Of a stretch of 64,000 nucleotides of DNA, positions 1 to 64,000 are shown in pieces. Within the stretch, counting starts at the first letter, position 1. Each line of letters begins with the position of its first letter. The notes beneath the pieces were generated by a model that was not told where the DNA came from, ran no database searches, and was given only the letters and a program-made list of their open reading frames with translations. The translations under genes were made by a program, and so were the position numbers. Origin of the DNA: a virus; the IMG/VR virus record IMGVR_UViG_3300037237_000386, positions 1 to 64,000 of that record; one strand, written 5' to 3'.

Positions 1-2
1 TG

Positions 3-959
3 CCCCCTGAAGCGCCCCGACCGCGACCGCACGGCGACGCCGGAGATCGTCCCACGCCGACAGCCGTCCCCAAGCCGACGTTCACGGCGCCCGCGGCACC
101 GTTCAAGCGGCTGCCGGAAAACGCGAGCGTCGAGATGATGCTGCAGGCGTTCTACGAGGGCATGGCGGCGTATGCCGGGCTCGTCGTGGAGTGCACGACG
201 CGCATGAGCGTGCAGGACGCGCGATTCGAGAAGGTGGAGGCGGAGGTGCTCGGGCAGAAGGGGAGCATCTTCCACATCACGGGGCGCGTGACTGCGTTGG
301 AGACTGCGGCGAACGACATTGCATCGGCGTCGAAGGCGAACCCGTCGCAGTTCGGCCCCCATCCTCCGCACAACCCCATCGTGCTGCCGCTGCCGCCGAT
401 GCGGCCGGAGATGGACAGCGCTCACCAGATGGTCGAAAGCGGGACGCAGAAGCTCGAGCTCGGCCTCCGCAAGCTGGCGAGCCAGTCGCCCGGGGACCCC
501 AATTCGGTCGTGGCTTCGCCGGAGAAGCTGGCGCTGATGTTCCGCCATGTGTTCGCGGAGGAGACGGCGCAACTGGAGGCGGCGCGCGCGCAGCGGCTGC
601 GGGATGCGGAGCTCGCGAAGTACAGGGCGGACGAGGCCGAGGCGCACGCGGAGGAGGCCAGGCGGAAGAAGAAGGCGAAGGAGGACGCGGAGGAGGAGGC
701 GAAGGAGGACCGACGTCGCCGAAGGAACATGTGGGCGAGCATCGCCGCTGCTGTCATCGGGGCGGCGCTCATCGGCGGGGGAGGGCTGCTCTGGGGCATC
801 GCGCGGCACGAGGCTGGGCTGGCCGAGGGCAAGGCGAACGCGCCGGTGGTCGTGACGACGGTGCCGGTGCCCATCCCGGTGCCCATGGGAACGCTTGCAC
901 CGCCGAACGCACCCGCTACGGCTACTGGTGCGGTCGCACCTGCGCCTCCGCACCACTGA
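3..959 (+). CDS. Coiled-coil membrane-anchored protein, 5' end outside window
   Basis: The reading frame is open from the left edge, so the start lies outside the window. The first in-frame ATG is at 135, but the upstream stretch is Pro-rich and also looks coding. The visible protein has a helical N-terminal half, a long Glu/Lys/Arg-rich coiled coil (about bases 560-725), one membrane segment (about 726-808) and a Pro/Ala-rich tail. This is the layout of a one-pass membrane protein with a long charged helix on one side. No family is recognised. It precedes three small membrane-protein genes, so a late, virion or lysis-associated role is possible but only inferred. Confidence 0.7.
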   Translation, partial: PPEAPRPRPHGDAGDRPTPTAVPKPTFTAPAAPFKRLPENASVEMMLQAFYEGMAAYAGLVVECTTRMSVQDARFEKVEAEVLGQKGSIFHITGRVTALETAANDIASASKANPSQFGPHPPHNPIVLPLPPMRPEMDSAHQMVESGTQKLELGLRKLASQSPGDPNSVVASPEKLALMFRHVFAEETAQLEAARAQRLRDAELAKYRADEAEAHAEEARRKKKAKEDAEEEAKEDRRRRRNMWASIAAAVIGAALIGGGGLLWGIARHEAGLAEGKANAPVVVTTVPVPIPVPMGTLAPPNAPATATGAVAPAPPHH

Positions 960-971
960 AGGGGAACCCCC

Positions 972-1085
972 ATGGACGGCGTCGTGATGCTCTTCGTGCA
1001 CATCCTCGTGATGGTGCTGGTGTTCGCGCTGCTCTACTGGCGCTCGTTTGCGGGCTGCTGCCGCAGCCGCCGCAGAGCATCGTGA
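972..1085 (+). CDS. Tiny one-pass membrane protein
   Basis: A 37-residue protein, below the usual ORF cut-off. Residues 4-23 form a hydrophobic helix followed by Cys-Cys and an Arg-rich tail. AGGGGA lies about 8 bases before the ATG. Its stop overlaps the GTG start of the next small membrane protein (GTGA), which suggests translational coupling. It could be a holin-like or accessory lysis peptide, but no motif proves this. A single-base slip near 1080 would fuse it to the next ORF, so one frameshifted gene is an alternative. Confidence 0.5.
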   Translation: MDGVVMLFVHILVMVLVFALLYWRSFAGCCRSRRRAS

Positions 1086-1198
1086 GGGTGGTGCTGATCA
1101 TCCTGCTGGTGCTCATCGCCATCTCGATGCTGCTGGGCGAGGCGGGGGTGTGGGGCGAGTGGGGGTACGGCTTCCACGGCAGGCATCCGCGGCTCTGA
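1082..1198 (+). CDS. Tiny one-pass membrane protein, coupled to previous gene
   Basis: A 38-residue protein with GTG start, overlapping the upstream stop by 4 bases. A very hydrophobic Leu/Ile/Val helix starts at residue 2, followed by Gly/Trp-rich residues. The same frame is open upstream but out of character there. Either this is a separate peptide made by reinitiation, or the C-terminal half of a frameshifted gene starting at 972. Confidence 0.45.
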   Translation: MRVVLIILLVLIAISMLLGEAGVWGEWGYGFHGRHPRL

Positions 1199-1210
1199 CG
1201 CGGGACCTGA

Positions 1211-1216
1211 TAGCCT
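1211..1216 (+). promoter_or_regulatory. -10-like hexamer TAGCCT upstream of membrane protein gene
   Basis: TAGCCT belongs to the TAGNCT group seen before several genes in this window. Here the start codon is 19 bases further on with a GGAG ribosome site in between, so the transcript would have a short leader. Confidence 0.3.
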
Positions 1217-1235
1217 CGGGGGCAGGAGAAGCCCC

Positions 1236-1694
1236 ATGGACCTCAACGCCGTCGTCGCCGCGGTTCGTTCGCACAACTGGCTGCTGCTCGTGATGTTCGC
1301 GGCGATGTACGCGCGGACTCTCTTCAGCGACAAGAGCAAGTTCCCCAAGACGCTGAGCCCGAACTGGCTGCCCGTCTTCAGCGGGATCGCGGGCTCGGTC
1401 GTCATCGCGGACACGGCGCTGATGGGGGGCAAGGACTGGCAGGTGGCAGCGATGCTCGGGGTCGCCGGGTTCGTCGGCGGCGGGTTCCTCGACGGGATGG
1501 CGAGCGCGTTCTTCGGAGATCCGGCGAAGGTGCCGACGTGGGCGAAGATGGCGACGGGTCTCATCGACAGCCTGTTCGGGCACGCGGCCGGCGTGAGTGT
1601 GAAGCAGGTGACGACCGTGACGGCGACGACGGGGGACGGGACGACGCCGACGAGCGACACGCTGACCGTGAACGCGAGCGAGACGAAGAAGTAA
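1236..1694 (+). CDS. Membrane protein, possibly holin-related
   Basis: A 152-residue protein with a GGAG ribosome site 8 bases upstream. It has hydrophobic stretches near residues 14-30 and 45-62 and a Gly-rich hydrophobic stretch near 70-95, then a Thr/Ser-rich polar C-terminus. Size and topology would fit a holin or small phage membrane protein, but no family signature was recognised. It ends the first module and is followed by a hairpin and a 250-base non-coding stretch. Confidence 0.65.
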   Translation: MDLNAVVAAVRSHNWLLLVMFAAMYARTLFSDKSKFPKTLSPNWLPVFSGIAGSVVIADTALMGGKDWQVAAMLGVAGFVGGGFLDGMASAFFGDPAKVPTWAKMATGLIDSLFGHAAGVSVKQVTTVTATTGDGTTPTSDTLTVNASETKK

Positions 1695-1722
1695 GGGTCG
1701 CGCGCGGGAGAGCTGCTCGCGA

Positions 1723-1739
1723 ACGCGCCGTAGGCGCGT
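1723..1739 (+). terminator. Hairpin after membrane protein gene, possible terminator
   Basis: ACGCGCC and GGCGCGT form a perfect 7-bp stem around a GTA loop, 29 bases after the stop codon. No U-tract follows, so an intrinsic terminator is only possible. Confidence 0.35.
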
Positions 1740-1914
1740 GAGGGAGCGGGGTGTGGGTCCAGGGACCTCTGCTCTGCCAGGAGCACACAAGGGATCAAGG
1801 ACTCGCTTCGCTCGCCCTCGTCCCCCTTCCTCGTTTCTAACGAACCAAGGAAAGCTCTGGTTATGCAGCGCTTCTTAGAGAGTCGCGCACGTGCACGCGC
1901 GAGGAGCAGTCGGA

Positions 1915-1930
1915 GGAAACCCGGGTTTCC
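1915..1930 (+). repeat. Dispersed palindrome copy 1
   Basis: GGAAACCCGGGTTTCC, perfect. It sits 12 bases before the first small ORF of the replication operon. Confidence 0.9.
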
Positions 1931-1942
1931 CTCGCAGGCGGC

Positions 1943-2071
1943 ATGACCGGTGGTGTGAAGTTCCAAGAGACGCACGGGGGCAGCTACACGCCTGAGTACC
2001 GAGCTTGGATTGGGATGCGCGGGTGCCGTTTGCGGAGAGGGTGGCCTGTTGACCGGGCTCTTGGTGCATGA
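1943..2071 (+). CDS. Short protein resembling N-terminus of phage THG..PEYRAW domain proteins
   Basis: A 42-residue ORF missed by length filters. The stretch THGGSYTPEYRAWIGM matches the opening of a domain often found in phage HNH-type proteins; the rest of that domain is absent, so this looks truncated. Its stop overlaps the helicase start as ATGA, which supports real translation and fixes the helicase start. ATG at 1943 lies inside a CATGAC string; an in-frame GTG at 1955 is 7 bases after that string, the spacing seen at other genes here, and may be the true start. Confidence 0.5.
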   Translation: MTGGVKFQETHGGSYTPEYRAWIGMRGCRLRRGWPVDRALGA

Positions 2072-4647
2072 CGACCGTCCGTGTGGTGGTCGATTCGAGG
2101 GTGTGCGTGGAGGCGCGTGCGTTGACGGCGGAGGCGACCGAGGCGCTGAAGGCGACTGCGGAGCACCACAACGCGAAGCACGCGATGATGCGGAAGATGC
2201 GGCTGCCCACGAAGGGCGAGCCGGCCATCATCAAGACGTGGACGTTGGAGGACCACGGTGAGTGGCTGACGTTCCCGCGGGGTGCCAGGGTGCGCGTCGA
2301 GAAGGTGCTCCGGGACAAGGGCGTCGACTTCGAGTTGGAGGACCGGAGGACGCAGGGCGACGACGCGGCGGAGGGTCGCATCCCGGACCACGGCGTCGAG
2401 CTTTGGGCACATCAACGCGAGGCGCTGGAGGCGGCGTACGCGGCGGAGACGTGCGTTGTGCGCGCCCCCACGGGCTCGGGCAAGACGACGCTGGGCATGG
2501 CGCTGGCGAGCCGCGTGAACCTGCCGACGATGGTCATCGTCCCCACCCGGGGGATCTTCGACCAGTGGGTGGAGCGCGCCGGCAAGGAGCTCGGGCTCGA
2601 GGGCGCGGACCTCGGCATCGTGCATCAGGGGACGAGGCGACTGCGGCCGCTCACCGTCGCGATGCAGGGGACGCTCGCGGCGCACGGCGTGGACGAGGAG
2701 ATGGCGGACTACTTCGGGTTCGTGCTCTGCGACGAGGCGCAGCTGTTCGCGGCCAAGACGTTCTTCGCGGCGGTCGACCCGTTCCACGCGAAGTATCGAA
2801 TTGCCGTCTCGGCTGACGAGCGGCGCAAAGACAAGAAGGAGTTCCTGACTCACGACTTGTTCGGGCCGTGCGCGGCGGACATCAAACTAGCGGACGTCGA
2901 GAAGGCCGGGCACGTGATGGACGTCGAGATAGCCGTCGTGCCGACGCGCTTCGAGGCGGACTGGTACGGGGTGCCCGAGGCCGGGAAGGAGCTCGACTTC
3001 GACCGGCTGCTGAAGGAGATGGCGGCCGACGAGGACAGGAACGCGCTCGTGCTCCGGCACGTGAAGGTGGAGATCGCGTTCGGGCATCAGGTGCTCGTCA
3101 TGGCTCACCAGCGCGAGCACTGTCAGACGCTGGCGACGGCGCTGACGGCGGACGGGCTGCGCGCTGGGTTCCTCATCGGGGGACCGGACTACCGAGCGGA
3201 GTTTGTGCAGACGAAGTCGAGGCTCACGAGCGGCGAGGTGCAGGTGGGGGTGGGAACCTTCAAGGCCATCGGCACCGGCATCGACATGCCGGCGGTGGAG
3301 CGCGTGGCAGCGGCGACTCCCGTGGCCGCGAACCGACAGTTTTTCAATCAGGTGCGCGGTCGTGCGTGCCGGAGCTCGAAGGGCAAGAAGCCGCCGCGGA
3401 TGACGTACTTCTGGGACGAGCGGGTGTTCGGGTTGAAGCACCTGCAGAACATCGTGCAGTGGAACCGGACGGTGAGCGTGCGGCACGCGGGTGGATGGGT
3501 GGAGGGGCGCGAATACCTGCGAGCGCGGCGCAAGGGTGAGGAGCCGCGGCATGATTCGCCGGCACCGAAGCAGGAGAGTAAGTTGGCAGTTCACGACTCC
3601 GAAGGAGAGAAGCGCCCGATGAAGAAGCGAAGCGAAGTGAGGAAGCCTGCGCAGCAGACGACGCTCGACAACGCACCCGAGACGGTGACGCCCGCGGCGA
3701 CGGGGAAGAAGGGCGGGATCGCCATCTTCCAGTGCGAGTGCGGGTTGAAGCAGGGCAAGGACGTCATCGAGGGCAACGACGGCAAGTGCCTGCGGTGCGA
3801 CAAGTCGGTGGACACGAGCGGCGAGCCGCAGAGCACCGTCGCGACGAAGGCGAACGGCGCCGCTGCACCCGTGCAACCCGCGGAGACGGCGAAGCCTGCG
3901 GAGAAGGACCCGTGGGAGCTGACGCCTGAGGGGCAGAAGGCGGCGGACGCGGCGCGCGCGGAGAAGGCGAAGGGTCGCGTGGAGACGGGCGGAGAGGTGC
4001 CGCTGGCGGCGCTGTCCACCGTCGTGAACGAGCTCGGCGTCATCCTCAGTGTGTTCCACCTGGCGAGCATGACGCCGGAGCAGCGTCGGGGAGTTGCCGT
4101 GTGGGCGCAGGCGAAGCCGGGAACGATCCCGCTACCCGAGTGCCTGGCGGAGTTCGCGACGACGACGGCTTACGTCGAGCACGTGGTCCCCGAGGAGACG
4201 AAGAAGCGGGTGAAGAAGCCGGAGCCCGAGCTGGTGCCGAGTCACGTCGCCGGGACGGGGGAGGCCACGCCGACGCAGGAGACGACGTTGGCGGAGACGA
4301 GGACCAGGGCGCGCGCGGCTGTCGCTGCTCCCCCCAACGAGGTTCCCGCGACTGCGGAGGCCAGGGTCGTCGTGCGGGACGTCCACAATCACGCAAGCGC
4401 GGAGACGGTGCGCGTCGTGTGGGGCGAGGAGAAGTACGGTCTCAAGGGGAGCTTCTCCATGTGCACGGTCGGGCCCTTCGAGGCGACGACGAGCATCCGC
4501 CCGGGTGAGACGCGCAGCGACGCGATGGCGAGGCTCGAGGCGGAGCTGAACGAGCACGCGGAGGAGGCGCGTGAACGGAAGGTCGCGAGCTTTGCCGCGA
4601 AGTTCAAGGCGATGAAGGCGGAGATCACTGGCGCGGAGGCCAACTGA
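2068..4647 (+). CDS. SF2 DEAD/DEAH-type helicase with zinc-binding C-terminal extension
   Basis: An 859-residue protein. Residues 115-440 form a superfamily 2 helicase: Walker A APTGSGKTT at about 134-141, DEAQ box at 222-225, SAD motif III near 270, and motif VI QVRGRACR at about 428. This resembles phage branch-migration or repair helicases (UvsW/RadD-like). The C-terminal half is an unrelated charged extension with a CxCG...CxxC zinc-ribbon candidate near residues 555-575. An in-frame ATG at 3619 with a good GGAGAG site 9 bases upstream opens MKKRSEV, the same opening found at 20104, so a separate 342-residue C-terminal product is plausible. Its start overlaps the preceding small ORF. Confidence 0.9.
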   Translation: MTTVRVVVDSRVCVEARALTAEATEALKATAEHHNAKHAMMRKMRLPTKGEPAIIKTWTLEDHGEWLTFPRGARVRVEKVLRDKGVDFELEDRRTQGDDAAEGRIPDHGVELWAHQREALEAAYAAETCVVRAPTGSGKTTLGMALASRVNLPTMVIVPTRGIFDQWVERAGKELGLEGADLGIVHQGTRRLRPLTVAMQGTLAAHGVDEEMADYFGFVLCDEAQLFAAKTFFAAVDPFHAKYRIAVSADERRKDKKEFLTHDLFGPCAADIKLADVEKAGHVMDVEIAVVPTRFEADWYGVPEAGKELDFDRLLKEMAADEDRNALVLRHVKVEIAFGHQVLVMAHQREHCQTLATALTADGLRAGFLIGGPDYRAEFVQTKSRLTSGEVQVGVGTFKAIGTGIDMPAVERVAAATPVAANRQFFNQVRGRACRSSKGKKPPRMTYFWDERVFGLKHLQNIVQWNRTVSVRHAGGWVEGREYLRARRKGEEPRHDSPAPKQESKLAVHDSEGEKRPMKKRSEVRKPAQQTTLDNAPETVTPAATGKKGGIAIFQCECGLKQGKDVIEGNDGKCLRCDKSVDTSGEPQSTVATKANGAAAPVQPAETAKPAEKDPWELTPEGQKAADAARAEKAKGRVETGGEVPLAALSTVVNELGVILSVFHLASMTPEQRRGVAVWAQAKPGTIPLPECLAEFATTTAYVEHVVPEETKKRVKKPEPELVPSHVAGTGEATPTQETTLAETRTRARAAVAAPPNEVPATAEARVVVRDVHNHASAETVRVVWGEEKYGLKGSFSMCTVGPFEATTSIRPGETRSDAMARLEAELNEHAEEARERKVASFAAKFKAMKAEITGAEAN
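3618..3647 (+). repeat. 30-base duplicated segment, copy A (MKKRSEV)
   Basis: Matches 20103-20132 with a single mismatch. In both places it encodes MKKRSEV followed by a basic residue and precedes a zinc-ribbon motif. Here it lies inside the helicase gene, downstream of a ribosome-site-like GGAGAG. Confidence 0.85.
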
Positions 4648-5144
4648 TGGCCGCGGCGGCGGTCACGTCGTTCGTGGACGCGGAGACGAGGGAGAGCGCG
4701 CGGAACCTGGAGGCCTGGGTGGGCAGCAAGGACCGCAGGGAGAAGCCCAAGACCATCGCGGATGCGCAGTGGCGCAAGGCGCGCGAGTGGGCGGAGGGGG
4801 CGATGCGCGACGGGGACTGGAGCGAGGCGCTGCCCCGGCACTTCGTCGCGGCGTACGAGTTGCTCCACGAGCGGACGTACGGCGTGGCCCCGGCGGAGCT
4901 GACACCCGCGGTGCGCTTGCAGGCGGCGGGGCTCGCCGCGGCGATGCTCCGGAAGGAGTTTGACGACGACCCGGAGGAGATGGCGGAGTTCCTTCGGTGG
5001 ACTTGGAATCAGGAGGCCAAGACGGAGAAGTGGCGCCGGGCGAACAACCGGGACGGAAGGCGTATCGGCTTCCGTTTGCAGTTCACGGGCGCGCTGCTGA
5101 CCGACTACCGCATCTCGAAGAAGCGAAGGGCCGGGGCGCGATGA
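4647..5144 (+). CDS. Hypothetical protein, charged and helical
   Basis: 165 residues, no recognised family. Predominantly helical, rich in Ala, Glu and Arg with several Trp, and with a basic tail (KKRRAGAR). It starts inside the helicase stop codon (TGATG) and its own stop overlaps the next start as ATGA, so it belongs to the replication operon. A role as a helicase or primase partner is possible from position only. Confidence 0.75.
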   Translation: MAAAAVTSFVDAETRESARNLEAWVGSKDRREKPKTIADAQWRKAREWAEGAMRDGDWSEALPRHFVAAYELLHERTYGVAPAELTPAVRLQAAGLAAAMLRKEFDDDPEEMAEFLRWTWNQEAKTEKWRRANNRDGRRIGFRLQFTGALLTDYRISKKRRAGAR

Positions 5145-5563
5145 GCTTCTGGTACGACGCGAAGTGGCGCATGCGCATGCTCGCGGCCAAGGGCATGAGT
5201 CTGGACGGCGTGCGCATGGGCGATCTGGGGACGGGGCAGGTGTACGAGGTGGTGCAGCCGCGGTGGTGGCAGCTGCGGCGGTGGTGGAAGTGGCTGCGGG
5301 CACCGGGGGAGGTGACGGCGACGCTGCACGGGCCGGACGGCAAGCCCAGGCTCGTGCGCCTGCGTGCGGTGTTCGTCGTGCCGCCCAAGCCCCACGACAT
5401 TCCCGTGGGCGACGGCGACGAGCTCCTCGGCGCGAGGACGGTGCGGGCGACGGCGGTGGACCCTCTGAAGCTCGCGCGGCGGGGACACGATCCGCACCAT
5501 CGGGCGACGCCGGACCGCGTGCTTGAGCGGAACGGCGTGACGACGCGCGACCGGCTGAACTGA
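5141..5563 (+). CDS. Hypothetical protein, Trp-rich
   Basis: 140 residues; ATGA overlap with the previous gene fixes the start. It contains a Trp/Arg cluster (WWQLRRWWKW, about residues 43-52) followed by beta-strand-like segments. This could be a membrane-surface or nucleic-acid-binding patch. No family recognised; it sits directly before the DnaB-like helicase. Confidence 0.7.
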   Translation: MSFWYDAKWRMRMLAAKGMSLDGVRMGDLGTGQVYEVVQPRWWQLRRWWKWLRAPGEVTATLHGPDGKPRLVRLRAVFVVPPKPHDIPVGDGDELLGARTVRATAVDPLKLARRGHDPHHRATPDRVLERNGVTTRDRLN

Positions 5564-5576
5564 GGGAGCCCGAGAC

Positions 5577-7100
5577 ATGGCCCGAAGGGAACGCGAGGAG
5601 CAGGAGGCGGCGGAGCGCCCGCGGGGGCGCAAGCGCGGCGCGCGCGAGTCGATGCAGGAAGTCATCGACGTGCCGCACGACGTCGGAAACGAGCAGGTGG
5701 TCATCGCGGCGGCGTGCGTCGACCCCGCTTCGCGCGCGTGGCTGGCCAAGAAGCTGCCGAGGCCGGACTACTTCCTCCACGTCGCGCATCGCCCGATCTG
5801 GACGGCGCTGCTGGAGCTCGAACGCCGGCACCTGGAGTACGACCCGGCGACCCTCAAGCAGCTGGCCGGGGCGGAGGTGGACGTCGCGTACGTGGGGCAG
5901 CTCACTGAGGCCCGCCCCGAGGCGCCTGGCGAGGTGAACCTGGCCCACCACGTGGAGGCGGTCTATTGGGACCGCCAGCGCGCCCAGGCGGTCCAGGGGC
6001 CCGTCAGTGCGCTTGTGGACGCGCTCCGGCACCCGGAGAGCCCCCCGGAGCGGGTACGCGCCCTGGCGGGCCACGTGCGCGACGCGTTCGGGGGAGTCGC
6101 GACGACGCACCTGCGCGACGGGGCGCAGCTCGTGGCCGAGCAGATGGCGGTCGTGCGAGGACGCAAGGACACCCCTACTTGGAGCTACGGTATTCCGGGC
6201 TTGGACCTCTGGCCCGAGGGCGAGCGGGACCCGAAGGGCGAGGACGTCGGCGGGACGGCGAGGATGATCCCGGGTAGCGCGCCGGCCCAGGTGACCGTGG
6301 TGACGGCGCTGAGCGGTTCGGGCAAGACGACGCTGACGGCGAGGATGGTGCTCGGCATCGCGCGGCAGAAGCGGCGGGTGCTCTACGGGGCGTGGGAGCC
6401 GGGCGCGGGCAACAGCCTGGATCTCCTCGCGGCGATGGCGCTCGGGTGGAACCTGAAGGACCTGCAGACGGGCAACCTGTCTGCCGAGGACGAGGTGGAG
6501 TTGGAAGAGACGATGCACGAGATCGTGAAGGTGGTGACCTTCATGGAGAACCCGTTTTGGCGGGCGATGAACGACAAGCACCAGAGCAACGCGCGGAACC
6601 TCGACGTCGTGCAGCAGCACATCGTCGACAGCGGGTGCGACGTGTTCGTGGCGGACCTCTGGGAGCGGTGCCTCGTCACGGACGAACCGAGCGAGGAGAA
6701 GCGCGCCCTCTTCCGACAGCAGGCGATGGCCGTCGAGACCAAGACGCATCACTTCCTGCTCGCGCAGCAGCTCCTCAAGCAGGTGGAGAACCGGACGAAC
6801 AAGAAGCCGACGCGCGCGGACATCAAGGGCTCGAGCGCGTGGGTGGACGTCGGCGACACGATCCTGGCACCGCACCGCCCGGCGCTGCACCGGAACGTGG
6901 ACGACGACAAGCTGGAGGTGGTCATCCTGAAGCAGCGACGTGGGCGCTGGCCGCTCTGCGTCGAGTTCGATTGGGACGCGGAGTACGGGAGCATCGAGGG
7001 GGGCAGGAGCATCCCTTACGAGCACCCGGGCGAGGACGGCAGCGACATGGACGCGTTCCGCCCGCCGCAGCGGAGCGGCAAGAAGGGCAAGAGACGATGA
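5577..7100 (+). CDS. dnaB-like: DnaB-like replicative DNA helicase
   Basis: 507 residues. The N-terminal domain (about 30-180) has the DnaB N-domain pattern (NEQ..IAAA..., H..IW..L..L). A RecA-type ATPase core follows: Walker A SGSGKTT with Lys250, a Walker B-like VFVADLW near residue 360, and a LAQQ motif in place of the usual QLSR-type sensor. It would unwind the replication fork in the 5'-3' direction as a hexamer and partner the primase encoded at 7545. GGGAG lies 13 bases before the ATG. Several conserved positions differ from cellular DnaB, as in other phage helicases. Confidence 0.9.
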   Translation: MARREREEQEAAERPRGRKRGARESMQEVIDVPHDVGNEQVVIAAACVDPASRAWLAKKLPRPDYFLHVAHRPIWTALLELERRHLEYDPATLKQLAGAEVDVAYVGQLTEARPEAPGEVNLAHHVEAVYWDRQRAQAVQGPVSALVDALRHPESPPERVRALAGHVRDAFGGVATTHLRDGAQLVAEQMAVVRGRKDTPTWSYGIPGLDLWPEGERDPKGEDVGGTARMIPGSAPAQVTVVTALSGSGKTTLTARMVLGIARQKRRVLYGAWEPGAGNSLDLLAAMALGWNLKDLQTGNLSAEDEVELEETMHEIVKVVTFMENPFWRAMNDKHQSNARNLDVVQQHIVDSGCDVFVADLWERCLVTDEPSEEKRALFRQQAMAVETKTHHFLLAQQLLKQVENRTNKKPTRADIKGSSAWVDVGDTILAPHRPALHRNVDDDKLEVVILKQRRGRWPLCVEFDWDAEYGSIEGGRSIPYEHPGEDGSDMDAFRPPQRSGKKGKRR

Positions 7101-7297
7101 TCAACCGAGACGCGTTGCTGGGGGAGTTGGAAGAGTGGATCGAAGGCACGCCACTGCCAGATGACGCCACGATGAGCCATGCGCGTGCCCTGGGTGGGGC
7201 GAAGGGCAGGGCGCTTTTGCACCTCGGGCAGCTGCGTGCGGCGCTGCTGAATCTGGACCACGTGGTCGCCGGGAGACGAGACGGAGAACGCGGATGA
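7097..7297 (+). CDS. Small hypothetical protein
   Basis: 66 residues, helical, ATGA overlap with the helicase stop. It lies between the helicase and primase genes, so it may serve the replisome, but no motif is visible. The next gene starts within its stop codon region. Confidence 0.6.
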   Translation: MINRDALLGELEEWIEGTPLPDDATMSHARALGGAKGRALLHLGQLRAALLNLDHVVAGRRDGERG

Positions 7298-7548
7298 GCG
7301 AGTCGAAGAACCGGAGGCGGAAGAACAAGGCGAGGCGTGAGCGCATCAACGCGAACCGGAGAGCGCTCGCAAAGGCGACGTTCAGCGGCGAGATCGGACG
7401 CTACGAGGGGGTGTCCTTCTTCACGGGAGGTAAACCGTTCGACGAGATGCTCGACGAGATGGTGGAGGCGAGGATGCGGCGTGCGCAGTACGGCGGGCGC
7501 AAGGGCTGTTCGGCGCAGCGCTGGCTGGAGAAGTGGGACTTCGAGTGA
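7294..7548 (+). CDS. Small basic hypothetical protein
   Basis: 84 residues with a strongly basic N-terminus (RRRKNKARRER) and a polar C-terminus. It overlaps both neighbours by 4 bases. A nucleic-acid-binding accessory of the helicase-primase operon is conceivable; no family recognised. Confidence 0.65.
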   Translation: MSESKNRRRKNKARRERINANRRALAKATFSGEIGRYEGVSFFTGGKPFDEMLDEMVEARMRRAQYGGRKGCSAQRWLEKWDFE

Positions 7549-8480
7549 AGCTCGACGTCGAGGACGTGCTGCGGCGCCTCGGCATCGAGGGCAAGCAGGC
7601 GGGGGACCACATCGTCGCGCTCTGCCCGTTCCATGACGACAGCAGCCCGAGCTGGCGCATCCGCCGGCGCGGGGCGAAGAAGGGCCTGCACCACTGCCAG
7701 GCGTGCAAGGAGGGCGGCGACGTCGTCAGCCTCGTGATGCACCTGAAGGGGTACGGCACGCGCGAGGGTGCGACGGCGTGGCTGACGCGCGAGGGCCAGG
7801 AGGTGACGGAGGCGGACCTGCAGATCGAGCCGGTGCGCCTGGTCGTTGGGGACCACGTGCGCCGGGAGTTCCGTATGCCGCCGGGCTTCGAGGGGGCGGG
7901 CAAGATGGTCGACTGGCCGGACGCGGTCGCGGAGTACGCGGCGAGCCGGGGCATGAGCGCCGCCCAGGTGGCGCGGTGGAGCGTCGGCTACGCGCTCGAG
8001 GGTCGCCTCAAGGGACGCCTGGTCGTGCCTATCCGCGACGCGCGGGGAGCACCGAGGAGCTACGTGGGGCGGACCTTCGTCGGGGCGGAGCGGCGGTACC
8101 TCTACCCGCGCGAGGAGGAGAAGCCGGACATGGGCGCGATGTTCGGGGAGGAGCACTGGCCTCCGCCGGAGAAGCGGCTGCTCGTGGTCGTGACGGAGGG
8201 GGCGCTGAAGGGGCTCGCCGTCGAGCGGGCGTTCCCGATCCCGCACGCGGCGGTCGGCGGGTCGGGGCTGCGCCTGCAGCACCTGGCGAAGCTCGCGACG
8301 TTCAGGATCGTGGTCGTGATGACGGACGAGGACGAGGCCGGCAGGAACCTACGCGACGAGCTCGCCGGGTCACTCGCCCGGCGCGTGGGAGTGCAGCATG
8401 TTAGGTTGCCGGAAGGACAGGACGCGGACTCGATGAGCAGGGAGGCGCTGCGTGGAAAGCTCGGACCCGCCCTCGGATGA
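7545..8480 (+). CDS. dnaG-like: DnaG-type DNA primase
   Basis: 311 residues, GTG start overlapping the upstream stop (GTGA). A CHC2 zinc finger uses Cys27, His30, Cys51 and Cys54. A TOPRIM catalytic core follows with Glu218 in VTEGALKG and the acidic DED triad at 261-263. It would lay down RNA primers for the family B polymerase. It is shorter than bacterial DnaG (about 600 residues) and lacks the C-terminal helicase-binding domain, typical for phages. It ends 29 bases inside the following HTH gene. Confidence 0.92.
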   Translation: MKLDVEDVLRRLGIEGKQAGDHIVALCPFHDDSSPSWRIRRRGAKKGLHHCQACKEGGDVVSLVMHLKGYGTREGATAWLTREGQEVTEADLQIEPVRLVVGDHVRREFRMPPGFEGAGKMVDWPDAVAEYAASRGMSAAQVARWSVGYALEGRLKGRLVVPIRDARGAPRSYVGRTFVGAERRYLYPREEEKPDMGAMFGEEHWPPPEKRLLVVVTEGALKGLAVERAFPIPHAAVGGSGLRLQHLAKLATFRIVVVMTDEDEAGRNLRDELAGSLARRVGVQHVRLPEGQDADSMSREALRGKLGPALG

Positions 8481-8661
8481 CGACGCGAAGGCGCGCATGC
8501 GGCGCCTGATGGTCAAGCACGCGGGTCATTCGGCGGAGGCGGCGCGCGAGCTCGGCATCAGTCGCATGGAGCTCTCGCGCCGGCTGCGCAAGCTCGGCAT
8601 GGGCAAGCTGCCTGCCGAGGAGAGGGCTCGGGCCGCGAAGCGGTTCAGGCTCACGGGTTGA
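8452..8661 (+). CDS. Fis-type helix-turn-helix protein
   Basis: 69 residues, GTG start with GGGAGG 7 bases upstream. Residues 22-50 match the Fis-type HTH pattern (H.G...AARELGISR..LSRRL..LG), as found at the C-terminus of Fis and NtrC regulators. It overlaps the primase C-terminus by 29 bases in another frame. Likely DNA-binding; target unknown. A role as an origin or promoter-binding factor is inference. Confidence 0.7.
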   Translation: MESSDPPSDDDAKARMRRLMVKHAGHSAEAARELGISRMELSRRLRKLGMGKLPAEERARAAKRFRLTG

Positions 8662-8714
8662 CGACGTGCGAGCGCGGCAAGAGAAAGCGCGCCATCATCA
8701 AGGCAAGGAGACAC

Positions 8715-9023
8715 GTGGCCTACCAGCGACATGCGATGACGGCGAGGATCGAAGTGGAGCCCGCGAAGGTGGCCCTCGAGATCCTGAAGGCGTACCGGGA
8801 CGCGGCGTGCTCGCAGAAGGCGGCGGCCGAGGCCCTGGGCACGCGCGAGGAGACGCTCATCCGGTGGATTCGTCGCGTGGACGCGAAGCTGGGCGAGGAC
8901 GCGAGCTTCAAGGGCAGGACGCTGCGCGAGCGGCTGGCGAGCGTGAAGGTGGAGGCGAAGAAGGACGGGTGGCACCACGACCTCAACACGCGCGGCGGAC
9001 GCCCGAAGGCGGCGGTGGCGTGA
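8715..9023 (+). CDS. Helix-turn-helix protein
   Basis: 102 residues from GTG 8715, which has AAGGAGA just upstream; a TTG at 8658 that overlaps the previous stop is the alternative and would add 19 residues. Residues 30-55 (SQKAAAEALGTREETLIRWI) fit an HTH of the MerR/terS-like class. Probably DNA-binding. It directly follows another HTH gene, so the pair may act together; function unknown. Confidence 0.65.
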   Translation: MAYQRHAMTARIEVEPAKVALEILKAYRDAACSQKAAAEALGTREETLIRWIRRVDAKLGEDASFKGRTLRERLASVKVEAKKDGWHHDLNTRGGRPKAAVA

Positions 9024-9538
9024 GCAACGCAGCTCGGCACCTCGACGGGCACTTCGAGCGCGCGGCCATGGCGGGCAGCGCGGCGGCGAAGCTGCGCGAC
9101 CTGGCGCGGGGCAAGGCGGTGCGCGTCGTGCGCGAGCTGGAGAGGCGGCTCGTCGAGGCTCTCGACGGAGGGACGTTGCGGGGCCTGCGGACGCTCGCGC
9201 CCGAGGAGGCGGGACCCTACTACGCGGCGAACGTGCGCGTCGGCGGGAGGCACGGCATTGACACGTGGCTGCGCGGCGAGGACGTGCTCTGCATCGACAA
9301 GGACGGGCGGCTCGTCATGGCGGGGTTGTGGGACGACGGTCCGGTCCCCGTGTCGTACGTGCGGGCGCACCCGGCGAGGGACGAGGAGCTGCGCGCGGAG
9401 GACGCGGAGGCGATGGCGAGCGCCGTGCGCCAGGTGCTGGAGCGGCACGCCGCGGCGAGCGCGAGGACCGGGGAGAGGCACGCCCGGGCGGGGGCGGCGG
9501 CCGAGGAGCTGGCCCGAGCCCTCGGGATGACCCTCTGA
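9020..9538 (+). CDS. Hypothetical protein
   Basis: 172 residues, GTG start overlapping the previous stop. The N-terminal third is helical and basic, the middle has beta-strand-like segments (around GRHGIDTWL), and the C-terminus is Ala-rich and helical. No family recognised. It is the last gene before the palindrome at 9559 and a clear promoter, so it probably closes the first replication transcript. Confidence 0.7.
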   Translation: MSNAARHLDGHFERAAMAGSAAAKLRDLARGKAVRVVRELERRLVEALDGGTLRGLRTLAPEEAGPYYAANVRVGGRHGIDTWLRGEDVLCIDKDGRLVMAGLWDDGPVPVSYVRAHPARDEELRAEDAEAMASAVRQVLERHAAASARTGERHARAGAAAEELARALGMTL

Positions 9539-9558
9539 AACCGCGGGGTTCGGGCTGA

Positions 9559-9576
9559 GGGAAACCCGGGTTTCCC
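9559..9576 (+). repeat. Dispersed palindrome copy 2
   Basis: Perfect 18-bp form GGGAAACCCGGGTTTCCC, 20 bases after a stop codon and 20 bases before a TTGACA promoter. Its centre is 51.5 bases from the -10 hexamer. Confidence 0.92.
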
Positions 9577-9595
9577 CCGACCCAAAGAAACAAGG

Positions 9596-9624
9596 TTGAC
9601 AACCTTGCGGGTCGGATTCATACT
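9596..9624 (+). promoter_or_regulatory. Sigma-70-like promoter for a leaderless gene
   Basis: TTGACA, 17-base spacer, CATACT. The ATG begins 7 bases after the -10, so the transcript should start at or next to the start codon. A near-identical promoter lies at 35958. Confidence 0.8.
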
Positions 9625-9631
9625 GCTTCCC

Positions 9632-9901
9632 ATGGACAGCACGACGAACCCGACGGCAGGCCTGACGGTGACGCGCGAGGACGGTTACTTCTGCGCCCGC
9701 CAGGAGGCCGAGATGAAGACGATCGCGGTGGTTGCAGCACCTACGCCCGCCGGTTATGCGCAGCGGGCCGTTTTTGCCACCACGGAGCTTGGTGCCATCC
9801 GGCGTGCCCGCCAATTGGAGGGTCAGGTCATCGTCGTCGCTTGGCCTGCCGCTGGCTCCAGGGCGCCGTACTGGACCGTGGCCGTTCGGGTGGCGTCGTG
9901 A
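9632..9901 (+). CDS. Small hypothetical protein, leaderless
   Basis: 89 residues. The frame is open further up, but that part encodes the promoter; ATG 9632, 7 bases after the -10, is the reasoned start. The protein looks like a small alpha/beta domain (repeated TTELGAIRRARQLEG helix, then strands). No family recognised. It begins the transcript that carries the UvrD-type helicase. Confidence 0.7.
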   Translation: MDSTTNPTAGLTVTREDGYFCARQEAEMKTIAVVAAPTPAGYAQRAVFATTELGAIRRARQLEGQVIVVAWPAAGSRAPYWTVAVRVAS

Positions 9902-9953
9902 GGCGAATCGAGCAACGGACCGCGTACCCGATGAGCGACGGGGAGACACGACC

Positions 9954-12938
9954 ATGACGATTCCTATCTGGCTGAAGAACATGAACCCGGAGCAGGTGCA
10001 GGCAATCGAGCATCAGGACGGGCCGTGCGCCCTCCTCGCGCAGGCGGGCTGCCATCGCGCGGGAACCGAGATCCTGATGGCGGACGGGAGCATCGAGTCG
10101 GTGGAGGACGTGCAGGTTGGTGACTTCCTCATGGGACCGAACGGGGTGGAGCGGAAGGTGCTCGGTCTCTGTCGTGGTGAAGGGCAGATGTACAGGGTCG
10201 TCCCGGTGAAGGGCGAACCGTTCGTCGTGAACGAGGACCACGTGCTGACGCTCGTCGAGACGAGCACGGACGCGGTGACAGATGTGAAGGTGAGCGACTG
10301 GCTGGAGTGGTCGGAGTACAGCCGGAAGAATCACAAGCTCTTCCGAGTCGGGGTGACGCGGTTCAGCGGCACTTGGGACCGGAGGTGGCCGGTGGACCCG
10401 TACTTACTCGGTGTTCTCCTCGGGGACGGGAGCATCGTGCGTTCGGTGGGAGTGACCACGGTCGACCCGGAGTTGCAGCGGTACGTGCGCCACATAGCGG
10501 AGGTGTACGGGCTCGCCGTGAGGCAGGACGGCGATGGAGGTTCCACGACGACGTGGACGCTGACCGCGCGCAACGGAGAGGGACAGGGACCGGGTCGCAA
10601 CCCCATCGTGAACGGGCTGAAGGAGTTGGGTCTCTACGGGTGCAAGAGTGGGACGAAGTTCGTTCCGGATTGCTACCTGAGAGCGCCGGTGGAGACGCGA
10701 CTGGAGGTGCTCGCCGGGCTGATGGACACGGACGGGAGCCTCAGCGGAGGAGGGTTCGACTACATCACGAAGTCACCCAGGCTTGCCGCGGGTGTGTTCT
10801 TCCTCGCGAGGAGTTGCGGGTTTGCTGCGTACGTGACCGAGTGCTGGAAGCAGGACCAGCATGGGACGGGAGGCATGTACCAGCGCATCTCGATCTCGGG
10901 CGACATGTCGACACTGCCGACCATCGTGGCTCGGAAGAAGGCAGCCCCGAGGCAGCAGAAGAAGGACGTGCTTCGGACAGGCGTAACGCTGGAGCGGCTC
11001 GGGGTGGAGAAGTTCTACGGCTTCACACTCGACTTCGACGGGCGGTACGTGATGGGTGACTTCACCGTCACACACAACAGCGGCAAGACGCGCGCGCTCG
11101 TGCACCGCATCGCCCGCATGGTGGAGCAGGGCACGCCGGCACGCCGCATCCTCGCCGTGACCTTCAGCAAGAAGGCAGCCGACGAGATGAACGAGCGCCT
11201 GGACAAGCTCGGCATCGACGACGCGCGCGTGGGCACGTGGCACTCGCTCTGCCTGCAGATCCTGCGCGAGGACGAGACGGCGTGGGCGGAGTGGGACCGG
11301 AGCGACGAGGCCCAGGCGAAGGTGGGCGGGCTCCTGAAGGAGGCTCTCGGCTTCAAGCACCTGAACTGGCGCGAGGCGGACGCGGGAGCCGTGGAGCGGT
11401 ACATCGGCTGGTGCAAGGCGCACCTGGCGGACCCCATGAGCGAGGTGGCACAGGAGCTGGCGGAGGAGAAGTTCGAGACGGCGCGGGAGGCGGAGCTGGC
11501 GATGCGCGCCTACGACGTCTACCAGCGGCTCGTGGAGGAGAAGAACATCCTCACCTACGACGACTTCCTCGTGTTCGCGCACCGGCACCTCGTGAAGGAC
11601 GAGGAGGCCCGGCTGAAGTGGGCGAGCAGATGGACGCAGATGCTGGTCGACGAGGCCCAGGACAACAATCCGGCGCAGAAGGCGATGCAGCACCTGCTCG
11701 CGAAGGAGCACCGGAACCTGATGCTGGTGGGCGACGTGGCGCAGTCGATCTACGGCTTCCGCGGCAGCAACCCGGCGTTCCTCGCGGGCTTCGCGGCGGA
11801 GTGGGGCGGGACGACGGTCATCATGAACCGGAACTACCGGAGCGGCCGGGCCATCGTGAACGTGGCGAACAAGATCATCGCCTCGGCGGCGGTGCGCCTG
11901 CCCACGGACATGCTCGCGGAGCGGGACCACGAGGGCACGGCGCGCGCGCTCGGGCACACGGACCAAGACGCGGAGGGGGAAGCCTTCGCGCAGTGGGTGC
12001 TGGAGATGAGCACGGACCATCAGCCGCTGAGCAGCATGTGCGCCCTCTTCCGCACGAACGCGCAGAGCCGGGCGCTGGAGGAGGCGTGCCTGAAGCACCG
12101 CATCCCGTACGTGGTGGTCGGCGGGACGAGCTTCTACGAGCGGCGCGAGGTGAAGAACCTGCTCGCGTACCTGCGGGTCGCCACGGGCCGGGACAAGGAT
12201 GGGGACGCGGTGAAGCGGTGCATCAACACGCCGTTCCGCTTCCTCGGCACGGCCTTCGTCGAGCGGATGATGGACGCGGCGGCGGGCAAGAAGGTCAGCA
12301 ACTGGCCGGCGCTCGCGCGCAAGGTGGCGGAGCAGGCGGGCATCCAGACGCGGCAGCGCGCGAGCGTGCAGGAGTGGGCGAACCTCCTCGAGCGCGTGGG
12401 CGCGAACATCGCGGCGGGGGAGGCAGCGTTCCAGGCGGAGACGGCGCCCGTGCCCGAGGCCCGCCCCGCGGCAATCCTGAACGAGTTGGTGGAGCGCACG
12501 GGCTACCTGAAGTACTTGGAGCGCGAGCAGGGCGTGGAGAGCGTCGAGAACAGCCACGCGGCGAACGTGCGCGAGATGGTGCGCATCGCGGAGCGGTTCG
12601 ACACCGTGAAGGATCTGCTCGACTACATCGAGGCGATGGCGAAGGCGGCGAAGAAGCAGCGCGCGGACGGGCAGGCGGGCGGCGAGCGCGTCCTTCTGAT
12701 GAGCGTGCACCGGAGCAAGGGCCTGGAGTGGGCGAACGTGTGGGTCAACGGCTGCAACGAGATGGTGCTGCCGCACGTGCGCGGCGACATCGAGGAGGAG
12801 CGCCGGCTGATGTACGTGGCCGCCACACGAGCCCGGGACAACCTGGTGCTCAGCTACGTGCGGCAGTTCGCGCGCCCCGAAGGGATCAAGGAAGCGCAGC
12901 CGAGCAGGTTCCTCCGCGACGCCGGGCTGGTGGCGTGA
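9954..12938 (+). CDS. uvrD-like: UvrD/PcrA-type SF1 helicase interrupted by an intein
   Basis: 994 residues as translated; about 651 after intein removal. ATG 9954 has GGGGAGA upstream. The Walker A loop AGSGKT is split after Gly32 by a 343-residue intein and resumes with SGKTR. Remaining SF1A motifs are intact: LVDEAQD (II), QSIYGFRG (III), NRNYRS (IV), SVHRSKGLEW (V region) and YVAATRA (VI). It should translocate 3'-5' and act in repair or replication restart. ATP cannot bind until the intein is spliced out, because the P-loop is interrupted. Confidence 0.93.
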   Translation: MTIPIWLKNMNPEQVQAIEHQDGPCALLAQAGCHRAGTEILMADGSIESVEDVQVGDFLMGPNGVERKVLGLCRGEGQMYRVVPVKGEPFVVNEDHVLTLVETSTDAVTDVKVSDWLEWSEYSRKNHKLFRVGVTRFSGTWDRRWPVDPYLLGVLLGDGSIVRSVGVTTVDPELQRYVRHIAEVYGLAVRQDGDGGSTTTWTLTARNGEGQGPGRNPIVNGLKELGLYGCKSGTKFVPDCYLRAPVETRLEVLAGLMDTDGSLSGGGFDYITKSPRLAAGVFFLARSCGFAAYVTECWKQDQHGTGGMYQRISISGDMSTLPTIVARKKAAPRQQKKDVLRTGVTLERLGVEKFYGFTLDFDGRYVMGDFTVTHNSGKTRALVHRIARMVEQGTPARRILAVTFSKKAADEMNERLDKLGIDDARVGTWHSLCLQILREDETAWAEWDRSDEAQAKVGGLLKEALGFKHLNWREADAGAVERYIGWCKAHLADPMSEVAQELAEEKFETAREAELAMRAYDVYQRLVEEKNILTYDDFLVFAHRHLVKDEEARLKWASRWTQMLVDEAQDNNPAQKAMQHLLAKEHRNLMLVGDVAQSIYGFRGSNPAFLAGFAAEWGGTTVIMNRNYRSGRAIVNVANKIIASAAVRLPTDMLAERDHEGTARALGHTDQDAEGEAFAQWVLEMSTDHQPLSSMCALFRTNAQSRALEEACLKHRIPYVVVGGTSFYERREVKNLLAYLRVATGRDKDGDAVKRCINTPFRFLGTAFVERMMDAAAGKKVSNWPALARKVAEQAGIQTRQRASVQEWANLLERVGANIAAGEAAFQAETAPVPEARPAAILNELVERTGYLKYLEREQGVESVENSHAANVREMVRIAERFDTVKDLLDYIEAMAKAAKKQRADGQAGGERVLLMSVHRSKGLEWANVWVNGCNEMVLPHVRGDIEEERRLMYVAATRARDNLVLSYVRQFARPEGIKEAQPSRFLRDAGLVA
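10050..11078 (+). other. Intein in the helicase P-loop, with LAGLIDADG endonuclease
   Basis: 343 residues, beginning at Cys1 (CHRAGTEILM) and ending VTHN, with Ser as the first downstream extein residue. The N-terminal splicing block (GTEILMADG) and C-terminal block (FDGRYVMGDFTVTHN) are present. The middle holds two LAGLIDADG-type helices, LLGVLLGDGSI and LAGLMDTDGSL, each with the acidic residue, so the homing endonuclease could be active. Insertion between Gly and Ser of the Walker A motif is a known hot spot for inteins in ATPases. Confidence 0.93.
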
Positions 12939-13177
12939 TGAACAACGAGTCCGGCGCGGACGAGCTCCGCAAGATCGTGAACGTCCTGAACAACACGCGG
13001 GAGAGCGCCCTCGACGGGCACACCGCGGAGCGACTCATCCAGCTGGTGCGGGCGTGCCGGGCGAGCCCCTGGGACCTGACGCCCGACATGCTGACGCTGA
13101 ACGAGGCGACCTACGCGAGCAGGACGGGGAAGCTGTCGGCCGCGTGCGTAGCGCGGCTGACGAAGGAGTTGGGGTGA
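12938..13177 (+). CDS. Small hypothetical protein
   Basis: 79 residues, start sharing a base with the helicase stop (TGATG). Helical with a conserved-looking SPWDLTPDMLTLNEATYASR segment. No family recognised. Also shares a base with the next start, so it is translated as part of the helicase operon. Confidence 0.65.
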   Translation: MNNESGADELRKIVNVLNNTRESALDGHTAERLIQLVRACRASPWDLTPDMLTLNEATYASRTGKLSAACVARLTKELG

Positions 13178-13578
13178 TGGTGAAGCCCAGGCGCGCGGAG
13201 AACCTGCAGGAATCGACCGAGCGGCTCAACCGGCTGCTCGCGAAGGCGGAGGAGATATTCAGCGCCGCGAACGCAGAGGACGGGGCGACGGCGCAGGTGG
13301 AGCTCGCCCCTTTCCTCAGCTCGGGCAAGGGCGGGGCGCGGCTCCACTGGAAGCGACACGACAGCACGTGGGGCTTGTGGGTGGAACGACAGGGGACCGA
13401 TGTGCTGGTGCGCCTCGCCAAGGTAGCGCGCCACGTGCGCGTCCTCGCGGCGAGCAAGCTGGAGGCCCTCTTCGACGCGCTCGCGGACGAGCAGCTCGCC
13501 CAGGGCGATGACGTCGCCAGGGCGGTGCAGGACGCGGAGGCGTTCGTCGAGGAACACGAGGGACCCACGAGCGCCTGA
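13177..13578 (+). CDS. Hypothetical protein
   Basis: 133 residues with AAGGAG upstream of ATG 13177. N-terminal coiled-coil-like helix, a central beta region (GGARLHWKRHDSTWGLWVE) and an acidic helical end. No family recognised. Its stop is immediately followed by the palindrome at 13579, so it closes this transcript. Confidence 0.7.
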   Translation: MVKPRRAENLQESTERLNRLLAKAEEIFSAANAEDGATAQVELAPFLSSGKGGARLHWKRHDSTWGLWVERQGTDVLVRLAKVARHVRVLAASKLEALFDALADEQLAQGDDVARAVQDAEAFVEEHEGPTSA

Positions 13579-13596
13579 GGGAAACCCGGGTTTCCC
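13579..13596 (+). repeat. Dispersed palindrome copy 3
   Basis: Perfect 18-bp form starting within the stop-codon context TGAGGG of the preceding gene. Its centre is 52.5 bases from the -10-like CAGATT of the next promoter, nearly the same as copy 2. Confidence 0.92.
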
Positions 13597-13616
13597 CCGG
13601 GGCGAGTAGAAAGCGG

Positions 13617-13645
13617 TTTACAAGTATCGCGGTAGGGAGCAGATT
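13617..13645 (+). promoter_or_regulatory. Promoter upstream of sigma-like gene
   Basis: TTTACA, 17-base spacer, CAGATT. The stretch ACAAGTATCGCGGT running from the -35 into the spacer is identical to that of the promoter at 35958, suggesting a shared extra element. The start codon is 41 bases downstream with GGAGG in the leader. Confidence 0.65.
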
Positions 13646-13686
13646 GCAGGACCCGGGCGCAACCGGGATCACGGAGGCCGAAGGCC

Positions 13687-14343
13687 ATGGGACACCCGGT
13701 GTTGGAGCGTGGATTGTTGGCGGTGCGTGACGGACGCGAGACGTTCGACAGCTTCGCGAGAAGGACGATGCCGCATTGGGAGCGGCTGGCGCAGTACATC
13801 CTCCGGCGCTGGAGGCAGCCGGCTTGGGTGAGCGACGCGGACGTGGTGCAGGACCTGCTCGTGGCCGCCTACGACGCCGTCTGGACGTACGATCCGAGCA
13901 AGGGTCCGACCATCGAGGGGTACGCCGTGTACTCGGCCGTCGATCACGCGAAGAAGCGGGCGCACAAGGCGCGCGGTGCCAAGCTCCACCGGACCGCGGA
14001 CCGGAACCCGAGCCGGATGGAGCTGGGGACGGTCACTCTTTGGGGCGAGGACGCTCCCAGGCGCGTCGAGGAGGCGCTGCAGCAGGAACCCACGCAGGAG
14101 GACGCCCTGACGCAGCGGGAGGCCCTCCAGAGGGCGCTGGCGGTGTGCAGGAGCGAGGGGGAGCGGTGCGTCATCCGGACGCTCGCCCAGGCGGCGGACC
14201 TCGTCGAGGGAGCCATGATGCTGTACGCGGACCCGGAGGCGAGGCTAGCGTGCCGGCTGCTCAACGAGACGCACGCGGCACGCGTGACGACGGAGGTTGT
14301 GCTGGAGGTGGCTGAGCGGCTGCAAGATGGGGCCGCGGCTTGA
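13687..14343 (+). CDS. Sigma-70-like transcription factor
   Basis: 218 residues, GGAGG 9 bases before the ATG. Residues 18-100 match sigma-70 region 2: a DVVQDLLVAAYDAVWTYDPSKG segment followed by an aromatic/Tyr stretch and a basic RAHKARGAK region, as in phage and sporulation-type sigma factors. The C-terminal part is helical and could carry region 4, but its HTH is not obvious. It would direct host RNA polymerase to phage promoters, and is a candidate reader of the atypical -10 elements found in this window. An inactive relative cannot be excluded. Confidence 0.65.
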   Translation: MGHPVLERGLLAVRDGRETFDSFARRTMPHWERLAQYILRRWRQPAWVSDADVVQDLLVAAYDAVWTYDPSKGPTIEGYAVYSAVDHAKKRAHKARGAKLHRTADRNPSRMELGTVTLWGEDAPRRVEEALQQEPTQEDALTQREALQRALAVCRSEGERCVIRTLAQAADLVEGAMMLYADPEARLACRLLNETHAARVTTEVVLEVAERLQDGAAA

Positions 14344-14413
14344 GGGCAGGACGCCCGGGAGCCGAGGTGGCGACCGGGTGAGGACGAGGACGAAAGACGG
14401 AGGCGCGAATCAC

Positions 14414-15583
14414 ATGGGAACAGCGGCGGCGAAGAAGCAGGAAAAGGGAACGGTCATCAACGGGGTGCTCCTCGACAAGGCGAAGGAGGCCATCATCCTC
14501 AAGTCGCTGAAGGCGCAGAAGCTGGAGGGCAAGAAGGGCGAGCCGCTGGATACGCTCGTCATGCGCCTGGCGATGCACTTCAAGGAGAAGGGCAATGGCA
14601 CGGACGACGATCCGAAGGAGCTGATGGAGTGCGATGCGGAGGCGGGTGGTTGTGGAGGCGGGAGCTTCCGCGAGCTGGCGGCGTGCCCCTTCTGCGGGAT
14701 GGTGAACGACGACGCGGGTAGCGGCAGCGGCAGCGACAGCAAGGACGACCGTCCGAGCACGCCCAGCGCGCTCGCGGGCACGAACCCGAAGGCGCAGGAG
14801 CCCGAGGCGGCGCGGAAGACGAGCGCCATCGCGAGTGCGAAGAAGCTCGACGAGGCGGTGGCCGAGGTGCAGCGCCTGAAGGGCGCGTACGCCGGGAGCA
14901 ATTGGGACCTCGGCAAGAAGGTGCTCGAGATTTTCACGGAGGGCACGTGGAAGCTGCGCCTCGACGACAACGGCAAGGCGCGGTGGAAGGGGTTCGACAG
15001 CTTCTGCCACGCGGAGCTCGGTCTCTTGCCGAATCAGGCGTTCGACGTGATGGACCTCGCCAAGAACTTCACGCGTGAGCAGATGCTGACGCTCGGCAAG
15101 GCGAAGCTGAAGCTCATCGCGCAGGCGCCCGAGGAGGACAAGCAGAAGCTCCTGGAGCAGGCAGCCAAGGGCGGCAAGGACGGCAAGGGCGCTACGAAGC
15201 GCGAGATCGAAGCCGAGGTGCGGCGCATCAAGAAGGAGAAGGGACACCGTCGCGCGAGCCGCGGCGGCCAGGCGAAGGGCAGCACTACGGCGGGCGCGGG
15301 TGGTGGCAGGAAGCCCAAGCCGGCGGAGGACAAGGTCACGGTCAGCCAGATGGTGGGCAAGGTCACCGTCAAGCTGTTCCAGAAGCCGGCGAACGTGAAG
15401 AAGTTCGACCCGAAGGAGCTGAAGCGGGCCAAGACGGTCGGCAAGGTGCCGTGGGGTCGGAACGTGCTGCTGAACGGCGTCGTGCAGTCGTTCACGGTGC
15501 GGGAGAACGGGGCCGGGGAGCTGGAGCTCGTCGTCGAGACGGCGCGCGAGGAGGCACCCGAGCCGACGAAGGCGGCGAAGTAG
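14414..15583 (+). CDS. Hypothetical protein with Cys-rich insert and basic linker
   Basis: 389 residues from ATG 14414, with ACGGAGG 11 bases upstream. After a helical N-terminus comes a CDAEAGGCGGG...CPFCG element that may bind zinc, then a Ser/Gly/Asp-rich linker, a helical domain (residues about 140-240, SNWDLGKKVLEIF...FDSFC) and a Lys/Arg/Gly-rich segment before the end. It suggests a nucleic-acid-binding scaffold. No family recognised. It follows the sigma-like gene after a 70-base gap. Confidence 0.65.
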   Translation: MGTAAAKKQEKGTVINGVLLDKAKEAIILKSLKAQKLEGKKGEPLDTLVMRLAMHFKEKGNGTDDDPKELMECDAEAGGCGGGSFRELAACPFCGMVNDDAGSGSGSDSKDDRPSTPSALAGTNPKAQEPEAARKTSAIASAKKLDEAVAEVQRLKGAYAGSNWDLGKKVLEIFTEGTWKLRLDDNGKARWKGFDSFCHAELGLLPNQAFDVMDLAKNFTREQMLTLGKAKLKLIAQAPEEDKQKLLEQAAKGGKDGKGATKREIEAEVRRIKKEKGHRRASRGGQAKGSTTAGAGGGRKPKPAEDKVTVSQMVGKVTVKLFQKPANVKKFDPKELKRAKTVGKVPWGRNVLLNGVVQSFTVRENGAGELELVVETAREEAPEPTKAAK

Positions 15584-15585
15584 TC

Positions 15586-15759
15586 GTGGGAGCGAGGCTC
15601 AAGGTCGTCAAGGGGAGGGAGACGAAGCAAGAGCGCGAGGACAGGGAGGCAGACGAAGCGGTGGAGGAGGTTGTTCGCGTCTGCCTCCGGATGAGTGGGC
15701 GAGGACGGCTGGAGTACCTCGCGTCGCTCATTGATTCCGTCGCAAGGCGGGCGCGATGA
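15586..15759 (+). CDS. Small hypothetical protein
   Basis: 57 residues from GTG 15586, two bases after the previous stop, too short for the usual filter. Helical and charged (KQEREDREADEAVEEVV). The next gene starts inside its stop. Function unknown. Confidence 0.55.
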   Translation: MGARLKVVKGRETKQEREDREADEAVEEVVRVCLRMSGRGRLEYLASLIDSVARRAR

Positions 15760-16040
15760 GCGACGACATGCCGTGCACGGCGTGCGACGGACACGGGCGC
15801 GTGCCCCTGAGCCAGGAGTTGCAGGACAGCCTCGACAAGGTGCGCGAGGGCGGTGTGGAGACGGCGGAGGACCTCTGGAAGACGATGGCGAAGGGGTTGT
15901 GGAAGACGGCGGCCGTCAATCGTCTGGAGAGGCTCCGCACGCTCGGGTACTTGGAGCGGACGAAGCGAGGCCGCACGTGGCATTACTCCGCGAGGACCGC
16001 GGCGCAGGTGGTCGAGGTGAAGAAGCGACAGCGGCGCTGA
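15756..16040 (+). CDS. Small protein with zinc motif and winged-helix-like C-terminus
   Basis: 94 residues, ATGA overlap. The N-terminus carries CTACDGHG, half of a DnaJ-type CxxCxGxG zinc repeat. Residues 45-85 (KTAAVNRLERLRTLGYLERTKRGRTWHYS) look like a winged helix of the type that separates strands or reads DNA. It directly precedes the DNA polymerase, so a regulatory or replication role is plausible. Confidence 0.6.
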   Translation: MSDDMPCTACDGHGRVPLSQELQDSLDKVREGGVETAEDLWKTMAKGLWKTAAVNRLERLRTLGYLERTKRGRTWHYSARTAAQVVEVKKRQRR

Positions 16041-16063
16041 CGCGCGCCAAGACGGGCGTCATC

Positions 16064-19000
16064 ATGGGAGACGTGTACGGCGCCGGGTACGTGAACGGGT
16101 ACGTGGATGGGAGCAGGGTGACCCTGCTCTCGCGCGGGGCAGGCGGCAGGCTGCAGCGCAGCCAGGTGCCCGCGGAGCACGTCGCCTACTTCCGCAAGGA
16201 CGAGCTGCCGCCGGAGCTGGAGAAGCTCCTCCTGCGGAACTGCGCCGGCGCGAAGCTCGAGGACGGCGGGTGGATGCGGTTCGCGCTGCCCGAGCACGTG
16301 CGCCGCAACGTGTGCATCGAGGACGTGTGGAAGAACGCCAGCGGCGAGAAGCGGGACAACCCGTTCGCGGCGGTGCCTAGCTACGAGGGAGACGTCGACC
16401 CGGTGCGGCGGTTCCTGACGGACAGCAAGGCGACCGTCGCTCGGCCGAGGCGCGCGTACACGGACATCGAGACCGACTCCAGGGTCCCCTTCAACCGGAA
16501 GCACGAGATGCGCGTGCTCAGTTGGGGGCTGCAGGCGCACGACACGGGCGAGATGCGCGTGGGCGTCCTCCAAGCCGACACGGACGGTGCGGAGGCGGAG
16601 CTGCTCGGGCAGTGGTGGGAGGCGATGGAGGAGTTCGACCAGGTGGCCGCCTGGAACGGGGGCGAGGCGGACCCCGACGGCGACGGGTTCGACTTCCCGG
16701 TCATCATGGCCCGCTCGGAGCACGTGAAGCTCCGTGGCGTGGACCCGAGGAGGTTCCTCTACGTCGACCAGCTGGAGGCGTTCCGGCGGATGAATCAGCA
16801 CGCGTCGGAGAGCGGCGAGGAGAAGCAGAGCATGAAGCTCGACTCCATCGCGCACATCCTCCTCGGCGCGGGCAAGGACGACTTCGACGCGAGCCACACG
16901 TGGGAGGCTTGGGCGGCGGGAGGACCCGAGCGCAGGCGCCTCGTGAAGTACATGATGCGGGACGTCGACTTGCTGCGGCAGATCGAGCTGAAGACGCAGT
17001 TCCTCGATCTCTTCTCGACGCTCTGCGGCGTCTTCCACATGTTCGCGGACACGCGAGGGCTGAACCCGACGCAGCAGGTGGACGCGTACATGCTCGGGTT
17101 CCTCCGCGAGCGCGGACTGCACCGCCCGACGAAGAAGCGCATCGAGAAGGGCGAGAAGTTCAAGGGCGGGTACGTGATGAACCCGCCGCGCTTCGTCGGC
17201 GTGGAGAAGGACATTCACGTGGCGGACTTCGCGGGGATGTACCCGAGCATCATCCGCTCGTGGAACATGAGCCACGAGACGAAGGCGGCGAACGCACCGG
17301 TGAACGGGCCCGTGCCTGAGGGGTTCTGCCGGTGCCCCAAGACGGGCACGAGCTTCACGACGGCGGAGGAGGGGCTGCTCAGCATCGCGGTCGGCAACCT
17401 CATCGAGAACCGGAAGAAGTACCGGAAGCTGAAGGCGAGCCTGGCGCCGGGGTCGCCGGAGTTCGCGGACGCGGACCGCCTGAGCGACTCGTACAAGGTG
17501 GCCACGAACATCTTCTTCGGGGTCGTGGGCAGCCCGTTCAGTCCCTACTTCGACAAGCAGATTGCGGAAGGCATCACGCAGAACGGCGTGTGGCTCATCG
17601 AGCACACCATCGCCGCGGCGGAGAAGCGCGGGTGGTTCGTCGGCTACGGCGACAGCGTCACGGGGGATCGAACTGTCGTCTTACGCTCGCCTGCAGGAAG
17701 GACCGTCATCAAGCCGGTGGAGGAGGTGTTCGAGGACGGGTGTGACGTGGTGCGCGCACGCGACAAGGAGTTCGTCTTCATGCAGGGGTGGGAGGCACTC
17801 GCCCGAGACGCGAAGGGTCGCGAGGGCTGGTATCCGCTGACGCAGGTTGTCCGTCATCGCACGTGCAAGGAGCTCGTGCGCATCTCGACGAAGCGCGGCG
17901 AAACGGAGGTGACGAGTGACCATTCGATCATGTCCGGCGGACGCGAGGTGAAGCCCGACGAGTTCCTGGCGGCAGGAGCGCGGTTCGAGAAGGTCGACGC
18001 CCAGGAAGGCAGGAAGCTAGAGCGTGTTGACCTGTTCGAGTACCTGACTGACTTCAAGGTTTCGTACGCGTCCCGAGGACGTGTGAGGGTGAAGGAGTTC
18101 TTCGTTACGGCGGACGGCGAGTGGGTCGGGTTGAGAATGCGAGGTTCGACGAAGCAGTACATCCGGCGGTTTTATGACGCGGGATCGGAGCGGTTCAGGG
18201 CGCTGCTGCGCGTGATGGGGGCGTATCTGGCCGAGGGGAGCGCGAGTATCCGCAAGCTGACGGCGACTCGTGACATGTTCTCTATCGGGCAGTCCGACCC
18301 GGACTGGCTCGCCCCGTTGCAGAAGGACTTGGCTTCGTTCACGCAGGGGGTTGAGACGGACCTGATGCCGACTGGGGGAGGGATGTGGGCAATTCGTTCG
18401 GGAGCCGCGCTGCTGCCGTACGCGTTCGCTGCACTCTGCGGATTCAGGTCGAGTGGCAAGCGGTTTCCGGACTTCGTGTACGACCTGGCGGATGACGACT
18501 TTGCGGAGATGAAACGTCCCATGGTGGAGGGGGATGGACACGTCGTGGAGCCGGACGTGTGGAGGAGCAGGGCGCTGCGGCGAAGCCCCGGGCACGAGTT
18601 CTCGTACACAACGAAGTCGCAGGTGCTGATGGCGGGGTTCTCGTATGCGCTGGACCAGCGTGGGTTCGAGCACGCGATCCACTACAGACCGGAGAAGCGG
18701 TGTTGGACGTTGAGGACAAGGCCGACGGGGACAGAGCGACCGAACAGGCAGCGGGTGCTCGTCTCGCGGCGGAAGGCTGAGGACGAGTGGGTGTACGACT
18801 TGACGGTGGAGGGGGCACACACGTTTGTCGATGGCATCGGTAGGGTGCTTCTGCACAACACCGACAGCATCTACGTGAAGGGACCGACGAAGGCGGAGTT
18901 CGAGGCGTTCACGAAGTGGTGCAACGAGGAGCTCTACCCGCCGCTGATGAAGCAGGTGGGGTGTCCGCGCAACGTCGTGAACTTGGAGTACGAGAAGGAG

Positions 19001-19945
19001 TTCGAGCGCATCGTCTTCGTCACGGCGAAGCGCTATGCCGGCTGGTACAAGCACTTCAAGGGCAACGCGCCGAAGGCGGACGCGAAGCCCGAGGTGAAGG
19101 GCCTGGAGTACAAGCGGGGCGACAGCACGAAGCTCGCGCGCGACCTGCAGGTGCGCGTCGTGGAGATGCTGATGAAGGGCGAGGAGGGGATGGAGGCGTT
19201 CCATGAGCTGCTCTCGCACGCGCGACAGCACGTGCTCGAGGACGCGCTGCCCCTGGCCGAGGTGGTGATGCGCAAGGAGCTCAGCAAGGCGCTGCGCGAG
19301 TACGCGGTGAAGAAGAAGAAGGACGGCGAGGACGCGGCGCAGTCGCCGCACGTGGTCGTGGCCAAGATGCTGAAGGCCCGCGGCCAGGACGTCAGTGCCG
19401 GCACACGCGTCGGCTACGTGGTGCTCGACGACGAGGCGGAGGACCCGGCGAAGCGGTTCATGCCGGAGGAGGACTACAAGGGCGAGTGCGACCGGCACTA
19501 CGTGTGGCAGTCGCTCGTCTACCCGCCGACGATGCGCCTCCTCGAAGCAGCGTTCCCCGATGCGGACGCGGTGAAGCATTGGGAGGCTTGGGCCAAGAGC
19601 CGCCCGAGCAAGAAGGCCCTGAAGGCGCTGGAGCAGGGGCAGGGAGCTCTCTTCAAGTCGGAGGAAACCCGGGTTTCCCCCACGGGTCTGCGGACGACAG
19701 CGCCTCCCACGCTGGCGAGCACTCAGCCTTACGAGGCGGTCGTCGACCAGGACAAGTTGGAGGCGGCCGGGGGCCTGGAGGTGCTGCTCGCGGTCGCGCA
19801 GCGGCATCCGGGCAAGCGGATGCTCAAGCTGCGGCTGCGTCTCGACACGGGGGCGGAGGCGGCGATGGACACGGCGGTGCGCGTGGATGGTGGCGGGGCG
19901 CTGGCGCGGAAGCTCGCCCTCTTCCGGCACGTTGCTGCGTCGTGA
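16064..19945 (+). CDS. polB: Family B DNA polymerase interrupted by an intein
   Basis: 1293 residues as translated, about 891 without the intein. The 3'-5' exonuclease domain shows DIE (Asp134, Glu136) in Exo I, an N-x-x...FDFP Exo II region and YMMRDVD (Exo III). Polymerase motif A is DFAGMYPSI, motif B is KVATNIFFGVVG, and motif C is YGD/TDS, split by the intein between Asp and Thr. The two catalytic aspartates therefore come together only after splicing. Motif A has FAGMYPS instead of the usual SLYPS. It would be the replicative polymerase of the phage. The palindrome copy 4 lies inside the 3' linker region of the gene. Confidence 0.95.
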   Translation: MGDVYGAGYVNGYVDGSRVTLLSRGAGGRLQRSQVPAEHVAYFRKDELPPELEKLLLRNCAGAKLEDGGWMRFALPEHVRRNVCIEDVWKNASGEKRDNPFAAVPSYEGDVDPVRRFLTDSKATVARPRRAYTDIETDSRVPFNRKHEMRVLSWGLQAHDTGEMRVGVLQADTDGAEAELLGQWWEAMEEFDQVAAWNGGEADPDGDGFDFPVIMARSEHVKLRGVDPRRFLYVDQLEAFRRMNQHASESGEEKQSMKLDSIAHILLGAGKDDFDASHTWEAWAAGGPERRRLVKYMMRDVDLLRQIELKTQFLDLFSTLCGVFHMFADTRGLNPTQQVDAYMLGFLRERGLHRPTKKRIEKGEKFKGGYVMNPPRFVGVEKDIHVADFAGMYPSIIRSWNMSHETKAANAPVNGPVPEGFCRCPKTGTSFTTAEEGLLSIAVGNLIENRKKYRKLKASLAPGSPEFADADRLSDSYKVATNIFFGVVGSPFSPYFDKQIAEGITQNGVWLIEHTIAAAEKRGWFVGYGDSVTGDRTVVLRSPAGRTVIKPVEEVFEDGCDVVRARDKEFVFMQGWEALARDAKGREGWYPLTQVVRHRTCKELVRISTKRGETEVTSDHSIMSGGREVKPDEFLAAGARFEKVDAQEGRKLERVDLFEYLTDFKVSYASRGRVRVKEFFVTADGEWVGLRMRGSTKQYIRRFYDAGSERFRALLRVMGAYLAEGSASIRKLTATRDMFSIGQSDPDWLAPLQKDLASFTQGVETDLMPTGGGMWAIRSGAALLPYAFAALCGFRSSGKRFPDFVYDLADDDFAEMKRPMVEGDGHVVEPDVWRSRALRRSPGHEFSYTTKSQVLMAGFSYALDQRGFEHAIHYRPEKRCWTLRTRPTGTERPNRQRVLVSRRKAEDEWVYDLTVEGAHTFVDGIGRVLLHNTDSIYVKGPTKAEFEAFTKWCNEELYPPLMKQVGCPRNVVNLEYEKEFERIVFVTAKRYAGWYKHFKGNAPKADAKPEVKGLEYKRGDSTKLARDLQVRVVEMLMKGEEGMEAFHELLSHARQHVLEDALPLAEVVMRKELSKALREYAVKKKKDGEDAAQSPHVVVAKMLKARGQDVSAGTRVGYVVLDDEAEDPAKRFMPEEDYKGECDRHYVWQSLVYPPTMRLLEAAFPDADAVKHWEAWAKSRPSKKALKALEQGQGALFKSEETRVSPTGLRTTAPPTLASTQPYEAVVDQDKLEAAGGLEVLLAVAQRHPGKRMLKLRLRLDTGAEAAMDTAVRVDGGGALARKLALFRHVAAS
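17654..18859 (+). other. Intein in polymerase motif C, with LAGLIDADG-type endonuclease
   Basis: 402 residues, from Ser1 (SVTGDRTVVL) to a terminal HN, with Thr as the first downstream extein residue. This is the classical polymerase insertion point YGD/TDS used by archaeal and phage inteins. The splicing blocks are visible (SVTGDRT; VYDLTVEGAHTFV...VLLHN). The centre holds a LAGLIDADG-like helix (VMGAYLAEGSAS) and a second VEGDGHV, consistent with a DOD endonuclease that may still work. Confidence 0.93.
19663..19678 (+). repeat. Dispersed palindrome copy 4, inside polB
   Basis: Perfect 16-bp copy inside the coding sequence, encoding EETRVSP in the linker before the last domain of the polymerase. 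It is the only copy well inside a long gene. Confidence 0.9.
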
Positions 19946-20916
19946 AGGGACCGGCGTGCCTGCGGTGTGGCAGGGGCCTCGACAAGGGCTACTGCTACCC
20001 GAGCGCCGCGTGGCTCGCGCGGAACCCGGCGGATCTCGGGGTGGGAGGGCACACGACGGACCCGGAGCTCACGAGCCACACGGCGCGGCATGACGCTTCG
20101 ACGATGAAGAAGCGAAGCGAAGTGAAGAAGCCGAAGATGGTCCTGCACTGCGCCGACTGCGGAGCCGAGCAGTTCGACACCCCCTCGGGGATGGTGTGCA
20201 AGAACGAACACGGGGGAGCCGCGAGCATCAGCGCGGCGGAGGCGTTCGCCATCTTCCCGTCGAGGGAGACGGTCGTACCGGAGAACGCGCAGCCCCCGGC
20301 GAAGAAGCGCAGGACGGCGCGCGACGTCGTCGACAACGCGACGCGCGAGCTCGCCCAGGCCATCGACGAGGAGGGCGCGAAGGCGGCGGGCACCGTCCCC
20401 GATCCGCTGAAGTGGAGCAGCGCGAACGAAGCCAAGGAGGCGAACCTCGATCCGGCGTTCGTGAAGATCATGGAGACGCTGGTCGTGGACGATCCCGCGG
20501 GCTGCTACGAGCAGCTGGAGCGCATCCTCGTCATCGGCGACAAGCGGACCGACTACGGGACGGTGACCAAGCACCTCGACGAGGCGGAGCACAACGCGCG
20601 CCTGGCGCACCGGCTCTGGCAGGCGGCCATCATCGAGCGGAAGCGCTGGGAGCTGGAGAACGAGGTGGTGTTCGGCGCGATGCGGCGCGAGGCGACGCGC
20701 TCCTTGCAGCACGAGAAGGACAGCGGCAGCCGGAGCAAGCAGATCACGGACGCGGACGTGGAGAGCCGAGTCTCGACGATGTACCCGGACGAGTACTCCG
20801 CCCAGGAGCGCAAGCGGGTGCGGGTGAAGTCGATGGTCGACTCGATGCAGAACCTCTCGGATATGTGGGCGAGCCGGTGCAAGAGTCTGCAGACGATCCT
20901 GAGCAAGCAGCGGTAG
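19942..20916 (+). CDS. Protein with two zinc-ribbon motifs
   Basis: 324 residues from GTG 19942, overlapping the polymerase stop. An N-terminal zinc ribbon (CLRCGRGLDKGYC) is followed at residue 55 by MKKRSEVKKPK and a second ribbon (CADCG...CKNEHG), then a long helical, charged domain with coiled-coil character. ATG 20104 is an alternative start that would leave out the first ribbon, but it has no ribosome site. The MKKRSEV block is shared with the SF2 helicase gene, hinting at a common binding partner or ancestry. Likely a polymerase or replisome accessory by position. Confidence 0.7.
   Translation: MKGPACLRCGRGLDKGYCYPSAAWLARNPADLGVGGHTTDPELTSHTARHDASTMKKRSEVKKPKMVLHCADCGAEQFDTPSGMVCKNEHGGAASISAAEAFAIFPSRETVVPENAQPPAKKRRTARDVVDNATRELAQAIDEEGAKAAGTVPDPLKWSSANEAKEANLDPAFVKIMETLVVDDPAGCYEQLERILVIGDKRTDYGTVTKHLDEAEHNARLAHRLWQAAIIERKRWELENEVVFGAMRREATRSLQHEKDSGSRSKQITDADVESRVSTMYPDEYSAQERKRVRVKSMVDSMQNLSDMWASRCKSLQTILSKQR
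20103..20132 (+). repeat. 30-base duplicated segment, copy B (MKKRSEV)
   Basis: One mismatch relative to 3618-3647; encodes MKKRSEVKKP. Confidence 0.85.
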
Positions 20917-20950
20917 GGACGCGGCATCACCAAGGGAACCCACAACCCAT

Positions 20951-20966
20951 CCGGGTAAAGGCCCGG
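20951..20966 (+). promoter_or_regulatory. Small hairpin in leader of ssDNA-binding protein gene
   Basis: CCGGG and CCCGG pair around a 6-base loop, 7 bases before the ribosome site region of the gene at 20984. It may be a translational operator or a weak terminator. Confidence 0.3.
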
Positions 20967-20983
20967 ACCCACGGAGAAGACAC

Positions 20984-22225
20984 ATGGCAGGCGCGCACGA
21001 GATGGACTCGATGGACGAGTTCCTGAATCACAAGAGCACGGACCGGGGCGGGAGCTTCCTCGGCAACTGGAAGAAGGACGGCAAGATCGTCGTCTGGATG
21101 CACCGCAAGCAGATGCCCGTGGCGGTGTGGCAGCACAAGCTGCCGAAGATCGTCGTGCGCGAAGAGGGCGACGACGACGAGAGCGTGACGCACGTGTGGA
21201 CGGGCGAGTACGTCTGCCACGAGGACGAGGCTGTCCTGAAGAAGCAGTACAAGCGCGACCGGGAGAGCGGCGAGCGCGAGGTGCCCCCGCGGCGGTGCCC
21301 GGTGTGCAAGCTCGTCGAGCACGTGCGCGCGCTGGTCGACGAGGGGAAGATCGACGAGACGGCGGAGTTGTTCCGGTTCGAGGCGGACGACGACGACGAG
21401 ACGCGGGTCGTCCACGCGGCCGGCATGTACGGCGGGTTCCCCAAGAACCTGAAGGAGGCGACCGACGAGCAGAAGGAAGCGTTCAAGAAGGCGCACATTC
21501 GGCTCAGCGACGTGTGGGCGGAGAACGGGATGGCGAAGCTCTCCTACGTGTTCGCGGTCGTCAGCGACGAGGACGTGGGTGAGGGAGTGCAGATCGCCAA
21601 GGAGACGGGCCTGCTGGGCGACAAGGTCAAGGACGTCATCGCGGACGCGATGGAGAGCCTCGGGCGCGAGGCGGGCAACCCGCAGCTCAACCCCTTCGCC
21701 ATCCAGTGGGTGTACCTGGAGAACGAGAAGGAGTTCGGCAAGAAGTACAAGGCGCGGCGCATGGAGAACATCAAGCTGACGCCCGAGATCGACAAGGCCA
21801 TCAGCGGGCCGAAGCCGGACCTCTCCGGGGTCACGGCAGCGTTCGAGATCGACACGCTGAAGGCGCTGCTGCAGCGGGCGTACGTCGGACCGAAGCAGGC
21901 CATCCCCTGGGACGAGCTGTTCGTGAAGCCGGTGAAGGGTGCGGCGGACGAGGAGCCCGACGAGGACGAGGTGAGCGACAAGGACGCGACGCCCGACGAC
22001 GACGAGGACGACGGGATGGTGAAGTGCGACGTCTGCGAGAAGCCGATGCCGGACGACGTCGAGGAGTGCCCGACGTGCCATTCGAGGTACGACCTCGACA
22101 CGGGCGCGCTCGTGAAGAAGGGTGCGGTGCCCCCGCCGGCACCGGCGCAGCAGCCGAAGAAGCGGGGAGCGCGGAAGAAGGCGAAGGACGGCGGCGGCGA
22201 AGGGGCGGACGAAGGACCCTTCTGA
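20984..22225 (+). CDS. Candidate single-stranded DNA-binding protein (gp32-like)
   Basis: 413 residues, CGGAG 7 bases upstream. The order resembles T4 gp32-type proteins: an N-terminal region, a core with CPVCK and an LE..K..FGKKYKARR segment, then an acidic linker and a short C-terminal tip (ADEGPF) like the partner-binding tip of SSB proteins. A second zinc ribbon (CDVC...CPTC) lies near residue 345-365. It would coat ssDNA and recruit replication and recombination proteins. The assignment rests on layout and neighbours (polymerase upstream, RecA downstream), not on a decisive motif. Confidence 0.6.
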   Translation: MAGAHEMDSMDEFLNHKSTDRGGSFLGNWKKDGKIVVWMHRKQMPVAVWQHKLPKIVVREEGDDDESVTHVWTGEYVCHEDEAVLKKQYKRDRESGEREVPPRRCPVCKLVEHVRALVDEGKIDETAELFRFEADDDDETRVVHAAGMYGGFPKNLKEATDEQKEAFKKAHIRLSDVWAENGMAKLSYVFAVVSDEDVGEGVQIAKETGLLGDKVKDVIADAMESLGREAGNPQLNPFAIQWVYLENEKEFGKKYKARRMENIKLTPEIDKAISGPKPDLSGVTAAFEIDTLKALLQRAYVGPKQAIPWDELFVKPVKGAADEEPDEDEVSDKDATPDDDEDDGMVKCDVCEKPMPDDVEECPTCHSRYDLDTGALVKKGAVPPPAPAQQPKKRGARKKAKDGGGEGADEGPF

Positions 22226-22232
22226 GGACCAC

Positions 22233-22260
22233 GCTCGCGTTCCCTTTGGACCGCGCGAGC
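22233..22260 (+). terminator. Hairpin after ssDNA-binding protein gene
   Basis: GCTCGCG and CGCGAGC pair perfectly (7 bp) around a 14-base loop, 8 bases after the stop codon. No U-tract, so termination is uncertain. The rest of the 150-base gap to 22377 shows a CCCC-AAA-GGGG hairpin and no gene. Confidence 0.4.
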
Positions 22261-22376
22261 AGGCGGCGGTGCCGGTCACGCCTGGCTTCACCTGAGTAGG
22301 GCAGGTTGAGGCGAAGGGGCATCCCCCAAAGGGGTCCCGACCGGCTGCATCTTCCACGACACGAGCAGAGGCGCGC

Positions 22377-23591
22377 ATGGCCAGGCACAAGATGAGGACG
22401 GCGGACGCGAGCTCACCCCTGAGGGAGAGCCCGCTCGCGGCGGTGGCGGCGCGCTTCAAGGACTTCCGTCCGGCGCGCGAGGTGATGAAGGTGGTGCGCG
22501 CGGTGCCGACGCGCTTCATCCAGTTCGACCACGCGACGCGGGTGGGTGGACTGCCCGTCGACCGCATCTCGGTCGCGCACGGTCCGAGCAACGAGGGCAA
22601 GACGCTGCTCGCGCTCGGGCTCATCGACAGCTTCCTCGCGCTCGACCACTTCGGGCTGTTCGTGGACGCGGAGCGGACGACGCCGATCACGTGGGCGCGG
22701 GAGCTGATGGGCGAGCGGGCGGACTACCCGGGGTTCTTCGCCACCCGCCCCGACACGTACGAGGAGACGATCAAGCAGGTGCGGGCGTTCCTGAACCTGC
22801 TCATCGACATGAAGGCGAAGGGCAAGGTGCCCAAGGAGACGAGCGCGGTCGTCGTCGTGGACAGCCTGCGTAAGCTCGTGCCGGCGGACCTGATGGCGGA
22901 GATCCTGAAGGCGGCGAAGGAGGAGGCCGAGGAGCGGAAGAAGGGCAAGAAGGGCAAAGGCATCACGACGGGCCGGGACCGGCGCGCGCAGCTGCAGGCG
23001 AAGATGAACGCGGGGTGGATGGACGAGCTCGTGCCGCACCTGGAGCACGCGGGAGCGGCGATGCTGCTCATCGCGCGCGAGATGCAGGACCCGGACGCGG
23101 ACCCGATGGCTCGGAAGTTCGGCACGGACTACAAGGTCGGCGGCGGCGGAGCCATCATCTACGACAGCAGCCTGCGCCTGCGTGTTGAGCGCGCCGCGTG
23201 GGTCGTCGACAAGAAGGAAGAGGGCCGCAAGCCGGTCATCTTCGGGGAGCGGCACCGCGTCACCATCAAGAAGACGAAAGTGGGCGGAAAGGACGACAAG
23301 GCGAGCGTGGCCTACTTCCACTCGAGCAACGGCGTGCTGGTGCCGGCGGGGTTCGACCGCGCCAGGGACGTGCTGGAGCTCGCGGTGCGCTTCGGCGTGG
23401 TGCAGGCGGGCGGGGGGAGCTACCGCGTGGGGAGCACGCGCAGCGGCGTCCTCGGGCGCGGGGAGCACAACGTCGTGAAGCGGCTGACGGCGGAGCCGGC
23501 GACGCTGGCGAAGTTGGAGGCGGAGGTGCGCGAGCGGTTCAAGGACCAGACGCCGACGGAGTTCGACGAGATCACCGGAGAAGTCGAATGA
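22377..23591 (+). CDS. recA-like: RecA/UvsX-like recombinase
   Basis: 404 residues. Walker A is GPSNEGKT (69-76, Lys75). VVVDSLRKL is the Walker B strand, and GGGAIIYDSSLRLRVER resembles the L2 and following strand of RecA. A Lys/Gly-rich insert lies near residues 180-205 and a winged-helix-like extension (FGVVQAGGGSYRVG) is at the C-terminus, as in UvsX-type recombinases. It should catalyse strand exchange with the ssDNA-binding protein encoded upstream and the Mre11/Rad50 pair downstream. No strong ribosome site is visible; ATG 22392 is an alternative start. Confidence 0.88.
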   Translation: MARHKMRTADASSPLRESPLAAVAARFKDFRPAREVMKVVRAVPTRFIQFDHATRVGGLPVDRISVAHGPSNEGKTLLALGLIDSFLALDHFGLFVDAERTTPITWARELMGERADYPGFFATRPDTYEETIKQVRAFLNLLIDMKAKGKVPKETSAVVVVDSLRKLVPADLMAEILKAAKEEAEERKKGKKGKGITTGRDRRAQLQAKMNAGWMDELVPHLEHAGAAMLLIAREMQDPDADPMARKFGTDYKVGGGGAIIYDSSLRLRVERAAWVVDKKEEGRKPVIFGERHRVTIKKTKVGGKDDKASVAYFHSSNGVLVPAGFDRARDVLELAVRFGVVQAGGGSYRVGSTRSGVLGRGEHNVVKRLTAEPATLAKLEAEVRERFKDQTPTEFDEITGEVE

Positions 23592-24151
23592 GCGGGAGCA
23601 TCCTCACGGACGTGGCAATCAGCAGAGCGGTGGCGAATCAGGACATTGTCATCGACCCGTACAGAGCGTCGCATGTGAACCCGGCGAGCTACGATCTGAC
23701 GTTGGGCGACCAGGTGCTCGTGTACGCGGCCGACTCATTGTCGGTGTACGACGTGAAGCAGGAGCCGACGAAGTTTCGGCACGCACTCATCGGCGATGAG
23801 GGGTTCGTCATCCACCCGGGCGTCGGCTACCTGATGCACACACATGAGAGGGTGCTCACGGAGTCGTACGTGCCGGTGCTCGACGGCAAGAGCAGCATCG
23901 GACGGCTGTTCATCAGCGTGCATTCGACGGCTGGTTATGGCGATCCGGGGTTCGATGGACAGTACACGCTGGAGGTGACGGCTCACCACTTCAGCGTGCG
24001 GCTCTACGCGGGCATGCGCATCGCGCAGATGCGGTTCCACACGATGGAGGGCAAGCTGGCCAAGACATACGAAGGGAACTACCGAGGAGCGACGGCGAAG
24101 GGTCCGGTGCCGAGCGCTGCGTGGCGACAGTTCGCGGAGAAGAAGCCGTGA
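23588..24151 (+). CDS. dcd-like: dCTP deaminase / dUTPase family protein
   Basis: 187 residues, ATGA overlap. The family signature is clear: NPASYDLTLG near the N-terminus, GKSSIGRLF, then STAGYGDPGFDGQYTLE. Members convert dCTP to dUTP or hydrolyse dUTP, feeding thymidylate synthesis; with ThyX at 32580 this gives the phage its own supply of dTMP precursors. Which reaction it carries out cannot be decided by eye. Confidence 0.9.
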   Translation: MSGSILTDVAISRAVANQDIVIDPYRASHVNPASYDLTLGDQVLVYAADSLSVYDVKQEPTKFRHALIGDEGFVIHPGVGYLMHTHERVLTESYVPVLDGKSSIGRLFISVHSTAGYGDPGFDGQYTLEVTAHHFSVRLYAGMRIAQMRFHTMEGKLAKTYEGNYRGATAKGPVPSAAWRQFAEKKP

Positions 24152-24909
24152 GAGCCCTGTTCACGGGGGACTGGCATAGCGACGCTTCCACCTACGGCGT
24201 GAGCCGGCACGACGACGTGGTGAAGGCGGTGAAGCAGACCGTCGAGGCGGCTGTCAGCCAGAAGGTGGATCTCTACTGTTTCGGGGGCGACCTCTGCGAC
24301 CCGGACGATGCCATCGCGTGCCTGAGGGCGTTGAAGCTCGCGATGTGGGCGGCAGGAACGCTCGCGCGGGCGGGCATCCCACAGGTGTGGCAGGCGGGCA
24401 ATCACGACGTCTTCGAGGACGGGAGCGGAGACACGACGTTGACGCCGCTCTACTCGATGGCGAGCACGCTCGCGCAATGGATGTGGGTTGTGGAGATCCC
24501 GACGACGGTGCGCGTGAGGAACTGCTCGCCCGTCTACACACTTCCCTTCACGGCGAGCAGTCATCCCTACGATCCGGCGAAGGAGCTGCGGACGATGTGC
24601 ACGGAGCAGGAGACGAACAACGGTGCGCACGGCGAGGGCTTCGTCATGAGTCACCTGGCGTTCCCGGGCATCCAGCCGGGCGAGGAGACGACGGAGATGC
24701 CGAGGGGGCGGGAGGTGGTGTTCCCGGTCGACGAGCTCGCACGCCTCCGCCCGGACAGGCGGGACGACTGGCTCGTGGCGCAGTTCCACTACCATCGGCG
24801 GCAGACGCTCCGCCTCCCCTTCGCGACGGTGCTGGTGCCCGGGAGTGCGGCCCGGCTGGCGTTCGGGGAGGAAGACAACACGCCGGGCTTCCTGCTGGTG
24901 GACCTCTGA
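24148..24909 (+). CDS. sbcD-like: Mre11/SbcD-like nuclease subunit (gp47-like)
   Basis: 253 residues, GTG start overlapping the previous stop. Calcineurin-like phosphoesterase motifs appear in order: GDWHSD, GGDLCD, GNHD, then SHLAF and FHYH. This is the manganese-dependent nuclease half of the Mre11/Rad50 complex; the ATPase half is encoded at 25798. In T4 the pair supports recombination-dependent replication and host DNA breakdown. The C-terminal region is short compared with bacterial SbcD. Confidence 0.88.
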   Translation: MRALFTGDWHSDASTYGVSRHDDVVKAVKQTVEAAVSQKVDLYCFGGDLCDPDDAIACLRALKLAMWAAGTLARAGIPQVWQAGNHDVFEDGSGDTTLTPLYSMASTLAQWMWVVEIPTTVRVRNCSPVYTLPFTASSHPYDPAKELRTMCTEQETNNGAHGEGFVMSHLAFPGIQPGEETTEMPRGREVVFPVDELARLRPDRRDDWLVAQFHYHRRQTLRLPFATVLVPGSAARLAFGEEDNTPGFLLVDL

Positions 24910-25385
24910 TGGCCCGCCGCAAGCTCAGGAGCCCCGCCCAGGCGTCGCCCGGCGAGGGGGGCCCGGAGGTAGCCCCCCAGGGAAGCAACGCTCAGGAGGG
25001 GCGCGTATGCGTTTCCTTCGTGCCGTTCGAGGGGAGCCGGAAGCTCCGGACGGTGGACGAGACGGCGCTGGTCTGGGCGGAGGACCCGAAGTTTTGGCGA
25101 CCGGGTCACGTGCAGGACGAGATCCTGCGCCTGCAGCCGCCGGGGGACGTGGCGGAGGGGCGCGTGGAGCACGTGCGCCGGAAGATGGTGGAGATGGGAG
25201 CGGCGGCGGTGCGGGTGCAGCCCGGGCGCAAGGCGCAGGTGCTCCCGAGGGAGAAGACGCGGCACGTGGCCCCGAGGGCGAGGGCGCGCGAGGCGGCGAT
25301 GGGGCTCGTCGAGAAGGCGACGACGAAGGACCGGGCAGCGTTGAAGACAGCCGTCGAGCGGTCGCTGGCGGAGGCGGGGTTGTGA
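24909..25385 (+). CDS. Hypothetical basic protein between Mre11- and Rad50-like genes
   Basis: 158 residues, starts inside the previous stop. Basic and Pro/Arg-rich ends with a central WAEDPKFWRPGHVQDEILRL segment; no recognised fold. Its place inside the sbcD-sbcC operon suggests a partner of that complex or a separate recombination accessory. Confidence 0.65.
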   Translation: MARRKLRSPAQASPGEGGPEVAPQGSNAQEGRVCVSFVPFEGSRKLRTVDETALVWAEDPKFWRPGHVQDEILRLQPPGDVAEGRVEHVRRKMVEMGAAAVRVQPGRKAQVLPREKTRHVAPRARAREAAMGLVEKATTKDRAALKTAVERSLAEAGL

Positions 25386-25801
25386 CGACGGAGGAGGACT
25401 TCCTGACGTTGTCGCCTGAGTCGTTCGTTTCGATTGCGCGGGACATGGAGTGGCTGAGGACGAAGTCAGACGCGATGTGGAGGAAGGCGATGGAACCGGA
25501 AGTCGAGAAGTGGGACGCGATTCTCAAGAAGCTGATGGCCGTCGACACACTCGACTCTTCGCAGACGGTGCGTGTGGAGCCGCATTCGCTGGCGTTGCTC
25601 ATCGCGGAGAACACGCGCCTGAGTGCCCAGGTGGACGAGCTGCAGACGCGGGGCACGGAGATGGCGGCGGAACGCCAGCGTTGGCGCGACCCGATGCGCA
25701 TCGCGAAGATCGCGGCCAAGCTCACGACCAGTGCGGCACTCGGAGAGGACCCCGAGGACATCGCGGTCCGGGCGATGCGCGAGCTCGTCGAGGCGCCGTG
25801 A
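25382..25801 (+). CDS. Hypothetical coiled-coil protein
   Basis: 139 residues, GTG start with GTGA overlaps at both ends. Helical throughout, with a short leucine-zipper-like coiled coil (AENTRLSAQVDELQTRG). Sits directly before the Rad50-like gene. Function unknown. Confidence 0.65.
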   Translation: MTTEEDFLTLSPESFVSIARDMEWLRTKSDAMWRKAMEPEVEKWDAILKKLMAVDTLDSSQTVRVEPHSLALLIAENTRLSAQVDELQTRGTEMAAERQRWRDPMRIAKIAAKLTTSAALGEDPEDIAVRAMRELVEAP

Positions 25802-27705
25802 GAATCGCGCGCCTGCAGCTGGAGAATTGGGAGCCGTTCAAGGGTACGCACGTCCTCGAGCTGCGGCCGCAGGCGTACGCCGTCTTTGCGAGGTACGAGG
25901 ACGACCCGGACCGCTCGAATTGGGCGGGCAAGAGCAGCCTGCTCGGAGCCGTTCGGTTTGCGCTCACCGGGGACCACGACCATCGGCTGGAGGACGAGTG
26001 GATCTCGAACGGTGAGGAGCGCGGCGCGGTGACGCTGGTGCTCGACGATGGGACGGTCATCGACCGGAGCCGGAAGCGCGGCAAGGCGACGCAGTTCGTC
26101 GTGGGCAAGGCGAAGGGCGACGACGCCCAGGCGCTGCTCTGGAAGGCGATGGGTCTCGCCAAGGAGGACTGGCTCGCCACGTGCTGGTGGGAGCAGGGGG
26201 CGACGTCGCGCCTCGTCACGGCAGATCCCGCGGAGCGCACACGCATCGTCACCGGCTGGCTGGAGCTCGGACCGCTGCAGGCGGCCGAGGGGCACAACGC
26301 GCGGCGCCTGGGCGAGGTGGTGGCGAAGGTGGAGCGGCTCGAGATCGACGCGCGTGGCTGGGAGGCCGTCGAGGCGGAGCAGCTCGGCGGGCAGTCGGTG
26401 GACGTGCTGGCGAACGCGCTGACGACGGCGGAGGGGCAGCTGGAGAAGGCGCGGGCGGAGCGGCAGGTGGCACGCGCCCGGGTGGACGAGCAGGGCGCGG
26501 CGGCGGCCAGGCGGGAGAAGGCGGCGGAGTACGCGCGGCTCGTCGAGGACGGGGTGCGGCTCAAGGCGGAGCTGGCCGAGGAGGACAAGCCGGCGCTGGT
26601 GGCGGAGAGGGACAACGCGCGCGCGACGCATGACGCGGCGGTGGGTAAGCTGACGACGACGAGCCGCGAGGCGGAGCAGCGTCGGAAGGTGGCGCTCGGG
26701 GAGTTCGACGGCAAGTGCCCGGTGGCCGGCATCGCGTGCCCCGCGAAGGACGCGATCAACGCGGACGTGAAGACGAACCGGAAGCGGAGCCAGGCGGCCG
26801 ACGCGGCGCGCGACCAGGCACGCGAAGAGGCGCTCGCGGCGACGAACACCTTGGACGCGGCGGAGGGGGAGCTGCAGGCACACGACCGCAAGGCGGAACG
26901 GCTGAAGCTACTGCGCGACCAGGCGCTCAAGCTGCAGCCGGCGGCCGAGGCGAGTGCGTCGGACCCGGAGCCCGATCCGAAGGCGGGCGAGAAGCTCGCT
27001 GCGGCGGAGCGCAAGGAACACGAGTGGGTGGAGCGCGTGGGCGCGCTGGGCGAGCGAGTCCGGCGGATCATGGACGCACGGCGCATGCGGGCCGAGGCGC
27101 TTGCGAAGATCGTGGTGCTCGACGGCGAGCTCGCGGCGCTGCGGGAGGCGGCGCTCGTCCTCGGCAAGAACGGGGCGCAGCGGGACGTCGCCCGGGGAGC
27201 GCTGGAGGACATCGAGCAGGGGGCGAACGAGCGCGTGCGTGCGGCGGGTGTGGATCTCGAGGTGAGGGTGCGCTGGGAGCACGAGAGCAAGATGCTGGCG
27301 AAGGCGTGCGGCGCGTGCGGCTGGCCGTTCCCGGAGAGCACGAAGGTCAAGGAGTGCCCGCGGTGCAAGGCGGAGCGGGGACCGCACTACGTCAACCGGC
27401 TGGAGTTCGAGAGGAGCCGTAAGAGCGGCGGTGCCGACGACATGATGGGAGTGGCCCTGCAGCTCGCCGGGAGCGCGTGGCTGCGGGACGCCCGAGGCAG
27501 CGCGTGGGCGACGGGGCTGCTCGACGAGCCGACGAGCCAGATGGACGCAGCGAACCGGCGGGCGCTCGCGCAGATGCTCCGGGCGGAGAAGGGCTTCGAG
27601 CAGCTGCTGGTGGTCAGCCACCATCACGGGACACTCGACGCGCTGCCCGGGCGAATCCTCATCACGAGTGACGGCACGTGGGCACGCGCCGAAGTGGCGG
27701 CATGA
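25798..27705 (+). CDS. sbcC-like: Rad50/SbcC-like ATPase (gp46-like)
   Basis: 635 residues, GTG start. The N-terminal ATPase half has SNWAGKSSLL as the P-loop, one residue short of the usual GxNGxGKS. Long Ala/Glu/Arg coiled coils flank a central CPVAGIAC, which may replace the CxxC zinc hook. A CGACG...CPRCK zinc ribbon precedes the C-terminal ATPase half with the signature SGGADDM, Walker B GLLDEPTS and the H-loop VSHHH. Works with the Mre11-like nuclease in end processing. The separate zinc ribbon near the second ATPase half is unusual. Confidence 0.9.
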   Translation: MRIARLQLENWEPFKGTHVLELRPQAYAVFARYEDDPDRSNWAGKSSLLGAVRFALTGDHDHRLEDEWISNGEERGAVTLVLDDGTVIDRSRKRGKATQFVVGKAKGDDAQALLWKAMGLAKEDWLATCWWEQGATSRLVTADPAERTRIVTGWLELGPLQAAEGHNARRLGEVVAKVERLEIDARGWEAVEAEQLGGQSVDVLANALTTAEGQLEKARAERQVARARVDEQGAAAARREKAAEYARLVEDGVRLKAELAEEDKPALVAERDNARATHDAAVGKLTTTSREAEQRRKVALGEFDGKCPVAGIACPAKDAINADVKTNRKRSQAADAARDQAREEALAATNTLDAAEGELQAHDRKAERLKLLRDQALKLQPAAEASASDPEPDPKAGEKLAAAERKEHEWVERVGALGERVRRIMDARRMRAEALAKIVVLDGELAALREAALVLGKNGAQRDVARGALEDIEQGANERVRAAGVDLEVRVRWEHESKMLAKACGACGWPFPESTKVKECPRCKAERGPHYVNRLEFERSRKSGGADDMMGVALQLAGSAWLRDARGSAWATGLLDEPTSQMDAANRRALAQMLRAEKGFEQLLVVSHHHGTLDALPGRILITSDGTWARAEVAA

Positions 27706-28055
27706 TGGGGACCATGAGCGGCAAGACGAACGGCACGACGGGACCGGCGACTCACAAGCCCGTGGAGGAAACCCGGGTTTCCCTCAAGACGGTGCGCTAC
27801 CGGGTGGAGGGCAAGCGTGTCTTCGTCATCTACGCGGCGGACGCGAGCGAGGCCCTCGACAAGATCAACGAGGCCTGCGCCTCGGGGACGAAGGTCGTGC
27901 ATGGGTTCGACGAGGTGGCCCTGGCGACGTTCGCGCCGTTCCACGTCCTCGGGTCGGAGGGAGGGATCACGGACGAGGGTGAGCTCAGCTTCGGGCTCGG
28001 GGGCGAGGCGATGCTCTGCGCGGACAATGCGCCCGCGCGCGAGACGCGAAAGTGA
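27702..28055 (+). CDS. Hypothetical protein with palindrome-encoded N-terminal segment
   Basis: 117 residues, ATGA overlap. Residues 1-27 are low-complexity and include EETRVSL encoded by palindrome copy 5; the conserved-looking small alpha/beta domain starts after that (VRYRVEGKRVFVIYAADASEAL). No family recognised. An internal start after the palindrome is not obvious. Confidence 0.65.
   Translation: MMGTMSGKTNGTTGPATHKPVEETRVSLKTVRYRVEGKRVFVIYAADASEALDKINEACASGTKVVHGFDEVALATFAPFHVLGSEGGITDEGELSFGLGGEAMLCADNAPARETRK
27767..27782 (+). repeat. Dispersed palindrome copy 5
   Basis: Perfect 16-bp copy inside the 5' end of the gene at 27702. Confidence 0.9.
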
Positions 28056-28576
28056 ACGGCCGGCGCAAGGGCTCGCGCGCGGAGCTGGAAGTCGCGGGCA
28101 TCATCAGCGAGTGGTGGAAGCGGCTGGAGATGACGGCGCGCTTCGTCCGCATGCCGCTCTCTGGTGGGTGGGGTGAGCGCGGGGCGCGCGAGGGCTTCAA
28201 GGCGAGCGGGGACCTCGGCACGACGGCGGAGAGGTTTCCCTTCACCGTCGAGGTGAAGAGGCGCGAGGGTTGGAACCGGGAGCGCTTTTTCGCAGGCAAG
28301 GCGAGCCCCGTGTGGGCGTGGTGGAGGCAGGCGCAGTCGCAAGCCGTCGAGGCGAATGCAGAGCCGATGCTCTGGCTGCGGCACAACGGCGACAAGGAGT
28401 GGGTCGTGGTCGTGCGCGAGGAGTACGCCAACAAGATCCGCCTCAAGCCCGAGTGGCACAACAAGTGGGACGCGTGGCCCGCCAGAAGCGGGTGGAAGCC
28501 GTTCGCGTTCGGGCACCTGCTCCTCGTCGGCTTGGACCCGGCGCAGTTCGCGCTGGAAGCTGCTACGAAGGGGTGA
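28052..28576 (+). CDS. PD-(D/E)XK nuclease, resolvase-like
   Basis: 174 residues, GTG start overlapping the previous stop. An N-terminal basic stretch and glutamate (GSRAELEVAG) is followed by SGDLGTTAERFPFTVEVKRREGW, the D...ExK core of PD-(D/E)XK nucleases such as Hjc/RusA-independent phage resolvases. In a recombination operon it probably cuts branched DNA. The C-terminal strands (HLLLVGLD) complete the fold. Exact substrate unknown. Confidence 0.7.
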   Translation: MNGRRKGSRAELEVAGIISEWWKRLEMTARFVRMPLSGGWGERGAREGFKASGDLGTTAERFPFTVEVKRREGWNRERFFAGKASPVWAWWRQAQSQAVEANAEPMLWLRHNGDKEWVVVVREEYANKIRLKPEWHNKWDAWPARSGWKPFAFGHLLLVGLDPAQFALEAATKG

Positions 28577-28591
28577 GCGGAGGCGCGCAAC

Positions 28592-29287
28592 GTGAGGAAG
28601 AAGGCGAAGAGGGCCCCGGCGCAGAAGCCGGCGGGCAAGGCGGCGCCGAGTGTTGTCGGCAAGGTGGAGATGGCGGCGCTCGACCTCGTGCGCCCGAACA
28701 CCTGGAACCCGAACCGGCTGACGCCCTTCGAGAAGCGAGCGCTCAAGCACGGGCTCGAGCACGACACGTGGCTGCCGAGCCACGCGCTCACGATCTGGAG
28801 GACCGACGAGAAGGGCAAGAAGAAGATGCTCGTCATCGACGGCGAGCACCGCTGGACCGCCGCCCGGGAGCTCGGCCTGAAGGAGGGACCGATGGTGTTC
28901 CTCGACGGGCTGACCGAGGCCGAGGCGAAGGCCTGGACCGTGAAGCTCGACGCGAAGCGGGGCAAGTTCGACGAGGACAAGATGGGCCCCCTCCTCCGGA
29001 GCCTGGAGCCGACGATGGACGTGGAGACGCGAGCGCTCGACCTCGGCATCGACGAGGACCGCCTCGTGCGGTACCTCGACGACGAGCCGGACAAGGCCGT
29101 GGTCGGCGAGCTGCCGAGCGGGCAGCGGGCGAGCGTGCGGCAGGTGCAGCTCTTCTTCCCGCAGGCGCGCTACGACGAGTTCCAGAAGATGGTGCGGGAG
29201 ATGGCGGGGAGCCTGAAGACGAAGAACGTGACCGACACGGTGCTGGAGGTGGTCCGCCGTGCGGGCGCAGCTGCAGCTCCGAAGTAG
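28592..29287 (+). CDS. ParB/Srx-like domain protein, paralogue A
   Basis: 231 residues, GTG start with GGAGG 8 bases upstream. The ParB/sulfiredoxin-fold core is recognised by NPNRLTPFEK and VIDGEHRWTAARELG (Asp83, Glu85, His86, Arg87). Many phage proteins with this domain act as nucleases or nucleotide-dependent enzymes rather than in partition. It shares long blocks with the gene at 30178 (SHALTIWRTDEKG, KLDAKRGKFD). The pair flanks a TET/JBP-type dioxygenase, so a role in base modification or its regulation is inferred. Confidence 0.8.
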   Translation: MRKKAKRAPAQKPAGKAAPSVVGKVEMAALDLVRPNTWNPNRLTPFEKRALKHGLEHDTWLPSHALTIWRTDEKGKKKMLVIDGEHRWTAARELGLKEGPMVFLDGLTEAEAKAWTVKLDAKRGKFDEDKMGPLLRSLEPTMDVETRALDLGIDEDRLVRYLDDEPDKAVVGELPSGQRASVRQVQLFFPQARYDEFQKMVREMAGSLKTKNVTDTVLEVVRRAGAAAAPK

Positions 29288-29912
29288 CCACCCGGACGCC
29301 CACGTGAGGATGCTCGTGGGCAAGAGGGGTGTGGCCGAGGACGCGCCGGTGCTGCTTGCGGGCGACGCCAGCGCGTTCAAGCCGAACGGCGAGCGCCTCC
29401 TGACGCTCGTGCGCGGGGCCATCGATCGGAGGGTGATCGACGCGGCGTGGCCCTTCATGTGGGGGCTGCGAAAGCACGTCAGCACGAACCGGGGAGCCTA
29501 CGGCGGGGACGACGCGCTCGACGACGGGCGCGCGAAGGTGAAGTCGGGCGGGGTGCGGTACAGGGCCGTCAAGCAGGATGGGACCGTGAGCAAGACGAAC
29601 CACGCGAACCCGGTGCGGAGCGTGGTCGCGGGGGCGTTCGACCGCAGCCCGCGCATCCCCTTTTGCCGGCAGACGGCGTACAGCACGGACGAGCCGGAGA
29701 AGTGGGGCGCGGCGCTGCCCTTCGTGCAGGCGGTGGGGGAGCTGTTCCGCGACGTCGTACCGGACCGGGCTGCGGCGCAGCGCGAGCAGGCGGAGAAGAC
29801 GCACCCGGCGTACGTGATCCCGGGCACACCCTTCACGACCATCACCGTGAACAACACGGTCGCCGGCACGTACACACGGACAAGGGGGACTTTCACCAGG
29901 GGTTCGGTGTGA
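29259..29912 (+). CDS. TET/JBP-type 2-oxoglutarate dioxygenase, N-terminal part (frame broken)
   Basis: 217 residues from GTG 29259 (GGAGG 9 bases upstream), overlapping the ParB-like gene by 29 bases. The sequence runs through the family pattern ...CRQTAY...PFVQAVGELF...YVIPGTPFTTITVN, then leaves it near 29870 and stops. The expected iron-binding HTD follows in the -1 frame. A -1 shift at about 29868-29875, next to ACACAC, restores THTD-like and KGDFHQGFGVM. Such enzymes oxidise 5-methylcytosine or thymine in DNA using Fe(II) and 2-oxoglutarate. As written this half lacks the iron site: sequencing error, mutation or programmed frameshift remain open. Confidence 0.75.
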   Translation: MRAQLQLRSSHPDAHVRMLVGKRGVAEDAPVLLAGDASAFKPNGERLLTLVRGAIDRRVIDAAWPFMWGLRKHVSTNRGAYGGDDALDDGRAKVKSGGVRYRAVKQDGTVSKTNHANPVRSVVAGAFDRSPRIPFCRQTAYSTDEPEKWGAALPFVQAVGELFRDVVPDRAAAQREQAEKTHPAYVIPGTPFTTITVNNTVAGTYTRTRGTFTRGSV

Positions 29913-30178
29913 TGGCGGTCATGCGCCGGGGTCACTACCGCGGGGCAGAGCTCGTGTTCCCGAAGTACGGCGTGGGTGCGGACCTGCAGCACGGCGACGT
30001 CATCTTCTTCGATCCGCACGAGGTGCACGGCAACCTGGCGTTCCGTGAGGGCATCGGCGTGGAGGCGGAAGATTGGGCTCGGATCTCGATGGTCATGTAC
30101 TTCAGGACGCGCATGGTCGATTGCCTGGAGCCGAGGGCGGAGTTGGAGCGCGCCAAGGGCGTGCGAGGAGAGGTGTGA
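29912..30178 (+). CDS. TET/JBP-type dioxygenase, C-terminal part
   Basis: 88 residues from ATG 29912, which shares a base with the stop of the first part (TGATG), so reinitiation is possible. It carries the distal family motifs: GHYRGAELVFPKYGV, HGDVIFFDPHEVHGN with the second iron-binding His, and MVMYFRTRM. The first iron-binding His and Asp (HTD) are encoded upstream in this same frame, at about 29872-29884, before any start codon. A full enzyme therefore needs frameshifting rather than reinitiation. Confidence 0.7.
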   Translation: MAVMRRGHYRGAELVFPKYGVGADLQHGDVIFFDPHEVHGNLAFREGIGVEAEDWARISMVMYFRTRMVDCLEPRAELERAKGVRGEV

Positions 30179-30825
30179 TGGGCAAGCGGAAGAAGCCGAC
30201 GGTGAGTGCGGTGGTCAACTCGCCGCTGACGGGCGTGAAGCCGAATCCGTGGAATCCGAACCGACTGACGGCGTTCGAGAAGGAGAGCCTGAAGTTCGGC
30301 ATCCGTGAGGACGGGTGGCTCGCCAGCCACGCGCTCACCATCTGGCGCACGGACGAGAAGGGCAGAGAGAGGAACCTGGTCATCGACGGCGAGCACCGGC
30401 TGGTGGCGGCGCTGGAGCTCGGGATGACGGTCGGCCCGATGTGCTTCATCGACGGGATGAAGGAGAGCGACGCGAAGAAGCTCACCATCAAGCTCGACGC
30501 GAAGCGCGGCAAGTTCGACCAGGAGCTCCTGCAGACGCTCGTCAGGAGCATCGCGGATGGCCTCGACCTGGAGACGAGGAGCCTGGCCCTCGGCATCGGT
30601 GAGGACGTGCTCGGGGAGATGCTCGACACGACGCCGGATACACCCGTCGTCGGGGAGCTCGGCAGTGGCAGGACGAGCGACACGAAGGTGGTCACGTTGT
30701 TCTTCACGCCCGAGGGACATGACGAGTTCCTGAAGGTGGCCAAGGAGCTGGCGGTGCGCTTCAAGCAGCAGACGACGAGCGACACGGTGTTCGAGGCGGT
30801 GCGAAGGGCGAACGCCGCAAGATAG
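30178..30825 (+). CDS. ParB/Srx-like domain protein, paralogue B
   Basis: 215 residues, sharing a base with the dioxygenase stop. Same architecture as the protein at 28592: NPNRLTAFEK, SHALTIWRTDEKG, VIDGEHRLVAALELG (Asp70, Glu72, His73, Arg74), KLDAKRGKFDQE. The C-termini also align (VVTLFF...DEF), so the two come from a duplication with the dioxygenase placed between. Both probably share a job in DNA modification, with different partners or targets. Alternatively they are DNA-binding regulators. Confidence 0.8.
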   Translation: MGKRKKPTVSAVVNSPLTGVKPNPWNPNRLTAFEKESLKFGIREDGWLASHALTIWRTDEKGRERNLVIDGEHRLVAALELGMTVGPMCFIDGMKESDAKKLTIKLDAKRGKFDQELLQTLVRSIADGLDLETRSLALGIGEDVLGEMLDTTPDTPVVGELGSGRTSDTKVVTLFFTPEGHDEFLKVAKELAVRFKQQTTSDTVFEAVRRANAAR

Positions 30826-30830
30826 TCGCC

Positions 30831-31781
30831 ATGCGCGTGACGTACCGGAGGATGAGCGGGGCCGTCGGGCTGACGGACATGGAGCGCGGCAGCCGCGGGA
30901 TGTGGCTGGAGAAGAGGCGCGCGCTCCTCGCCGAGCTCGCGCGCCGGGGGCACGGGGTGAGCATCGTCAACCGGATGACGAAGTTCAGCATGCCCCCCGA
31001 GATCCCGCCGTGGGACCCGAAGCGGTGCGACCTCTTGATGATCGAGTTCGGCAGCTCGAACGCGAAGTTCTATGGCGAGGATCTCGACGGCACGAGCAGG
31101 ATGATCGACTCGCACGAGGGGAACATCGTGTTCCTCTGCGACGACCCGGACCTCCCCTACACGTGGAAGACGGTGACGAAGAAGATCGGGCGCTGGGTCG
31201 TGTGGATGAACGCGACGCGGGGCGAGGCGTTCGGCGGGCAGCCGGCGGGGATGGTCGTCCGGGATGCGCCGTTCGCGGCGCTGCTGCCCAAGCCGCTGAC
31301 GCCCATCCCGCTCGACCGCATGGAGCCTGCCGTCTACATCGGCAGGCCCAAGGGGCGCGAGAAGGCGCTGCGGGGCATCTTCGAGGCGGGTGTGGAGCTC
31401 GAGGTGTGCGGGCGCGCGAAGGAGTGGGAGGGGTTCGACGTGCGGGTCATCGACGCGCCGGACCAGGGCGCGCGCGGGGCCTTCTATCGGAGGCGGCTGG
31501 CGAGCGTCGTCGTCGCGGACCGGAAGCACAAGCGCATGGGCTGGAGGACGGGGCGCGCGTACCACGCGCTTTACGCGGGGACGCCGGCCGTCGTCGAGGC
31601 GGACCACGAGGCGCTGGCGGAGACGTTCACTGTGTTCCACGAGCCGGGGGATCTGCGAGACACGCTCACCGCGTGGAAGACGGACCCGCGGTTGCGCGCG
31701 AAGGCGTGGGACGCGCAGATGAATGCCCAGGTGCGGGACAGAGTGACCATGGACGAGACGCTGCGGGCGTCGGGCTTGTGA
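30831..31781 (+). CDS. Glycosyltransferase-like protein (GT-B fold)
   Basis: 316 residues. The C-terminal half has features of GT-B glycosyltransferases: VYIGRPKGREKAL, a short strand-helix pair (VELEVCGRAKEWEG), and GRAYHALYAGTPAVVEADHEAL, the usual donor-binding stretch near the C-terminal acidic residue. The N-terminal half reads GHGVSIVNRMTK and VFLCDDPDL. Next to a TET/JBP-type oxygenase the likely acceptor is an oxidised base in phage DNA, as with the T4 glucosyltransferases. That substrate is inference. Confidence 0.65.
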   Translation: MRVTYRRMSGAVGLTDMERGSRGMWLEKRRALLAELARRGHGVSIVNRMTKFSMPPEIPPWDPKRCDLLMIEFGSSNAKFYGEDLDGTSRMIDSHEGNIVFLCDDPDLPYTWKTVTKKIGRWVVWMNATRGEAFGGQPAGMVVRDAPFAALLPKPLTPIPLDRMEPAVYIGRPKGREKALRGIFEAGVELEVCGRAKEWEGFDVRVIDAPDQGARGAFYRRRLASVVVADRKHKRMGWRTGRAYHALYAGTPAVVEADHEALAETFTVFHEPGDLRDTLTAWKTDPRLRAKAWDAQMNAQVRDRVTMDETLRASGL

Positions 31782-32227
31782 CGGTCGCGTACGACCTCGA
31801 CGGCGTGCTGGCGGAAGCGCCGCCCGAGGGCAGCAAGGCGTGGCGCAGGATGAAGGGACCGGAGCGCGCGGAGAGGCGCGCCTTCCTCGGGCGCTGGTAC
31901 CTGACGGCGAAGGGCCTCCACAAGCCGACGGAGCACGGGTTCCACGTCGTCACGGCGCGCTCGACGTGGGCCAGGGAGACGACGCTCGACTGGCTGGCGG
32001 CGCGCTACGGCGACCGGATGCTGGGCCTGCACATGCTCAAGGGAGGCAGGACCATCGAGCGCGTCGTCGCGTTCAAGGCGGGCGTGCTGCGGGAGCTCGG
32101 GGCGACGGACTACTCGGAGGACAACAGGACCGTCGTCGTGGCGCTGCGTAAGGCGGTACCCGAGTGCCGCATCTGGCACTACAAGGGCGGTCGCATGAAC
32201 CTCGACTACCCGGAGGCACCGCTTTGA
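31778..32227 (+). CDS. HAD-like phosphohydrolase
   Basis: 149 residues, GTG start. DLDGVL at the N-terminus is HAD motif I, VVTARSTWARETTLDWL corresponds to motif II, and YSEDNRTVVVAL holds the distal acidic region. Similar short HAD proteins in phages act as 5'-nucleotidases or polynucleotide phosphatases. In this cluster a nucleotide or sugar-phosphate substrate is plausible. Confidence 0.7.
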   Translation: MTVAYDLDGVLAEAPPEGSKAWRRMKGPERAERRAFLGRWYLTAKGLHKPTEHGFHVVTARSTWARETTLDWLAARYGDRMLGLHMLKGGRTIERVVAFKAGVLRELGATDYSEDNRTVVVALRKAVPECRIWHYKGGRMNLDYPEAPL

Positions 32228-32583
32228 CGCCGGTGCTGCGGTTCCTCAAGCGTCAGGTGGAGCACTACTTGGGATCGTTCTACGAGGGCCCGGAGCCTCC
32301 GCGCCGGTTGCGGAGGATGGTGCTCCTCTTCGCGAACGCGCATCCCAAGGCGACGCGGAGGGAGTGGGCAGAGTTCGCCGCGGCGCACGCTGCCGAGGCG
32401 TACCAGAGCGGGTACACGCGGGGGTGGGAGCGGAGCGAGCGAGACGCGGACGCGATGCCGTGGCTCGTGCAGGAGCCGGAGATCGTCGCGGACGCGCTTG
32501 ACCCTGGGTGGAGGGACGGGCCGAACGCGCTGCTGGTGAACGCGGAGGACGTGGTGGTGAGCGCTGCATCACGGGAGGCATGA
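32224..32583 (+). CDS. Hypothetical protein, TTG start
   Basis: 119 residues, TTG start overlapping the previous stop (TTGA), which is the best-supported start. Helical with an aromatic Tyr/Trp cluster (YQSGYTRGWERSERD). No family recognised; lies between the HAD and ThyX genes. Confidence 0.6.
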   Translation: MTPVLRFLKRQVEHYLGSFYEGPEPPRRLRRMVLLFANAHPKATRREWAEFAAAHAAEAYQSGYTRGWERSERDADAMPWLVQEPEIVADALDPGWRDGPNALLVNAEDVVVSAASREA

Positions 32584-33398
32584 GCGACCAGACGGCAGGA
32601 GCAACGGACGCGCCCATCTATCTCCTCGACCACGGCTACCTGCGGCTCGTGGAAACTTGGGGCAACGACGAGCGCATCGTCGAGGCGGCGCGCATGAGCA
32701 CGGGCAAGGGCTTCCTCGGGTGGGGCGTCGAGGAGACGTGCGACAAGTGCCGGGGGAGCGGTACGAATGAGCCGGAGAACGGACCGGGCTCGCTCTGCAA
32801 GCAGTGCTCGGGGAGGACGCGCTGGGTGAACAAGCCCGGCGACGAGAAGCTGCTGAAGTACCTCTACGACAACCGGCACATGACGCCGTTCGAGATGGCG
32901 GGTGCGACCTTCGAGGTGCAGGCGCCGATCTTCGTGTTCCGCGAGTGGCACCGGCATCGGACGCAGAGCTACAACGAGGCGAGCGCGCGCTACATGCCGC
33001 TGCCGGACGTGAACTACGTGCCGACGGTGGAGCGGTTGATGATCGGGGGCGGGCACCTGACGGCGCAGGCGGGCGCGGTGAAGGGAGCGGCCGAGTTCAC
33101 GAGGGAGAGCGCGGAGACGTTCCAAACGCTCCTTCGCACGCAGTACAACGAGGCGCAGGGGCTCTATCAACTGGCGCTCGACAACGGTGTACCCAAGGAG
33201 CTCGCGCGGCTCTGCCTGCCGGTGGGGCGGTACAGCCGGATGCGCGCGAGCGCGAACCTGCGCAACTGGATGCAGTTCCTGACGCTGCGGGACGACCCGC
33301 ACGCACAGTACGAGATCCGGGTGTACGCCGCGGCGGTGCGCGACGTGTTGGCGACGAGCTTCCCGAGGACGATGCGCATCTTCAAGGGAGGCACGTGA
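32580..33398 (+). CDS. thyX: Flavin-dependent thymidylate synthase with zinc-ribbon insert
   Basis: 272 residues, ATGA overlap. The ThyX signature RHRTQSYNEASARY begins at residue 125; HMTPFEMA and RYSRMRASANLRNWM are the flanking family segments. ThyX makes dTMP from dUMP with FAD, NADPH and methylene-folate. Unusually, residues 54-76 contain two CxxC pairs (CDKCRGSG...CKQC) of the DnaJ/zinc-ribbon type inserted near the N-terminus. With dCTP deaminase upstream this gives a phage-encoded dTMP route. A hydroxymethylating variant is possible but not shown. Confidence 0.93.
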   Translation: MSDQTAGATDAPIYLLDHGYLRLVETWGNDERIVEAARMSTGKGFLGWGVEETCDKCRGSGTNEPENGPGSLCKQCSGRTRWVNKPGDEKLLKYLYDNRHMTPFEMAGATFEVQAPIFVFREWHRHRTQSYNEASARYMPLPDVNYVPTVERLMIGGGHLTAQAGAVKGAAEFTRESAETFQTLLRTQYNEAQGLYQLALDNGVPKELARLCLPVGRYSRMRASANLRNWMQFLTLRDDPHAQYEIRVYAAAVRDVLATSFPRTMRIFKGGT

Positions 33399-33625
33399 TG
33401 CCGAATCCCGACCAGGTGCAGCTCAAGGTCAACGAGGCGCGCGGCGGCGTGAAGCGGCTGAAGGAAGCAGTCGCCACGCGGGCGCAGGTGCAGCGTGTGC
33501 AGGACGGGGACGACGAGCTCACGCTGCTCGGGCAGATTGCGTTGCACCTGGCGGAAGCCATCGAGGCGCTCGCCGGGGAGCTGCAGGGACACCGGGACAG
33601 GCACGCGGCTGGAAGGGGACGATGA
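33398..33625 (+). CDS. Small helical hypothetical protein
   Basis: 75 residues, sharing a base with the ThyX stop. Entirely helical (LLGQIALHLAEAIEALAGEL), possibly a dimerising helical bundle. No family recognised. Confidence 0.6.
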   Translation: MPNPDQVQLKVNEARGGVKRLKEAVATRAQVQRVQDGDDELTLLGQIALHLAEAIEALAGELQGHRDRHAAGRGR

Positions 33626-34140
33626 TGAACGACCGAGCGGCGTGGAGCGTGAGCGAGCTGGCGGAGAGAGGTGGCTACGTCATCCACGAGGAGACGGGGA
33701 CCGTCGGCCGGGCGAAGCGGATGTGGTCGGGGGACGACGGCGACGCGTGGGTGAGCCCCGTCAACGGGCAGTCCGTGAAGGCGCCGGTGCTCGAGCTGCA
33801 GACGGGCGACGCCTTCGTGCTGAAGGACGCGGACACCTTCACACCGCTGACGGCGAAGGAGGTGGAGGTGTTCGAGGGGTTGCAGCAGATGGTGACGCAC
33901 GCCACGACTATCGCGGGGAGCCTCGCCGCGGCCTCTGGCGTGCCCCTGGAGCAGTTTGCGCGCCTGGGGGCGGCAGTGCTCCGGGCGCAGCAGCTGGCGC
34001 TGGAGAGGGCCGTCCTCGGGGTGGTAATGGCCCAACTGGACGTGCCACTGTCCCCCGAGGCCGAGGCGGCGCTGCAGGCGGGCATGGAGAGCGCGAGGCG
34101 GGGCGAGGTGGCACCGCTCGTGCTGCCGGAGGCGAAATGA
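33622..34140 (+). CDS. Hypothetical protein
   Basis: 172 residues, ATGA overlap. N-terminal part is polar with beta character (YVIHEETGTVGRAKRMW); the C-terminal two-thirds is helical. No family recognised. In-operon position after ThyX. Confidence 0.65.
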   Translation: MMNDRAAWSVSELAERGGYVIHEETGTVGRAKRMWSGDDGDAWVSPVNGQSVKAPVLELQTGDAFVLKDADTFTPLTAKEVEVFEGLQQMVTHATTIAGSLAAASGVPLEQFARLGAAVLRAQQLALERAVLGVVMAQLDVPLSPEAEAALQAGMESARRGEVAPLVLPEAK

Positions 34141-34553
34141 GCCAGGACCAGGGACCGAGCCTCACGCGTAGCGCGGCGCACAACGCGGCGGCTGCGCTGG
34201 TGACGATGTACGCGGGAGCAATCGCGGACGCGGAGCGGGAGATCGCGCAACTGCGGGCGATGGTGGAGCGGACCTCGACGCTGCTCGGGCAGACGGTGAA
34301 GCAGCGGGACGAGGCGCAGGAACGGGCCTCCGACGCAGCCGCGACGACGCAGCGTTGGAAGGACGACTACGCACGCGAGGCGCAGGCGTACGCCGCCGTC
34401 TACTCGGTCGTCGAGGAGGTGAGGGAGGCGATGCCGCGGCTGCGTGAAGCGGGGTTCACGAGGCTCGTCGAGATGTGGGACGCGGCGAGCAAGCCGTATC
34501 CGAAGCCTGGGGAAACCCGGGTTTCCCCCGAACCCGAGCACGTGGCAGGCTGA
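34137..34553 (+). CDS. Coiled-coil protein ending in palindrome-encoded tail
   Basis: 138 residues, ATGA overlap. A long helix with coiled-coil character (AEREIAQLRAMVERTSTLLGQ) is followed by a helical region; the last residues GETRVSPEPEHVAG are encoded across palindrome copy 6. It ends a transcription unit: the next gene has its own -10 element overlapping the stop codon of this one. Confidence 0.65.
   Translation: MSQDQGPSLTRSAAHNAAAALVTMYAGAIADAEREIAQLRAMVERTSTLLGQTVKQRDEAQERASDAAATTQRWKDDYAREAQAYAAVYSVVEEVREAMPRLREAGFTRLVEMWDAASKPYPKPGETRVSPEPEHVAG
34509..34528 (+). repeat. Dispersed palindrome copy 6
   Basis: Perfect 20-bp form at the 3' end of a gene. Its centre lies 27.5 bases upstream of CAGGCT, the -10-like element of the next gene. 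Confidence 0.92.
34546..34551 (+). promoter_or_regulatory. -10-like CAGGCT, 7 bases before a start codon
   Basis: The hexamer ends 7 bases before ATG 34559, predicting a leaderless transcript. The palindrome copy 6 occupies the -35 region. The same hexamer at a similar distance from a palindrome occurs on the other strand at 63217. Confidence 0.6.
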
Positions 34554-34558
34554 CGTCC

Positions 34559-34972
34559 ATGGCGACGATGAGACACGGACGGGCAACGGGGCTGGCGGCG
34601 CTGCTGTCGGTGGTGAGCACGCAGCCGGTCGTGCGCAACGACAACGAGCCCGGGCCCTCGAAGCCGGACCCCGACGGTGGACCCACGATCCTGAAGCAGG
34701 TGGACGTGACGCGGGGCACGGCGGAGTTCATGAACCGCTATCGGAAGCACCTGCACCGGTACGGGTGCGTCGAGTTCGAGGTGCCGCGAGGCATCACGTT
34801 GCCGCCTTGGATGCACGTCGTCCTCGACACGCTGCGCATGCGCGAGCGGAACTGGCGCGTGGTCACACTCGTTGGCAAGAAGGGCGCGACGCTCCACCGG
34901 GTCGTGTGGAAGCACTGGTGCAAGCAGCTGCGCACCCGGGGCTTGCCCTTACGGGTCGTGCACGGTGCCTGA
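34559..34972 (+). CDS. Hypothetical protein, leaderless
   Basis: 137 residues from ATG 34559, chosen because of the -10 element 7 bases upstream. The central part (VTRGTAEFMNRYRKHLHRYGC) and C-terminal basic strands suggest a compact DNA- or nucleotide-binding domain, but no family is recognised. First gene of a short unit running to about 35961. Confidence 0.65.
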   Translation: MATMRHGRATGLAALLSVVSTQPVVRNDNEPGPSKPDPDGGPTILKQVDVTRGTAEFMNRYRKHLHRYGCVEFEVPRGITLPPWMHVVLDTLRMRERNWRVVTLVGKKGATLHRVVWKHWCKQLRTRGLPLRVVHGA

Positions 34973-35237
34973 GGAGCCCAAGCTCGGGCAGCGGCACGAG
35001 TGGAGCCCCCCTTGGGCGCTCCACGTCGAGGGCTGGTACCACGACAGGCTGCCGCCCGAGGAGCCGGGACTGCCGCCCGAGGCAGCGCCGTGGGGGGCGA
35101 CCTGTACGACGTGCGGCGAGACGATTCAGCGCACGTGCGCGAGCGGCATGATGCGGGGGTGGATTCAGTCGTTTGCGCGGGCGCACCTGCACCGTAGCCC
35201 GCTCGACGAGGCACCGAGGAAGGACCCGAACACGTGA
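34965..35237 (+). CDS. Small protein with CxxC zinc motif
   Basis: 90 residues, GTG start overlapping the previous stop by 8 bases. Contains CTTCGETIQRTC near residues 46-57, probably half of a zinc ribbon or a treble-clef-like site, and several Trp/His. Function unknown. Confidence 0.6.
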   Translation: MPEEPKLGQRHEWSPPWALHVEGWYHDRLPPEEPGLPPEAAPWGATCTTCGETIQRTCASGMMRGWIQSFARAHLHRSPLDEAPRKDPNT

Positions 35238-35581
35238 TGCGACTGATGGAGTTGGGATTCTTGGGGATGTGCGCGACGATGGCGCTGACGCTCGTCTTCG
35301 AGGGGGGCGTCGCGAGTGGCAAGCACGCGCAGCAGGACCCGGTGGACGACGCGCTGCTTGGGGACCTGAAGGCGTGCACGGCGAGCCTGAACGAGACGGT
35401 GGCGACGCTGCGGCGGCGCAACGACGAGGACCCGCAGATCACGTACTCGCTGCAGCACATGGCCGGCGAGATCGACCGATGCAACTCGAGGTTGCAGTGC
35501 TGCACGGCGTTCAACGTCACGTGTGTGGAGCGGGGGTTCACGTACCAGTCGCTGCAGCAGCTGCAGGCGGGGCAACCGTGA
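35237..35581 (+). CDS. Small exported or membrane-anchored Cys-rich protein
   Basis: 114 residues from ATG 35237 (GTG 35234 is an alternative). A hydrophobic N-terminal helix (residues 4-24) could be a signal anchor; the remainder is polar with four cysteines clustered in CNSRLQCC...C, compatible with disulfides outside the cytoplasm. No family recognised. Confidence 0.6.
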   Translation: MRLMELGFLGMCATMALTLVFEGGVASGKHAQQDPVDDALLGDLKACTASLNETVATLRRRNDEDPQITYSLQHMAGEIDRCNSRLQCCTAFNVTCVERGFTYQSLQQLQAGQP

Positions 35582-35961
35582 AGACGAAGCGCACGACGGA
35601 GCACGCGACGGGCGACGCGGTGAATCACCCGGACCACTACAACGCGCACCCGAGTGGGGTGGAGTGCATCCGGGTCGTCGAACATATGAGCTTCAACGTC
35701 GGCAACGCGGTGAAGTACGCGTGGCGCGCGGACCACAAGGGCACGAGCCCGGTGGAGGACCTGAAGAAGGCGGCTTGGTACATCGCGCGCGAGATCGAGC
35801 GGCTGACGAGTCCGAGCACGATCCCGGGAGGACCGCACGCACTGGCGACGCAGGTGGTGGAGTCGTTCGTGCGGCGCTACGGGAGGCTCCCGCCGCAGGT
35901 TCGCGTGGGGGAAACCCGGGTTTCCCCCGTCCGCCGGCGGAAGGCCAAGAAACATAGTTGA
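35578..35961 (+). CDS. DUF3310 family protein (SaV-like)
   Basis: 127 residues, GTG start overlapping the previous stop. VNHPDHYNAHPSGVECIRVV, FNVGNAVKYAWRADHKG and EDLKKAAWYIAREIER are the DUF3310 hallmarks. Such proteins are widespread in phages and often annotated as nucleotide kinases without firm proof. The C-terminal GETRVSPVRRRKAKKHS tail is encoded across palindrome copy 7 and continues into the next promoter, so it may be added by the element. Confidence 0.88.
   Translation: MKTKRTTEHATGDAVNHPDHYNAHPSGVECIRVVEHMSFNVGNAVKYAWRADHKGTSPVEDLKKAAWYIAREIERLTSPSTIPGGPHALATQVVESFVRRYGRLPPQVRVGETRVSPVRRRKAKKHS
35907..35928 (+). repeat. Dispersed palindrome copy 7
   Basis: Perfect 22-bp form, one of the two longest. 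Inside the 3' end of the DUF3310 gene; its centre is 63.5 bases before the -10 of the next promoter. Confidence 0.93.
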
Positions 35962-35986
35962 CAAGTATCGCGGTTGGATTCATACT
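35958..35986 (+). promoter_or_regulatory. Sigma-70-like promoter for a leaderless gene
   Basis: TTGACA, 17-base spacer, CATACT; ATG starts 7 bases later. The spacer ends GGATT like that at 9596, and its ACAAGTATCGCGGT matches the promoter at 13617. Confidence 0.8.
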
Positions 35987-35993
35987 GCTCGGT

Positions 35994-36218
35994 ATGGACG
36001 AGACGACGCGCAAGGCTCGGGCGAAGGCGGCGGGGTACAAGTTCTGGCTCGCGTTCACCCGGGAGTTCCTCTTCGGGCAGACGCTCGCGGGCACGCGGCA
36101 CGAGGACGGGCTGCCGTTCTGCCGCCTGGGCGACGGCAAGGCCTGGGTCAACGCGATCAACGCGCGCCCCGCCCGCGTCGGGTACAAGGTCATCAGCTAC
36201 CGCGTGGTGGCGCTTTGA
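35994..36218 (+). CDS. Small hypothetical protein, leaderless
   Basis: 74 residues. The frame is open from 35958 but that segment is promoter; ATG 35994 is 7 bases after the -10. Basic N-terminal helix and an aromatic FWLAFTREFLFG segment. Parallel in position and promoter to the protein at 9632, though the sequences do not clearly match. Function unknown. Confidence 0.65.
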   Translation: MDETTRKARAKAAGYKFWLAFTREFLFGQTLAGTRHEDGLPFCRLGDGKAWVNAINARPARVGYKVISYRVVAL

Positions 36219-36796
36219 ACCCCCTCGACAGAGCGACCGCGCTCGCGCCCAACGCGAAGGAGCTGGCGGTCCTCCGCATCTTCGTCTCGACCGACGAGAC
36301 ACGTCCCAACCTGGCCACGCTGTACGCCTACGAGAGCGACGGCGGCACCACCTACGTCGCGACCGACGGGCACACCATCGTCGTGCGCCGGGCAGGCACG
36401 CACCGCACGATGGCACTGCACGACGTGTTCAAGCTCGCCACGCTGGCGGTCGGCGACGATGGCACGGCGAAGCCCACGGACAGGTTTCCGCCCAAGTGGG
36501 AGCAGGTGCTGCGCGCGGGCGCGACGGGCGGAGCGCTCGCGAAGGCGTACAGCATCTCGCCGCTCTACATGATGCGGTTGGCGGACGTGGAGAAGGCAGC
36601 AGGGCAACGCGCCGCGGATGACTACGTTCCGCCCGCCGGGCTGTCGAAGAAGGACGCGGCGGCGATGCGAGCGAACCTGAAGGGCAGCGCGCTGACGTTG
36701 CTGACCATCCCGAGCGACCCGCTCGACGGATGGTTCTGGAAGGCGGAGACCACGGCGGCGCTTTGGGAAGGTGTCGTCATGCCGAGGAGGATCTGA
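36215..36796 (+). CDS. Sliding-clamp-like (DnaN-type) protein, tentative
   Basis: 193 residues, TTG start overlapping the previous stop. The N-terminal half has RPNLATLYAY...TTYVATDGHTIVVRR, a pattern seen in DNA polymerase III beta-clamp domains and in many phage proteins with a single clamp-like domain; the end GVVMPRRI resembles the M(P)xR clamp C-terminus. If right, it may be a processivity factor for the family B polymerase. One domain would need to oligomerise. The match is by pattern only. Confidence 0.5.
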   Translation: MNPLDRATALAPNAKELAVLRIFVSTDETRPNLATLYAYESDGGTTYVATDGHTIVVRRAGTHRTMALHDVFKLATLAVGDDGTAKPTDRFPPKWEQVLRAGATGGALAKAYSISPLYMMRLADVEKAAGQRAADDYVPPAGLSKKDAAAMRANLKGSALTLLTIPSDPLDGWFWKAETTAALWEGVVMPRRI

Positions 36797-37377
36797 TGAA
36801 CCGCATCAAGATCGCGCAGGCGGTGAACGACGCAGGAGCTTCGGTTGGCCGGGGCTTCCCGAAGTTGGTGGAGGGTTCCTCGCGCGAGACGCTCATCGCG
36901 TGGCTCGCGCACAACGACCCGTCCGGCATCTACACGGACGAGGACCTGCGGGCGGAGGGCGAGGAGCCCATGACGCTCGACGAGGCGTGGAAGCAGGTGG
37001 CCGAGGGTTGCGACTACAGCGAGGCGCCTCCCGAGCCGAAGAGGGCGCTGGCCTGGGCGCGGTTCACGAAGGGCGATTGGGCGGGGTTCTCGGGCGCGGA
37101 GAAGTTCCCGAACGGCGACGAGCCGCTCAGCGCGGAGCTGAGCGTGGACGGACGCCCGGCTGTTGCCGTGTGCGACCTGACGGGGCTCGGGCTCTACGTC
37201 GAGGGTGAGGACAGCCGCGAGGGCCAGGACGGCGACGCGTACTGGTCGTTCTTCGCGGAGTACCGCACGGGCGAGCAGAAGCTGCAGTACGCGCTGAACG
37301 CGATGTTCGCGCTCGCGTCGGTGATGACGAGCGACGAGCTGCGCAAGCTCGGGTTCACGAAGGACGGAGAGAGGTGA
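36796..37377 (+). CDS. Hypothetical protein
   Basis: 193 residues, sharing a base with the previous stop. Acidic, with mixed helices and strands (AELSVDGRPAVAVCDLTGLGLYVEGED). No family recognised; sits in an operon of small early-type genes. Confidence 0.65.
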   Translation: MNRIKIAQAVNDAGASVGRGFPKLVEGSSRETLIAWLAHNDPSGIYTDEDLRAEGEEPMTLDEAWKQVAEGCDYSEAPPEPKRALAWARFTKGDWAGFSGAEKFPNGDEPLSAELSVDGRPAVAVCDLTGLGLYVEGEDSREGQDGDAYWSFFAEYRTGEQKLQYALNAMFALASVMTSDELRKLGFTKDGER

Positions 37378-37382
37378 GCGCC

Positions 37383-37712
37383 ATGACGACGGGCATCTCG
37401 GAAGCACGGTTGCGGGAGCTACTCATCAGGAGGCCGAAGGCCATGGACGACGACGGGAAGATCACGCTGGAGCCGGAGGAACGCGCGCTCCTCGCGGACG
37501 TGCACAACGCAGGCGCGCGCGAGTTCGAGGTGGTGAAGGAGAAGGGCAAGAGCACCGCACGCTTCGACGCTGCGCACACTCTGGAGAAGCGGGGCCTCAT
37601 CACGTGGGTTCGCTGCGCCGGGTCCGCGGGCCGGGACGTGGCGATGCTGCGGGTCAGCTACCGGCTCACGCCGCAGGGCGCGGAAGTCGCCCGGACGGTC
37701 GGTGCGTCGTGA
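37383..37712 (+). CDS. Small winged-helix-like protein
   Basis: 109 residues. ATG 37383 has GGAGAGAGG 8 bases upstream; GTG 37374 overlapping the previous stop is the alternative. The segment TARFDAAHTLEKRGLITWVR...YRLTPQGAEVARTV reads like a winged helix (recognition helix, wing, final helix). Probably DNA-binding; function unknown. Confidence 0.6.
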   Translation: MTTGISEARLRELLIRRPKAMDDDGKITLEPEERALLADVHNAGAREFEVVKEKGKSTARFDAAHTLEKRGLITWVRCAGSAGRDVAMLRVSYRLTPQGAEVARTVGAS

Positions 37713-38042
37713 GCTGCCCGGGCTGCGGGAAGGACTTCCGCAAGGGGACGACGGTGACGCTGCAGGACCCCGCGGTGGGCCCAGGAGGGCGCAGGGCACG
37801 CGTTTGCGGCGAGTGCCTCGCCCGGGCCCTCGTCGTCGTGGCGCCGCGCCTGGCGCCCGTCCTGAAGCAGGTGACGGGCAAGGAGGACAACGAGGTAGTC
37901 ATCCGACAGCTGCGGGTGCTCGCGAAGGCGGCGGAAGGCGGCGGAGAAGGACGCGAGGCCGGACGTGCACAACGCGCTCTACCATCAGGGCAGGGCGGAG
38001 GGCTTCGAGGGAGCCATCGAGCTGCTGAAGGGGCGCAAGTGA
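37709..38042 (+). CDS. Zinc-motif protein with apparent frameshift
   Basis: GTG start overlapping the previous stop. The first 75 residues contain CPGCGKDFRKG...CGEC, a zinc ribbon, and end in VIRQLRVLAKAAE. From about 37930 the coding character moves to the +1 frame (AAEKDARPDVHNALYHQGRAEGF...ELLKGRK) and stops at 38042, where the next gene starts by GTGA overlap. The break falls in the repeated GCGGCGGA tract, a likely slip or sequencing-error site. Uncorrected, the first frame runs on through the next gene. Confidence 0.55.
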
Positions 38043-38338
38043 TTCACGAGCAGGTGGAGTACTCCGTGGAGGACCCCCACGGGCAGGAGCGCATCTTCAA
38101 GGACCCGAAGGAGGCGCAGTTGTTCGTGCCGAAGGGCACCACCGGGACCGTCAGCGACAGCTGCAAGGACGGGGTGCTCGTGAAGGTCGATGGCAGGGTG
38201 CCGGGCCTGACCGACTCAGACGAGTGGGAGGGCGAGTTTCAGTGGCTCGATGCCCACGTCGAGGCTGGCGAGCCCGAGTGCCGCGAGGACCGCCAGCCAG
38301 CGATTCTCGCCCGCGCTCTGGCCGCGAGGGCGACGTGA
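38039..38338 (+). CDS. Hypothetical protein
   Basis: 99 residues from GTG 38039, whose GTGA overlaps the stop of the frame-corrected upstream gene. Beta-rich, small (RIFKDPKEAQLFVPKGTTGTV). Because it is in the same frame as the start of the upstream gene, it can appear fused to it. Function unknown. Confidence 0.55.
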   Translation: MIHEQVEYSVEDPHGQERIFKDPKEAQLFVPKGTTGTVSDSCKDGVLVKVDGRVPGLTDSDEWEGEFQWLDAHVEAGEPECREDRQPAILARALAARAT

Positions 38339-38745
38339 CCGAGGCGCACTGGACGAAGATGGCGATCAAGGTGCTCTGCAACCAGCTCGACTCGTGGTGG
38401 ATCACGAACCGGCCGCTCGACTTCCGGAAGCTCGCCGAGCTGACCGAGAAGGCGCACGAGATGCTCGCGAATCCGAGCCACCGCAAGGAGATCGTGCTCG
38501 CAGGCATCCGCTCGTCACGCGCCAGACACGCGAAGCGCTACAGCGAGTGCTGCGAGACCATCGGCAACCAGCTGGTCCGGTTCACCGAGTACGGGCAGCC
38601 CGACGAGCTCATCGAGCGCTTCACGAGGCTGGCGCGCGAAGAGGACAAGGCGGACAAGACGCTCGAGAAGCTGCTTCACCGCGTGCTCGACGAGGGTCTG
38701 CCGCCAGAAGTCGAGGCGTACGACCCGACCACACCGAAGGGATGA
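38335..38745 (+). CDS. Helical hypothetical protein
   Basis: 136 residues, GTG start with GTGA overlap. Mostly helical; basic patches (IRSSRARHAKRY) and Trp-rich N-terminus. No family recognised. Confidence 0.65.
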   Translation: MTEAHWTKMAIKVLCNQLDSWWITNRPLDFRKLAELTEKAHEMLANPSHRKEIVLAGIRSSRARHAKRYSECCETIGNQLVRFTEYGQPDELIERFTRLAREEDKADKTLEKLLHRVLDEGLPPEVEAYDPTTPKG

Positions 38746-39005
38746 CGAGGATGCCGACGCTGGTGCTTGGACGAGACGGGATGGGACCGAACAGCGAGGA
38801 GGCCGACTTCAAGGCCTTCGTCAGCTACGCGCTCGACCAGGCGATGAGCCGCGGCGAGGCGACGCTGGACGTTCTCATCTGGGACGAGGCCGGGGCGCTC
38901 ACGTACGGGGGAGACGACGCGGTGGAGCGCTACAGCGAGGACCCGGAGGCGAGCGTGTTCGAGCGGTTCGAGATCAAGGTCAACTGCGCAGGGAGGGTGC
39001 CGTGA
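38742..39005 (+). CDS. Small acidic hypothetical protein
   Basis: 87 residues, ATGA overlap. Acidic with a strand-helix pattern (TLDVLIWDEAGALTYGG). Function unknown; part of the small-gene operon. Confidence 0.6.
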   Translation: MTRMPTLVLGRDGMGPNSEEADFKAFVSYALDQAMSRGEATLDVLIWDEAGALTYGGDDAVERYSEDPEASVFERFEIKVNCAGRVP

Positions 39006-39562
39006 AGGTCAGCCTGCACCTGACGGACGGGGGAGCGCACGTGGCGAAGGTGCCATTCAACGGGGCGGCGCACGTAGTCGTGCTCATCGCTTGCCCGGCT
39101 TGCAGCGCGGCGGCGCCCATCCTCGTCGCGATCTCGAGCCACGACCACGACACCTATTACGCGGACGCGCGTGCTCAACGGTCGCGCCCGGGTCTACTGA
39201 TGAAGACGTACGGGACCGTGAACGTGATGCGGCTGACGCAGAGGGCGCGGAGCAGGAAGCCTGACGTGTACGAGATGGTGCCGGCGCTCGCGCTCACCCC
39301 GACGGACAAGCCGTTGGTGGTGACGGAGCTGGAGCCCTTCACGGGCGAGGACCCGACGCCCGAGTACACGGTGACGCACGTGCCCACGGGGCAGGCCATC
39401 GGGCACTACAAGAACGCGAAGAAGGCGAAGGCAGCGCTCGAGGACTTGGTGCCGTTGACCGACTGGACGCGGTCGAAGGCGGAGATCAGCGCGGACGTCG
39501 CGCTCGGGGCGATGGTGCGGGCGGTGAAGAAGAAGCACGGAGACACGAAGGACGAGCGATGA
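39002..39562 (+). CDS. Hypothetical protein, possible fusion of two short genes
   Basis: 186 residues, GTG start overlapping the previous stop. The N-terminal 60 residues form a beta-rich domain with CPAC; ATG 39200 then begins a separate-looking domain (MKTYGTVNVMRLTQRARS). The joint region is Arg/Ser-rich. Either one two-domain protein or two genes fused by read-through. No family recognised. Confidence 0.55.
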   Translation: MKVSLHLTDGGAHVAKVPFNGAAHVVVLIACPACSAAAPILVAISSHDHDTYYADARAQRSRPGLLMKTYGTVNVMRLTQRARSRKPDVYEMVPALALTPTDKPLVVTELEPFTGEDPTPEYTVTHVPTGQAIGHYKNAKKAKAALEDLVPLTDWTRSKAEISADVALGAMVRAVKKKHGDTKDER

Positions 39563-39624
39563 AGGCAGTCATCAGCAAGAGCATGGGCCGGCGCATCACG
39601 ATGGCGGCGGTGTGCAAGGAGTGA
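39559..39624 (+). CDS. Very short ORF
   Basis: 21 residues (MKAVISKSMG...), ATGA overlap with the gene before, and an immediate GTGATG start after its stop. Could be a true micro-peptide or a remnant; the overlap pattern matches real genes here. Confidence 0.35.
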   Translation: MKAVISKSMGRRITMAAVCKE

Positions 39625-39627
39625 GTG

Positions 39628-39813
39628 ATGAAGTTTTACGTGTACGAGCTGCGTGATGACGCCGGGAAGCCGTTCTACGTCGGTAAGGGTTCCGGCAAGA
39701 GAATCGCCGCTCATCAGCGCCGAGCCCGAAAGGGTGACACGACACACCGGGCGAACAAGATTCGGAGCATTTGGCGCAAGATATCTGAGACGAAGCGGGG
39801 GGTGCGGTCGTGA
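39628..39813 (+). CDS. GIY-YIG nuclease domain, short
   Basis: 61 residues. YVYELRDDAGKPFYVGKGSGKRIAAH is the GIY-YIG core (VYE and YVG, catalytic Arg in GKR). Full homing-type GIY-YIG proteins are longer, so this is either a minimal nuclease or a truncated relic. Next gene starts inside its stop, so it is still translated in the operon. Confidence 0.7.
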   Translation: MKFYVYELRDDAGKPFYVGKGSGKRIAAHQRRARKGDTTHRANKIRSIWRKISETKRGVRS

Positions 39814-41756
39814 TCGTCACTGCTGCATATTCTCCCGAGGACGACAAGATCCGCATGCGCGCGAGCGCCCGTCTCGACAAGGAGCTCTACGAGCGCGTGA
39901 AGGCGGCAGGCTTCCGCTGGGCACCGAAGCAGGACCTGTTCTTCACGGTGTGGGGGCCGGCGGCGGAGGATCTGGCCCTCGAGCTCGCGGGCGAGATCAC
40001 GGACGAGGACACGAGCCTCGTCGAACGGGCCGAGGAGCGCGCGGAGCGGTTCGAGGAGTACCAGGGCAAGAGGACGCACGAAGCGGAGCGCGCGCACGCC
40101 GCGGTCGCTGCCATCGCGGACAACATCCCCCTCGGGCAACCCATCCTCCGCGGACATCACTCGGAGCGGCACGCACGCCGGGACAAGGAGCGCATCGAGA
40201 CGGGGATGCGCAAGGCCATCAAGCTCTGGGACACGGCGAGCTACTGGCAGGACCGCGCGAAGGGCGCGCTCCGGCACGCGAAGTACAAGGAGCTGCCCGC
40301 GGTCCGGTACCGGCGCATCAAGACGTTGGAGGCCACCCGCCGCAAGTGCATGCGCAGCCGCGACGAGGCGATGACGCTCATCAAGTTGTGGGCGCCCGGG
40401 CTCGTCGACGACGGGATGACGCGCGAGCAGGCGCTCCGAATCGCCGGTGCAGGTCGGGGCTACGGCGTGTGGTCGGACCTCGACAAGGCGACCATCACGG
40501 TGCGCGAGGCGGCCGAGCGGCTGACGGCGAGCGGGACGCGCGCGTGCGAGCACTCGGAGCGGTGGATCGCGCACCTCGACAACCGGCTGGCCTACGAGAA
40601 GGCGATGCTGGGCGAGCAGGGGGATATCGTCGCGAGCAAGTTCGACATCGAGGTGGGCGGCCAGGTGCTGGGGCGATGGGGCTGGGCGGTCGTCCTGCGC
40701 GTGAACAAGAAGGACGGCAAGGTGCTGAGCTTCACGACGGCGGCGCGCTTCGCGGGCGTCATCGGCGTGGAGGAGGTGAAGGACTACAAGGCCCCGGAGC
40801 CCGGCGACGCGGAGAAGGTCAAGGCAGCCACGAAGCTCGGGCCGCTGGTGAACTACCCGGGCGAGGGGTTCCGGCACATCACGGCGGCCGAGTGGGCGCG
40901 GTTCTCGAAGTGGACCGACCAGGGGCGCGCGCATCGCGTGAAGGCGACGGAGAAGCACGGGGCGCACCGCCTGCGCATGGTCCCGAAGGAGGGCAGGCCC
41001 TACTACGACCAGGTGGGCGCCTACATCACGGACCAGAAGCGGGTGGACCCCCCTCCGCCCGAGGGAGGCGAGAAGGCATCGCTGCCGGCCCTGACAGCCC
41101 CGCCAGAGCGTCCGTTCGCCGGGACCAGGGAAAGGGCCCCGGACCCCGCCAAGGCGCTCAGGGAGGCGCTGAAGGCCGGCGTGCAGGTGGTCGTGGCGGA
41201 CCAGCTGTTCCCGACCCCGGAGCCACTGGCCCGGAGGATGGCGGAGGAGCTGGACGCGAGGAGTGGCGAGCGGGTGCTGGAGCCGAGCGCCGGCACGGGG
41301 AACCTCATCAGGGCGGTGTTCGCGCACTGGCAGGAGGCGCGCAAGGACGCGACCGAGCTCACGAAGCCCAGGGTGGACGCCGTCGAGGTGAACGCGCGAC
41401 TGGCGGACCAGTTGCGGCGGAGCTGGGGGAATAACGAAGTGTTCGTGAGCGAGGGCGACTTCCTCGAGATGGCGTTCCGCGAGGACTACGACTGCGTGAT
41501 CATGAACCCACCGTTCAAGAACGGGCAGGACATCGAGCACGTGAAGTGGGCGCTGAAGTTCCTGCGCCCTGGTGGAGTGCTCGTCGCGCTCGTGGCCAAC
41601 GGTCCGAAGCAGAACGCGAAGCTGCGTCCGCTCGCGGAGGCGAACGGGAGTTGGGAGGAGCTGCCGGAGGGGAGCTTCGCGGAGCAGGGGACGAACGTGC
41701 GGGTGGCGATGCTGGTCATCCGACTGGAAGCAGCGCGCGCCATGACGGGGGCATGA
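39810..41756 (+). CDS. DUF3560 domain fused to N6-adenine-type DNA methyltransferase
   Basis: 648 residues, GTG start overlapping the previous stop. Residues 10-180 match DUF3560, often found on plasmids and phages (LYERVKAAGFRWAPKQDLF, LGQPILRGHHSERHARRD). The C-terminal domain is an S-adenosylmethionine-dependent methyltransferase: LEPSAGTGNLI (motif I), VEVNARLA, and NMNPPF-type motif IV with NPPF at 566-569. It probably methylates adenine in DNA; no target-recognition domain is obvious. The fusion may protect the phage from restriction. Confidence 0.85.
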   Translation: MIVTAAYSPEDDKIRMRASARLDKELYERVKAAGFRWAPKQDLFFTVWGPAAEDLALELAGEITDEDTSLVERAEERAERFEEYQGKRTHEAERAHAAVAAIADNIPLGQPILRGHHSERHARRDKERIETGMRKAIKLWDTASYWQDRAKGALRHAKYKELPAVRYRRIKTLEATRRKCMRSRDEAMTLIKLWAPGLVDDGMTREQALRIAGAGRGYGVWSDLDKATITVREAAERLTASGTRACEHSERWIAHLDNRLAYEKAMLGEQGDIVASKFDIEVGGQVLGRWGWAVVLRVNKKDGKVLSFTTAARFAGVIGVEEVKDYKAPEPGDAEKVKAATKLGPLVNYPGEGFRHITAAEWARFSKWTDQGRAHRVKATEKHGAHRLRMVPKEGRPYYDQVGAYITDQKRVDPPPPEGGEKASLPALTAPPERPFAGTRERAPDPAKALREALKAGVQVVVADQLFPTPEPLARRMAEELDARSGERVLEPSAGTGNLIRAVFAHWQEARKDATELTKPRVDAVEVNARLADQLRRSWGNNEVFVSEGDFLEMAFREDYDCVIMNPPFKNGQDIEHVKWALKFLRPGGVLVALVANGPKQNAKLRPLAEANGSWEELPEGSFAEQGTNVRVAMLVIRLEAARAMTGA

Positions 41757-42268
41757 CGCGAGGCGACTTCTTCCTGATGTGCGTGCAGACGGCGGTGCTG
41801 AGGACGAGCATCACCATGCACCAGGCGCTTTCGGTCCTCGGGGACGCGTCGCGCGTGCCGGAGGAGGCGCTCGGCACGATGGCCCCGGCGGAGGCGGCGA
41901 TGCACTTCGTGTACTGGACGCTCGCCAAGCAGCAGGGCAAGGAGGGCGAGCGAGGGCAGTGGAAGAAGCCCGAGTGGCTCGAGGCGTGGGAGGAGGGCAG
42001 GAAGAACCGCCGCCTCATTCGCGCGAACCCCGCCGCGGCCGGCGGCATGTGGTGGGCGAACGCGGAGGAGGTGCTGCTGAAGGTGACCGAGCAGGACGTC
42101 GAGGACGACGTCATCCCGTTCCCGAAGGAGTGCGTGCCGCTGATGACGAGCCGGCGCGAGCTCGTGGTCTCGACGGAGGGAGCGCGCCTCTTCGAGGCGT
42201 GGACGCAGACGATCCCGGGGCACGAGGAGGAGCCGTTCTTCTACGGCGACCCGCCGGGGGACGCGTGA
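41753..42268 (+). CDS. Hypothetical protein
   Basis: 171 residues, ATGA overlap. N-terminal helical (FFLMCVQTAVLRTSI), Trp-rich middle, acidic C-terminus. No family recognised. Confidence 0.65.
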   Translation: MTRGDFFLMCVQTAVLRTSITMHQALSVLGDASRVPEEALGTMAPAEAAMHFVYWTLAKQQGKEGERGQWKKPEWLEAWEEGRKNRRLIRANPAAAGGMWWANAEEVLLKVTEQDVEDDVIPFPKECVPLMTSRRELVVSTEGARLFEAWTQTIPGHEEEPFFYGDPPGDA

Positions 42269-42414
42269 GGCCGACACGTAAGCCGGGGACGGTGACGCTG
42301 GAGACGCGATGGAACTGCGACTGCTTCCACGCGCCCGAGGAGCACGGACCGGAGGGCTGCAACATCATGGGCGCAATGAGCGGCCCTTGTCCGTGCAAGA
42401 AGGCGAACCCGTGA
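42265..42414 (+). CDS. Very small Cys-rich protein
   Basis: 49 residues, GTG start, GTGA overlaps on both sides. Cysteines in CDC, C and CPC suggest a metal site. Start of a run of four tiny overlapping genes. Confidence 0.5.
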   Translation: MRPTRKPGTVTLETRWNCDCFHAPEEHGPEGCNIMGAMSGPCPCKKANP

Positions 42415-42674
42415 CGCTCCGCCTCGTCAAAGGCAACCGTCCGCCGCCGGAGTTGCCCACGGCGATGCGCCTGCACCGCGACGCGCTCAAGGCCCTGCTC
42501 GACGAGCGCGACTACCGGAAGGCGGAGGCCCTCGCGCGCGAGCTCAGGCAAGCCCCGGGCTTCCGCGAGGAGGGTGCGGCCATCATCGAGTGGGCCCGCC
42601 TGGCGAGCACGCGCGTGGTGGGCATCCCGAGCTACAGGCAGCCTTGGTGGGCGGGGCCTGCTATCGGTCCGTGA
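42411..42674 (+). CDS. Small hypothetical protein
   Basis: 87 residues, GTG start by GTGA overlap. Helical with a central LLDERDYRKAEALARELR helix pair. Function unknown. Confidence 0.55.
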   Translation: MTLRLVKGNRPPPELPTAMRLHRDALKALLDERDYRKAEALARELRQAPGFREEGAAIIEWARLASTRVVGIPSYRQPWWAGPAIGP

Positions 42675-42880
42675 CCATACCCGCCGTCCCTTGCAACGAC
42701 TGCGCGCAGGACCGCGACTGCTACGCGAAGCACCTCGTCACCTGGGACGTCGCCTCGTGCCACGACGTGCCGGCGGACCACACGTGGCTGCCCATCGCAC
42801 GGAGCGAGGCGCAGGTGCATCGGTGGTGGGCGCACGGCGTCGCCTGGGCGCTCTACGCACGAACCCCGAGGGCGTCGTGA
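42671..42880 (+). CDS. Small Cys/Trp-rich protein
   Basis: 69 residues, GTG start by GTGA overlap. CNDCAQDRDC and a later Cys/His-containing stretch suggest a zinc site. Function unknown. Confidence 0.5.
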   Translation: MTIPAVPCNDCAQDRDCYAKHLVTWDVASCHDVPADHTWLPIARSEAQVHRWWAHGVAWALYARTPRAS

Positions 42881-42933
42881 AGACGGGACACATGGCGTGC
42901 CTCTCGGCGTTGCGCGGGGAGCTCAAGAAGTAA
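42877..42933 (+). CDS. Micro-ORF upstream of terminase module
   Basis: 18 residues, GTG start by GTGA overlap with the previous stop. Too short to interpret; listed because it continues the coupling chain. Confidence 0.25.
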   Translation: MKTGHMACLSALRGELKK

Positions 42934-42982
42934 GGGGCTGGCTTCACCCGAGGGTCCGGCGTTACGTTGATCGGGATCGGGC

Positions 42983-43642
42983 ATGAGGCGCAAGAAGACC
43001 AGCACGAAGGACGTGGCCCCGGAGCCGCGGGAGCGAGGGCGCGCGAAGGGGCACGACCCGACGCGACCCATCGGCCCGGGCAATCCACCGAACCCCGCCA
43101 CGGCGGTTGTGTGGACGGCTGAGGAGGACGCGCGCCAGCTCGAGATCGTGCAGGAGCTTTGGCTGCAGTACGGCACACGCCAGCAGATCAGGAACGCGTT
43201 GCGGGGCGAGTTCCCGACCATCCACGACAACCGGGTGGGGGAACTGTTCAAGCGGGTGCGCGAGCTCGCCGTCACCCAGGGCGAGGACGACCGCAAGCAC
43301 GCGCGGGAGCTCGCCATCAACGCGGCGAAGCGGACCATCACGAGCATCGACGTGCAGATCGCGGAGGCGAAGAAGAAGGGCAAGCCGTTTCGCGGTTGGA
43401 TACAGACGAAGCTCGCGTGGTGCCGGCACCTCGCGGACATCGAGGGGACCAGAGCACCGCTCGACGTGAACGTGCACGTGAACGTGGACCTGAGCGTCAC
43501 GGTGCAAGCCATCATGGCGACGATGACGGCGGACCAGGTGGCGGAGATCGTCGAGGAGGAGCGGCGCCGGGACGAGATCGTGATGAACGCGGAGCCCAGG
43601 TTGCTGAGCGAGCACTCGCGCCCGGACGGGAGCGCGGAGTGA
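42983..43642 (+). CDS. terS-like: Terminase small subunit-like protein
   Basis: 219 residues. Basic N-terminus, then a helical region with HTH character (QEIVQELWLQYGTRQQIRNAL...VGELFKRVREL), consistent with the DNA-recognition domain of small terminases, and a helical C-terminus with a DVNVHVNVDLSV strand. Identification rests mainly on being next to the large subunit and on the HTH. A TTACGTT element lies 14 bases before the ATG and could be a promoter. Confidence 0.55.
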   Translation: MRRKKTSTKDVAPEPRERGRAKGHDPTRPIGPGNPPNPATAVVWTAEEDARQLEIVQELWLQYGTRQQIRNALRGEFPTIHDNRVGELFKRVRELAVTQGEDDRKHARELAINAAKRTITSIDVQIAEAKKKGKPFRGWIQTKLAWCRHLADIEGTRAPLDVNVHVNVDLSVTVQAIMATMTADQVAEIVEEERRRDEIVMNAEPRLLSEHSRPDGSAE

Positions 43643-44016
43643 AGCGGCGTAAGCTCTGCGTGGGCACGAGGGAGCGCGACCTCGAAGGCCTGGTCAGCAA
43701 CCAGGTGGTCACGGACGTAGAGCGCCGGCTGAAGCTGGGCGAGGAGTTCTGGAGAGCGCTCAAGGGAGCCCTGGTCACGGCGATGGGCGCGACGCGCGAG
43801 GGGGGTGTCAGCGTGGAGCGCCGGGGTCCTCAGGGTGCGGTGGGCGTCGAGGAGGGCATCCCGCGGGTGCTCTGCCTGCTGAGTGTCCAGGGTGGCAACG
43901 TGACGGTGCGAGCGGGGCTCGAGCTCGTGCCGGGCAAGGAGCGCACGAGGCCGGGGACGGTGACGAGCATGGTGGGTCGGAGTCGGGGGAAACCCGGGTT
44001 TCCCCCAAAGCAGTGA
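43639..44016 (+). CDS. Hypothetical protein ending in palindrome-encoded tail
   Basis: 125 residues, GTG start by GTGA overlap. Beta-rich second half; the last residues GKPGFPPKQ are encoded by palindrome copy 8. Located between the terminase subunits. No family recognised. Confidence 0.6.
   Translation: MKRRKLCVGTRERDLEGLVSNQVVTDVERRLKLGEEFWRALKGALVTAMGATREGGVSVERRGPQGAVGVEEGIPRVLCLLSVQGGNVTVRAGLELVPGKERTRPGTVTSMVGRSRGKPGFPPKQ
43985..44006 (+). repeat. Dispersed palindrome copy 8
   Basis: Perfect 22-bp form. The following gene at 44033 uses a normal AAGGAGG ribosome site rather than a leaderless start. Confidence 0.93.
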
Positions 44017-44032
44017 ACCGAAGGAGGCAGTG

Positions 44033-44299
44033 ATGGACGACGACAAGATCGTGTTGGGTGGTGTGGAGCACAACTTGGTGGACGTGATGCGGGCGGTGGG
44101 CGCGCAGCTTGCGGCGAGGAGGAAGCAGAACGCGGGCAGCATCGGGATGTCCAAGGTGAAGGTGGAGCAGTCGGTGACGGTGCGGCTGTCGGAGTGTGAC
44201 GACGCCGTGCTGGCGGTGAAGGTGCAGCTCGTCGACGACTACCCGCCGAACGTCGGTCCGATCTGCTTCGCGACGAGGCCCGTCGAAGCGCGAGCCTGA
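44033..44299 (+). CDS. Small hypothetical protein
   Basis: 88 residues, AAGGAGG 5 bases upstream. A small beta-containing domain with KVKVEQSVTVRL and LAVKVQLVDD strands. Function unknown; immediately precedes the large terminase. Confidence 0.65.
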   Translation: MDDDKIVLGGVEHNLVDVMRAVGAQLAARRKQNAGSIGMSKVKVEQSVTVRLSECDDAVLAVKVQLVDDYPPNVGPICFATRPVEARA

Positions 44300-44303
44300 G
44301 ACG

Positions 44304-45956
44304 ATGCCCACGGGCGAGGAGCTGCTGAAGGGGGACGACGCAGCCGCGGTCAAAGCGGTGACGAAGCGCCTCCTCGCCCGGGCTGCGGCCGCACGTCACG
44401 ACTTCAAAGCCTTCTTCGAGTTCGTGATGGAGGAGGAGAAGACGAAGGAGCGCGTGACCATGGCGGCGCATCAGCGCGTCGCCTCGGACTTCATGCTCGA
44501 CCATCGACGCGCGGTGCTGATGATGCCCCGCGAGCATTCCAAGAGCTTCCTCATCGTCGCCCTCTTGCTCTGGCTCATCGGCCAGGACCAGAACTTCCGC
44601 GGCGCCATCGTCAGCGCGACCGAGGGCCAGGCGGCCAAGATGGTGCGGGCGGTCGCGGACTACATCATGTACTCGGCACGGCTCCGTCTCGTGTTCCCGC
44701 ACCTGCGCCCGAGCCAGCGCAGCAACGAGAAGTGGACGCAGACAGCCATCACCATCGACCGCCCGCACGGCACGCGCGATCCCACGCTCGTCGCCTTGGG
44801 CCTCCTCGGCGCCGTCCTCGGAGCTCGCCTCAAGGTCGTGGTCGTCGACGACATCCTCACGCAGGAGAACACCGCGACCGAGGAGCAGCGGCGGAAGACA
44901 ATCGAGTGGATCGATGGCAGCGTGCTCGGCACCCTCGACAAGAAGGGCGACTCACGGGCCTACCTCGTGGGTACGGCGTGGCACCCGGCGGACCTCCTGC
45001 ACGAGGCGACGCGCAAGGGCTGGGCGACACTCAAGATGAACATCGTGGGCGACGTCTTCGTGCAGGACGACGAGGACGAGACGAACCGCATCGGCAACGA
45101 CAACGCGGACTGCTGGGACCACGAGGAGCTGCGCCTCGGCAAGCATCCGTACCTGCGGCTCAAGAGCCACGATCCAGATCCGAAGGACGAGGTGCTGCTC
45201 TGGCCCGAGGTGTTCGGCAATCAGAAGGATCTGGCGAAGCTCCGGCGCTCCAAGCTGCCGACCGTCTTCCAGCAGATGTACATGATGATCGCTCGCGACC
45301 AGGCGAGCGCGCTGTTCCAGGACGAGTGGTTCCGCACGTGCATGAAGAAGGCGCGCGAGGCGGGCGTCTATCGGCTCGTCGACAAGTACGAGGGGCCGGA
45401 GCTCGTGTTCGTGGGCGTCGACCTCGGCATCGAGGTGGGCGAGCACAACGACGACACGAGCTACTTCACGTTCATGGTGCTGCAGAGCGGGCACCGGGTC
45501 ATCCTCGACATCGAGTTCGGCAAGTTCGACGGGGCGCAGAAGGTGCAGAAGGTCATCGAGAAGTGCCAGCGCTACAACGCCGCCTGCTGCATCGTGGAGA
45601 GCAACGGCGGGCAGAAGCTCCTCGCAGAGTGGGCCCTCGACAAGAACATCAGCTTGCCGGTGAAGGCGGTGCAGACGACAGCCGCCAAGGCGCACCCGGA
45701 GCGAGGCATCCCGGGCCTGGCGCTCGAGTTCTACAACGGCGCGTGGATGGTCCCGAACGACGAGCATGGCCAGGAGGACGAGCGCGTGGCGCGGTTCCAT
45801 TCGGAGTGCATCAACTACGTTCCCGACAAGCACACGGGCGACGTGCTCATGTCCGCTTGGCTCGCGTTCGAGGGAGCGAGGCAGTGGGGCATCGGCACGG
45901 GGGCCCAGGCGGTCAACGACGGGAGCGCGGGACTCGCGAGCTTCATGGACCGCTGA
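44304..45956 (+). CDS. terL: Terminase large subunit
   Basis: 550 residues. The ATPase domain has a phage-type P-loop PREHSKSF (Lys80) and Walker B VVVDD (Asp182-Asp183). The RNase H-like nuclease starts at VGVDLGIE (Asp373), with CIVESNGGQ and the terminal acidic stretch beyond. It drives DNA packaging and cuts concatemers. Unusually, no portal or capsid gene follows; the next genes are tiny accessory ORFs. Confidence 0.93.
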   Translation: MPTGEELLKGDDAAAVKAVTKRLLARAAAARHDFKAFFEFVMEEEKTKERVTMAAHQRVASDFMLDHRRAVLMMPREHSKSFLIVALLLWLIGQDQNFRGAIVSATEGQAAKMVRAVADYIMYSARLRLVFPHLRPSQRSNEKWTQTAITIDRPHGTRDPTLVALGLLGAVLGARLKVVVVDDILTQENTATEEQRRKTIEWIDGSVLGTLDKKGDSRAYLVGTAWHPADLLHEATRKGWATLKMNIVGDVFVQDDEDETNRIGNDNADCWDHEELRLGKHPYLRLKSHDPDPKDEVLLWPEVFGNQKDLAKLRRSKLPTVFQQMYMMIARDQASALFQDEWFRTCMKKAREAGVYRLVDKYEGPELVFVGVDLGIEVGEHNDDTSYFTFMVLQSGHRVILDIEFGKFDGAQKVQKVIEKCQRYNAACCIVESNGGQKLLAEWALDKNISLPVKAVQTTAAKAHPERGIPGLALEFYNGAWMVPNDEHGQEDERVARFHSECINYVPDKHTGDVLMSAWLAFEGARQWGIGTGAQAVNDGSAGLASFMDR

Positions 45957-45963
45957 AGCGCGG

Positions 45964-45969
45964 CATGAC
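45964..45969 (+). promoter_or_regulatory. CATGAC element 7 bases before a start codon
   Basis: GGCATGAC followed by 7 bases and ATG 45977. The same arrangement occurs at 47638, 53043 and (with GTG) 1942. It could be a weak -10 element, or its own ATG could be the start, since both are in frame. Confidence 0.35.
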
Positions 45970-45976
45970 GCGGAGC

Positions 45977-46087
45977 ATGGCTGTCATCTCGGAGAAGCTG
46001 AAGGAGCGGTACGGGTGGGTCACGCAGGAGATGTTCACGGAGAAGCTGGGGAGCATCCACACGCGCATGAAGAAGGCGAGGGGCTGA
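45977..46087 (+). CDS. Very small protein
   Basis: 36 residues (MAVISEKLKERYGWVTQ...), basic and helical. Start chosen by analogy with other CATGAC-preceded genes; ATG 45965 would add four residues. Shares a base with the next start. Confidence 0.45.
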   Translation: MAVISEKLKERYGWVTQEMFTEKLGSIHTRMKKARG

Positions 46088-46272
46088 TGGTGGCGACACC
46101 GGAGCAGATGCTGCAGAACATCGAGAAGCTGGAGCGCATGAAGGACACGATGACGCGGGAGGCGAAGAAGTGGGTCGCCTACCTCGCGTCGCTGCCGAAC
46201 GACGAGGAGCGCGCGAAGGAGCTCACCCGGAAGTTCCTCGAGGTGGCGCTGGAGGCGCGCATCGACCGATGA
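46087..46272 (+). CDS. Small helical protein
   Basis: 61 residues, TGATG coupling with the previous gene. Charged amphipathic helices. Function unknown. Confidence 0.55.
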   Translation: MVATPEQMLQNIEKLERMKDTMTREAKKWVAYLASLPNDEERAKELTRKFLEVALEARIDR

Positions 46273-46481
46273 AGCCCGAGGACGAGTACGTGGCGATGGC
46301 CATCGCGCAGGCGCTGGACCGAGATGCAGAGGAGCGGTTCACCAGGTTCCTCAGCCGGCGTTCCGTGGCCGAGCAGAACGCCGCGAAGCTCGCGCAGAAG
46401 CACCACGAGGAGCTCATCGCGAACATCACGAGCCTGTTCCAGGAGACGGCACCCGGACAGATCGCACGAAGGACGCGGTAG
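46269..46481 (+). CDS. Small helical protein
   Basis: 70 residues, ATGA overlap. Helical, ending TAPGQIARRTR. The coding signal seems to continue in the -1 frame beyond 46450 into the next ORF, so this could be the first half of a frameshifted gene. Confidence 0.5.
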   Translation: MKPEDEYVAMAIAQALDRDAEERFTRFLSRRSVAEQNAAKLAQKHHEELIANITSLFQETAPGQIARRTR

Positions 46482-46552
46482 CGAGGAAGGCCACGGAGGC
46501 GTTCGACGCCGCAGCCAAGACGTACGAGGGCAAGGAGGAGGCGAAGGACGTC

Positions 46553-46726
46553 ATGCGCGCGAAGGAGAGCGCGATGGCAGCCATCTCGGAGGGGGCCGCG
46601 TACGGCAACGGCTTGAGCGTCGAGGCGAACGGCTCGCGCTCGCAGGGGTACGTGAGCCTGAACCTCACCGTGAAGGGCGTGCAGCTCGCCCTCGACGAGG
46701 CCCCGCCCGCGCCCCCGGCGACGTGA
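46553..46726 (+). CDS. Small protein, start uncertain
   Basis: 57 residues from ATG 46553. The frame is open from about 46420 with sensible residues (VARKATEAFDAAAKTYEGK) but no start codon there, which suggests a frameshift relative to the preceding gene. C-terminal part is a small beta region (GYVSLNLTVKGVQLAL) and an Ala/Pro tail. Confidence 0.45.
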   Translation: MRAKESAMAAISEGAAYGNGLSVEANGSRSQGYVSLNLTVKGVQLALDEAPPAPPAT

Positions 46727-46741
46727 GGCCCCGCGTCGCGC

Positions 46742-46747
46742 TAAGCT
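46742..46747 (+). promoter_or_regulatory. -10-like TAAGCT, 7 bases before a start codon
   Basis: Ends exactly 7 bases before ATG 46755. No palindrome nearby, showing that the hexamer and palindrome can occur separately. Confidence 0.5.
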
Positions 46748-46754
46748 GGTCCCC

Positions 46755-47213
46755 ATGAACGGCAACCCGGTGGACCAGCTCAGCGACGACGCGATGGCGG
46801 CCAGCAAGGCGGCGCAGGCCAGCCACACCCCGGCGCTCCATCAGGACGCCAGCAAGAAGCACCAGGCGGCGCACATCGGCGCGCTCTCGGGCAACCGACC
46901 GAGCCTCGCTCAGCACCACCTGCAGCAAGCCGCCCTGCACGACCGGCACGGCGACCCCACGACGCCCGAGGGCAAGACGACGGTGGCTCACCAGGCGAGC
47001 GCCATCGCGAACGCGAGCGGCAAGGCCCCGGACCACGAGGCGGCGGCCAACGCGCACGGGGAGGCGGCCGATGCGCGTTGGCAGGACGGTAACGGCAAGC
47101 TCGGGTTCGGCCATCAGGAGAAGCAGCACGAGCACCGGATGAAGGCCGAGCGCATCAAGAATCCGCCCCCGGGCAGCCGGCAGATGGACGGTCCCGGCCC
47201 GATGCCGGGCTGA
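46755..47213 (+). CDS. Ala/His-rich low-complexity protein
   Basis: 152 residues, leaderless by the -10 rule. Repeats of A-x-x-A-H and H-Q-x-A type, with Lys/Gln/Asp. Composition resembles the protein at 54068. No fold recognised; may be a flexible scaffold or decoration protein. Confidence 0.6.
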   Translation: MNGNPVDQLSDDAMAASKAAQASHTPALHQDASKKHQAAHIGALSGNRPSLAQHHLQQAALHDRHGDPTTPEGKTTVAHQASAIANASGKAPDHEAAANAHGEAADARWQDGNGKLGFGHQEKQHEHRMKAERIKNPPPGSRQMDGPGPMPG

Positions 47214-47215
47214 GC

Positions 47216-47611
47216 GTGCAGTTCGATCCCGCATCCGTCGCGGCGCTGCAGGCGACGCTCCTCGCGCGGGCGGTGGCGCAGCAGTTCGCGTTCACGACGA
47301 CGGCCACGGCGCAGCTGTACATCCAGCACTACGCCGTGAGCGCGCCGAGGCCGGTCTCGAGCTCGCGCGTGATCATCACGTGGAGTGCGGTCTATCGGAG
47401 CCCGACGAGCACCGTCTATCAGCCGGACGGCAAGAGCGTGGCCTACGTCACGGGAGGCGTGGAGCGGGGCTTCGGTCCGGAGAGCATCGTGGTGGACGCG
47501 GCGCAGCAGCTCGTCGGCCAGGGCCTCCTCCTGCAGCACGCCAAGGCGTGCTTCGACCAGCATGACCAGCGCATGAAGAACGTGGGCCTGGTGCCGCAGC
47601 GACTGCCCTGA
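47216..47611 (+). CDS. Hypothetical protein
   Basis: 131 residues, GTG start 2 bases after the previous stop. Beta-rich, compact (AQLYIQHYAVS...RVIITWSAVYRS). Followed at once by palindrome copy 9. Virion component possible from position, not shown. Confidence 0.6.
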   Translation: MQFDPASVAALQATLLARAVAQQFAFTTTATAQLYIQHYAVSAPRPVSSSRVIITWSAVYRSPTSTVYQPDGKSVAYVTGGVERGFGPESIVVDAAQQLVGQGLLLQHAKACFDQHDQRMKNVGLVPQRLP

Positions 47612-47613
47612 GG

Positions 47614-47629
47614 GGAAACCCGGGTTTCC
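47614..47629 (+). repeat. Dispersed palindrome copy 9
   Basis: Perfect 16-bp core right after a TGAGG stop context. A CATGAC element starts 16.5 bases from its centre. Confidence 0.9.
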
Positions 47630-47650
47630 TCCGGCGGCATGACGCCCGGC

Positions 47651-47911
47651 ATGGCTGAGGACTGTCAGCACGGGGACGTGCAGCGGGAGGTGGTCAACGC
47701 GGGAGGCGAGCGCACGTGCGTGTGGTGCGAGGTGGCGCGCCTTCGAAGGGAGCTCGCGCTCGTCCACGGGGACAGAGCCATCTTCGAGCAGCGAGCCGGT
47801 GACGCGGAGCGGGAGCTCACAGCCACGAAGCGAATGCTTGGCCAGGAGATCGCGGCGCGCGCGAGGGCGGAGCAGCGCGCCAATGATGCGGAGAGGAGGA
47901 CGACGCGATGA
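47651..47911 (+). CDS. Small protein with CxxC and coiled coil
   Basis: 86 residues from ATG 47651 (ATG 47639 is in frame and inside the CATGAC element). N-terminal CQHGD...CVWCE may bind metal; the rest is a long helix (ELALVHGDRAIFEQRAGDAE). Function unknown. Confidence 0.55.
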   Translation: MAEDCQHGDVQREVVNAGGERTCVWCEVARLRRELALVHGDRAIFEQRAGDAERELTATKRMLGQEIAARARAEQRANDAERRTTR

Positions 47912-48075
47912 GCCGGTCGAACAAGGCGAGGCACGGGACTGAGTGCAAGACGCGGAAGGACACGATGTACGCGGCGAGGTGCCAGGCCCGTGCGAGGGCG
48001 AAGCGTAAGCAGCGGGAGCATCAGCAGGACAGGGCGAAGGCCAAGCGACAGGAAGCGCGAGAGGTTGGTCGATGA
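47908..48075 (+). CDS. Small very basic protein
   Basis: 55 residues, too short for the usual filter; ATGA overlap on both sides. Extremely Lys/Arg-rich (ARARAKRKQREHQQDRAKAK), likely nucleic-acid-binding or disordered. Confidence 0.5.
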   Translation: MSRSNKARHGTECKTRKDTMYAARCQARARAKRKQREHQQDRAKAKRQEAREVGR

Positions 48076-48335
48076 GCTGGTGGGAGTGGTGCTCGAGGGT
48101 GGTCGCGGGGGTGGCGCTGATTCTGTTCATCGCGGAGCTGCGCCGCCGCGCGAAGGCCAAGGGGTACGCCGAGGGCTACGCGAAGGGCATGGCGGACGAG
48201 CAGGTGCTGCGCGCCCAGGGGGTGCCCATCGGGGTCACGATGCGTGTGCTCCCGGGCAAGGAGACGGTCGCGGACAAGGAGGCGGAGCTCCGCATGCACG
48301 CGGGTTTGCCGCCGAAGAAGGAGAGGACCAATTGA
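48072..48335 (+). CDS. Small membrane protein
   Basis: 87 residues, ATGA overlap. One N-terminal membrane segment (residues 7-22), then a basic, cytoplasmic-looking tail. Function unknown. Confidence 0.6.
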   Translation: MSWWEWCSRVVAGVALILFIAELRRRAKAKGYAEGYAKGMADEQVLRAQGVPIGVTMRVLPGKETVADKEAELRMHAGLPPKKERTN

Positions 48336-48667
48336 AGTCGCTGCTGGAGTTCAAGTGCGAGGACAGGATCGGGACGAACCCGGACGTGGCGGCAAGCATC
48401 GTGTGGCACGTCGTGAAGAAGGCGGGCGACCAGAAGCTGCACGTGACGGAGGTGCGCATCGCGATCAGGAGCGTGTTCGTGGAGATCGAAGTGCCCGACG
48501 AGCTCTCGCGGTTCGACGCGGACGCGTACTCGAGGGTCGTCGGCGAGCAGTTGAAGGACGCGGTAGTGGAGGGGGCGAGGGTGGCGACGACACTCTCAAG
48601 GCGGACCGATGAAGGCCGGGGTGAGGCGATTTTGGTGGGTCATGCAACATCGTCGCCCATCCGCTGA
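48332..48667 (+). CDS. Hypothetical protein, TTG start
   Basis: 111 residues, TTG by TTGA overlap. Helical with a central strand (HVTEVRIAIRSVFVEIEVP). The 3' end overlaps another open frame at 48609 that is not obviously coding. Function unknown. Confidence 0.55.
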   Translation: MKSLLEFKCEDRIGTNPDVAASIVWHVVKKAGDQKLHVTEVRIAIRSVFVEIEVPDELSRFDADAYSRVVGEQLKDAVVEGARVATTLSRRTDEGRGEAILVGHATSSPIR

Positions 48668-48725
48668 TGGTGGTGTGGCCTCGGGTGGGCGAGAGGCTTC
48701 ACGAGTGGACCGGACGGAGGATGTG

Positions 48726-48917
48726 ATGGCTGAAGAAAAGTACCCGTGTCCGTGTGGCCGTGCACCGTTCGGGCAACCCATCATGGTGCCGTGTCGGTGT
48801 GGCGCGAACTGGTGTGAGGCTTGTGCTCACACGAAGTGCCACGTCGATCCACCCGTCGCCGGTACGACGATCCCGAACGGCGGTGACTGGCGAGGGGCAG
48901 CCGGAGGCCCGTTTTGA
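48726..48917 (+). CDS. Small protein with multiple Cys pairs
   Basis: 63 residues, GGAGG 5 bases before ATG 48726. CPCG...CRCG...WCEAC forms a compact metal-binding array. It begins the accessory block with visibly lower GC. Stop codon is the first base triplet of a conserved intergenic repeat. Confidence 0.6.
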   Translation: MAEEKYPCPCGRAPFGQPIMVPCRCGANWCEACAHTKCHVDPPVAGTTIPNGGDWRGAAGGPF

Positions 48918-48936
48918 CACTCGGCATTGTGCGCGC
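48915..48936 (+). repeat. Cassette-boundary repeat, copy C (diverged)
   Basis: TGACACTCGGCATTGTGCGC..., starting at the stop codon of the preceding gene. Matches copies A and B at 18 of 22 positions and carries the same position relative to the next ribosome site. Confidence 0.6.
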
Positions 48937-48953
48937 GGCGTGAGGGAGAGACC

Positions 48954-49832
48954 ATGAGCAAGCGGACGACCGAGTTTCTACCACCCGTCACCTACCAAGG
49001 CGGCAAGGGCCGCCTAGCAGCGCAGATCGTCGAGACGATGGGGCTCCCCATCGCCGGTCGATTCTATGACCTCTGTTGCGGCTCGGGCGCCATCTCAGTT
49101 GCCGCAGTCGAGCGGGGCCAAGACCCGAGCCGCATCACAATGGTCGACCTCTCGCCATGGGGTCTCTTCTGGAAGTCGATTGGCGACGGGTCCTTTGACG
49201 TTTCTCAATTCGAGTTGCATGCAGCGCGAGTGCCACGCGACCCCTGGAAGATAAAAGAATACGTAGAAGCCCTTTCGCGAGAGCGCGTGGGCGACGATCG
49301 CGTCTATGTGTTCCTGATCTTGCAGGCTGCACGGTTTGGCGGCGCGGCGATCTGGATTGACGGAGAGAAGTGGTGTGGCGGCGGCTTCCGTCAATACTGG
49401 ACATCGGCGTCGTCGAAAAAGGAACCGACACGCGGTCGAGAGAACCCCAATTCAACACCGCCCATGTGCCCCATGCCCGACGTCATCGTAGCGCGGTGCC
49501 GATCGCTCGCTCAGAGGATGCGAGGGGTACGAGCCATCTGCGACGACCTTGGCAGACCGGGATTCGACCTGCGTCTAGTCGTTGGGGACGGAGATGTTGC
49601 TTACATCGATCCCCCCTACGCAGGGACGTCGAAATATGGCTACGAAGTTGACGCCTCAAAACTGGCCTCGTCGCTCGGCGTGCCGTGTTGGGTTTCTGAG
49701 GGACGCGGACTTACACCTGGCGCCATCTGTCTCTCGCGTGGACGCATGAAGGGCGGCATGTCCGGCACCCGAACACGCGCTCCGAACGAAGAATGGATCA
49801 GTCCGTTCGGAACCGAAAAAGTGCGGACATGA
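48954..49832 (+). CDS. D12-class DNA adenine methyltransferase
   Basis: 292 residues with GGGAGAG upstream. YQGGKGRLA and FYDLCCGSGAIS (motif I), and YIDPPY (219-222, motif IV), are D12/Dam-type N6-adenine methyltransferase signatures. Base composition is clearly less GC-rich than neighbours, and codon use differs (more A/T-ending codons), pointing to recent acquisition. Flanked by repeats C and A as a self-contained cassette. Probable role is evading host restriction; the target sequence is unknown. Confidence 0.85.
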   Translation: MSKRTTEFLPPVTYQGGKGRLAAQIVETMGLPIAGRFYDLCCGSGAISVAAVERGQDPSRITMVDLSPWGLFWKSIGDGSFDVSQFELHAARVPRDPWKIKEYVEALSRERVGDDRVYVFLILQAARFGGAAIWIDGEKWCGGGFRQYWTSASSKKEPTRGRENPNSTPPMCPMPDVIVARCRSLAQRMRGVRAICDDLGRPGFDLRLVVGDGDVAYIDPPYAGTSKYGYEVDASKLASSLGVPCWVSEGRGLTPGAICLSRGRMKGGMSGTRTRAPNEEWISPFGTEKVRT

Positions 49833-49851
49833 CACTCGCGCTTTTGCGCGC
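49830..49851 (+). repeat. Cassette-boundary repeat, copy A
   Basis: TGACACTCGCGCTTTTGCGC... Identical over 22 bases with copy B. It starts at the methyltransferase stop codon and contains a CGCGC-TTTT-GCGCG hairpin. The preceding 9 bases, encoding the final VRT residues, are also shared. Confidence 0.85.
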
Positions 49852-49883
49852 GTGTAGCGACGAACAGCAGGAGAGGTGAGACC

Positions 49884-50096
49884 ATGTACCGAATCGAGAG
49901 GCAGCACGAGGGACCGACGCGGGGGCACTGGCTCCCGGTCAAGGGGGCAACGTACGGGACGCGCGAGGAGGCCGCCACGGCGCTCAGGGAGACCATGGCG
50001 AACGAGCTGCGGCGGGCGAAGGCAGAGGGCCGGAGCAAGACGGAGCGGTTCAGGATTGCGCTGGCGGTCACGGCGGCGTGCATGGTGCTCCAGTGA
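49884..50096 (+). CDS. Small hypothetical protein
   Basis: 70 residues, AGGAGAGG upstream. Helical with basic patches; the N-terminus (YRIERQHEGPTRGHW) is polar. First gene after repeat A. Function unknown. Confidence 0.6.
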   Translation: MYRIERQHEGPTRGHWLPVKGATYGTREEAATALRETMANELRRAKAEGRSKTERFRIALAVTAACMVLQ

Positions 50097-50602
50097 GCAG
50101 GGGGTCGACGCCCATCTCGGGCTCTCCCGAAGAAGTGGCCGAGCTGCGCGTGGTGGCCAAGGCGCCACCTCAGATGCTGGAGCAGAAGGCCGAGCTGGAG
50201 GCCGCGTATGCCCGCATCAAGGAGCTGATGGCTGAGGCCGAGAAGGAAGAGGTGCGCTGGCAGGAGCGCATCGCGGCGGTAATCACGTCCGCCGGCCTGA
50301 CGCCAATCGATGCGAGCGGAAACGAGTCGGGCGACCCGCTCGATTGGACCGCGGATCAAGTAGCGGCAGCACTAGGGGAGTTGAATGCAGCAGCCGACGA
50401 ATCGCGCGCCCACGACGGGGCGCTTTCCGCGTTCTCCCCCGAACAGCGCGCCGAACTGGAGAAGCCGATTGCTCCCGCCCCCGCACTGGATCGGTGGGAC
50501 GGTACGTTCCTGAACTGCTGTGGCCTTCGGCAGCTCGCGGCGACATGGTGTCGACTCTGCCGCCTCGACAGGGACGGAAAGCCACACGGGAGGGGGGCGT
50601 AA
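50093..50602 (+). CDS. Hypothetical coiled-coil protein with C-terminal Cys pair
   Basis: 169 residues, GTG start by GTGA overlap. Coiled coil at residues 15-65, acidic middle, and CCGLRQLAATWCRLC near the end. Function unknown. Confidence 0.6.
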   Translation: MSRGSTPISGSPEEVAELRVVAKAPPQMLEQKAELEAAYARIKELMAEAEKEEVRWQERIAAVITSAGLTPIDASGNESGDPLDWTADQVAAALGELNAAADESRAHDGALSAFSPEQRAELEKPIAPAPALDRWDGTFLNCCGLRQLAATWCRLCRLDRDGKPHGRGA

Positions 50603-50958
50603 TGGGGCAGTACAGGGAGCGACACGGACGAGATGGTGAGAAGATTCAGCTCGTCCTCACGTCGGATGAGCAGAAGCGCATCTGGGCGAATGCGGAGCGA
50701 ACGGCTGAGCGCGTGCGGCAGTGGCCTGAGTGGAAACGCGGCGGGCATCAAGGGCGATTTGTGCTCGCCCTCACGTGCTGCGGCCGAGACGACGGCGAAG
50801 CCTCATTCGATACGTGGGATGATGCGGACGAGTTCCGTGAGCACTACCTGTCCGGTCCCGGCGTCGGTCTCCCGACAGAGACACGCTTCGGCCGTGGAGG
50901 TCATTCGAGGAGCGCGATCATCGTCGTTTGCGCTGTACGTACTGAACGCCCGTCTTAG
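50602..50958 (+). CDS. Hypothetical protein
   Basis: 118 residues, GGAGGGG upstream and start sharing a base with the previous TAA stop. Helical first half (TSDEQKRIWANAERTAERVR), then beta-like. The 3' end contains the first copy of the TTGCGCTGTACGTAC repeat. Function unknown. Confidence 0.6.
   Translation: MGQYRERHGRDGEKIQLVLTSDEQKRIWANAERTAERVRQWPEWKRGGHQGRFVLALTCCGRDDGEASFDTWDDADEFREHYLSGPGVGLPTETRFGRGGHSRSAIIVVCAVRTERPS
50928..50942 (+). repeat. Operator-like direct repeat, copy 1
   Basis: TTGCGCTGTACGTAC, repeated exactly at 50975-50989. Contains the self-complementary GTACGTAC. A possible binding site for the nearby RHH repressor. Confidence 0.7.
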
Positions 50959-50974
50959 AATCGACACCAGGCCC

Positions 50975-51003
50975 TTGCGCTGTACGTACGGAGCACGTAT
51001 AGT
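50975..51003 (+). promoter_or_regulatory. Promoter for structured RNA, with operator-like repeat
   Basis: TTGCGC, 17-base spacer, TATAGT, the best -10 in the window. The -35 and spacer include the second copy of TTGCGCTGTACGTAC. Transcription would begin near 51010. Confidence 0.65.
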
Positions 51004-51009
51004 CTAGTC

Positions 51010-51306
51010 ATCAGACAGCGACGACGCCCGCTGCGGGGATGGGCTCCCGGTAAGAAGGGCTGAGAAGAAGGTGCGTACCTACAAGGAACGCGCGGGACTG
51101 CGGTGGCTAAGAGCCGAGCGAGCGCGGGAAGGTGAAAGTAGGGCTTGCACCGAAAGCCCCCTAATGGCCGCGAGGCAGGACGAAGGGGTGAGTAGGCGGC
51201 CGTCCGAAATGCCCTAACCTGTACGTCTCCGTAACCGCTCGGCGCTTCAAGCCGCCTCGACGTTCGGCTCAGGAGAGATGACGCACGCACCTTCTTCTCA
51301 GCCCTT
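51010..51306 (+). ncRNA. Candidate structured RNA / long leader closed by a 22-bp helix
   Basis: About 300 bases without an ORF, directly after a good promoter. Bases 51055-51076 and 51285-51306 are perfectly complementary over 22 bp. Inside are hairpins at 51016-51033, 51105-51115 and 51141-51159, an 8-bp pairing of 51113-51120 with 51236-51243, and a possible pseudoknot: 51166-51171 with 51196-51201 and 51078-independent 51178-51181 with 51202-51205. The closing helix ends 14 bases before ATG 51320. It may be a regulatory leader or an independent ncRNA; no known class recognised. Confidence 0.6.
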
Positions 51307-51319
51307 GAGAGGACGAGAG

Positions 51320-51598
51320 ATGGACTTCACGGCAATCGACCTGTTCGACGGAGAGTTTTCGTTCCTGCCGTTCGAGGCGGGCGTTCGCTACGGCGAGGTC
51401 CCGCTCTACCCGACCAGCGAGGACTTCCACAACTTCGTCAGCACGAAGTGTCACGAGCAGCGTCCTGCGGCACACTGGCACCTGGAGGCCGTCCGCTGGC
51501 GCCGTCAACACCCTGGCAAGCCGCTGAACGATGGCCTCAAGGAAATCGCCATCGCGACCGCAGCGGCCATCCACAAGACGCTCGACGAGGACCGATGA
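51320..51598 (+). CDS. Hypothetical protein downstream of structured RNA
   Basis: 92 residues from ATG 51320, with GAGAGGACGAGAG directly upstream. ATG 51278 is an in-frame alternative that would place the 3' arm of the RNA helix in the coding region. Aromatic and acidic N-terminus (FTAIDLFDGEFSFLPF). No family recognised; possibly controlled by the upstream RNA. Confidence 0.6.
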   Translation: MDFTAIDLFDGEFSFLPFEAGVRYGEVPLYPTSEDFHNFVSTKCHEQRPAAHWHLEAVRWRRQHPGKPLNDGLKEIAIATAAAIHKTLDEDR

Positions 51599-51768
51599 CG
51601 CGCTCCGGCACCCCGACGACGCCCAACGGCCGGCGCAAGCGTCCGATGGTGACGCTGACGCTCTCGCCGGAGGCACTTGCCCGGCTGGACGACCTCGCAG
51701 CCGAGCGCGGGCAGACGCGCAGCGGTGCCGTCGAGGCCCTCATCCGCAACGCGCGCGTGCGGACGTGA
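51595..51768 (+). CDS. Ribbon-helix-helix (Arc/CopG-type) regulator
   Basis: 57 residues, ATGA overlap, too short for many filters. MVTLTLSPEALARLDDLAAERGQTRSGAVEALIRNA is a clear RHH DNA-binding fold. Such dimers bind short repeated operators, so the TTGCGCTGTACGTAC repeats two genes upstream are candidate targets (inference). Ends VRT and stop, as the methyltransferase does, just before repeat B. Confidence 0.85.
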   Translation: MTRSGTPTTPNGRRKRPMVTLTLSPEALARLDDLAAERGQTRSGAVEALIRNARVRT

Positions 51769-51787
51769 CACTCGCGCTTTTGCGCGC
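51766..51787 (+). repeat. Cassette-boundary repeat, copy B
   Basis: Identical 22 bases to copy A (49830-49851), starting at the RHH gene stop codon, about 15 bases before the next ribosome site. Confidence 0.85.
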
Positions 51788-51809
51788 AAACCGAGAGGAG
51801 ACGACCGAG

Positions 51810-52046
51810 ATGAGTGAAGGTGGAATCCGAAGTGCCGTCACCGTGCACCTGTCATTCTGGGACCGCGTCCGTGTGCTCTTCGGGGCGCGCATGGTCGTGT
51901 ACCTGGACACGAATGTGGAGAAGGACCCGGGTCGCCTCGTGAGCGAAGAGTCGCACGTGTGCATCGGTGAGCCGAAGGGTGGGCAGTTGATAGCGGAGTG
52001 CCGCGCTAGCCTGCGCGCGAAGAGGAACGGAACGAGGAGGACGTGA
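51810..52046 (+). CDS. Hypothetical protein
   Basis: 78 residues, GAGAGGAG upstream. Beta-rich small domain (AVTVHLSFWDRVRVLFGARMVVYLD). Function unknown; first gene after repeat B. Confidence 0.6.
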   Translation: MSEGGIRSAVTVHLSFWDRVRVLFGARMVVYLDTNVEKDPGRLVSEESHVCIGEPKGGQLIAECRASLRAKRNGTRRT

Positions 52047-52270
52047 TGGATCAAGCCGAGCTGGATGAGCAGGAACGATTCGACCGCCGTAAGGCGCGCG
52101 AGAAGGTGGAGACACGTCGCCAGGAGTTGAGGTCGGCCGTCGTGCGGCGGGCACGTGACCTGCGCGACAAGTCATCGGGCGACCCGGATCTGGCGCCGGA
52201 GTGGGAGGCGCTGGACGACGCCCTCCACGCACTCGACGACTTCGCCGCGAGTCAGGAGCCGATGCCGTGA
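52046..52270 (+). CDS. Small helical protein
   Basis: 74 residues, coupled start (GTGATG). Charged and helical (QAELDEQERFDRRKAREKVE). Function unknown. Confidence 0.6.
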   Translation: MDQAELDEQERFDRRKAREKVETRRQELRSAVVRRARDLRDKSSGDPDLAPEWEALDDALHALDDFAASQEPMP

Positions 52271-52271
52271 A

Positions 52272-52409
52272 GCGTTCGGGACGTGTGGCGTCTGTCGGCT
52301 CACGGTGAGGGCGTGCGAGCGCGACGGCGCCGAGGGGCGCGATCTGGTGTGCGGCGGGTACGCGCTGCGCAGGGGTGCGCGGTTGGACGATCTGAAACGC
52401 GCCGAGTGA
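52272..52409 (+). pseudogene. Zinc-ribbon ORF with missing or shifted start
   Basis: The frame encodes CGVCRLTVRACERDG...VCGGYAL, a zinc-ribbon-like protein ending at 52409, but no start codon lies in frame after the previous gene. GTG 52267, overlapping the previous stop, is in another frame and stops after 13 codons. A one-base change near 52270-52280 would restore a normal coupled gene. Could be an error, a decayed gene or programmed shift. Confidence 0.4.
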
Positions 52410-52453
52410 TGCGCGCTGCACCCTACGGATGTGCACGACGAGCGCGGGTGCTG

Positions 52454-52459
52454 CATCAT
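52454..52459 (+). promoter_or_regulatory. -10-like CATCAT, 7 bases before a start codon
   Basis: Ends 7 bases before ATG 52467. The same hexamer stands 7 bases before ATG 57949. Confidence 0.4.
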
Positions 52460-52466
52460 GGGAGGC

Positions 52467-53018
52467 ATGCCATGCAAGCACGGACTGAACCCGCAAGCGT
52501 GCCTCCCCTGCTTCCACGAGAAGCGAAACGCGGCCCCCACGTCGAAGCCGGCGGAGCGTGCGCCGGTGCCCAAGAACAACGTCATCGACGCGGTGAAGCA
52601 GGCTCGCCTCGACGCGCAGCAGGCGGAGGGAGCCGTCAACATTCGTCTGAGGGCCGCTGGGCTACCCAATCTGCCGCCGGGCACGGACGTGCTCGAGCCG
52701 ACGGTGCACGTGGGTCCGACGCGTGTGGGCTACGAGAACGACGGCACGCCCATCGCGCAGCCCAAGCAGGAGGACCCGGAGCTCGGCAGGCCCAAGGTGA
52801 GGGGCAAGATGCCGGTGCCGGTGCTGCACGGGGGAGCGGTCGCGGGTCAGGCGCAGAAGACGCTGGAGCCATTTAGCTACGCGAGCGCGAAGCCTTGGCA
52901 CACGAAGACTGTCACTGTCGCGGGCGTGCAGCAGACCATCGCGGTGCCCCCGCGACACGGGAGCATCATCGACAGTCTGCCGAGGCACCCGAACCCGGAG
53001 CCAGCGCTCCGGCGCTGA
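52467..53018 (+). CDS. Hypothetical protein with N-terminal Cys motif
   Basis: 183 residues from ATG 52467, chosen by the -10 spacing; an upstream ATG at 52431 is in frame. CKHGLNPQACLPC at the N-terminus may bind metal, followed by Pro/Val-rich beta-type sequence. Ends immediately before palindrome copy 10. Function unknown. Confidence 0.6.
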   Translation: MPCKHGLNPQACLPCFHEKRNAAPTSKPAERAPVPKNNVIDAVKQARLDAQQAEGAVNIRLRAAGLPNLPPGTDVLEPTVHVGPTRVGYENDGTPIAQPKQEDPELGRPKVRGKMPVPVLHGGAVAGQAQKTLEPFSYASAKPWHTKTVTVAGVQQTIAVPPRHGSIIDSLPRHPNPEPALRR

Positions 53019-53019
53019 C

Positions 53020-53035
53020 GGAAACCCGGGTTTCC
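53020..53035 (+). repeat. Dispersed palindrome copy 10
   Basis: Perfect 16-bp core right after the TGAC stop context. A CATGAC element begins 15.5 bases from its centre. Confidence 0.9.
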
Positions 53036-53055
53036 CCCGCGGCATGACCCTTCGC

Positions 53056-53298
53056 ATGGAAGACGGGGACCGGAAGCGGCTGAAGCTCCTGATGACGGCG
53101 ATGAACGAGGCGCTGGAGCACAACAAGCTGCTCGACGCGCTGGCGGAGCTGGCACCGCTACTGACAGAGGACGACGAGCTGCAGGCGGCCGGGGCGTTCG
53201 TCGGTGCGGCGAGCGCGTTCGCGGCGGCGAGGAAGGCGCTGCTCGACGTGGTGGCGCAGCCGCACGTGACCAAGCTGCGGCAGAAGCTGCAGTCGTGA
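53056..53298 (+). CDS. Small helical protein
   Basis: 80 residues from ATG 53056, 7 bases after CATGAC; ATG 53044 is an in-frame alternative. Helical, acidic and Ala/Leu-rich. Function unknown. Confidence 0.55.
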   Translation: MEDGDRKRLKLLMTAMNEALEHNKLLDALAELAPLLTEDDELQAAGAFVGAASAFAAARKALLDVVAQPHVTKLRQKLQS

Positions 53299-53534
53299 GC
53301 AACATCGTACCGATCAGGAAGTGCAGGACCTGCGGGAAGCCAGCGACCCGGAGGACGCTTGCCCTGAACGATGTGCCGGTGGTCGACTTCAACTCGTGCG
53401 ATGAGTGCGTGGGGGAGACGGATGCCGAGCTCGCGCGAGCGAGGCCGGTGTTCGATGCGATGATCGGGGCGGGTGTACCGAGGGATGTGGCCAACGACGC
53501 GATGACGTTCTTGCTCGATCGGTGGAAGCCGTGA
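53295..53534 (+). CDS. Small zinc-ribbon-like protein
   Basis: 79 residues, GTG start by GTGA overlap. CRTCGKPATRR...CDEC forms a zinc-ribbon pair, with a helical C-terminus. Function unknown. Confidence 0.6.
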   Translation: MSNIVPIRKCRTCGKPATRRTLALNDVPVVDFNSCDECVGETDAELARARPVFDAMIGAGVPRDVANDAMTFLLDRWKP

Positions 53535-53893
53535 GGCGAGCCTGGAAGACGGGCGACTGGGCGGACCGCGGGGGCATGGCGAGCTACCTGCACATGGTAC
53601 GTGCGCCGGATGACCCGGAGAGGACACCGCCGAACGGCAAGGACAGGACGGCGCTCTGGCGCAGGCAGCTGAAGAAGGCGAGCGTCGAGGTGTGGATGGA
53701 GCGGCTGCTCATGCACCTGGCCGAGCACGGCGCGATGACGTTCAACAGGGCGTGCGTGGAGCTCGTCGACAAGACGGCGGACGTCGTGCACGGGACGGCA
53801 CTCGACGAAGCTCTTTGGACGCTGGTGAGCCGGGGACACGTGGAACACACGACCAAGACACCCATCAAGTTCAGGGCAAGGAGGACAGTCTGA
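53531..53893 (+). CDS. Hypothetical protein with winged-helix-like C-terminus
   Basis: 120 residues, GTG start by GTGA overlap. Residues 65-115 (MHLAEHGAMTFNRACVELVDKTADVV...ALWTLVSRGHVEHTTKTPIKF) look like a winged helix. Possibly a DNA-binding regulator. Confidence 0.55.
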   Translation: MRRAWKTGDWADRGGMASYLHMVRAPDDPERTPPNGKDRTALWRRQLKKASVEVWMERLLMHLAEHGAMTFNRACVELVDKTADVVHGTALDEALWTLVSRGHVEHTTKTPIKFRARRTV

Positions 53894-54057
53894 TGCCGAC
53901 CTTGGAACAGATGGAGCGGTGGACGCTGATGATGGAACGGTTTGCCGCGCACACGGGGGCGGAGATGCGCCAGGAGACGCTGCGCATGCAGAGGGAGTCG
54001 GTGCGGGAGCGAGAGGTCAAGGAAACCCGGGTTTCCCTGGAGACCACGGACGGCTAG
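53893..54057 (+). CDS. Small helical protein with palindrome-encoded tail
   Basis: 54 residues, TGATG coupling. A Met/Glu/Arg-rich helix, then ETRVSLETTDG encoded across palindrome copy 11. The stop codon is part of the next gene's -10 element. Confidence 0.55.
   Translation: MPTLEQMERWTLMMERFAAHTGAEMRQETLRMQRESVREREVKETRVSLETTDG
54021..54036 (+). repeat. Dispersed palindrome copy 11
   Basis: Perfect 16-bp core. Its centre is 26.5 bases from TAGTCT, the -10-like element of the next gene. Confidence 0.92.
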
Positions 54058-54060
54058 TCT
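54055..54060 (+). promoter_or_regulatory. -10-like TAGTCT, 7 bases before a GTG start
   Basis: Ends 7 bases before GTG 54068; the palindrome lies over the -35 region. This fixes a GTG start that ORF finders miss. Confidence 0.6.
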
Positions 54061-54067
54061 CCACCCC

Positions 54068-54715
54068 GTGGGCGAGTTCAACGAGGACGACCACCCGCGA
54101 GGGGATGGTGGCAAGTTTGCGACTGGGGGAGGAGCCGTCCACGCCAGCAAGGCGCGCCACGAGGCCAGGCAGGCGAGCAAGGGAGCCGCCAAGGCCTCCC
54201 ACGGCGCCACCACGAAGGCCGAGCACGAGGGGGCGGCCCAGGCCCACGGGGCAGCCGCCAAAGCGCATCAGGAGGCATCCTCGGCGCACGGCAAGGCAGC
54301 CGAGCACGCGCCCCCGGGCGAGCGCGGCGACCATCAGGCAGCCGCCAACGCCCACGCAGCCCAGGCCAAGGAGCACGAGGGCAAGGCGGAGCACCACGCG
54401 GGCGAGGCCAAGGCAGCACCCGAGCACAAGGGAGCAGCCGCCTGGGTGGCCGGGCGCATCAAGGGCCTGGGCGAGAAGCTGGAGAAGGCGAAGGAGGGGC
54501 TCGAGGAGCGTGGGGAGAAGGCCCAGGAGCTGGAGGAGCAGGCTCTCGAGGGCGACCCCCTCAAGGTCGTGGAGGAGGCGGGTGGCGCGGTCGCTCAGCG
54601 GATGGTGCCCGGCGCGGGCCTGGTCCGGGGAGCCGGCATGGCGGCGGGCGTCGCGGGGCGGGTCACGGGCAAGCACGAGAAGGGCGAGAAGCAGCACGAG
54701 GGCCACGAGGAATGA
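54068..54715 (+). CDS. Ala/His/Lys-rich phage protein
   Basis: 215 residues from GTG 54068, chosen because of the -10 spacing. The first residues (FNEDDHPRGDGGKFATGG) resemble a short motif common at the start of phage proteins tied to head or portal genes. Residues 25-130 are low-complexity A-H-x-x-A repeats, followed by coiled coil and a hydrophobic Gly/Ala-rich stretch. A scaffold or internal virion protein is possible. Confidence 0.6.
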   Translation: MGEFNEDDHPRGDGGKFATGGGAVHASKARHEARQASKGAAKASHGATTKAEHEGAAQAHGAAAKAHQEASSAHGKAAEHAPPGERGDHQAAANAHAAQAKEHEGKAEHHAGEAKAAPEHKGAAAWVAGRIKGLGEKLEKAKEGLEERGEKAQELEEQALEGDPLKVVEEAGGAVAQRMVPGAGLVRGAGMAAGVAGRVTGKHEKGEKQHEGHEE

Positions 54716-55152
54716 GCGCGCTCGTCTTCGCCCGGAGCCGGGGCAGTCGGCAGAAGGCAGAGCAGGCGCTCGCCAGGATGCCGCAGAGCACGACGGGACA
54801 CGGGACGGCTGTGCCCTTCCCCTACGTGGACCGGGAGGCGTTCAAGAAGGCGCACGACAACGCGACCATCAACGCGGCCATCGAGAAGGCGCACGTGACC
54901 ACGGTGCCGCTGGAGGGCTTGCACGCCATCCAGCACTCGGTGAAGCCGAAGAGGGTGCTGCAGTACCTCGACGAGCCGCACCTGCGGCCGCCCGCGGACC
55001 TGCACCCGGCGGCCAAGACGCCCGTCGACTTCCCGGTGGTCATGGACTGGAAGGGGCGGCGGCTCATCTGGGACGGTCATCATCGGCTGACGGCGGCGAA
55101 GCTCAGCGGGGCGAAGGAGGCGAACGTGCGCCTGGTCCGCTTCGATGACTGA
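54712..55152 (+). CDS. ParB/Srx-like domain protein C
   Basis: 146 residues, ATGA overlap. The C-terminal half has VVMDWKGRRLIWDGHHRLTAAKLSG, the ParB/sulfiredoxin-type DGHHR motif. Distinct from the two ParB-like proteins at 28.6 and 30.2 kb, lacking their shared blocks. Similar proteins sit near head genes of other phages. Role unknown. Confidence 0.7.
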   Translation: MSALVFARSRGSRQKAEQALARMPQSTTGHGTAVPFPYVDREAFKKAHDNATINAAIEKAHVTTVPLEGLHAIQHSVKPKRVLQYLDEPHLRPPADLHPAAKTPVDFPVVMDWKGRRLIWDGHHRLTAAKLSGAKEANVRLVRFDD

Positions 55153-55441
55153 ACGCGACATGATGGGGGACGTGAAGGCAGACGACACGATCCCGCCGGA
55201 CACGCTGACGAGCACAATCCCGAGCCCGCCGGAGTTCGTTGTGGGTGTGGACCTCGGGTACGGCGACGACTGCATGACGGCGACGATCCTACGCCGGGAG
55301 GGCGAGCGGTACGTGGTGGAGGGCGTCGAGTTGGAACCCCCGCAGACGACCTTGGAGCGATTCGCGCTGAGGGAAACCCGGGTTTCCCTCGAGGGCTTCG
55401 AGGACATCGACCTGGCGGCGGAGCACCTCGACGACGAGTGA
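55145..55441 (+). CDS. Hypothetical protein with palindrome-encoded segment
   Basis: 98 residues from ATG 55145, overlapping the previous stop by 8 bases. VVGVDLGYGDDCMTATI looks like the first strand of an RNase H-like fold, but the protein is too short to be a full domain. RETRVSLEGF is encoded by palindrome copy 12, followed by an acidic tail. Confidence 0.55.
   Translation: MTERDMMGDVKADDTIPPDTLTSTIPSPPEFVVGVDLGYGDDCMTATILRREGERYVVEGVELEPPQTTLERFALRETRVSLEGFEDIDLAAEHLDDE
55371..55388 (+). repeat. Dispersed palindrome copy 12
   Basis: Perfect 18-bp form inside the 3' part of a gene. Its centre is 62.5 bases from the next -10-like element. Confidence 0.92.
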
Positions 55442-55447
55442 TACGCT
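55442..55447 (+). promoter_or_regulatory. -10-like TACGCT, 7 bases before a start codon
   Basis: Ends 7 bases before ATG 55455. Confidence 0.5.
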
Positions 55448-55454
55448 CTGCTCC

Positions 55455-55946
55455 ATGCCGCACTGGTGGGAACACGAGAAGTACGACGAGCACTTCGGCC
55501 GGGAGCGCAGCTGCCTCGTGAGGCGCAAGGCGACGCGCGGCGACACGGTGCAGTTTCAGGTGCAGGTGTTCCAGCCAGCGCCGCCCGTCGGATTCCAGCC
55601 GCAGAGCACGCAGCCGGCGAAGGTGCCGCAGAACATCGCGGGTTGGTACGCGTGGGCGACGCTGAAGTACCAGTGGCCGGACGTGGACGCCCAGGCCATC
55701 GCGCAGGTGACCAGCCTGCCGAGGGGCACGCCGCCCGGCGGCAGCATCGTGTTCACGGAGGCGGGCAGCGGGATCATGCTCGTGACCTTCCCGCCGTTCG
55801 CGACGCAGAGCTTCCCGGACGGGGAGTTCGACGTCGTGTACGACGTGCAGACGCAGGACACCTCGAGTCCGGTCGTGACGACGACGCAGGAGCGAGGCGT
55901 CTTCACCTTCAGCCCGGACGCGACCCGGAGCATCACGCAGCCCTGA
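55455..55946 (+). CDS. Beta-rich protein, possible virion component
   Basis: 163 residues, leaderless. After a polar N-terminus the sequence is a beta-sandwich-like run (VQFQVQVFQPAPPVGF, WYAWATLKYQWP, EFDVVYDVQTQD). No family recognised; looks like a small structural protein. Confidence 0.6.
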   Translation: MPHWWEHEKYDEHFGRERSCLVRRKATRGDTVQFQVQVFQPAPPVGFQPQSTQPAKVPQNIAGWYAWATLKYQWPDVDAQAIAQVTSLPRGTPPGGSIVFTEAGSGIMLVTFPPFATQSFPDGEFDVVYDVQTQDTSSPVVTTTQERGVFTFSPDATRSITQP

Positions 55947-55955
55947 GCCTCGTGG

Positions 55956-55961
55956 TACCTT
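55956..55961 (+). promoter_or_regulatory. -10-like TACCTT, 7 bases before a start codon
   Basis: Ends 7 bases before ATG 55969; no palindrome here. Confidence 0.45.
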
Positions 55962-55968
55962 CCGGGGC

Positions 55969-56472
55969 ATGAGTCGCAAGACGCTCGCGCTCCTCTCGTT
56001 CCTCACCCTCGCGTGCCTGGCGGCGTGCGCGGGTCACGCCCCGGCTCAGGTGGAGCCGAACACGCCCAAGCACCATGTGCTCGGGGCCTCGACAGCGACG
56101 CCCATCGGCCCGAGTCCGGTGCTGGGAGCGGCCAGGCAGTACGACAGCCAGGGCTACATCAACAGCGACGTCGTCAAGGCGAGCTCGGGGTCCTTCCTCG
56201 GGGCGATGGGATCGAACAAGGGTGCGTCGCAGCTCTACTTCATGTGGTTCAACGCCACGAGCTTGCCGGCGAACGGGGCGACGCCGTCGATGATGCCGAT
56301 CCCGATTCCGGCGGGAGGGACGTTCTCGCTGGTGAACACCATCGCCACGGCGAACGCGGTGGCCTTCGGCCCGGTCATGTCGACGGGTCTCGTGTGGGCG
56401 GCGTCCACGACGGCGACGACGCTGACGGTGGACTCGACGAATAGCGTGTGGGTGACGGTCCAGTACTACTGA
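55969..56472 (+). CDS. Lipoprotein
   Basis: 167 residues, leaderless. Hydrophobic signal with lipobox LAAC (Cys20), then a Gly/Ser/Thr-rich beta domain. It should be lipidated and placed in the host envelope. First of four lipoproteins in a row; superinfection exclusion or receptor masking, as with T5 Llp, is one idea but unproven. Confidence 0.75.
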   Translation: MSRKTLALLSFLTLACLAACAGHAPAQVEPNTPKHHVLGASTATPIGPSPVLGAARQYDSQGYINSDVVKASSGSFLGAMGSNKGASQLYFMWFNATSLPANGATPSMMPIPIPAGGTFSLVNTIATANAVAFGPVMSTGLVWAASTTATTLTVDSTNSVWVTVQYY

Positions 56473-56485
56473 GGGAGCGACGACG

Positions 56486-63894: not shown

Positions 63895-64000
63895 ATGACG
63901 GTGGCGGCGCTCATCCAGTTCTCGCAGGGGGGAGGGCCGCTCGATTCGGCCGGGCGCGCGTGCTTCGGAGCAGCGGGTAGCCTGGTGACCGTGAGCAACG
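63895..64000 (+). CDS. Late phage protein, 3' end outside window
   Basis: 35 residues visible (MTVAALIQFSQGGGPLDSAG...), GGAGGACG upstream, open to the right edge. The GxAGSLVTVSN ending fits starts of virion proteins seen in other phages, but too little is present to identify it. Confidence 0.55.
   Translation, partial: MTVAALIQFSQGGGPLDSAGRACFGAAGSLVTVSN

Follow-up and report, generated by a model that had tools for sequence, protein, structure and literature searches.

The window analysed here is 64,000 nt long and comes from a virus record of 76,918 bp, and between 48332 and 53018 it holds a run of genes that all lie on the + strand and are bounded by a left anchor gene (48332–48667) and a right anchor gene (52431–53018). 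The first gene after the left anchor is gene A (48726–48917), an open frame for a Cys-rich small protein of 63 aa, over which a longer frame (48609–48914) was found without a family match. It is followed by a gene for a D12-type adenine DNA methyltransferase of 292 aa (48954–49832; PF02086 at 3.2e-6 and phrog_56 at 1.9e-10), by ORF70, which encodes 70 aa (49884–50096), and by ORFs of 169 aa (50093–50602, with a GTGA overlap with ORF70) and 118 aa (50602–50958), neither of which matched a family above the cutoff. Further downstream lie a 92-aa ORF (51320–51598, no family), a gene for an RHH (CopG-type) DNA-binding protein of 57 aa (51595–51768; PF01402 at 5.2e-7 and phrog_4738 at 2.7e-7) and gene X (51810–52046), which encodes 78 aa, or 93 aa from an alternative GTG start at 51765, which falls within copy 2 of the repeat described below.

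Two further features precede the 92-aa ORF. A promoter of the form TTGCGC-17-TATAGT with two operator-like repeats of CTGTACGTAC spans 50928–51003 (+), and the promoter together with these repeats recurs before a different gene in the related phage G019 (L176), where 28 of 28 specified bases are identical. Next to it, a 252-bp stretch at 51055–51306 (+) is closed by a perfect 22-bp inverted repeat whose arms lie 208 nt apart, and it gave a fold z of −2.7; it had no match in Rfam at gathering or at E ≤ 5, and blastn against phages and plasmids returned either no match or weak partial matches only. We regard this stretch as a candidate non-coding RNA (structured RNA) or small mobile (terminal-repeat) element.

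Three copies of a short repeat are set among these genes. Copy 1 (49821–49851) and copy 2 (51757–51787) share the 31-nt sequence GTGCGGAC[A/G]TGACACTCGCGCTTTTGCGCGC with identity at 30 of 31 positions; the 22-mer TGACACTCGCGCTTTTGCGCGC occurs without mismatch at 49830 and 51766, the pair is 1,936 bp apart from start to start, and the duplicated block has sharp edges. Copy 3 (48915–48936) is diverged, matching at 18 of 22 positions (82%), or at 21 of 31 over the longer block, and is without the VRT part. Searches of the window and of the complete record revealed no further site for the 22-mer at ≤3 mismatches and no fourth copy. At ≤4 mismatches, exactly three sites were present in the window, compared with none in 100 window-length shuffles, and the longest exact repeats in first-order random sequences of window length were 16–20 nt. 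The three copies share the + strand, are confined to one 2.9-kb stretch and start exactly at a TGA stop, namely that of gene A (48915), the methyltransferase (49830) or the RHH gene (51766), and an ATG with a Shine-Dalgarno-like run follows 39, 54 and 44 nt downstream, respectively. The sequence-only reading had reported the 22-base identity, its extension to 31 bases with one mismatch, the diverged third copy, and the position of each repeat from a gene's stop to ahead of the next ribosome site, and all of these observations were reproduced.

The methyltransferase is an acquired gene. Its GC content is 60.6% compared with 68.4% for the phage, its codon score is −0.30 compared with 0.39 to 0.63 in backbone genes, and none of the 18 lineage relatives carries it. 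Its homologues, 36–47% identical, are dispersed among phages and plasmids that are not related to each other; they include one Bacillus and one Vibrio phage, two plasmids and 33 IMG/VR loci. The unlike composition that had been claimed for this gene was thus borne out, but its enclosure by the identical repeats was not: it sits between the diverged copy and copy 1, and the identical pair instead encloses ORF70, the ORFs at 50093 and 50602, the promoter, the RNA-like stretch, the 51320–51598 ORF and the RHH gene. The conserved core of the methyltransferase stops a few residues ahead of copy 1, which begins in VRT codons just past that core, and the repeat therefore lies outside the conserved protein. 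As side observations, one locus (L124) contains half a methyltransferase (54% over residues 1–59), and a thymidylate synthase gene adjoins or is near the methyltransferase homologue in three of four annotated records (L005, L006 and L007), a hint of some connection with base metabolism.

Relatives were found with a profile of a metallophosphatase-like protein, which yielded 19 loci on contigs of mostly 80–100 kb, and 18 records were searched; terminase was present in 16 of the 18, with up to about 50% identity. The methyltransferase or terminase used as a single query found no kin in IMG/VR, unlike IMG/VR searches with alignments, which did find matches. The nearest relative, G008, is syntenic on both sides of the locus, with homologues of the left anchor (26% identical; L154, reversed, 8164–8418) and the right anchor (32% identical; L154, reversed, 9103–9525). 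Because the same flanking genes hold 622 nt of unrelated small ORFs in G008 and 3,764 nt in the window, we take the 3.8 kb around the repeats as an accessory slot of variable content. Codon use in the slot is foreign in the methyltransferase, native-like in ORF70 (0.52) and the RHH gene, and intermediate in the others, and since it is mixed from gene to gene, the slot appears to be a gene-by-gene mosaic and not a single imported block. The repeat was detected at ≤3 mismatches in none of the 18 lineage kin, nor in the syntenic site of G008, and had 0 matches in IMG/VR. One 24-bp match among species genomes, in an Elusimicrobia MAG, falls within a coding gene (...TVTLALLRAD...) and was judged a codon coincidence.

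Other repeats were observed across the lineage. The palindrome GGAAACCCGGGTTTCC has 17 copies in the 76.9-kb record, one of them with a mismatch, at intergenic and intragenic positions (window sites 1915, 9560, 13580, 19663, 27767, 34511, 35910, 43988, 47614, 53020, 54021, 55372, 58824 and 63242; record sites 66251, 71222 and 75289). About 18 copies each are present in G008 and G019, and the palindrome also occurs in G021 and G022, while about 10 other kin each have their own private palindrome at several-kb spacing, such as CCACCGCACGGCGCCGTGCGGTGG in G018 and AAATCCAATTGGATCGATCCAATTGGATTT in G010. In the window phage, as in many relatives, a single long perfect palindrome thus recurs every few kb, in most cases private to the phage, and our guess is that these are binding sites of a co-evolving protein. 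Two ParB-like genes lie in the window at 28592–29284 and 30073–30822. We also observed that the G008 terminase (L154, reversed, 1–2910) is split by about 1.2 kb inside a single 1000-codon open frame, an insert that is probably an intein, and that the helicase and DNA polymerase genes of the window (9732–12938 and 15695–19945) either have extra segments in common with phage proteins of no relation or are unusually long, so that inteins are possible in them.

Repeated leaders were also seen in relatives. G021 has ten leader copies (L200 2089–13682; L172 95 and 1383), each before a different small gene and each consisting of a TTGACC-17-CATAAC promoter, a GGGC/GCCC stem-loop and a ribosome site. 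In G004 (L160 5226–11382), small genes are preceded by a hairpin leader that occurs at least eight times and shows paired changes from T-A to C-G in its stem, and in G009 a 21-bp repeat that runs from stop to start lies on both sides of a 77-aa gene.

Direct repeats at gene junctions have been described in Cluster O mycobacteriophages, where Corndog gene 14 is flanked by a 17-bp direct repeat at a stop/start junction, YungJamal gene 60 is flanked by 24-bp repeats, and the authors propose gene deletion or gain via recombination at the repeat (PMC4351075). The window shares with these cases a short direct repeat at gene junctions and genes beside it that are missing in relatives. It differs in that the Cluster O relatives keep a single copy at the same junction, whereas neither the 18 kin nor the G008 site has one, and in that three copies bound several genes, whereas in Corndog and YungJamal one gene is flanked. 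Promoter early stem-loops (PeSLs) combine an early promoter and a stem-loop in one element, occur in many copies in a variable region and stand before different genes in relatives. According to PMC4503421, which cites Arbiol 2010 and Comeau 2014, PeSLs of T4-type phages are repeated intergenic stem-loops before small accessory genes and are proposed to mediate cassette shuffling, as joint and leader in one. The window repeats are likewise intergenic and before small genes; they occur as three copies in a variable slot, with none in relatives, and have a stem-loop in two of the three copies but no promoter; a scan of 44–56 kb returned no sigma70-type site, and none was found in the repeats by reading. 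Because a promoter is lacking, the window copies are not PeSLs; the PeSL pattern fits the G021 leaders far better, and by this comparison the latter resemble PeSLs outside T4-type phages. In Cluster K mycobacteriophages, the Start Associated Sequences (SAS/ESAS) are 13 bp long, genome-wide and conserved among relatives, with the SAS consensus GGGATAGGAGCCC just upstream of many starts (PMC3203893). The window repeats also lie just upstream of small-gene translation starts, but are of other sequence and occur as three private copies at one locus, each starting at the stop of the gene before it.

We give an even chance to the reading that the repeats are copies of one gene-junction leader, duplicated by short-homology joining in the accessory slot of a lytic-type tailed phage; they look like copied leaders that arrived together with accessory genes, and such mosaic joints are of an ordinary kind in phages. 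The proposed leader unit would comprise a stop codon, a small stem-loop (in two of three copies) and the ribosome site of the next gene. Accessory genes may have been joined at a common junction sequence, or the junction may have been duplicated along with them, and short-homology recombination would leave, and could be fed by, a duplicated leader. The phage encodes a UvsX-like recombinase (phrog_97) that could act on the 31-nt patch, and if the exact copies recombined, the 1.9-kb block would be deleted or exchanged, leaving the methyltransferase linked directly to gene X. Evidence for the junction-leader reading comes from the local and real repeat, the content difference in G008, the lack of both repeat and methyltransferase in kin and the mosaic codon use; the start of copy 1 just past the methyltransferase core, the recombinase and, by analogy, the Corndog precedent may be added, as may the kin leaders in G021 and G004 and the repeat-flanked gene in G009. 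Against it, recombination would have to act on a short patch of 31 nt, copy 3 is just 82% identical and has no VRT part, and the 1.9-kb block is not obviously one unit because codon use inside it is mixed. As for the earlier suggestion that the repeats are joints for cassette exchange, the accessory slot is real and its contents differ in G008, but no relative has the repeat; since no deletion or exchange was seen and not one copy exists in any relative, this step is one that we infer.

Expression could instead have kept the sequence. By this account the repeats are cis-acting leaders, maintained by function as mycobacteriophage SAS sites are, in which starts that overlap stops couple translation from gene to gene and a stem-loop precedes the ribosome site. 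A start codon does overlap the stop in all three copies (ATG at 49829, GTG at 51765 and TTG at 48914), and NTGA overlaps occur at 50093 and 51595 as well. The short frames thus opened (MTLALLRACSDEQQER, VTLALLRANREETTEM... and LTLGIVRAA) begin MTLALLRA, VTLALLRA and LTLGIVRA, one of them continuing in frame into gene X. The changes in copy 3 are A to G, L to I and L to V, and the sole mismatch between the 31-nt copies is silent in one frame and in the other turns one start codon into another; with three of eight codons altered in their amino acid, however, peptide conservation is weak. Regulation by hairpins had been offered in the sequence-only reading, and folding bore this out in part: copies 1 and 2 form stem-loops when cut short (−15.2 and −8.6 kcal/mol), but copy 3 has lost the hairpin, folding worse than most of its own shuffles, and with longer flanks the repeats fold no better than shuffles. 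Stem variation from T-A to C-G in the G004 leaders also favours a leader function, whereas the restriction of the repeats to three copies in one 2.9-kb stretch does not, as SAS-type sites are spread genome-wide. Because repeated leaders occur in G021, G004 and G009, a functional leader in the window is plausible, although we hold it less probable than the duplicated junction leader. Recombination joint and expression leader are not exclusive, as the PeSL proposal for T4-type phages illustrates.

The remaining explanations are weaker. It could be that the lineage uses phage-private leader repeats, whose sequences differ among G000, G004, G009 and G021, as interchangeable joints and trades genes only between phages with the same joint, which we consider unlikely because no test supports trade between phages. 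A mobile 1.9-kb cassette might have been inserted site-specifically, duplicating 31 nt and restoring the 3' end of the gene that it entered; the direct repeats, identical at 30 of 31 positions, do flank the block and restore the VRT-stop, but no recombinase or transposase is found among the enclosed genes, the diverged third copy lies outside the block, and no circular or empty form was seen, making such an origin improbable. It is more improbable still that leaky UGA-C stops yield fusion proteins: gene A, the methyltransferase and ORF70 are in one frame (48726, 48954 and 49884 are equal modulo 3) and are parted only by the TGA of the repeat, with linkers that contain no other stop, but a shared frame arises by chance about 1 in 9 times, copy 2 does not run on into gene X, a separate ribosome site serves each gene, and methyltransferase homologues terminate at the same place. 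Integron attC sites, which have GTTRRRY / RYYYAAC cores in an imperfect palindrome of 57 nt or longer and require an integrase, were rejected, as reading found no such cores at the repeats and no integrase occurred among the slot genes tested; a sigma-54 site and a phage RNA polymerase promoter were considered, and no evidence for either was found.

The locus, from a lineage of uncultivated phages, adds a case to the small set of accessory slots that changed recently and whose joint is visible at base level. Its consequences for the window are modest, with a mechanism that is deduced rather than seen. Together with the leaders of G021 and G004, it makes the lineage a place to test whether leaders mediate gene shuffling in phages other than the T4 type.

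Follow-up and report, generated by a model that had tools for sequence, protein, structure and literature searches.

The segment at 51055-51306 is closed by a perfect 22-bp inverted repeat whose length is far above chance expectation. The two arms, at 51055-51076 (AAGGGCTGAGAAGAAGGTGCGT) and 51285-51306, lie on the + strand, as do the promoter-like site, operator-like copy 1, the leader and the two genes that follow it; they are exact reverse complements (22/22) separated by a 208-nt spacer. The survey on which this comparison rests took in every perfect inverted repeat of 12 bp or longer whose arms both fall inside 600 nt, across the window, which is the whole 64,000-nt stretch of DNA analyzed and comprises positions 1-64,000 of a 76,918-bp, 68% GC source record. 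The next-longest perfect repeat in the window, with arms up to 600 nt apart, is 13 bp, and the longest in each of 20 Markov-shuffled windows ranged from 13 to 15 bp. The mismatch-free complementarity of the two arms given in the preliminary description is borne out. From the sequence context, we hold with about even confidence that the segment is the ~309-nt 5′ leader of an autoregulated small phage operon, and that the repeat is its long closing helix.

Each 22-nt arm occurs once in the 76.9-kb record. For comparison, a handful of perfect repeats of at least 16 bp with spacers above 40 nt turn up in 863 kb of sequence from 80 phage loci that bear a terminase; some of these are intergenic, and their sequences are all unrelated. 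Long spaced perfect repeats are thus uncommon without being unique.

The predicted leader spans 51011-51319. Its assignment as a 5′ leader, and not as a separate RNA, follows from three features: a promoter-like site ahead of it; the lack of any terminator-like site in a scan of 50600-51700, and so before the first gene; and a Shine-Dalgarno-like sequence immediately after the 3′ arm. The promoter-like site, TTGCGC-17-TATAGT at 50975-51004, precedes the 5′ arm by ~50 nt. It had been described as strong, which fits the good −10 hexamer (TATAGT) and the 17-nt spacing, but the −35 hexamer (TTGCGC) is poor, matching TTGACA at 3 of 6 positions, and a strict scan did not call the site. The Shine-Dalgarno-like GAGAGGA occupies 51307-51313 and directly adjoins the 3′ arm, which ends at 51306. 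The helix does therefore end beside a ribosome site, although position 51320, where that site had been placed, is the start codon.

A 309-nt leader is unusual beside three other promoters of this phage, which stand almost directly before start codons. These three are near-identical, of the form TTGACAAcCTTGCGGGTcGGATTCATACT, and are found at 9596-9624, 35958-35986 and, outside the window, 71249-71277. With the start codon ~7-8 nt past the −10, messages from these promoters would be near-leaderless.

The first gene after the leader (51320-51598) encodes a 92-aa protein with no Pfam or PHROG match, and its GC content by codon position is 0.66/0.42/0.83. The second gene (51595-51768) overlaps the stop of the first and encodes a 57-aa ribbon-helix-helix (CopG-type) repressor-like protein, which matches Pfam RHH_1 (E 5e-7) and phrog_4738, transcriptional repressor (E 3e-7). 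Upstream of both, an 18-bp operator-like repeat is present in two copies placed 47 bp apart. Copy 1 (50928-50945, TTGCGCTGTACGTACTGA) is 17/18 identical to copy 2 (50975-50992), which carries the promoter −35 and spacer. The repeat includes the palindromic core GTACGTAC, its exact 15-mer core is absent elsewhere in the window, and an imperfect palindrome, TGCGCTGTACGTACGGAGCA at 50976-50995, is overlapped by the promoter −35 and spacer. Given a ribbon-helix-helix gene within the operon and these repeat copies, an autorepressor acting at a duplicated operator-like site is the natural inference. The ribbon-helix-helix protein, as the product of the second gene, probably controls the promoter through the operator-like repeats, and the operon from 51320 to about 53018 would be transcribed from the promoter at 50975-51004.

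A possible end of this transcription unit is marked by the perfect palindrome GGAAACCCGGGTTTCC at 53020-53035 (no strand assigned), which is just past the stop of the gene at 52431-53018 and is the nearest copy downstream of the leader. The palindrome is present in 16 copies in the 76.9-kb record: at 1915, 9560, 13580, 19663, 27767, 34511, 35910, 43988, 47614, 53020, 54021, 55372 and 58824 in the window; and at 66251, 71222 and 75289 outside it. Copies often come directly after stop codons (TGAGGGAAACCCGGGTTTCCC), three copies are then followed by a TTGACA-type promoter, and copies within several genes give rise to ETRVS peptides. An 18-bp form of the palindrome is found in no other IMG/VR contig, and its matches in MAGs are few and scattered. 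The palindrome may be a phage-specific terminator or protein-binding site. A different, 31-nt repeat, GTGCGGACrTGACACTCGCGCTTTTGCGCGC, is found where three genes in the vicinity of the segment end (48906-48936, 49821-49851 and 51757-51787). The copies at 49821 and 51757 are 97% identical, the copy at 48906 is 68% identical, and the repeat holds a small hairpin, CGCGC-TTTT-GCGCG.

If the segment is transcribed as a leader, the action of the helix may involve: a 5′ arm that waits 208 nt in the nascent RNA for its partner; closure of the helix, over a 208-nt loop, just before the ribosome site; and a shortened distance from the 5′ end of the leader to the ribosome-binding site. Closure would also occupy the pyrimidine-rich part of the 3′ arm, which could otherwise pair locally with the Shine-Dalgarno region in an alternative 8-bp hairpin. 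From this arrangement, we infer transcription of the leader, its pairing in the cell, its processing and any effect on translation.

A switch between the helix and the ribosome-site hairpin is weakly supported. Opening 51307-51316 is computed to cost 3.3 kcal/mol when the helix is present, rising to 4.9 kcal/mol when the 5′ arm is blocked, while the mean unpaired probability of the same positions moves the opposite way, from 0.26 to 0.37; the effect of ~1.6 kcal/mol is thus both small and inconsistent. That the leader represents a new class of phage RNA is quite doubtful. In such a class, a long perfect helix between distant arms would bracket a loop and, by pairing or release, control the ribosome site that follows, with the 3′ arm serving as an anti-ribosome-site sequence and a ribosome-site-like 5′ arm removing it.

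The 22-bp duplex could also be a cut site for a host double-strand-specific RNase of the RNase III type, which would part the leader from the message. An uninterrupted duplex of 22 bp is long enough for RNase III. The enzyme would have to come from the host, as the phage record contains no RNase III gene. The N leader of phage lambda is an early leader processed by RNase III, and its helix is a local hairpin. The leader described here resembles it as a phage mRNA leader that is long and, here by prediction, partly double-stranded near the first gene's ribosome site, and in its position downstream of a repressor-controlled promoter, here a candidate one. It differs in that its arms have 208 nt between them and match without a mismatch, and the two sequences are unrelated. 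RNase III cuts transcripts of phages lambda, T7 and T3 (PMC5371410). Were the helix to form in the transcript, it would be a compact case of pairing between distant parts of an RNA, from a phage operon that seemingly controls itself at the promoter.

The bracketing geometry of the helix would also fit a different product, a trans-acting stand-alone ncRNA of about 210-250 nt that would be freed by cutting the helix, as rRNAs are. Pre-rRNA supplies the precedent: the leader-trailer helices of pre-16S and pre-23S rRNA are likewise long (some 25-40 bp), form between distant arms and bracket the RNA that RNase III releases by cutting them (PMC10250234). Those helices, however, have covariation behind them and enclose an RNA that is functional and conserved, whereas the part bracketed here has no recognizable function or structure. 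The 208-nt interior (51077-51284) has a minimum free energy of −79.6 kcal/mol, compared with a mean of −81.6 kcal/mol for dinucleotide shuffles (z = +0.41), and its ensemble diversity is equaled or undercut in 26 of 200 shuffles. Helices of at least 7 bp number three, where chance gives 1.45 on average and 6 at most. The interior fold is what random sequence of the same composition gives. The whole of 51055-51306 does reach a folding z of −4.5, but this is because of the 22-bp arms.

The inner hairpins, 8-bp pairing and pseudoknot of the preliminary description are to be read against these shuffles. The bases are literally present as described, both for the 8-bp pairing (51113-51120/51236-51243) and for the crossing 6-bp and 4-bp pairings (51166-51171/51196-51201 and 51178-51181/51202-51205); their significance is not confirmed, as a crossing arrangement of this pseudoknot type appears in 69 of 200 shuffles. 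In GC-rich DNA, hairpins and even a pseudoknot arise for free, and the sequence within a closing helix, however striking the helix, is not thereby a structured RNA. Of the two readings offered earlier, a large regulatory leader or a novel ncRNA, the first is the better supported, by the promoter with its operator-like repeats, the lack of a terminator-like site and the arm at the ribosome site; the elaborate ncRNA is not, given an interior at chance level.

Searches for relatives of the segment also count against a stand-alone RNA. Rfam (cmscan) returned nothing at the gathering score in the window and nothing to E 5 in 50900-51420, and DNA homologues of the segment were absent from phages, plasmids, IMG/VR and GTDB genomes. 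Together with a ribosome site that adjoins the segment and no terminator-like site after it, this makes the stand-alone ncRNA unlikely. ARAGORN found no tRNA or tmRNA, and inspection by eye along with Rfam lent no support to a group I intron, RNase P or other known ribozymes. Three 33-36-nt plasmid matches on the 5′ arm (E 0.4) were taken as chance.

The segment had also been described as fitting no ORF. A GTG frame of 48 codons is in fact open at 51071-51217, but it is probably non-coding: its third-position GC is 0.65, and the bias of the clear genes of this phage (~0.9) is absent. A leader peptide was rejected on this basis, despite the open frame.

In retron ncRNAs (msr-msd), an RNA of ~200 nt lying ahead of a gene is closed by a pair of arms, and the long repeats here likewise enclose ~200 nt in front of a gene, in the manner of a1/a2 closing repeats. 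A retron-type RNA is nonetheless very unlikely, close to negligible, as the 76.9-kb record, which is possibly incomplete, contains no reverse transcriptase (RVT_1, PF00078), in a search where control genomes gave matches. The Rfam search likewise gave no match.

The arms pair as well in DNA as in RNA. The reverse complement of 51055-51306 folds with a z of −5.0, and since the opposite strand gives a helix of equal stability, sequence alone cannot favor an RNA over a DNA role. The repeat might therefore be a protein-recognized, DNA-level element that lies in the leader by accident, either as the ends of a MITE-like 252-bp insert or as a recombination or replication site. We consider this possible, but on the unlikely side. 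Perfect 22-bp ends spanning 252 bp are of typical size for terminal inverted repeats, and MITEs are alike in arm size and perfection. The interior is featureless, without structure or a coding signal of its own, and with the stretch excised, what remains would be a normal promoter followed by a short leader and a ribosome site. Comparable, unrelated long repeats also lie between genes in other phages. One example (L105:6552-6709), in a phage with a distantly related terminase, is an inverted repeat whose perfectly matched 26-bp arms flank 106 nt; it has a stop codon on one side and a TTGACA promoter on the other, and its sequence is unrelated.

In contrast to a MITE, the repeat has no target-site duplication beyond one base, as the adjacent G is all that the flanks GGTAAG and GAGAGG have in common. 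There is no second copy in the record, the 22-mer is absent from IMG/VR and from the GTDB species genomes searched, and phages and plasmids hold no similar segment. A search of the record for recombinases of the serine and tyrosine types found none, and an invertible segment was rejected for lack of such an enzyme.

The phage that would carry this operon leader looks like a virulent tailed phage. Its record encodes a family B DNA polymerase, a DnaB-like helicase, a UvsX-like recombinase and a large terminase. Identity of the terminase to the others found reaches about 28-32% at most, with no synteny to those relatives, and that of the polymerase and helicase is about 25-31%. By these comparisons, this bacterial virus has no close relative in the collections used. 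IMG/VR was searched with two proteins encoded near the segment (the 92-aa protein and a methyltransferase), the terminase and the DNA polymerase; apart from distant terminases, this gave just a 23-residue match in locus L004, which was judged to be chance. The other proteins of the 42.9-60.6 kb region had no match in the distant-terminase loci.

Two further observations concern genes elsewhere in the window. The family B DNA polymerase gene (15695-19945) is interrupted by an intein-like insert, from GYGDSVTGDRT to VLLHNTDSIYV, which matches the Pfam intein splicing domain at E 9e-4, under the curated cut-off. The neighboring genes at 28592-29287, which matches ParB-like PHROGs, and at 30073-30825, which has no Pfam match, have a 291-nt stretch in common that is 74% identical.
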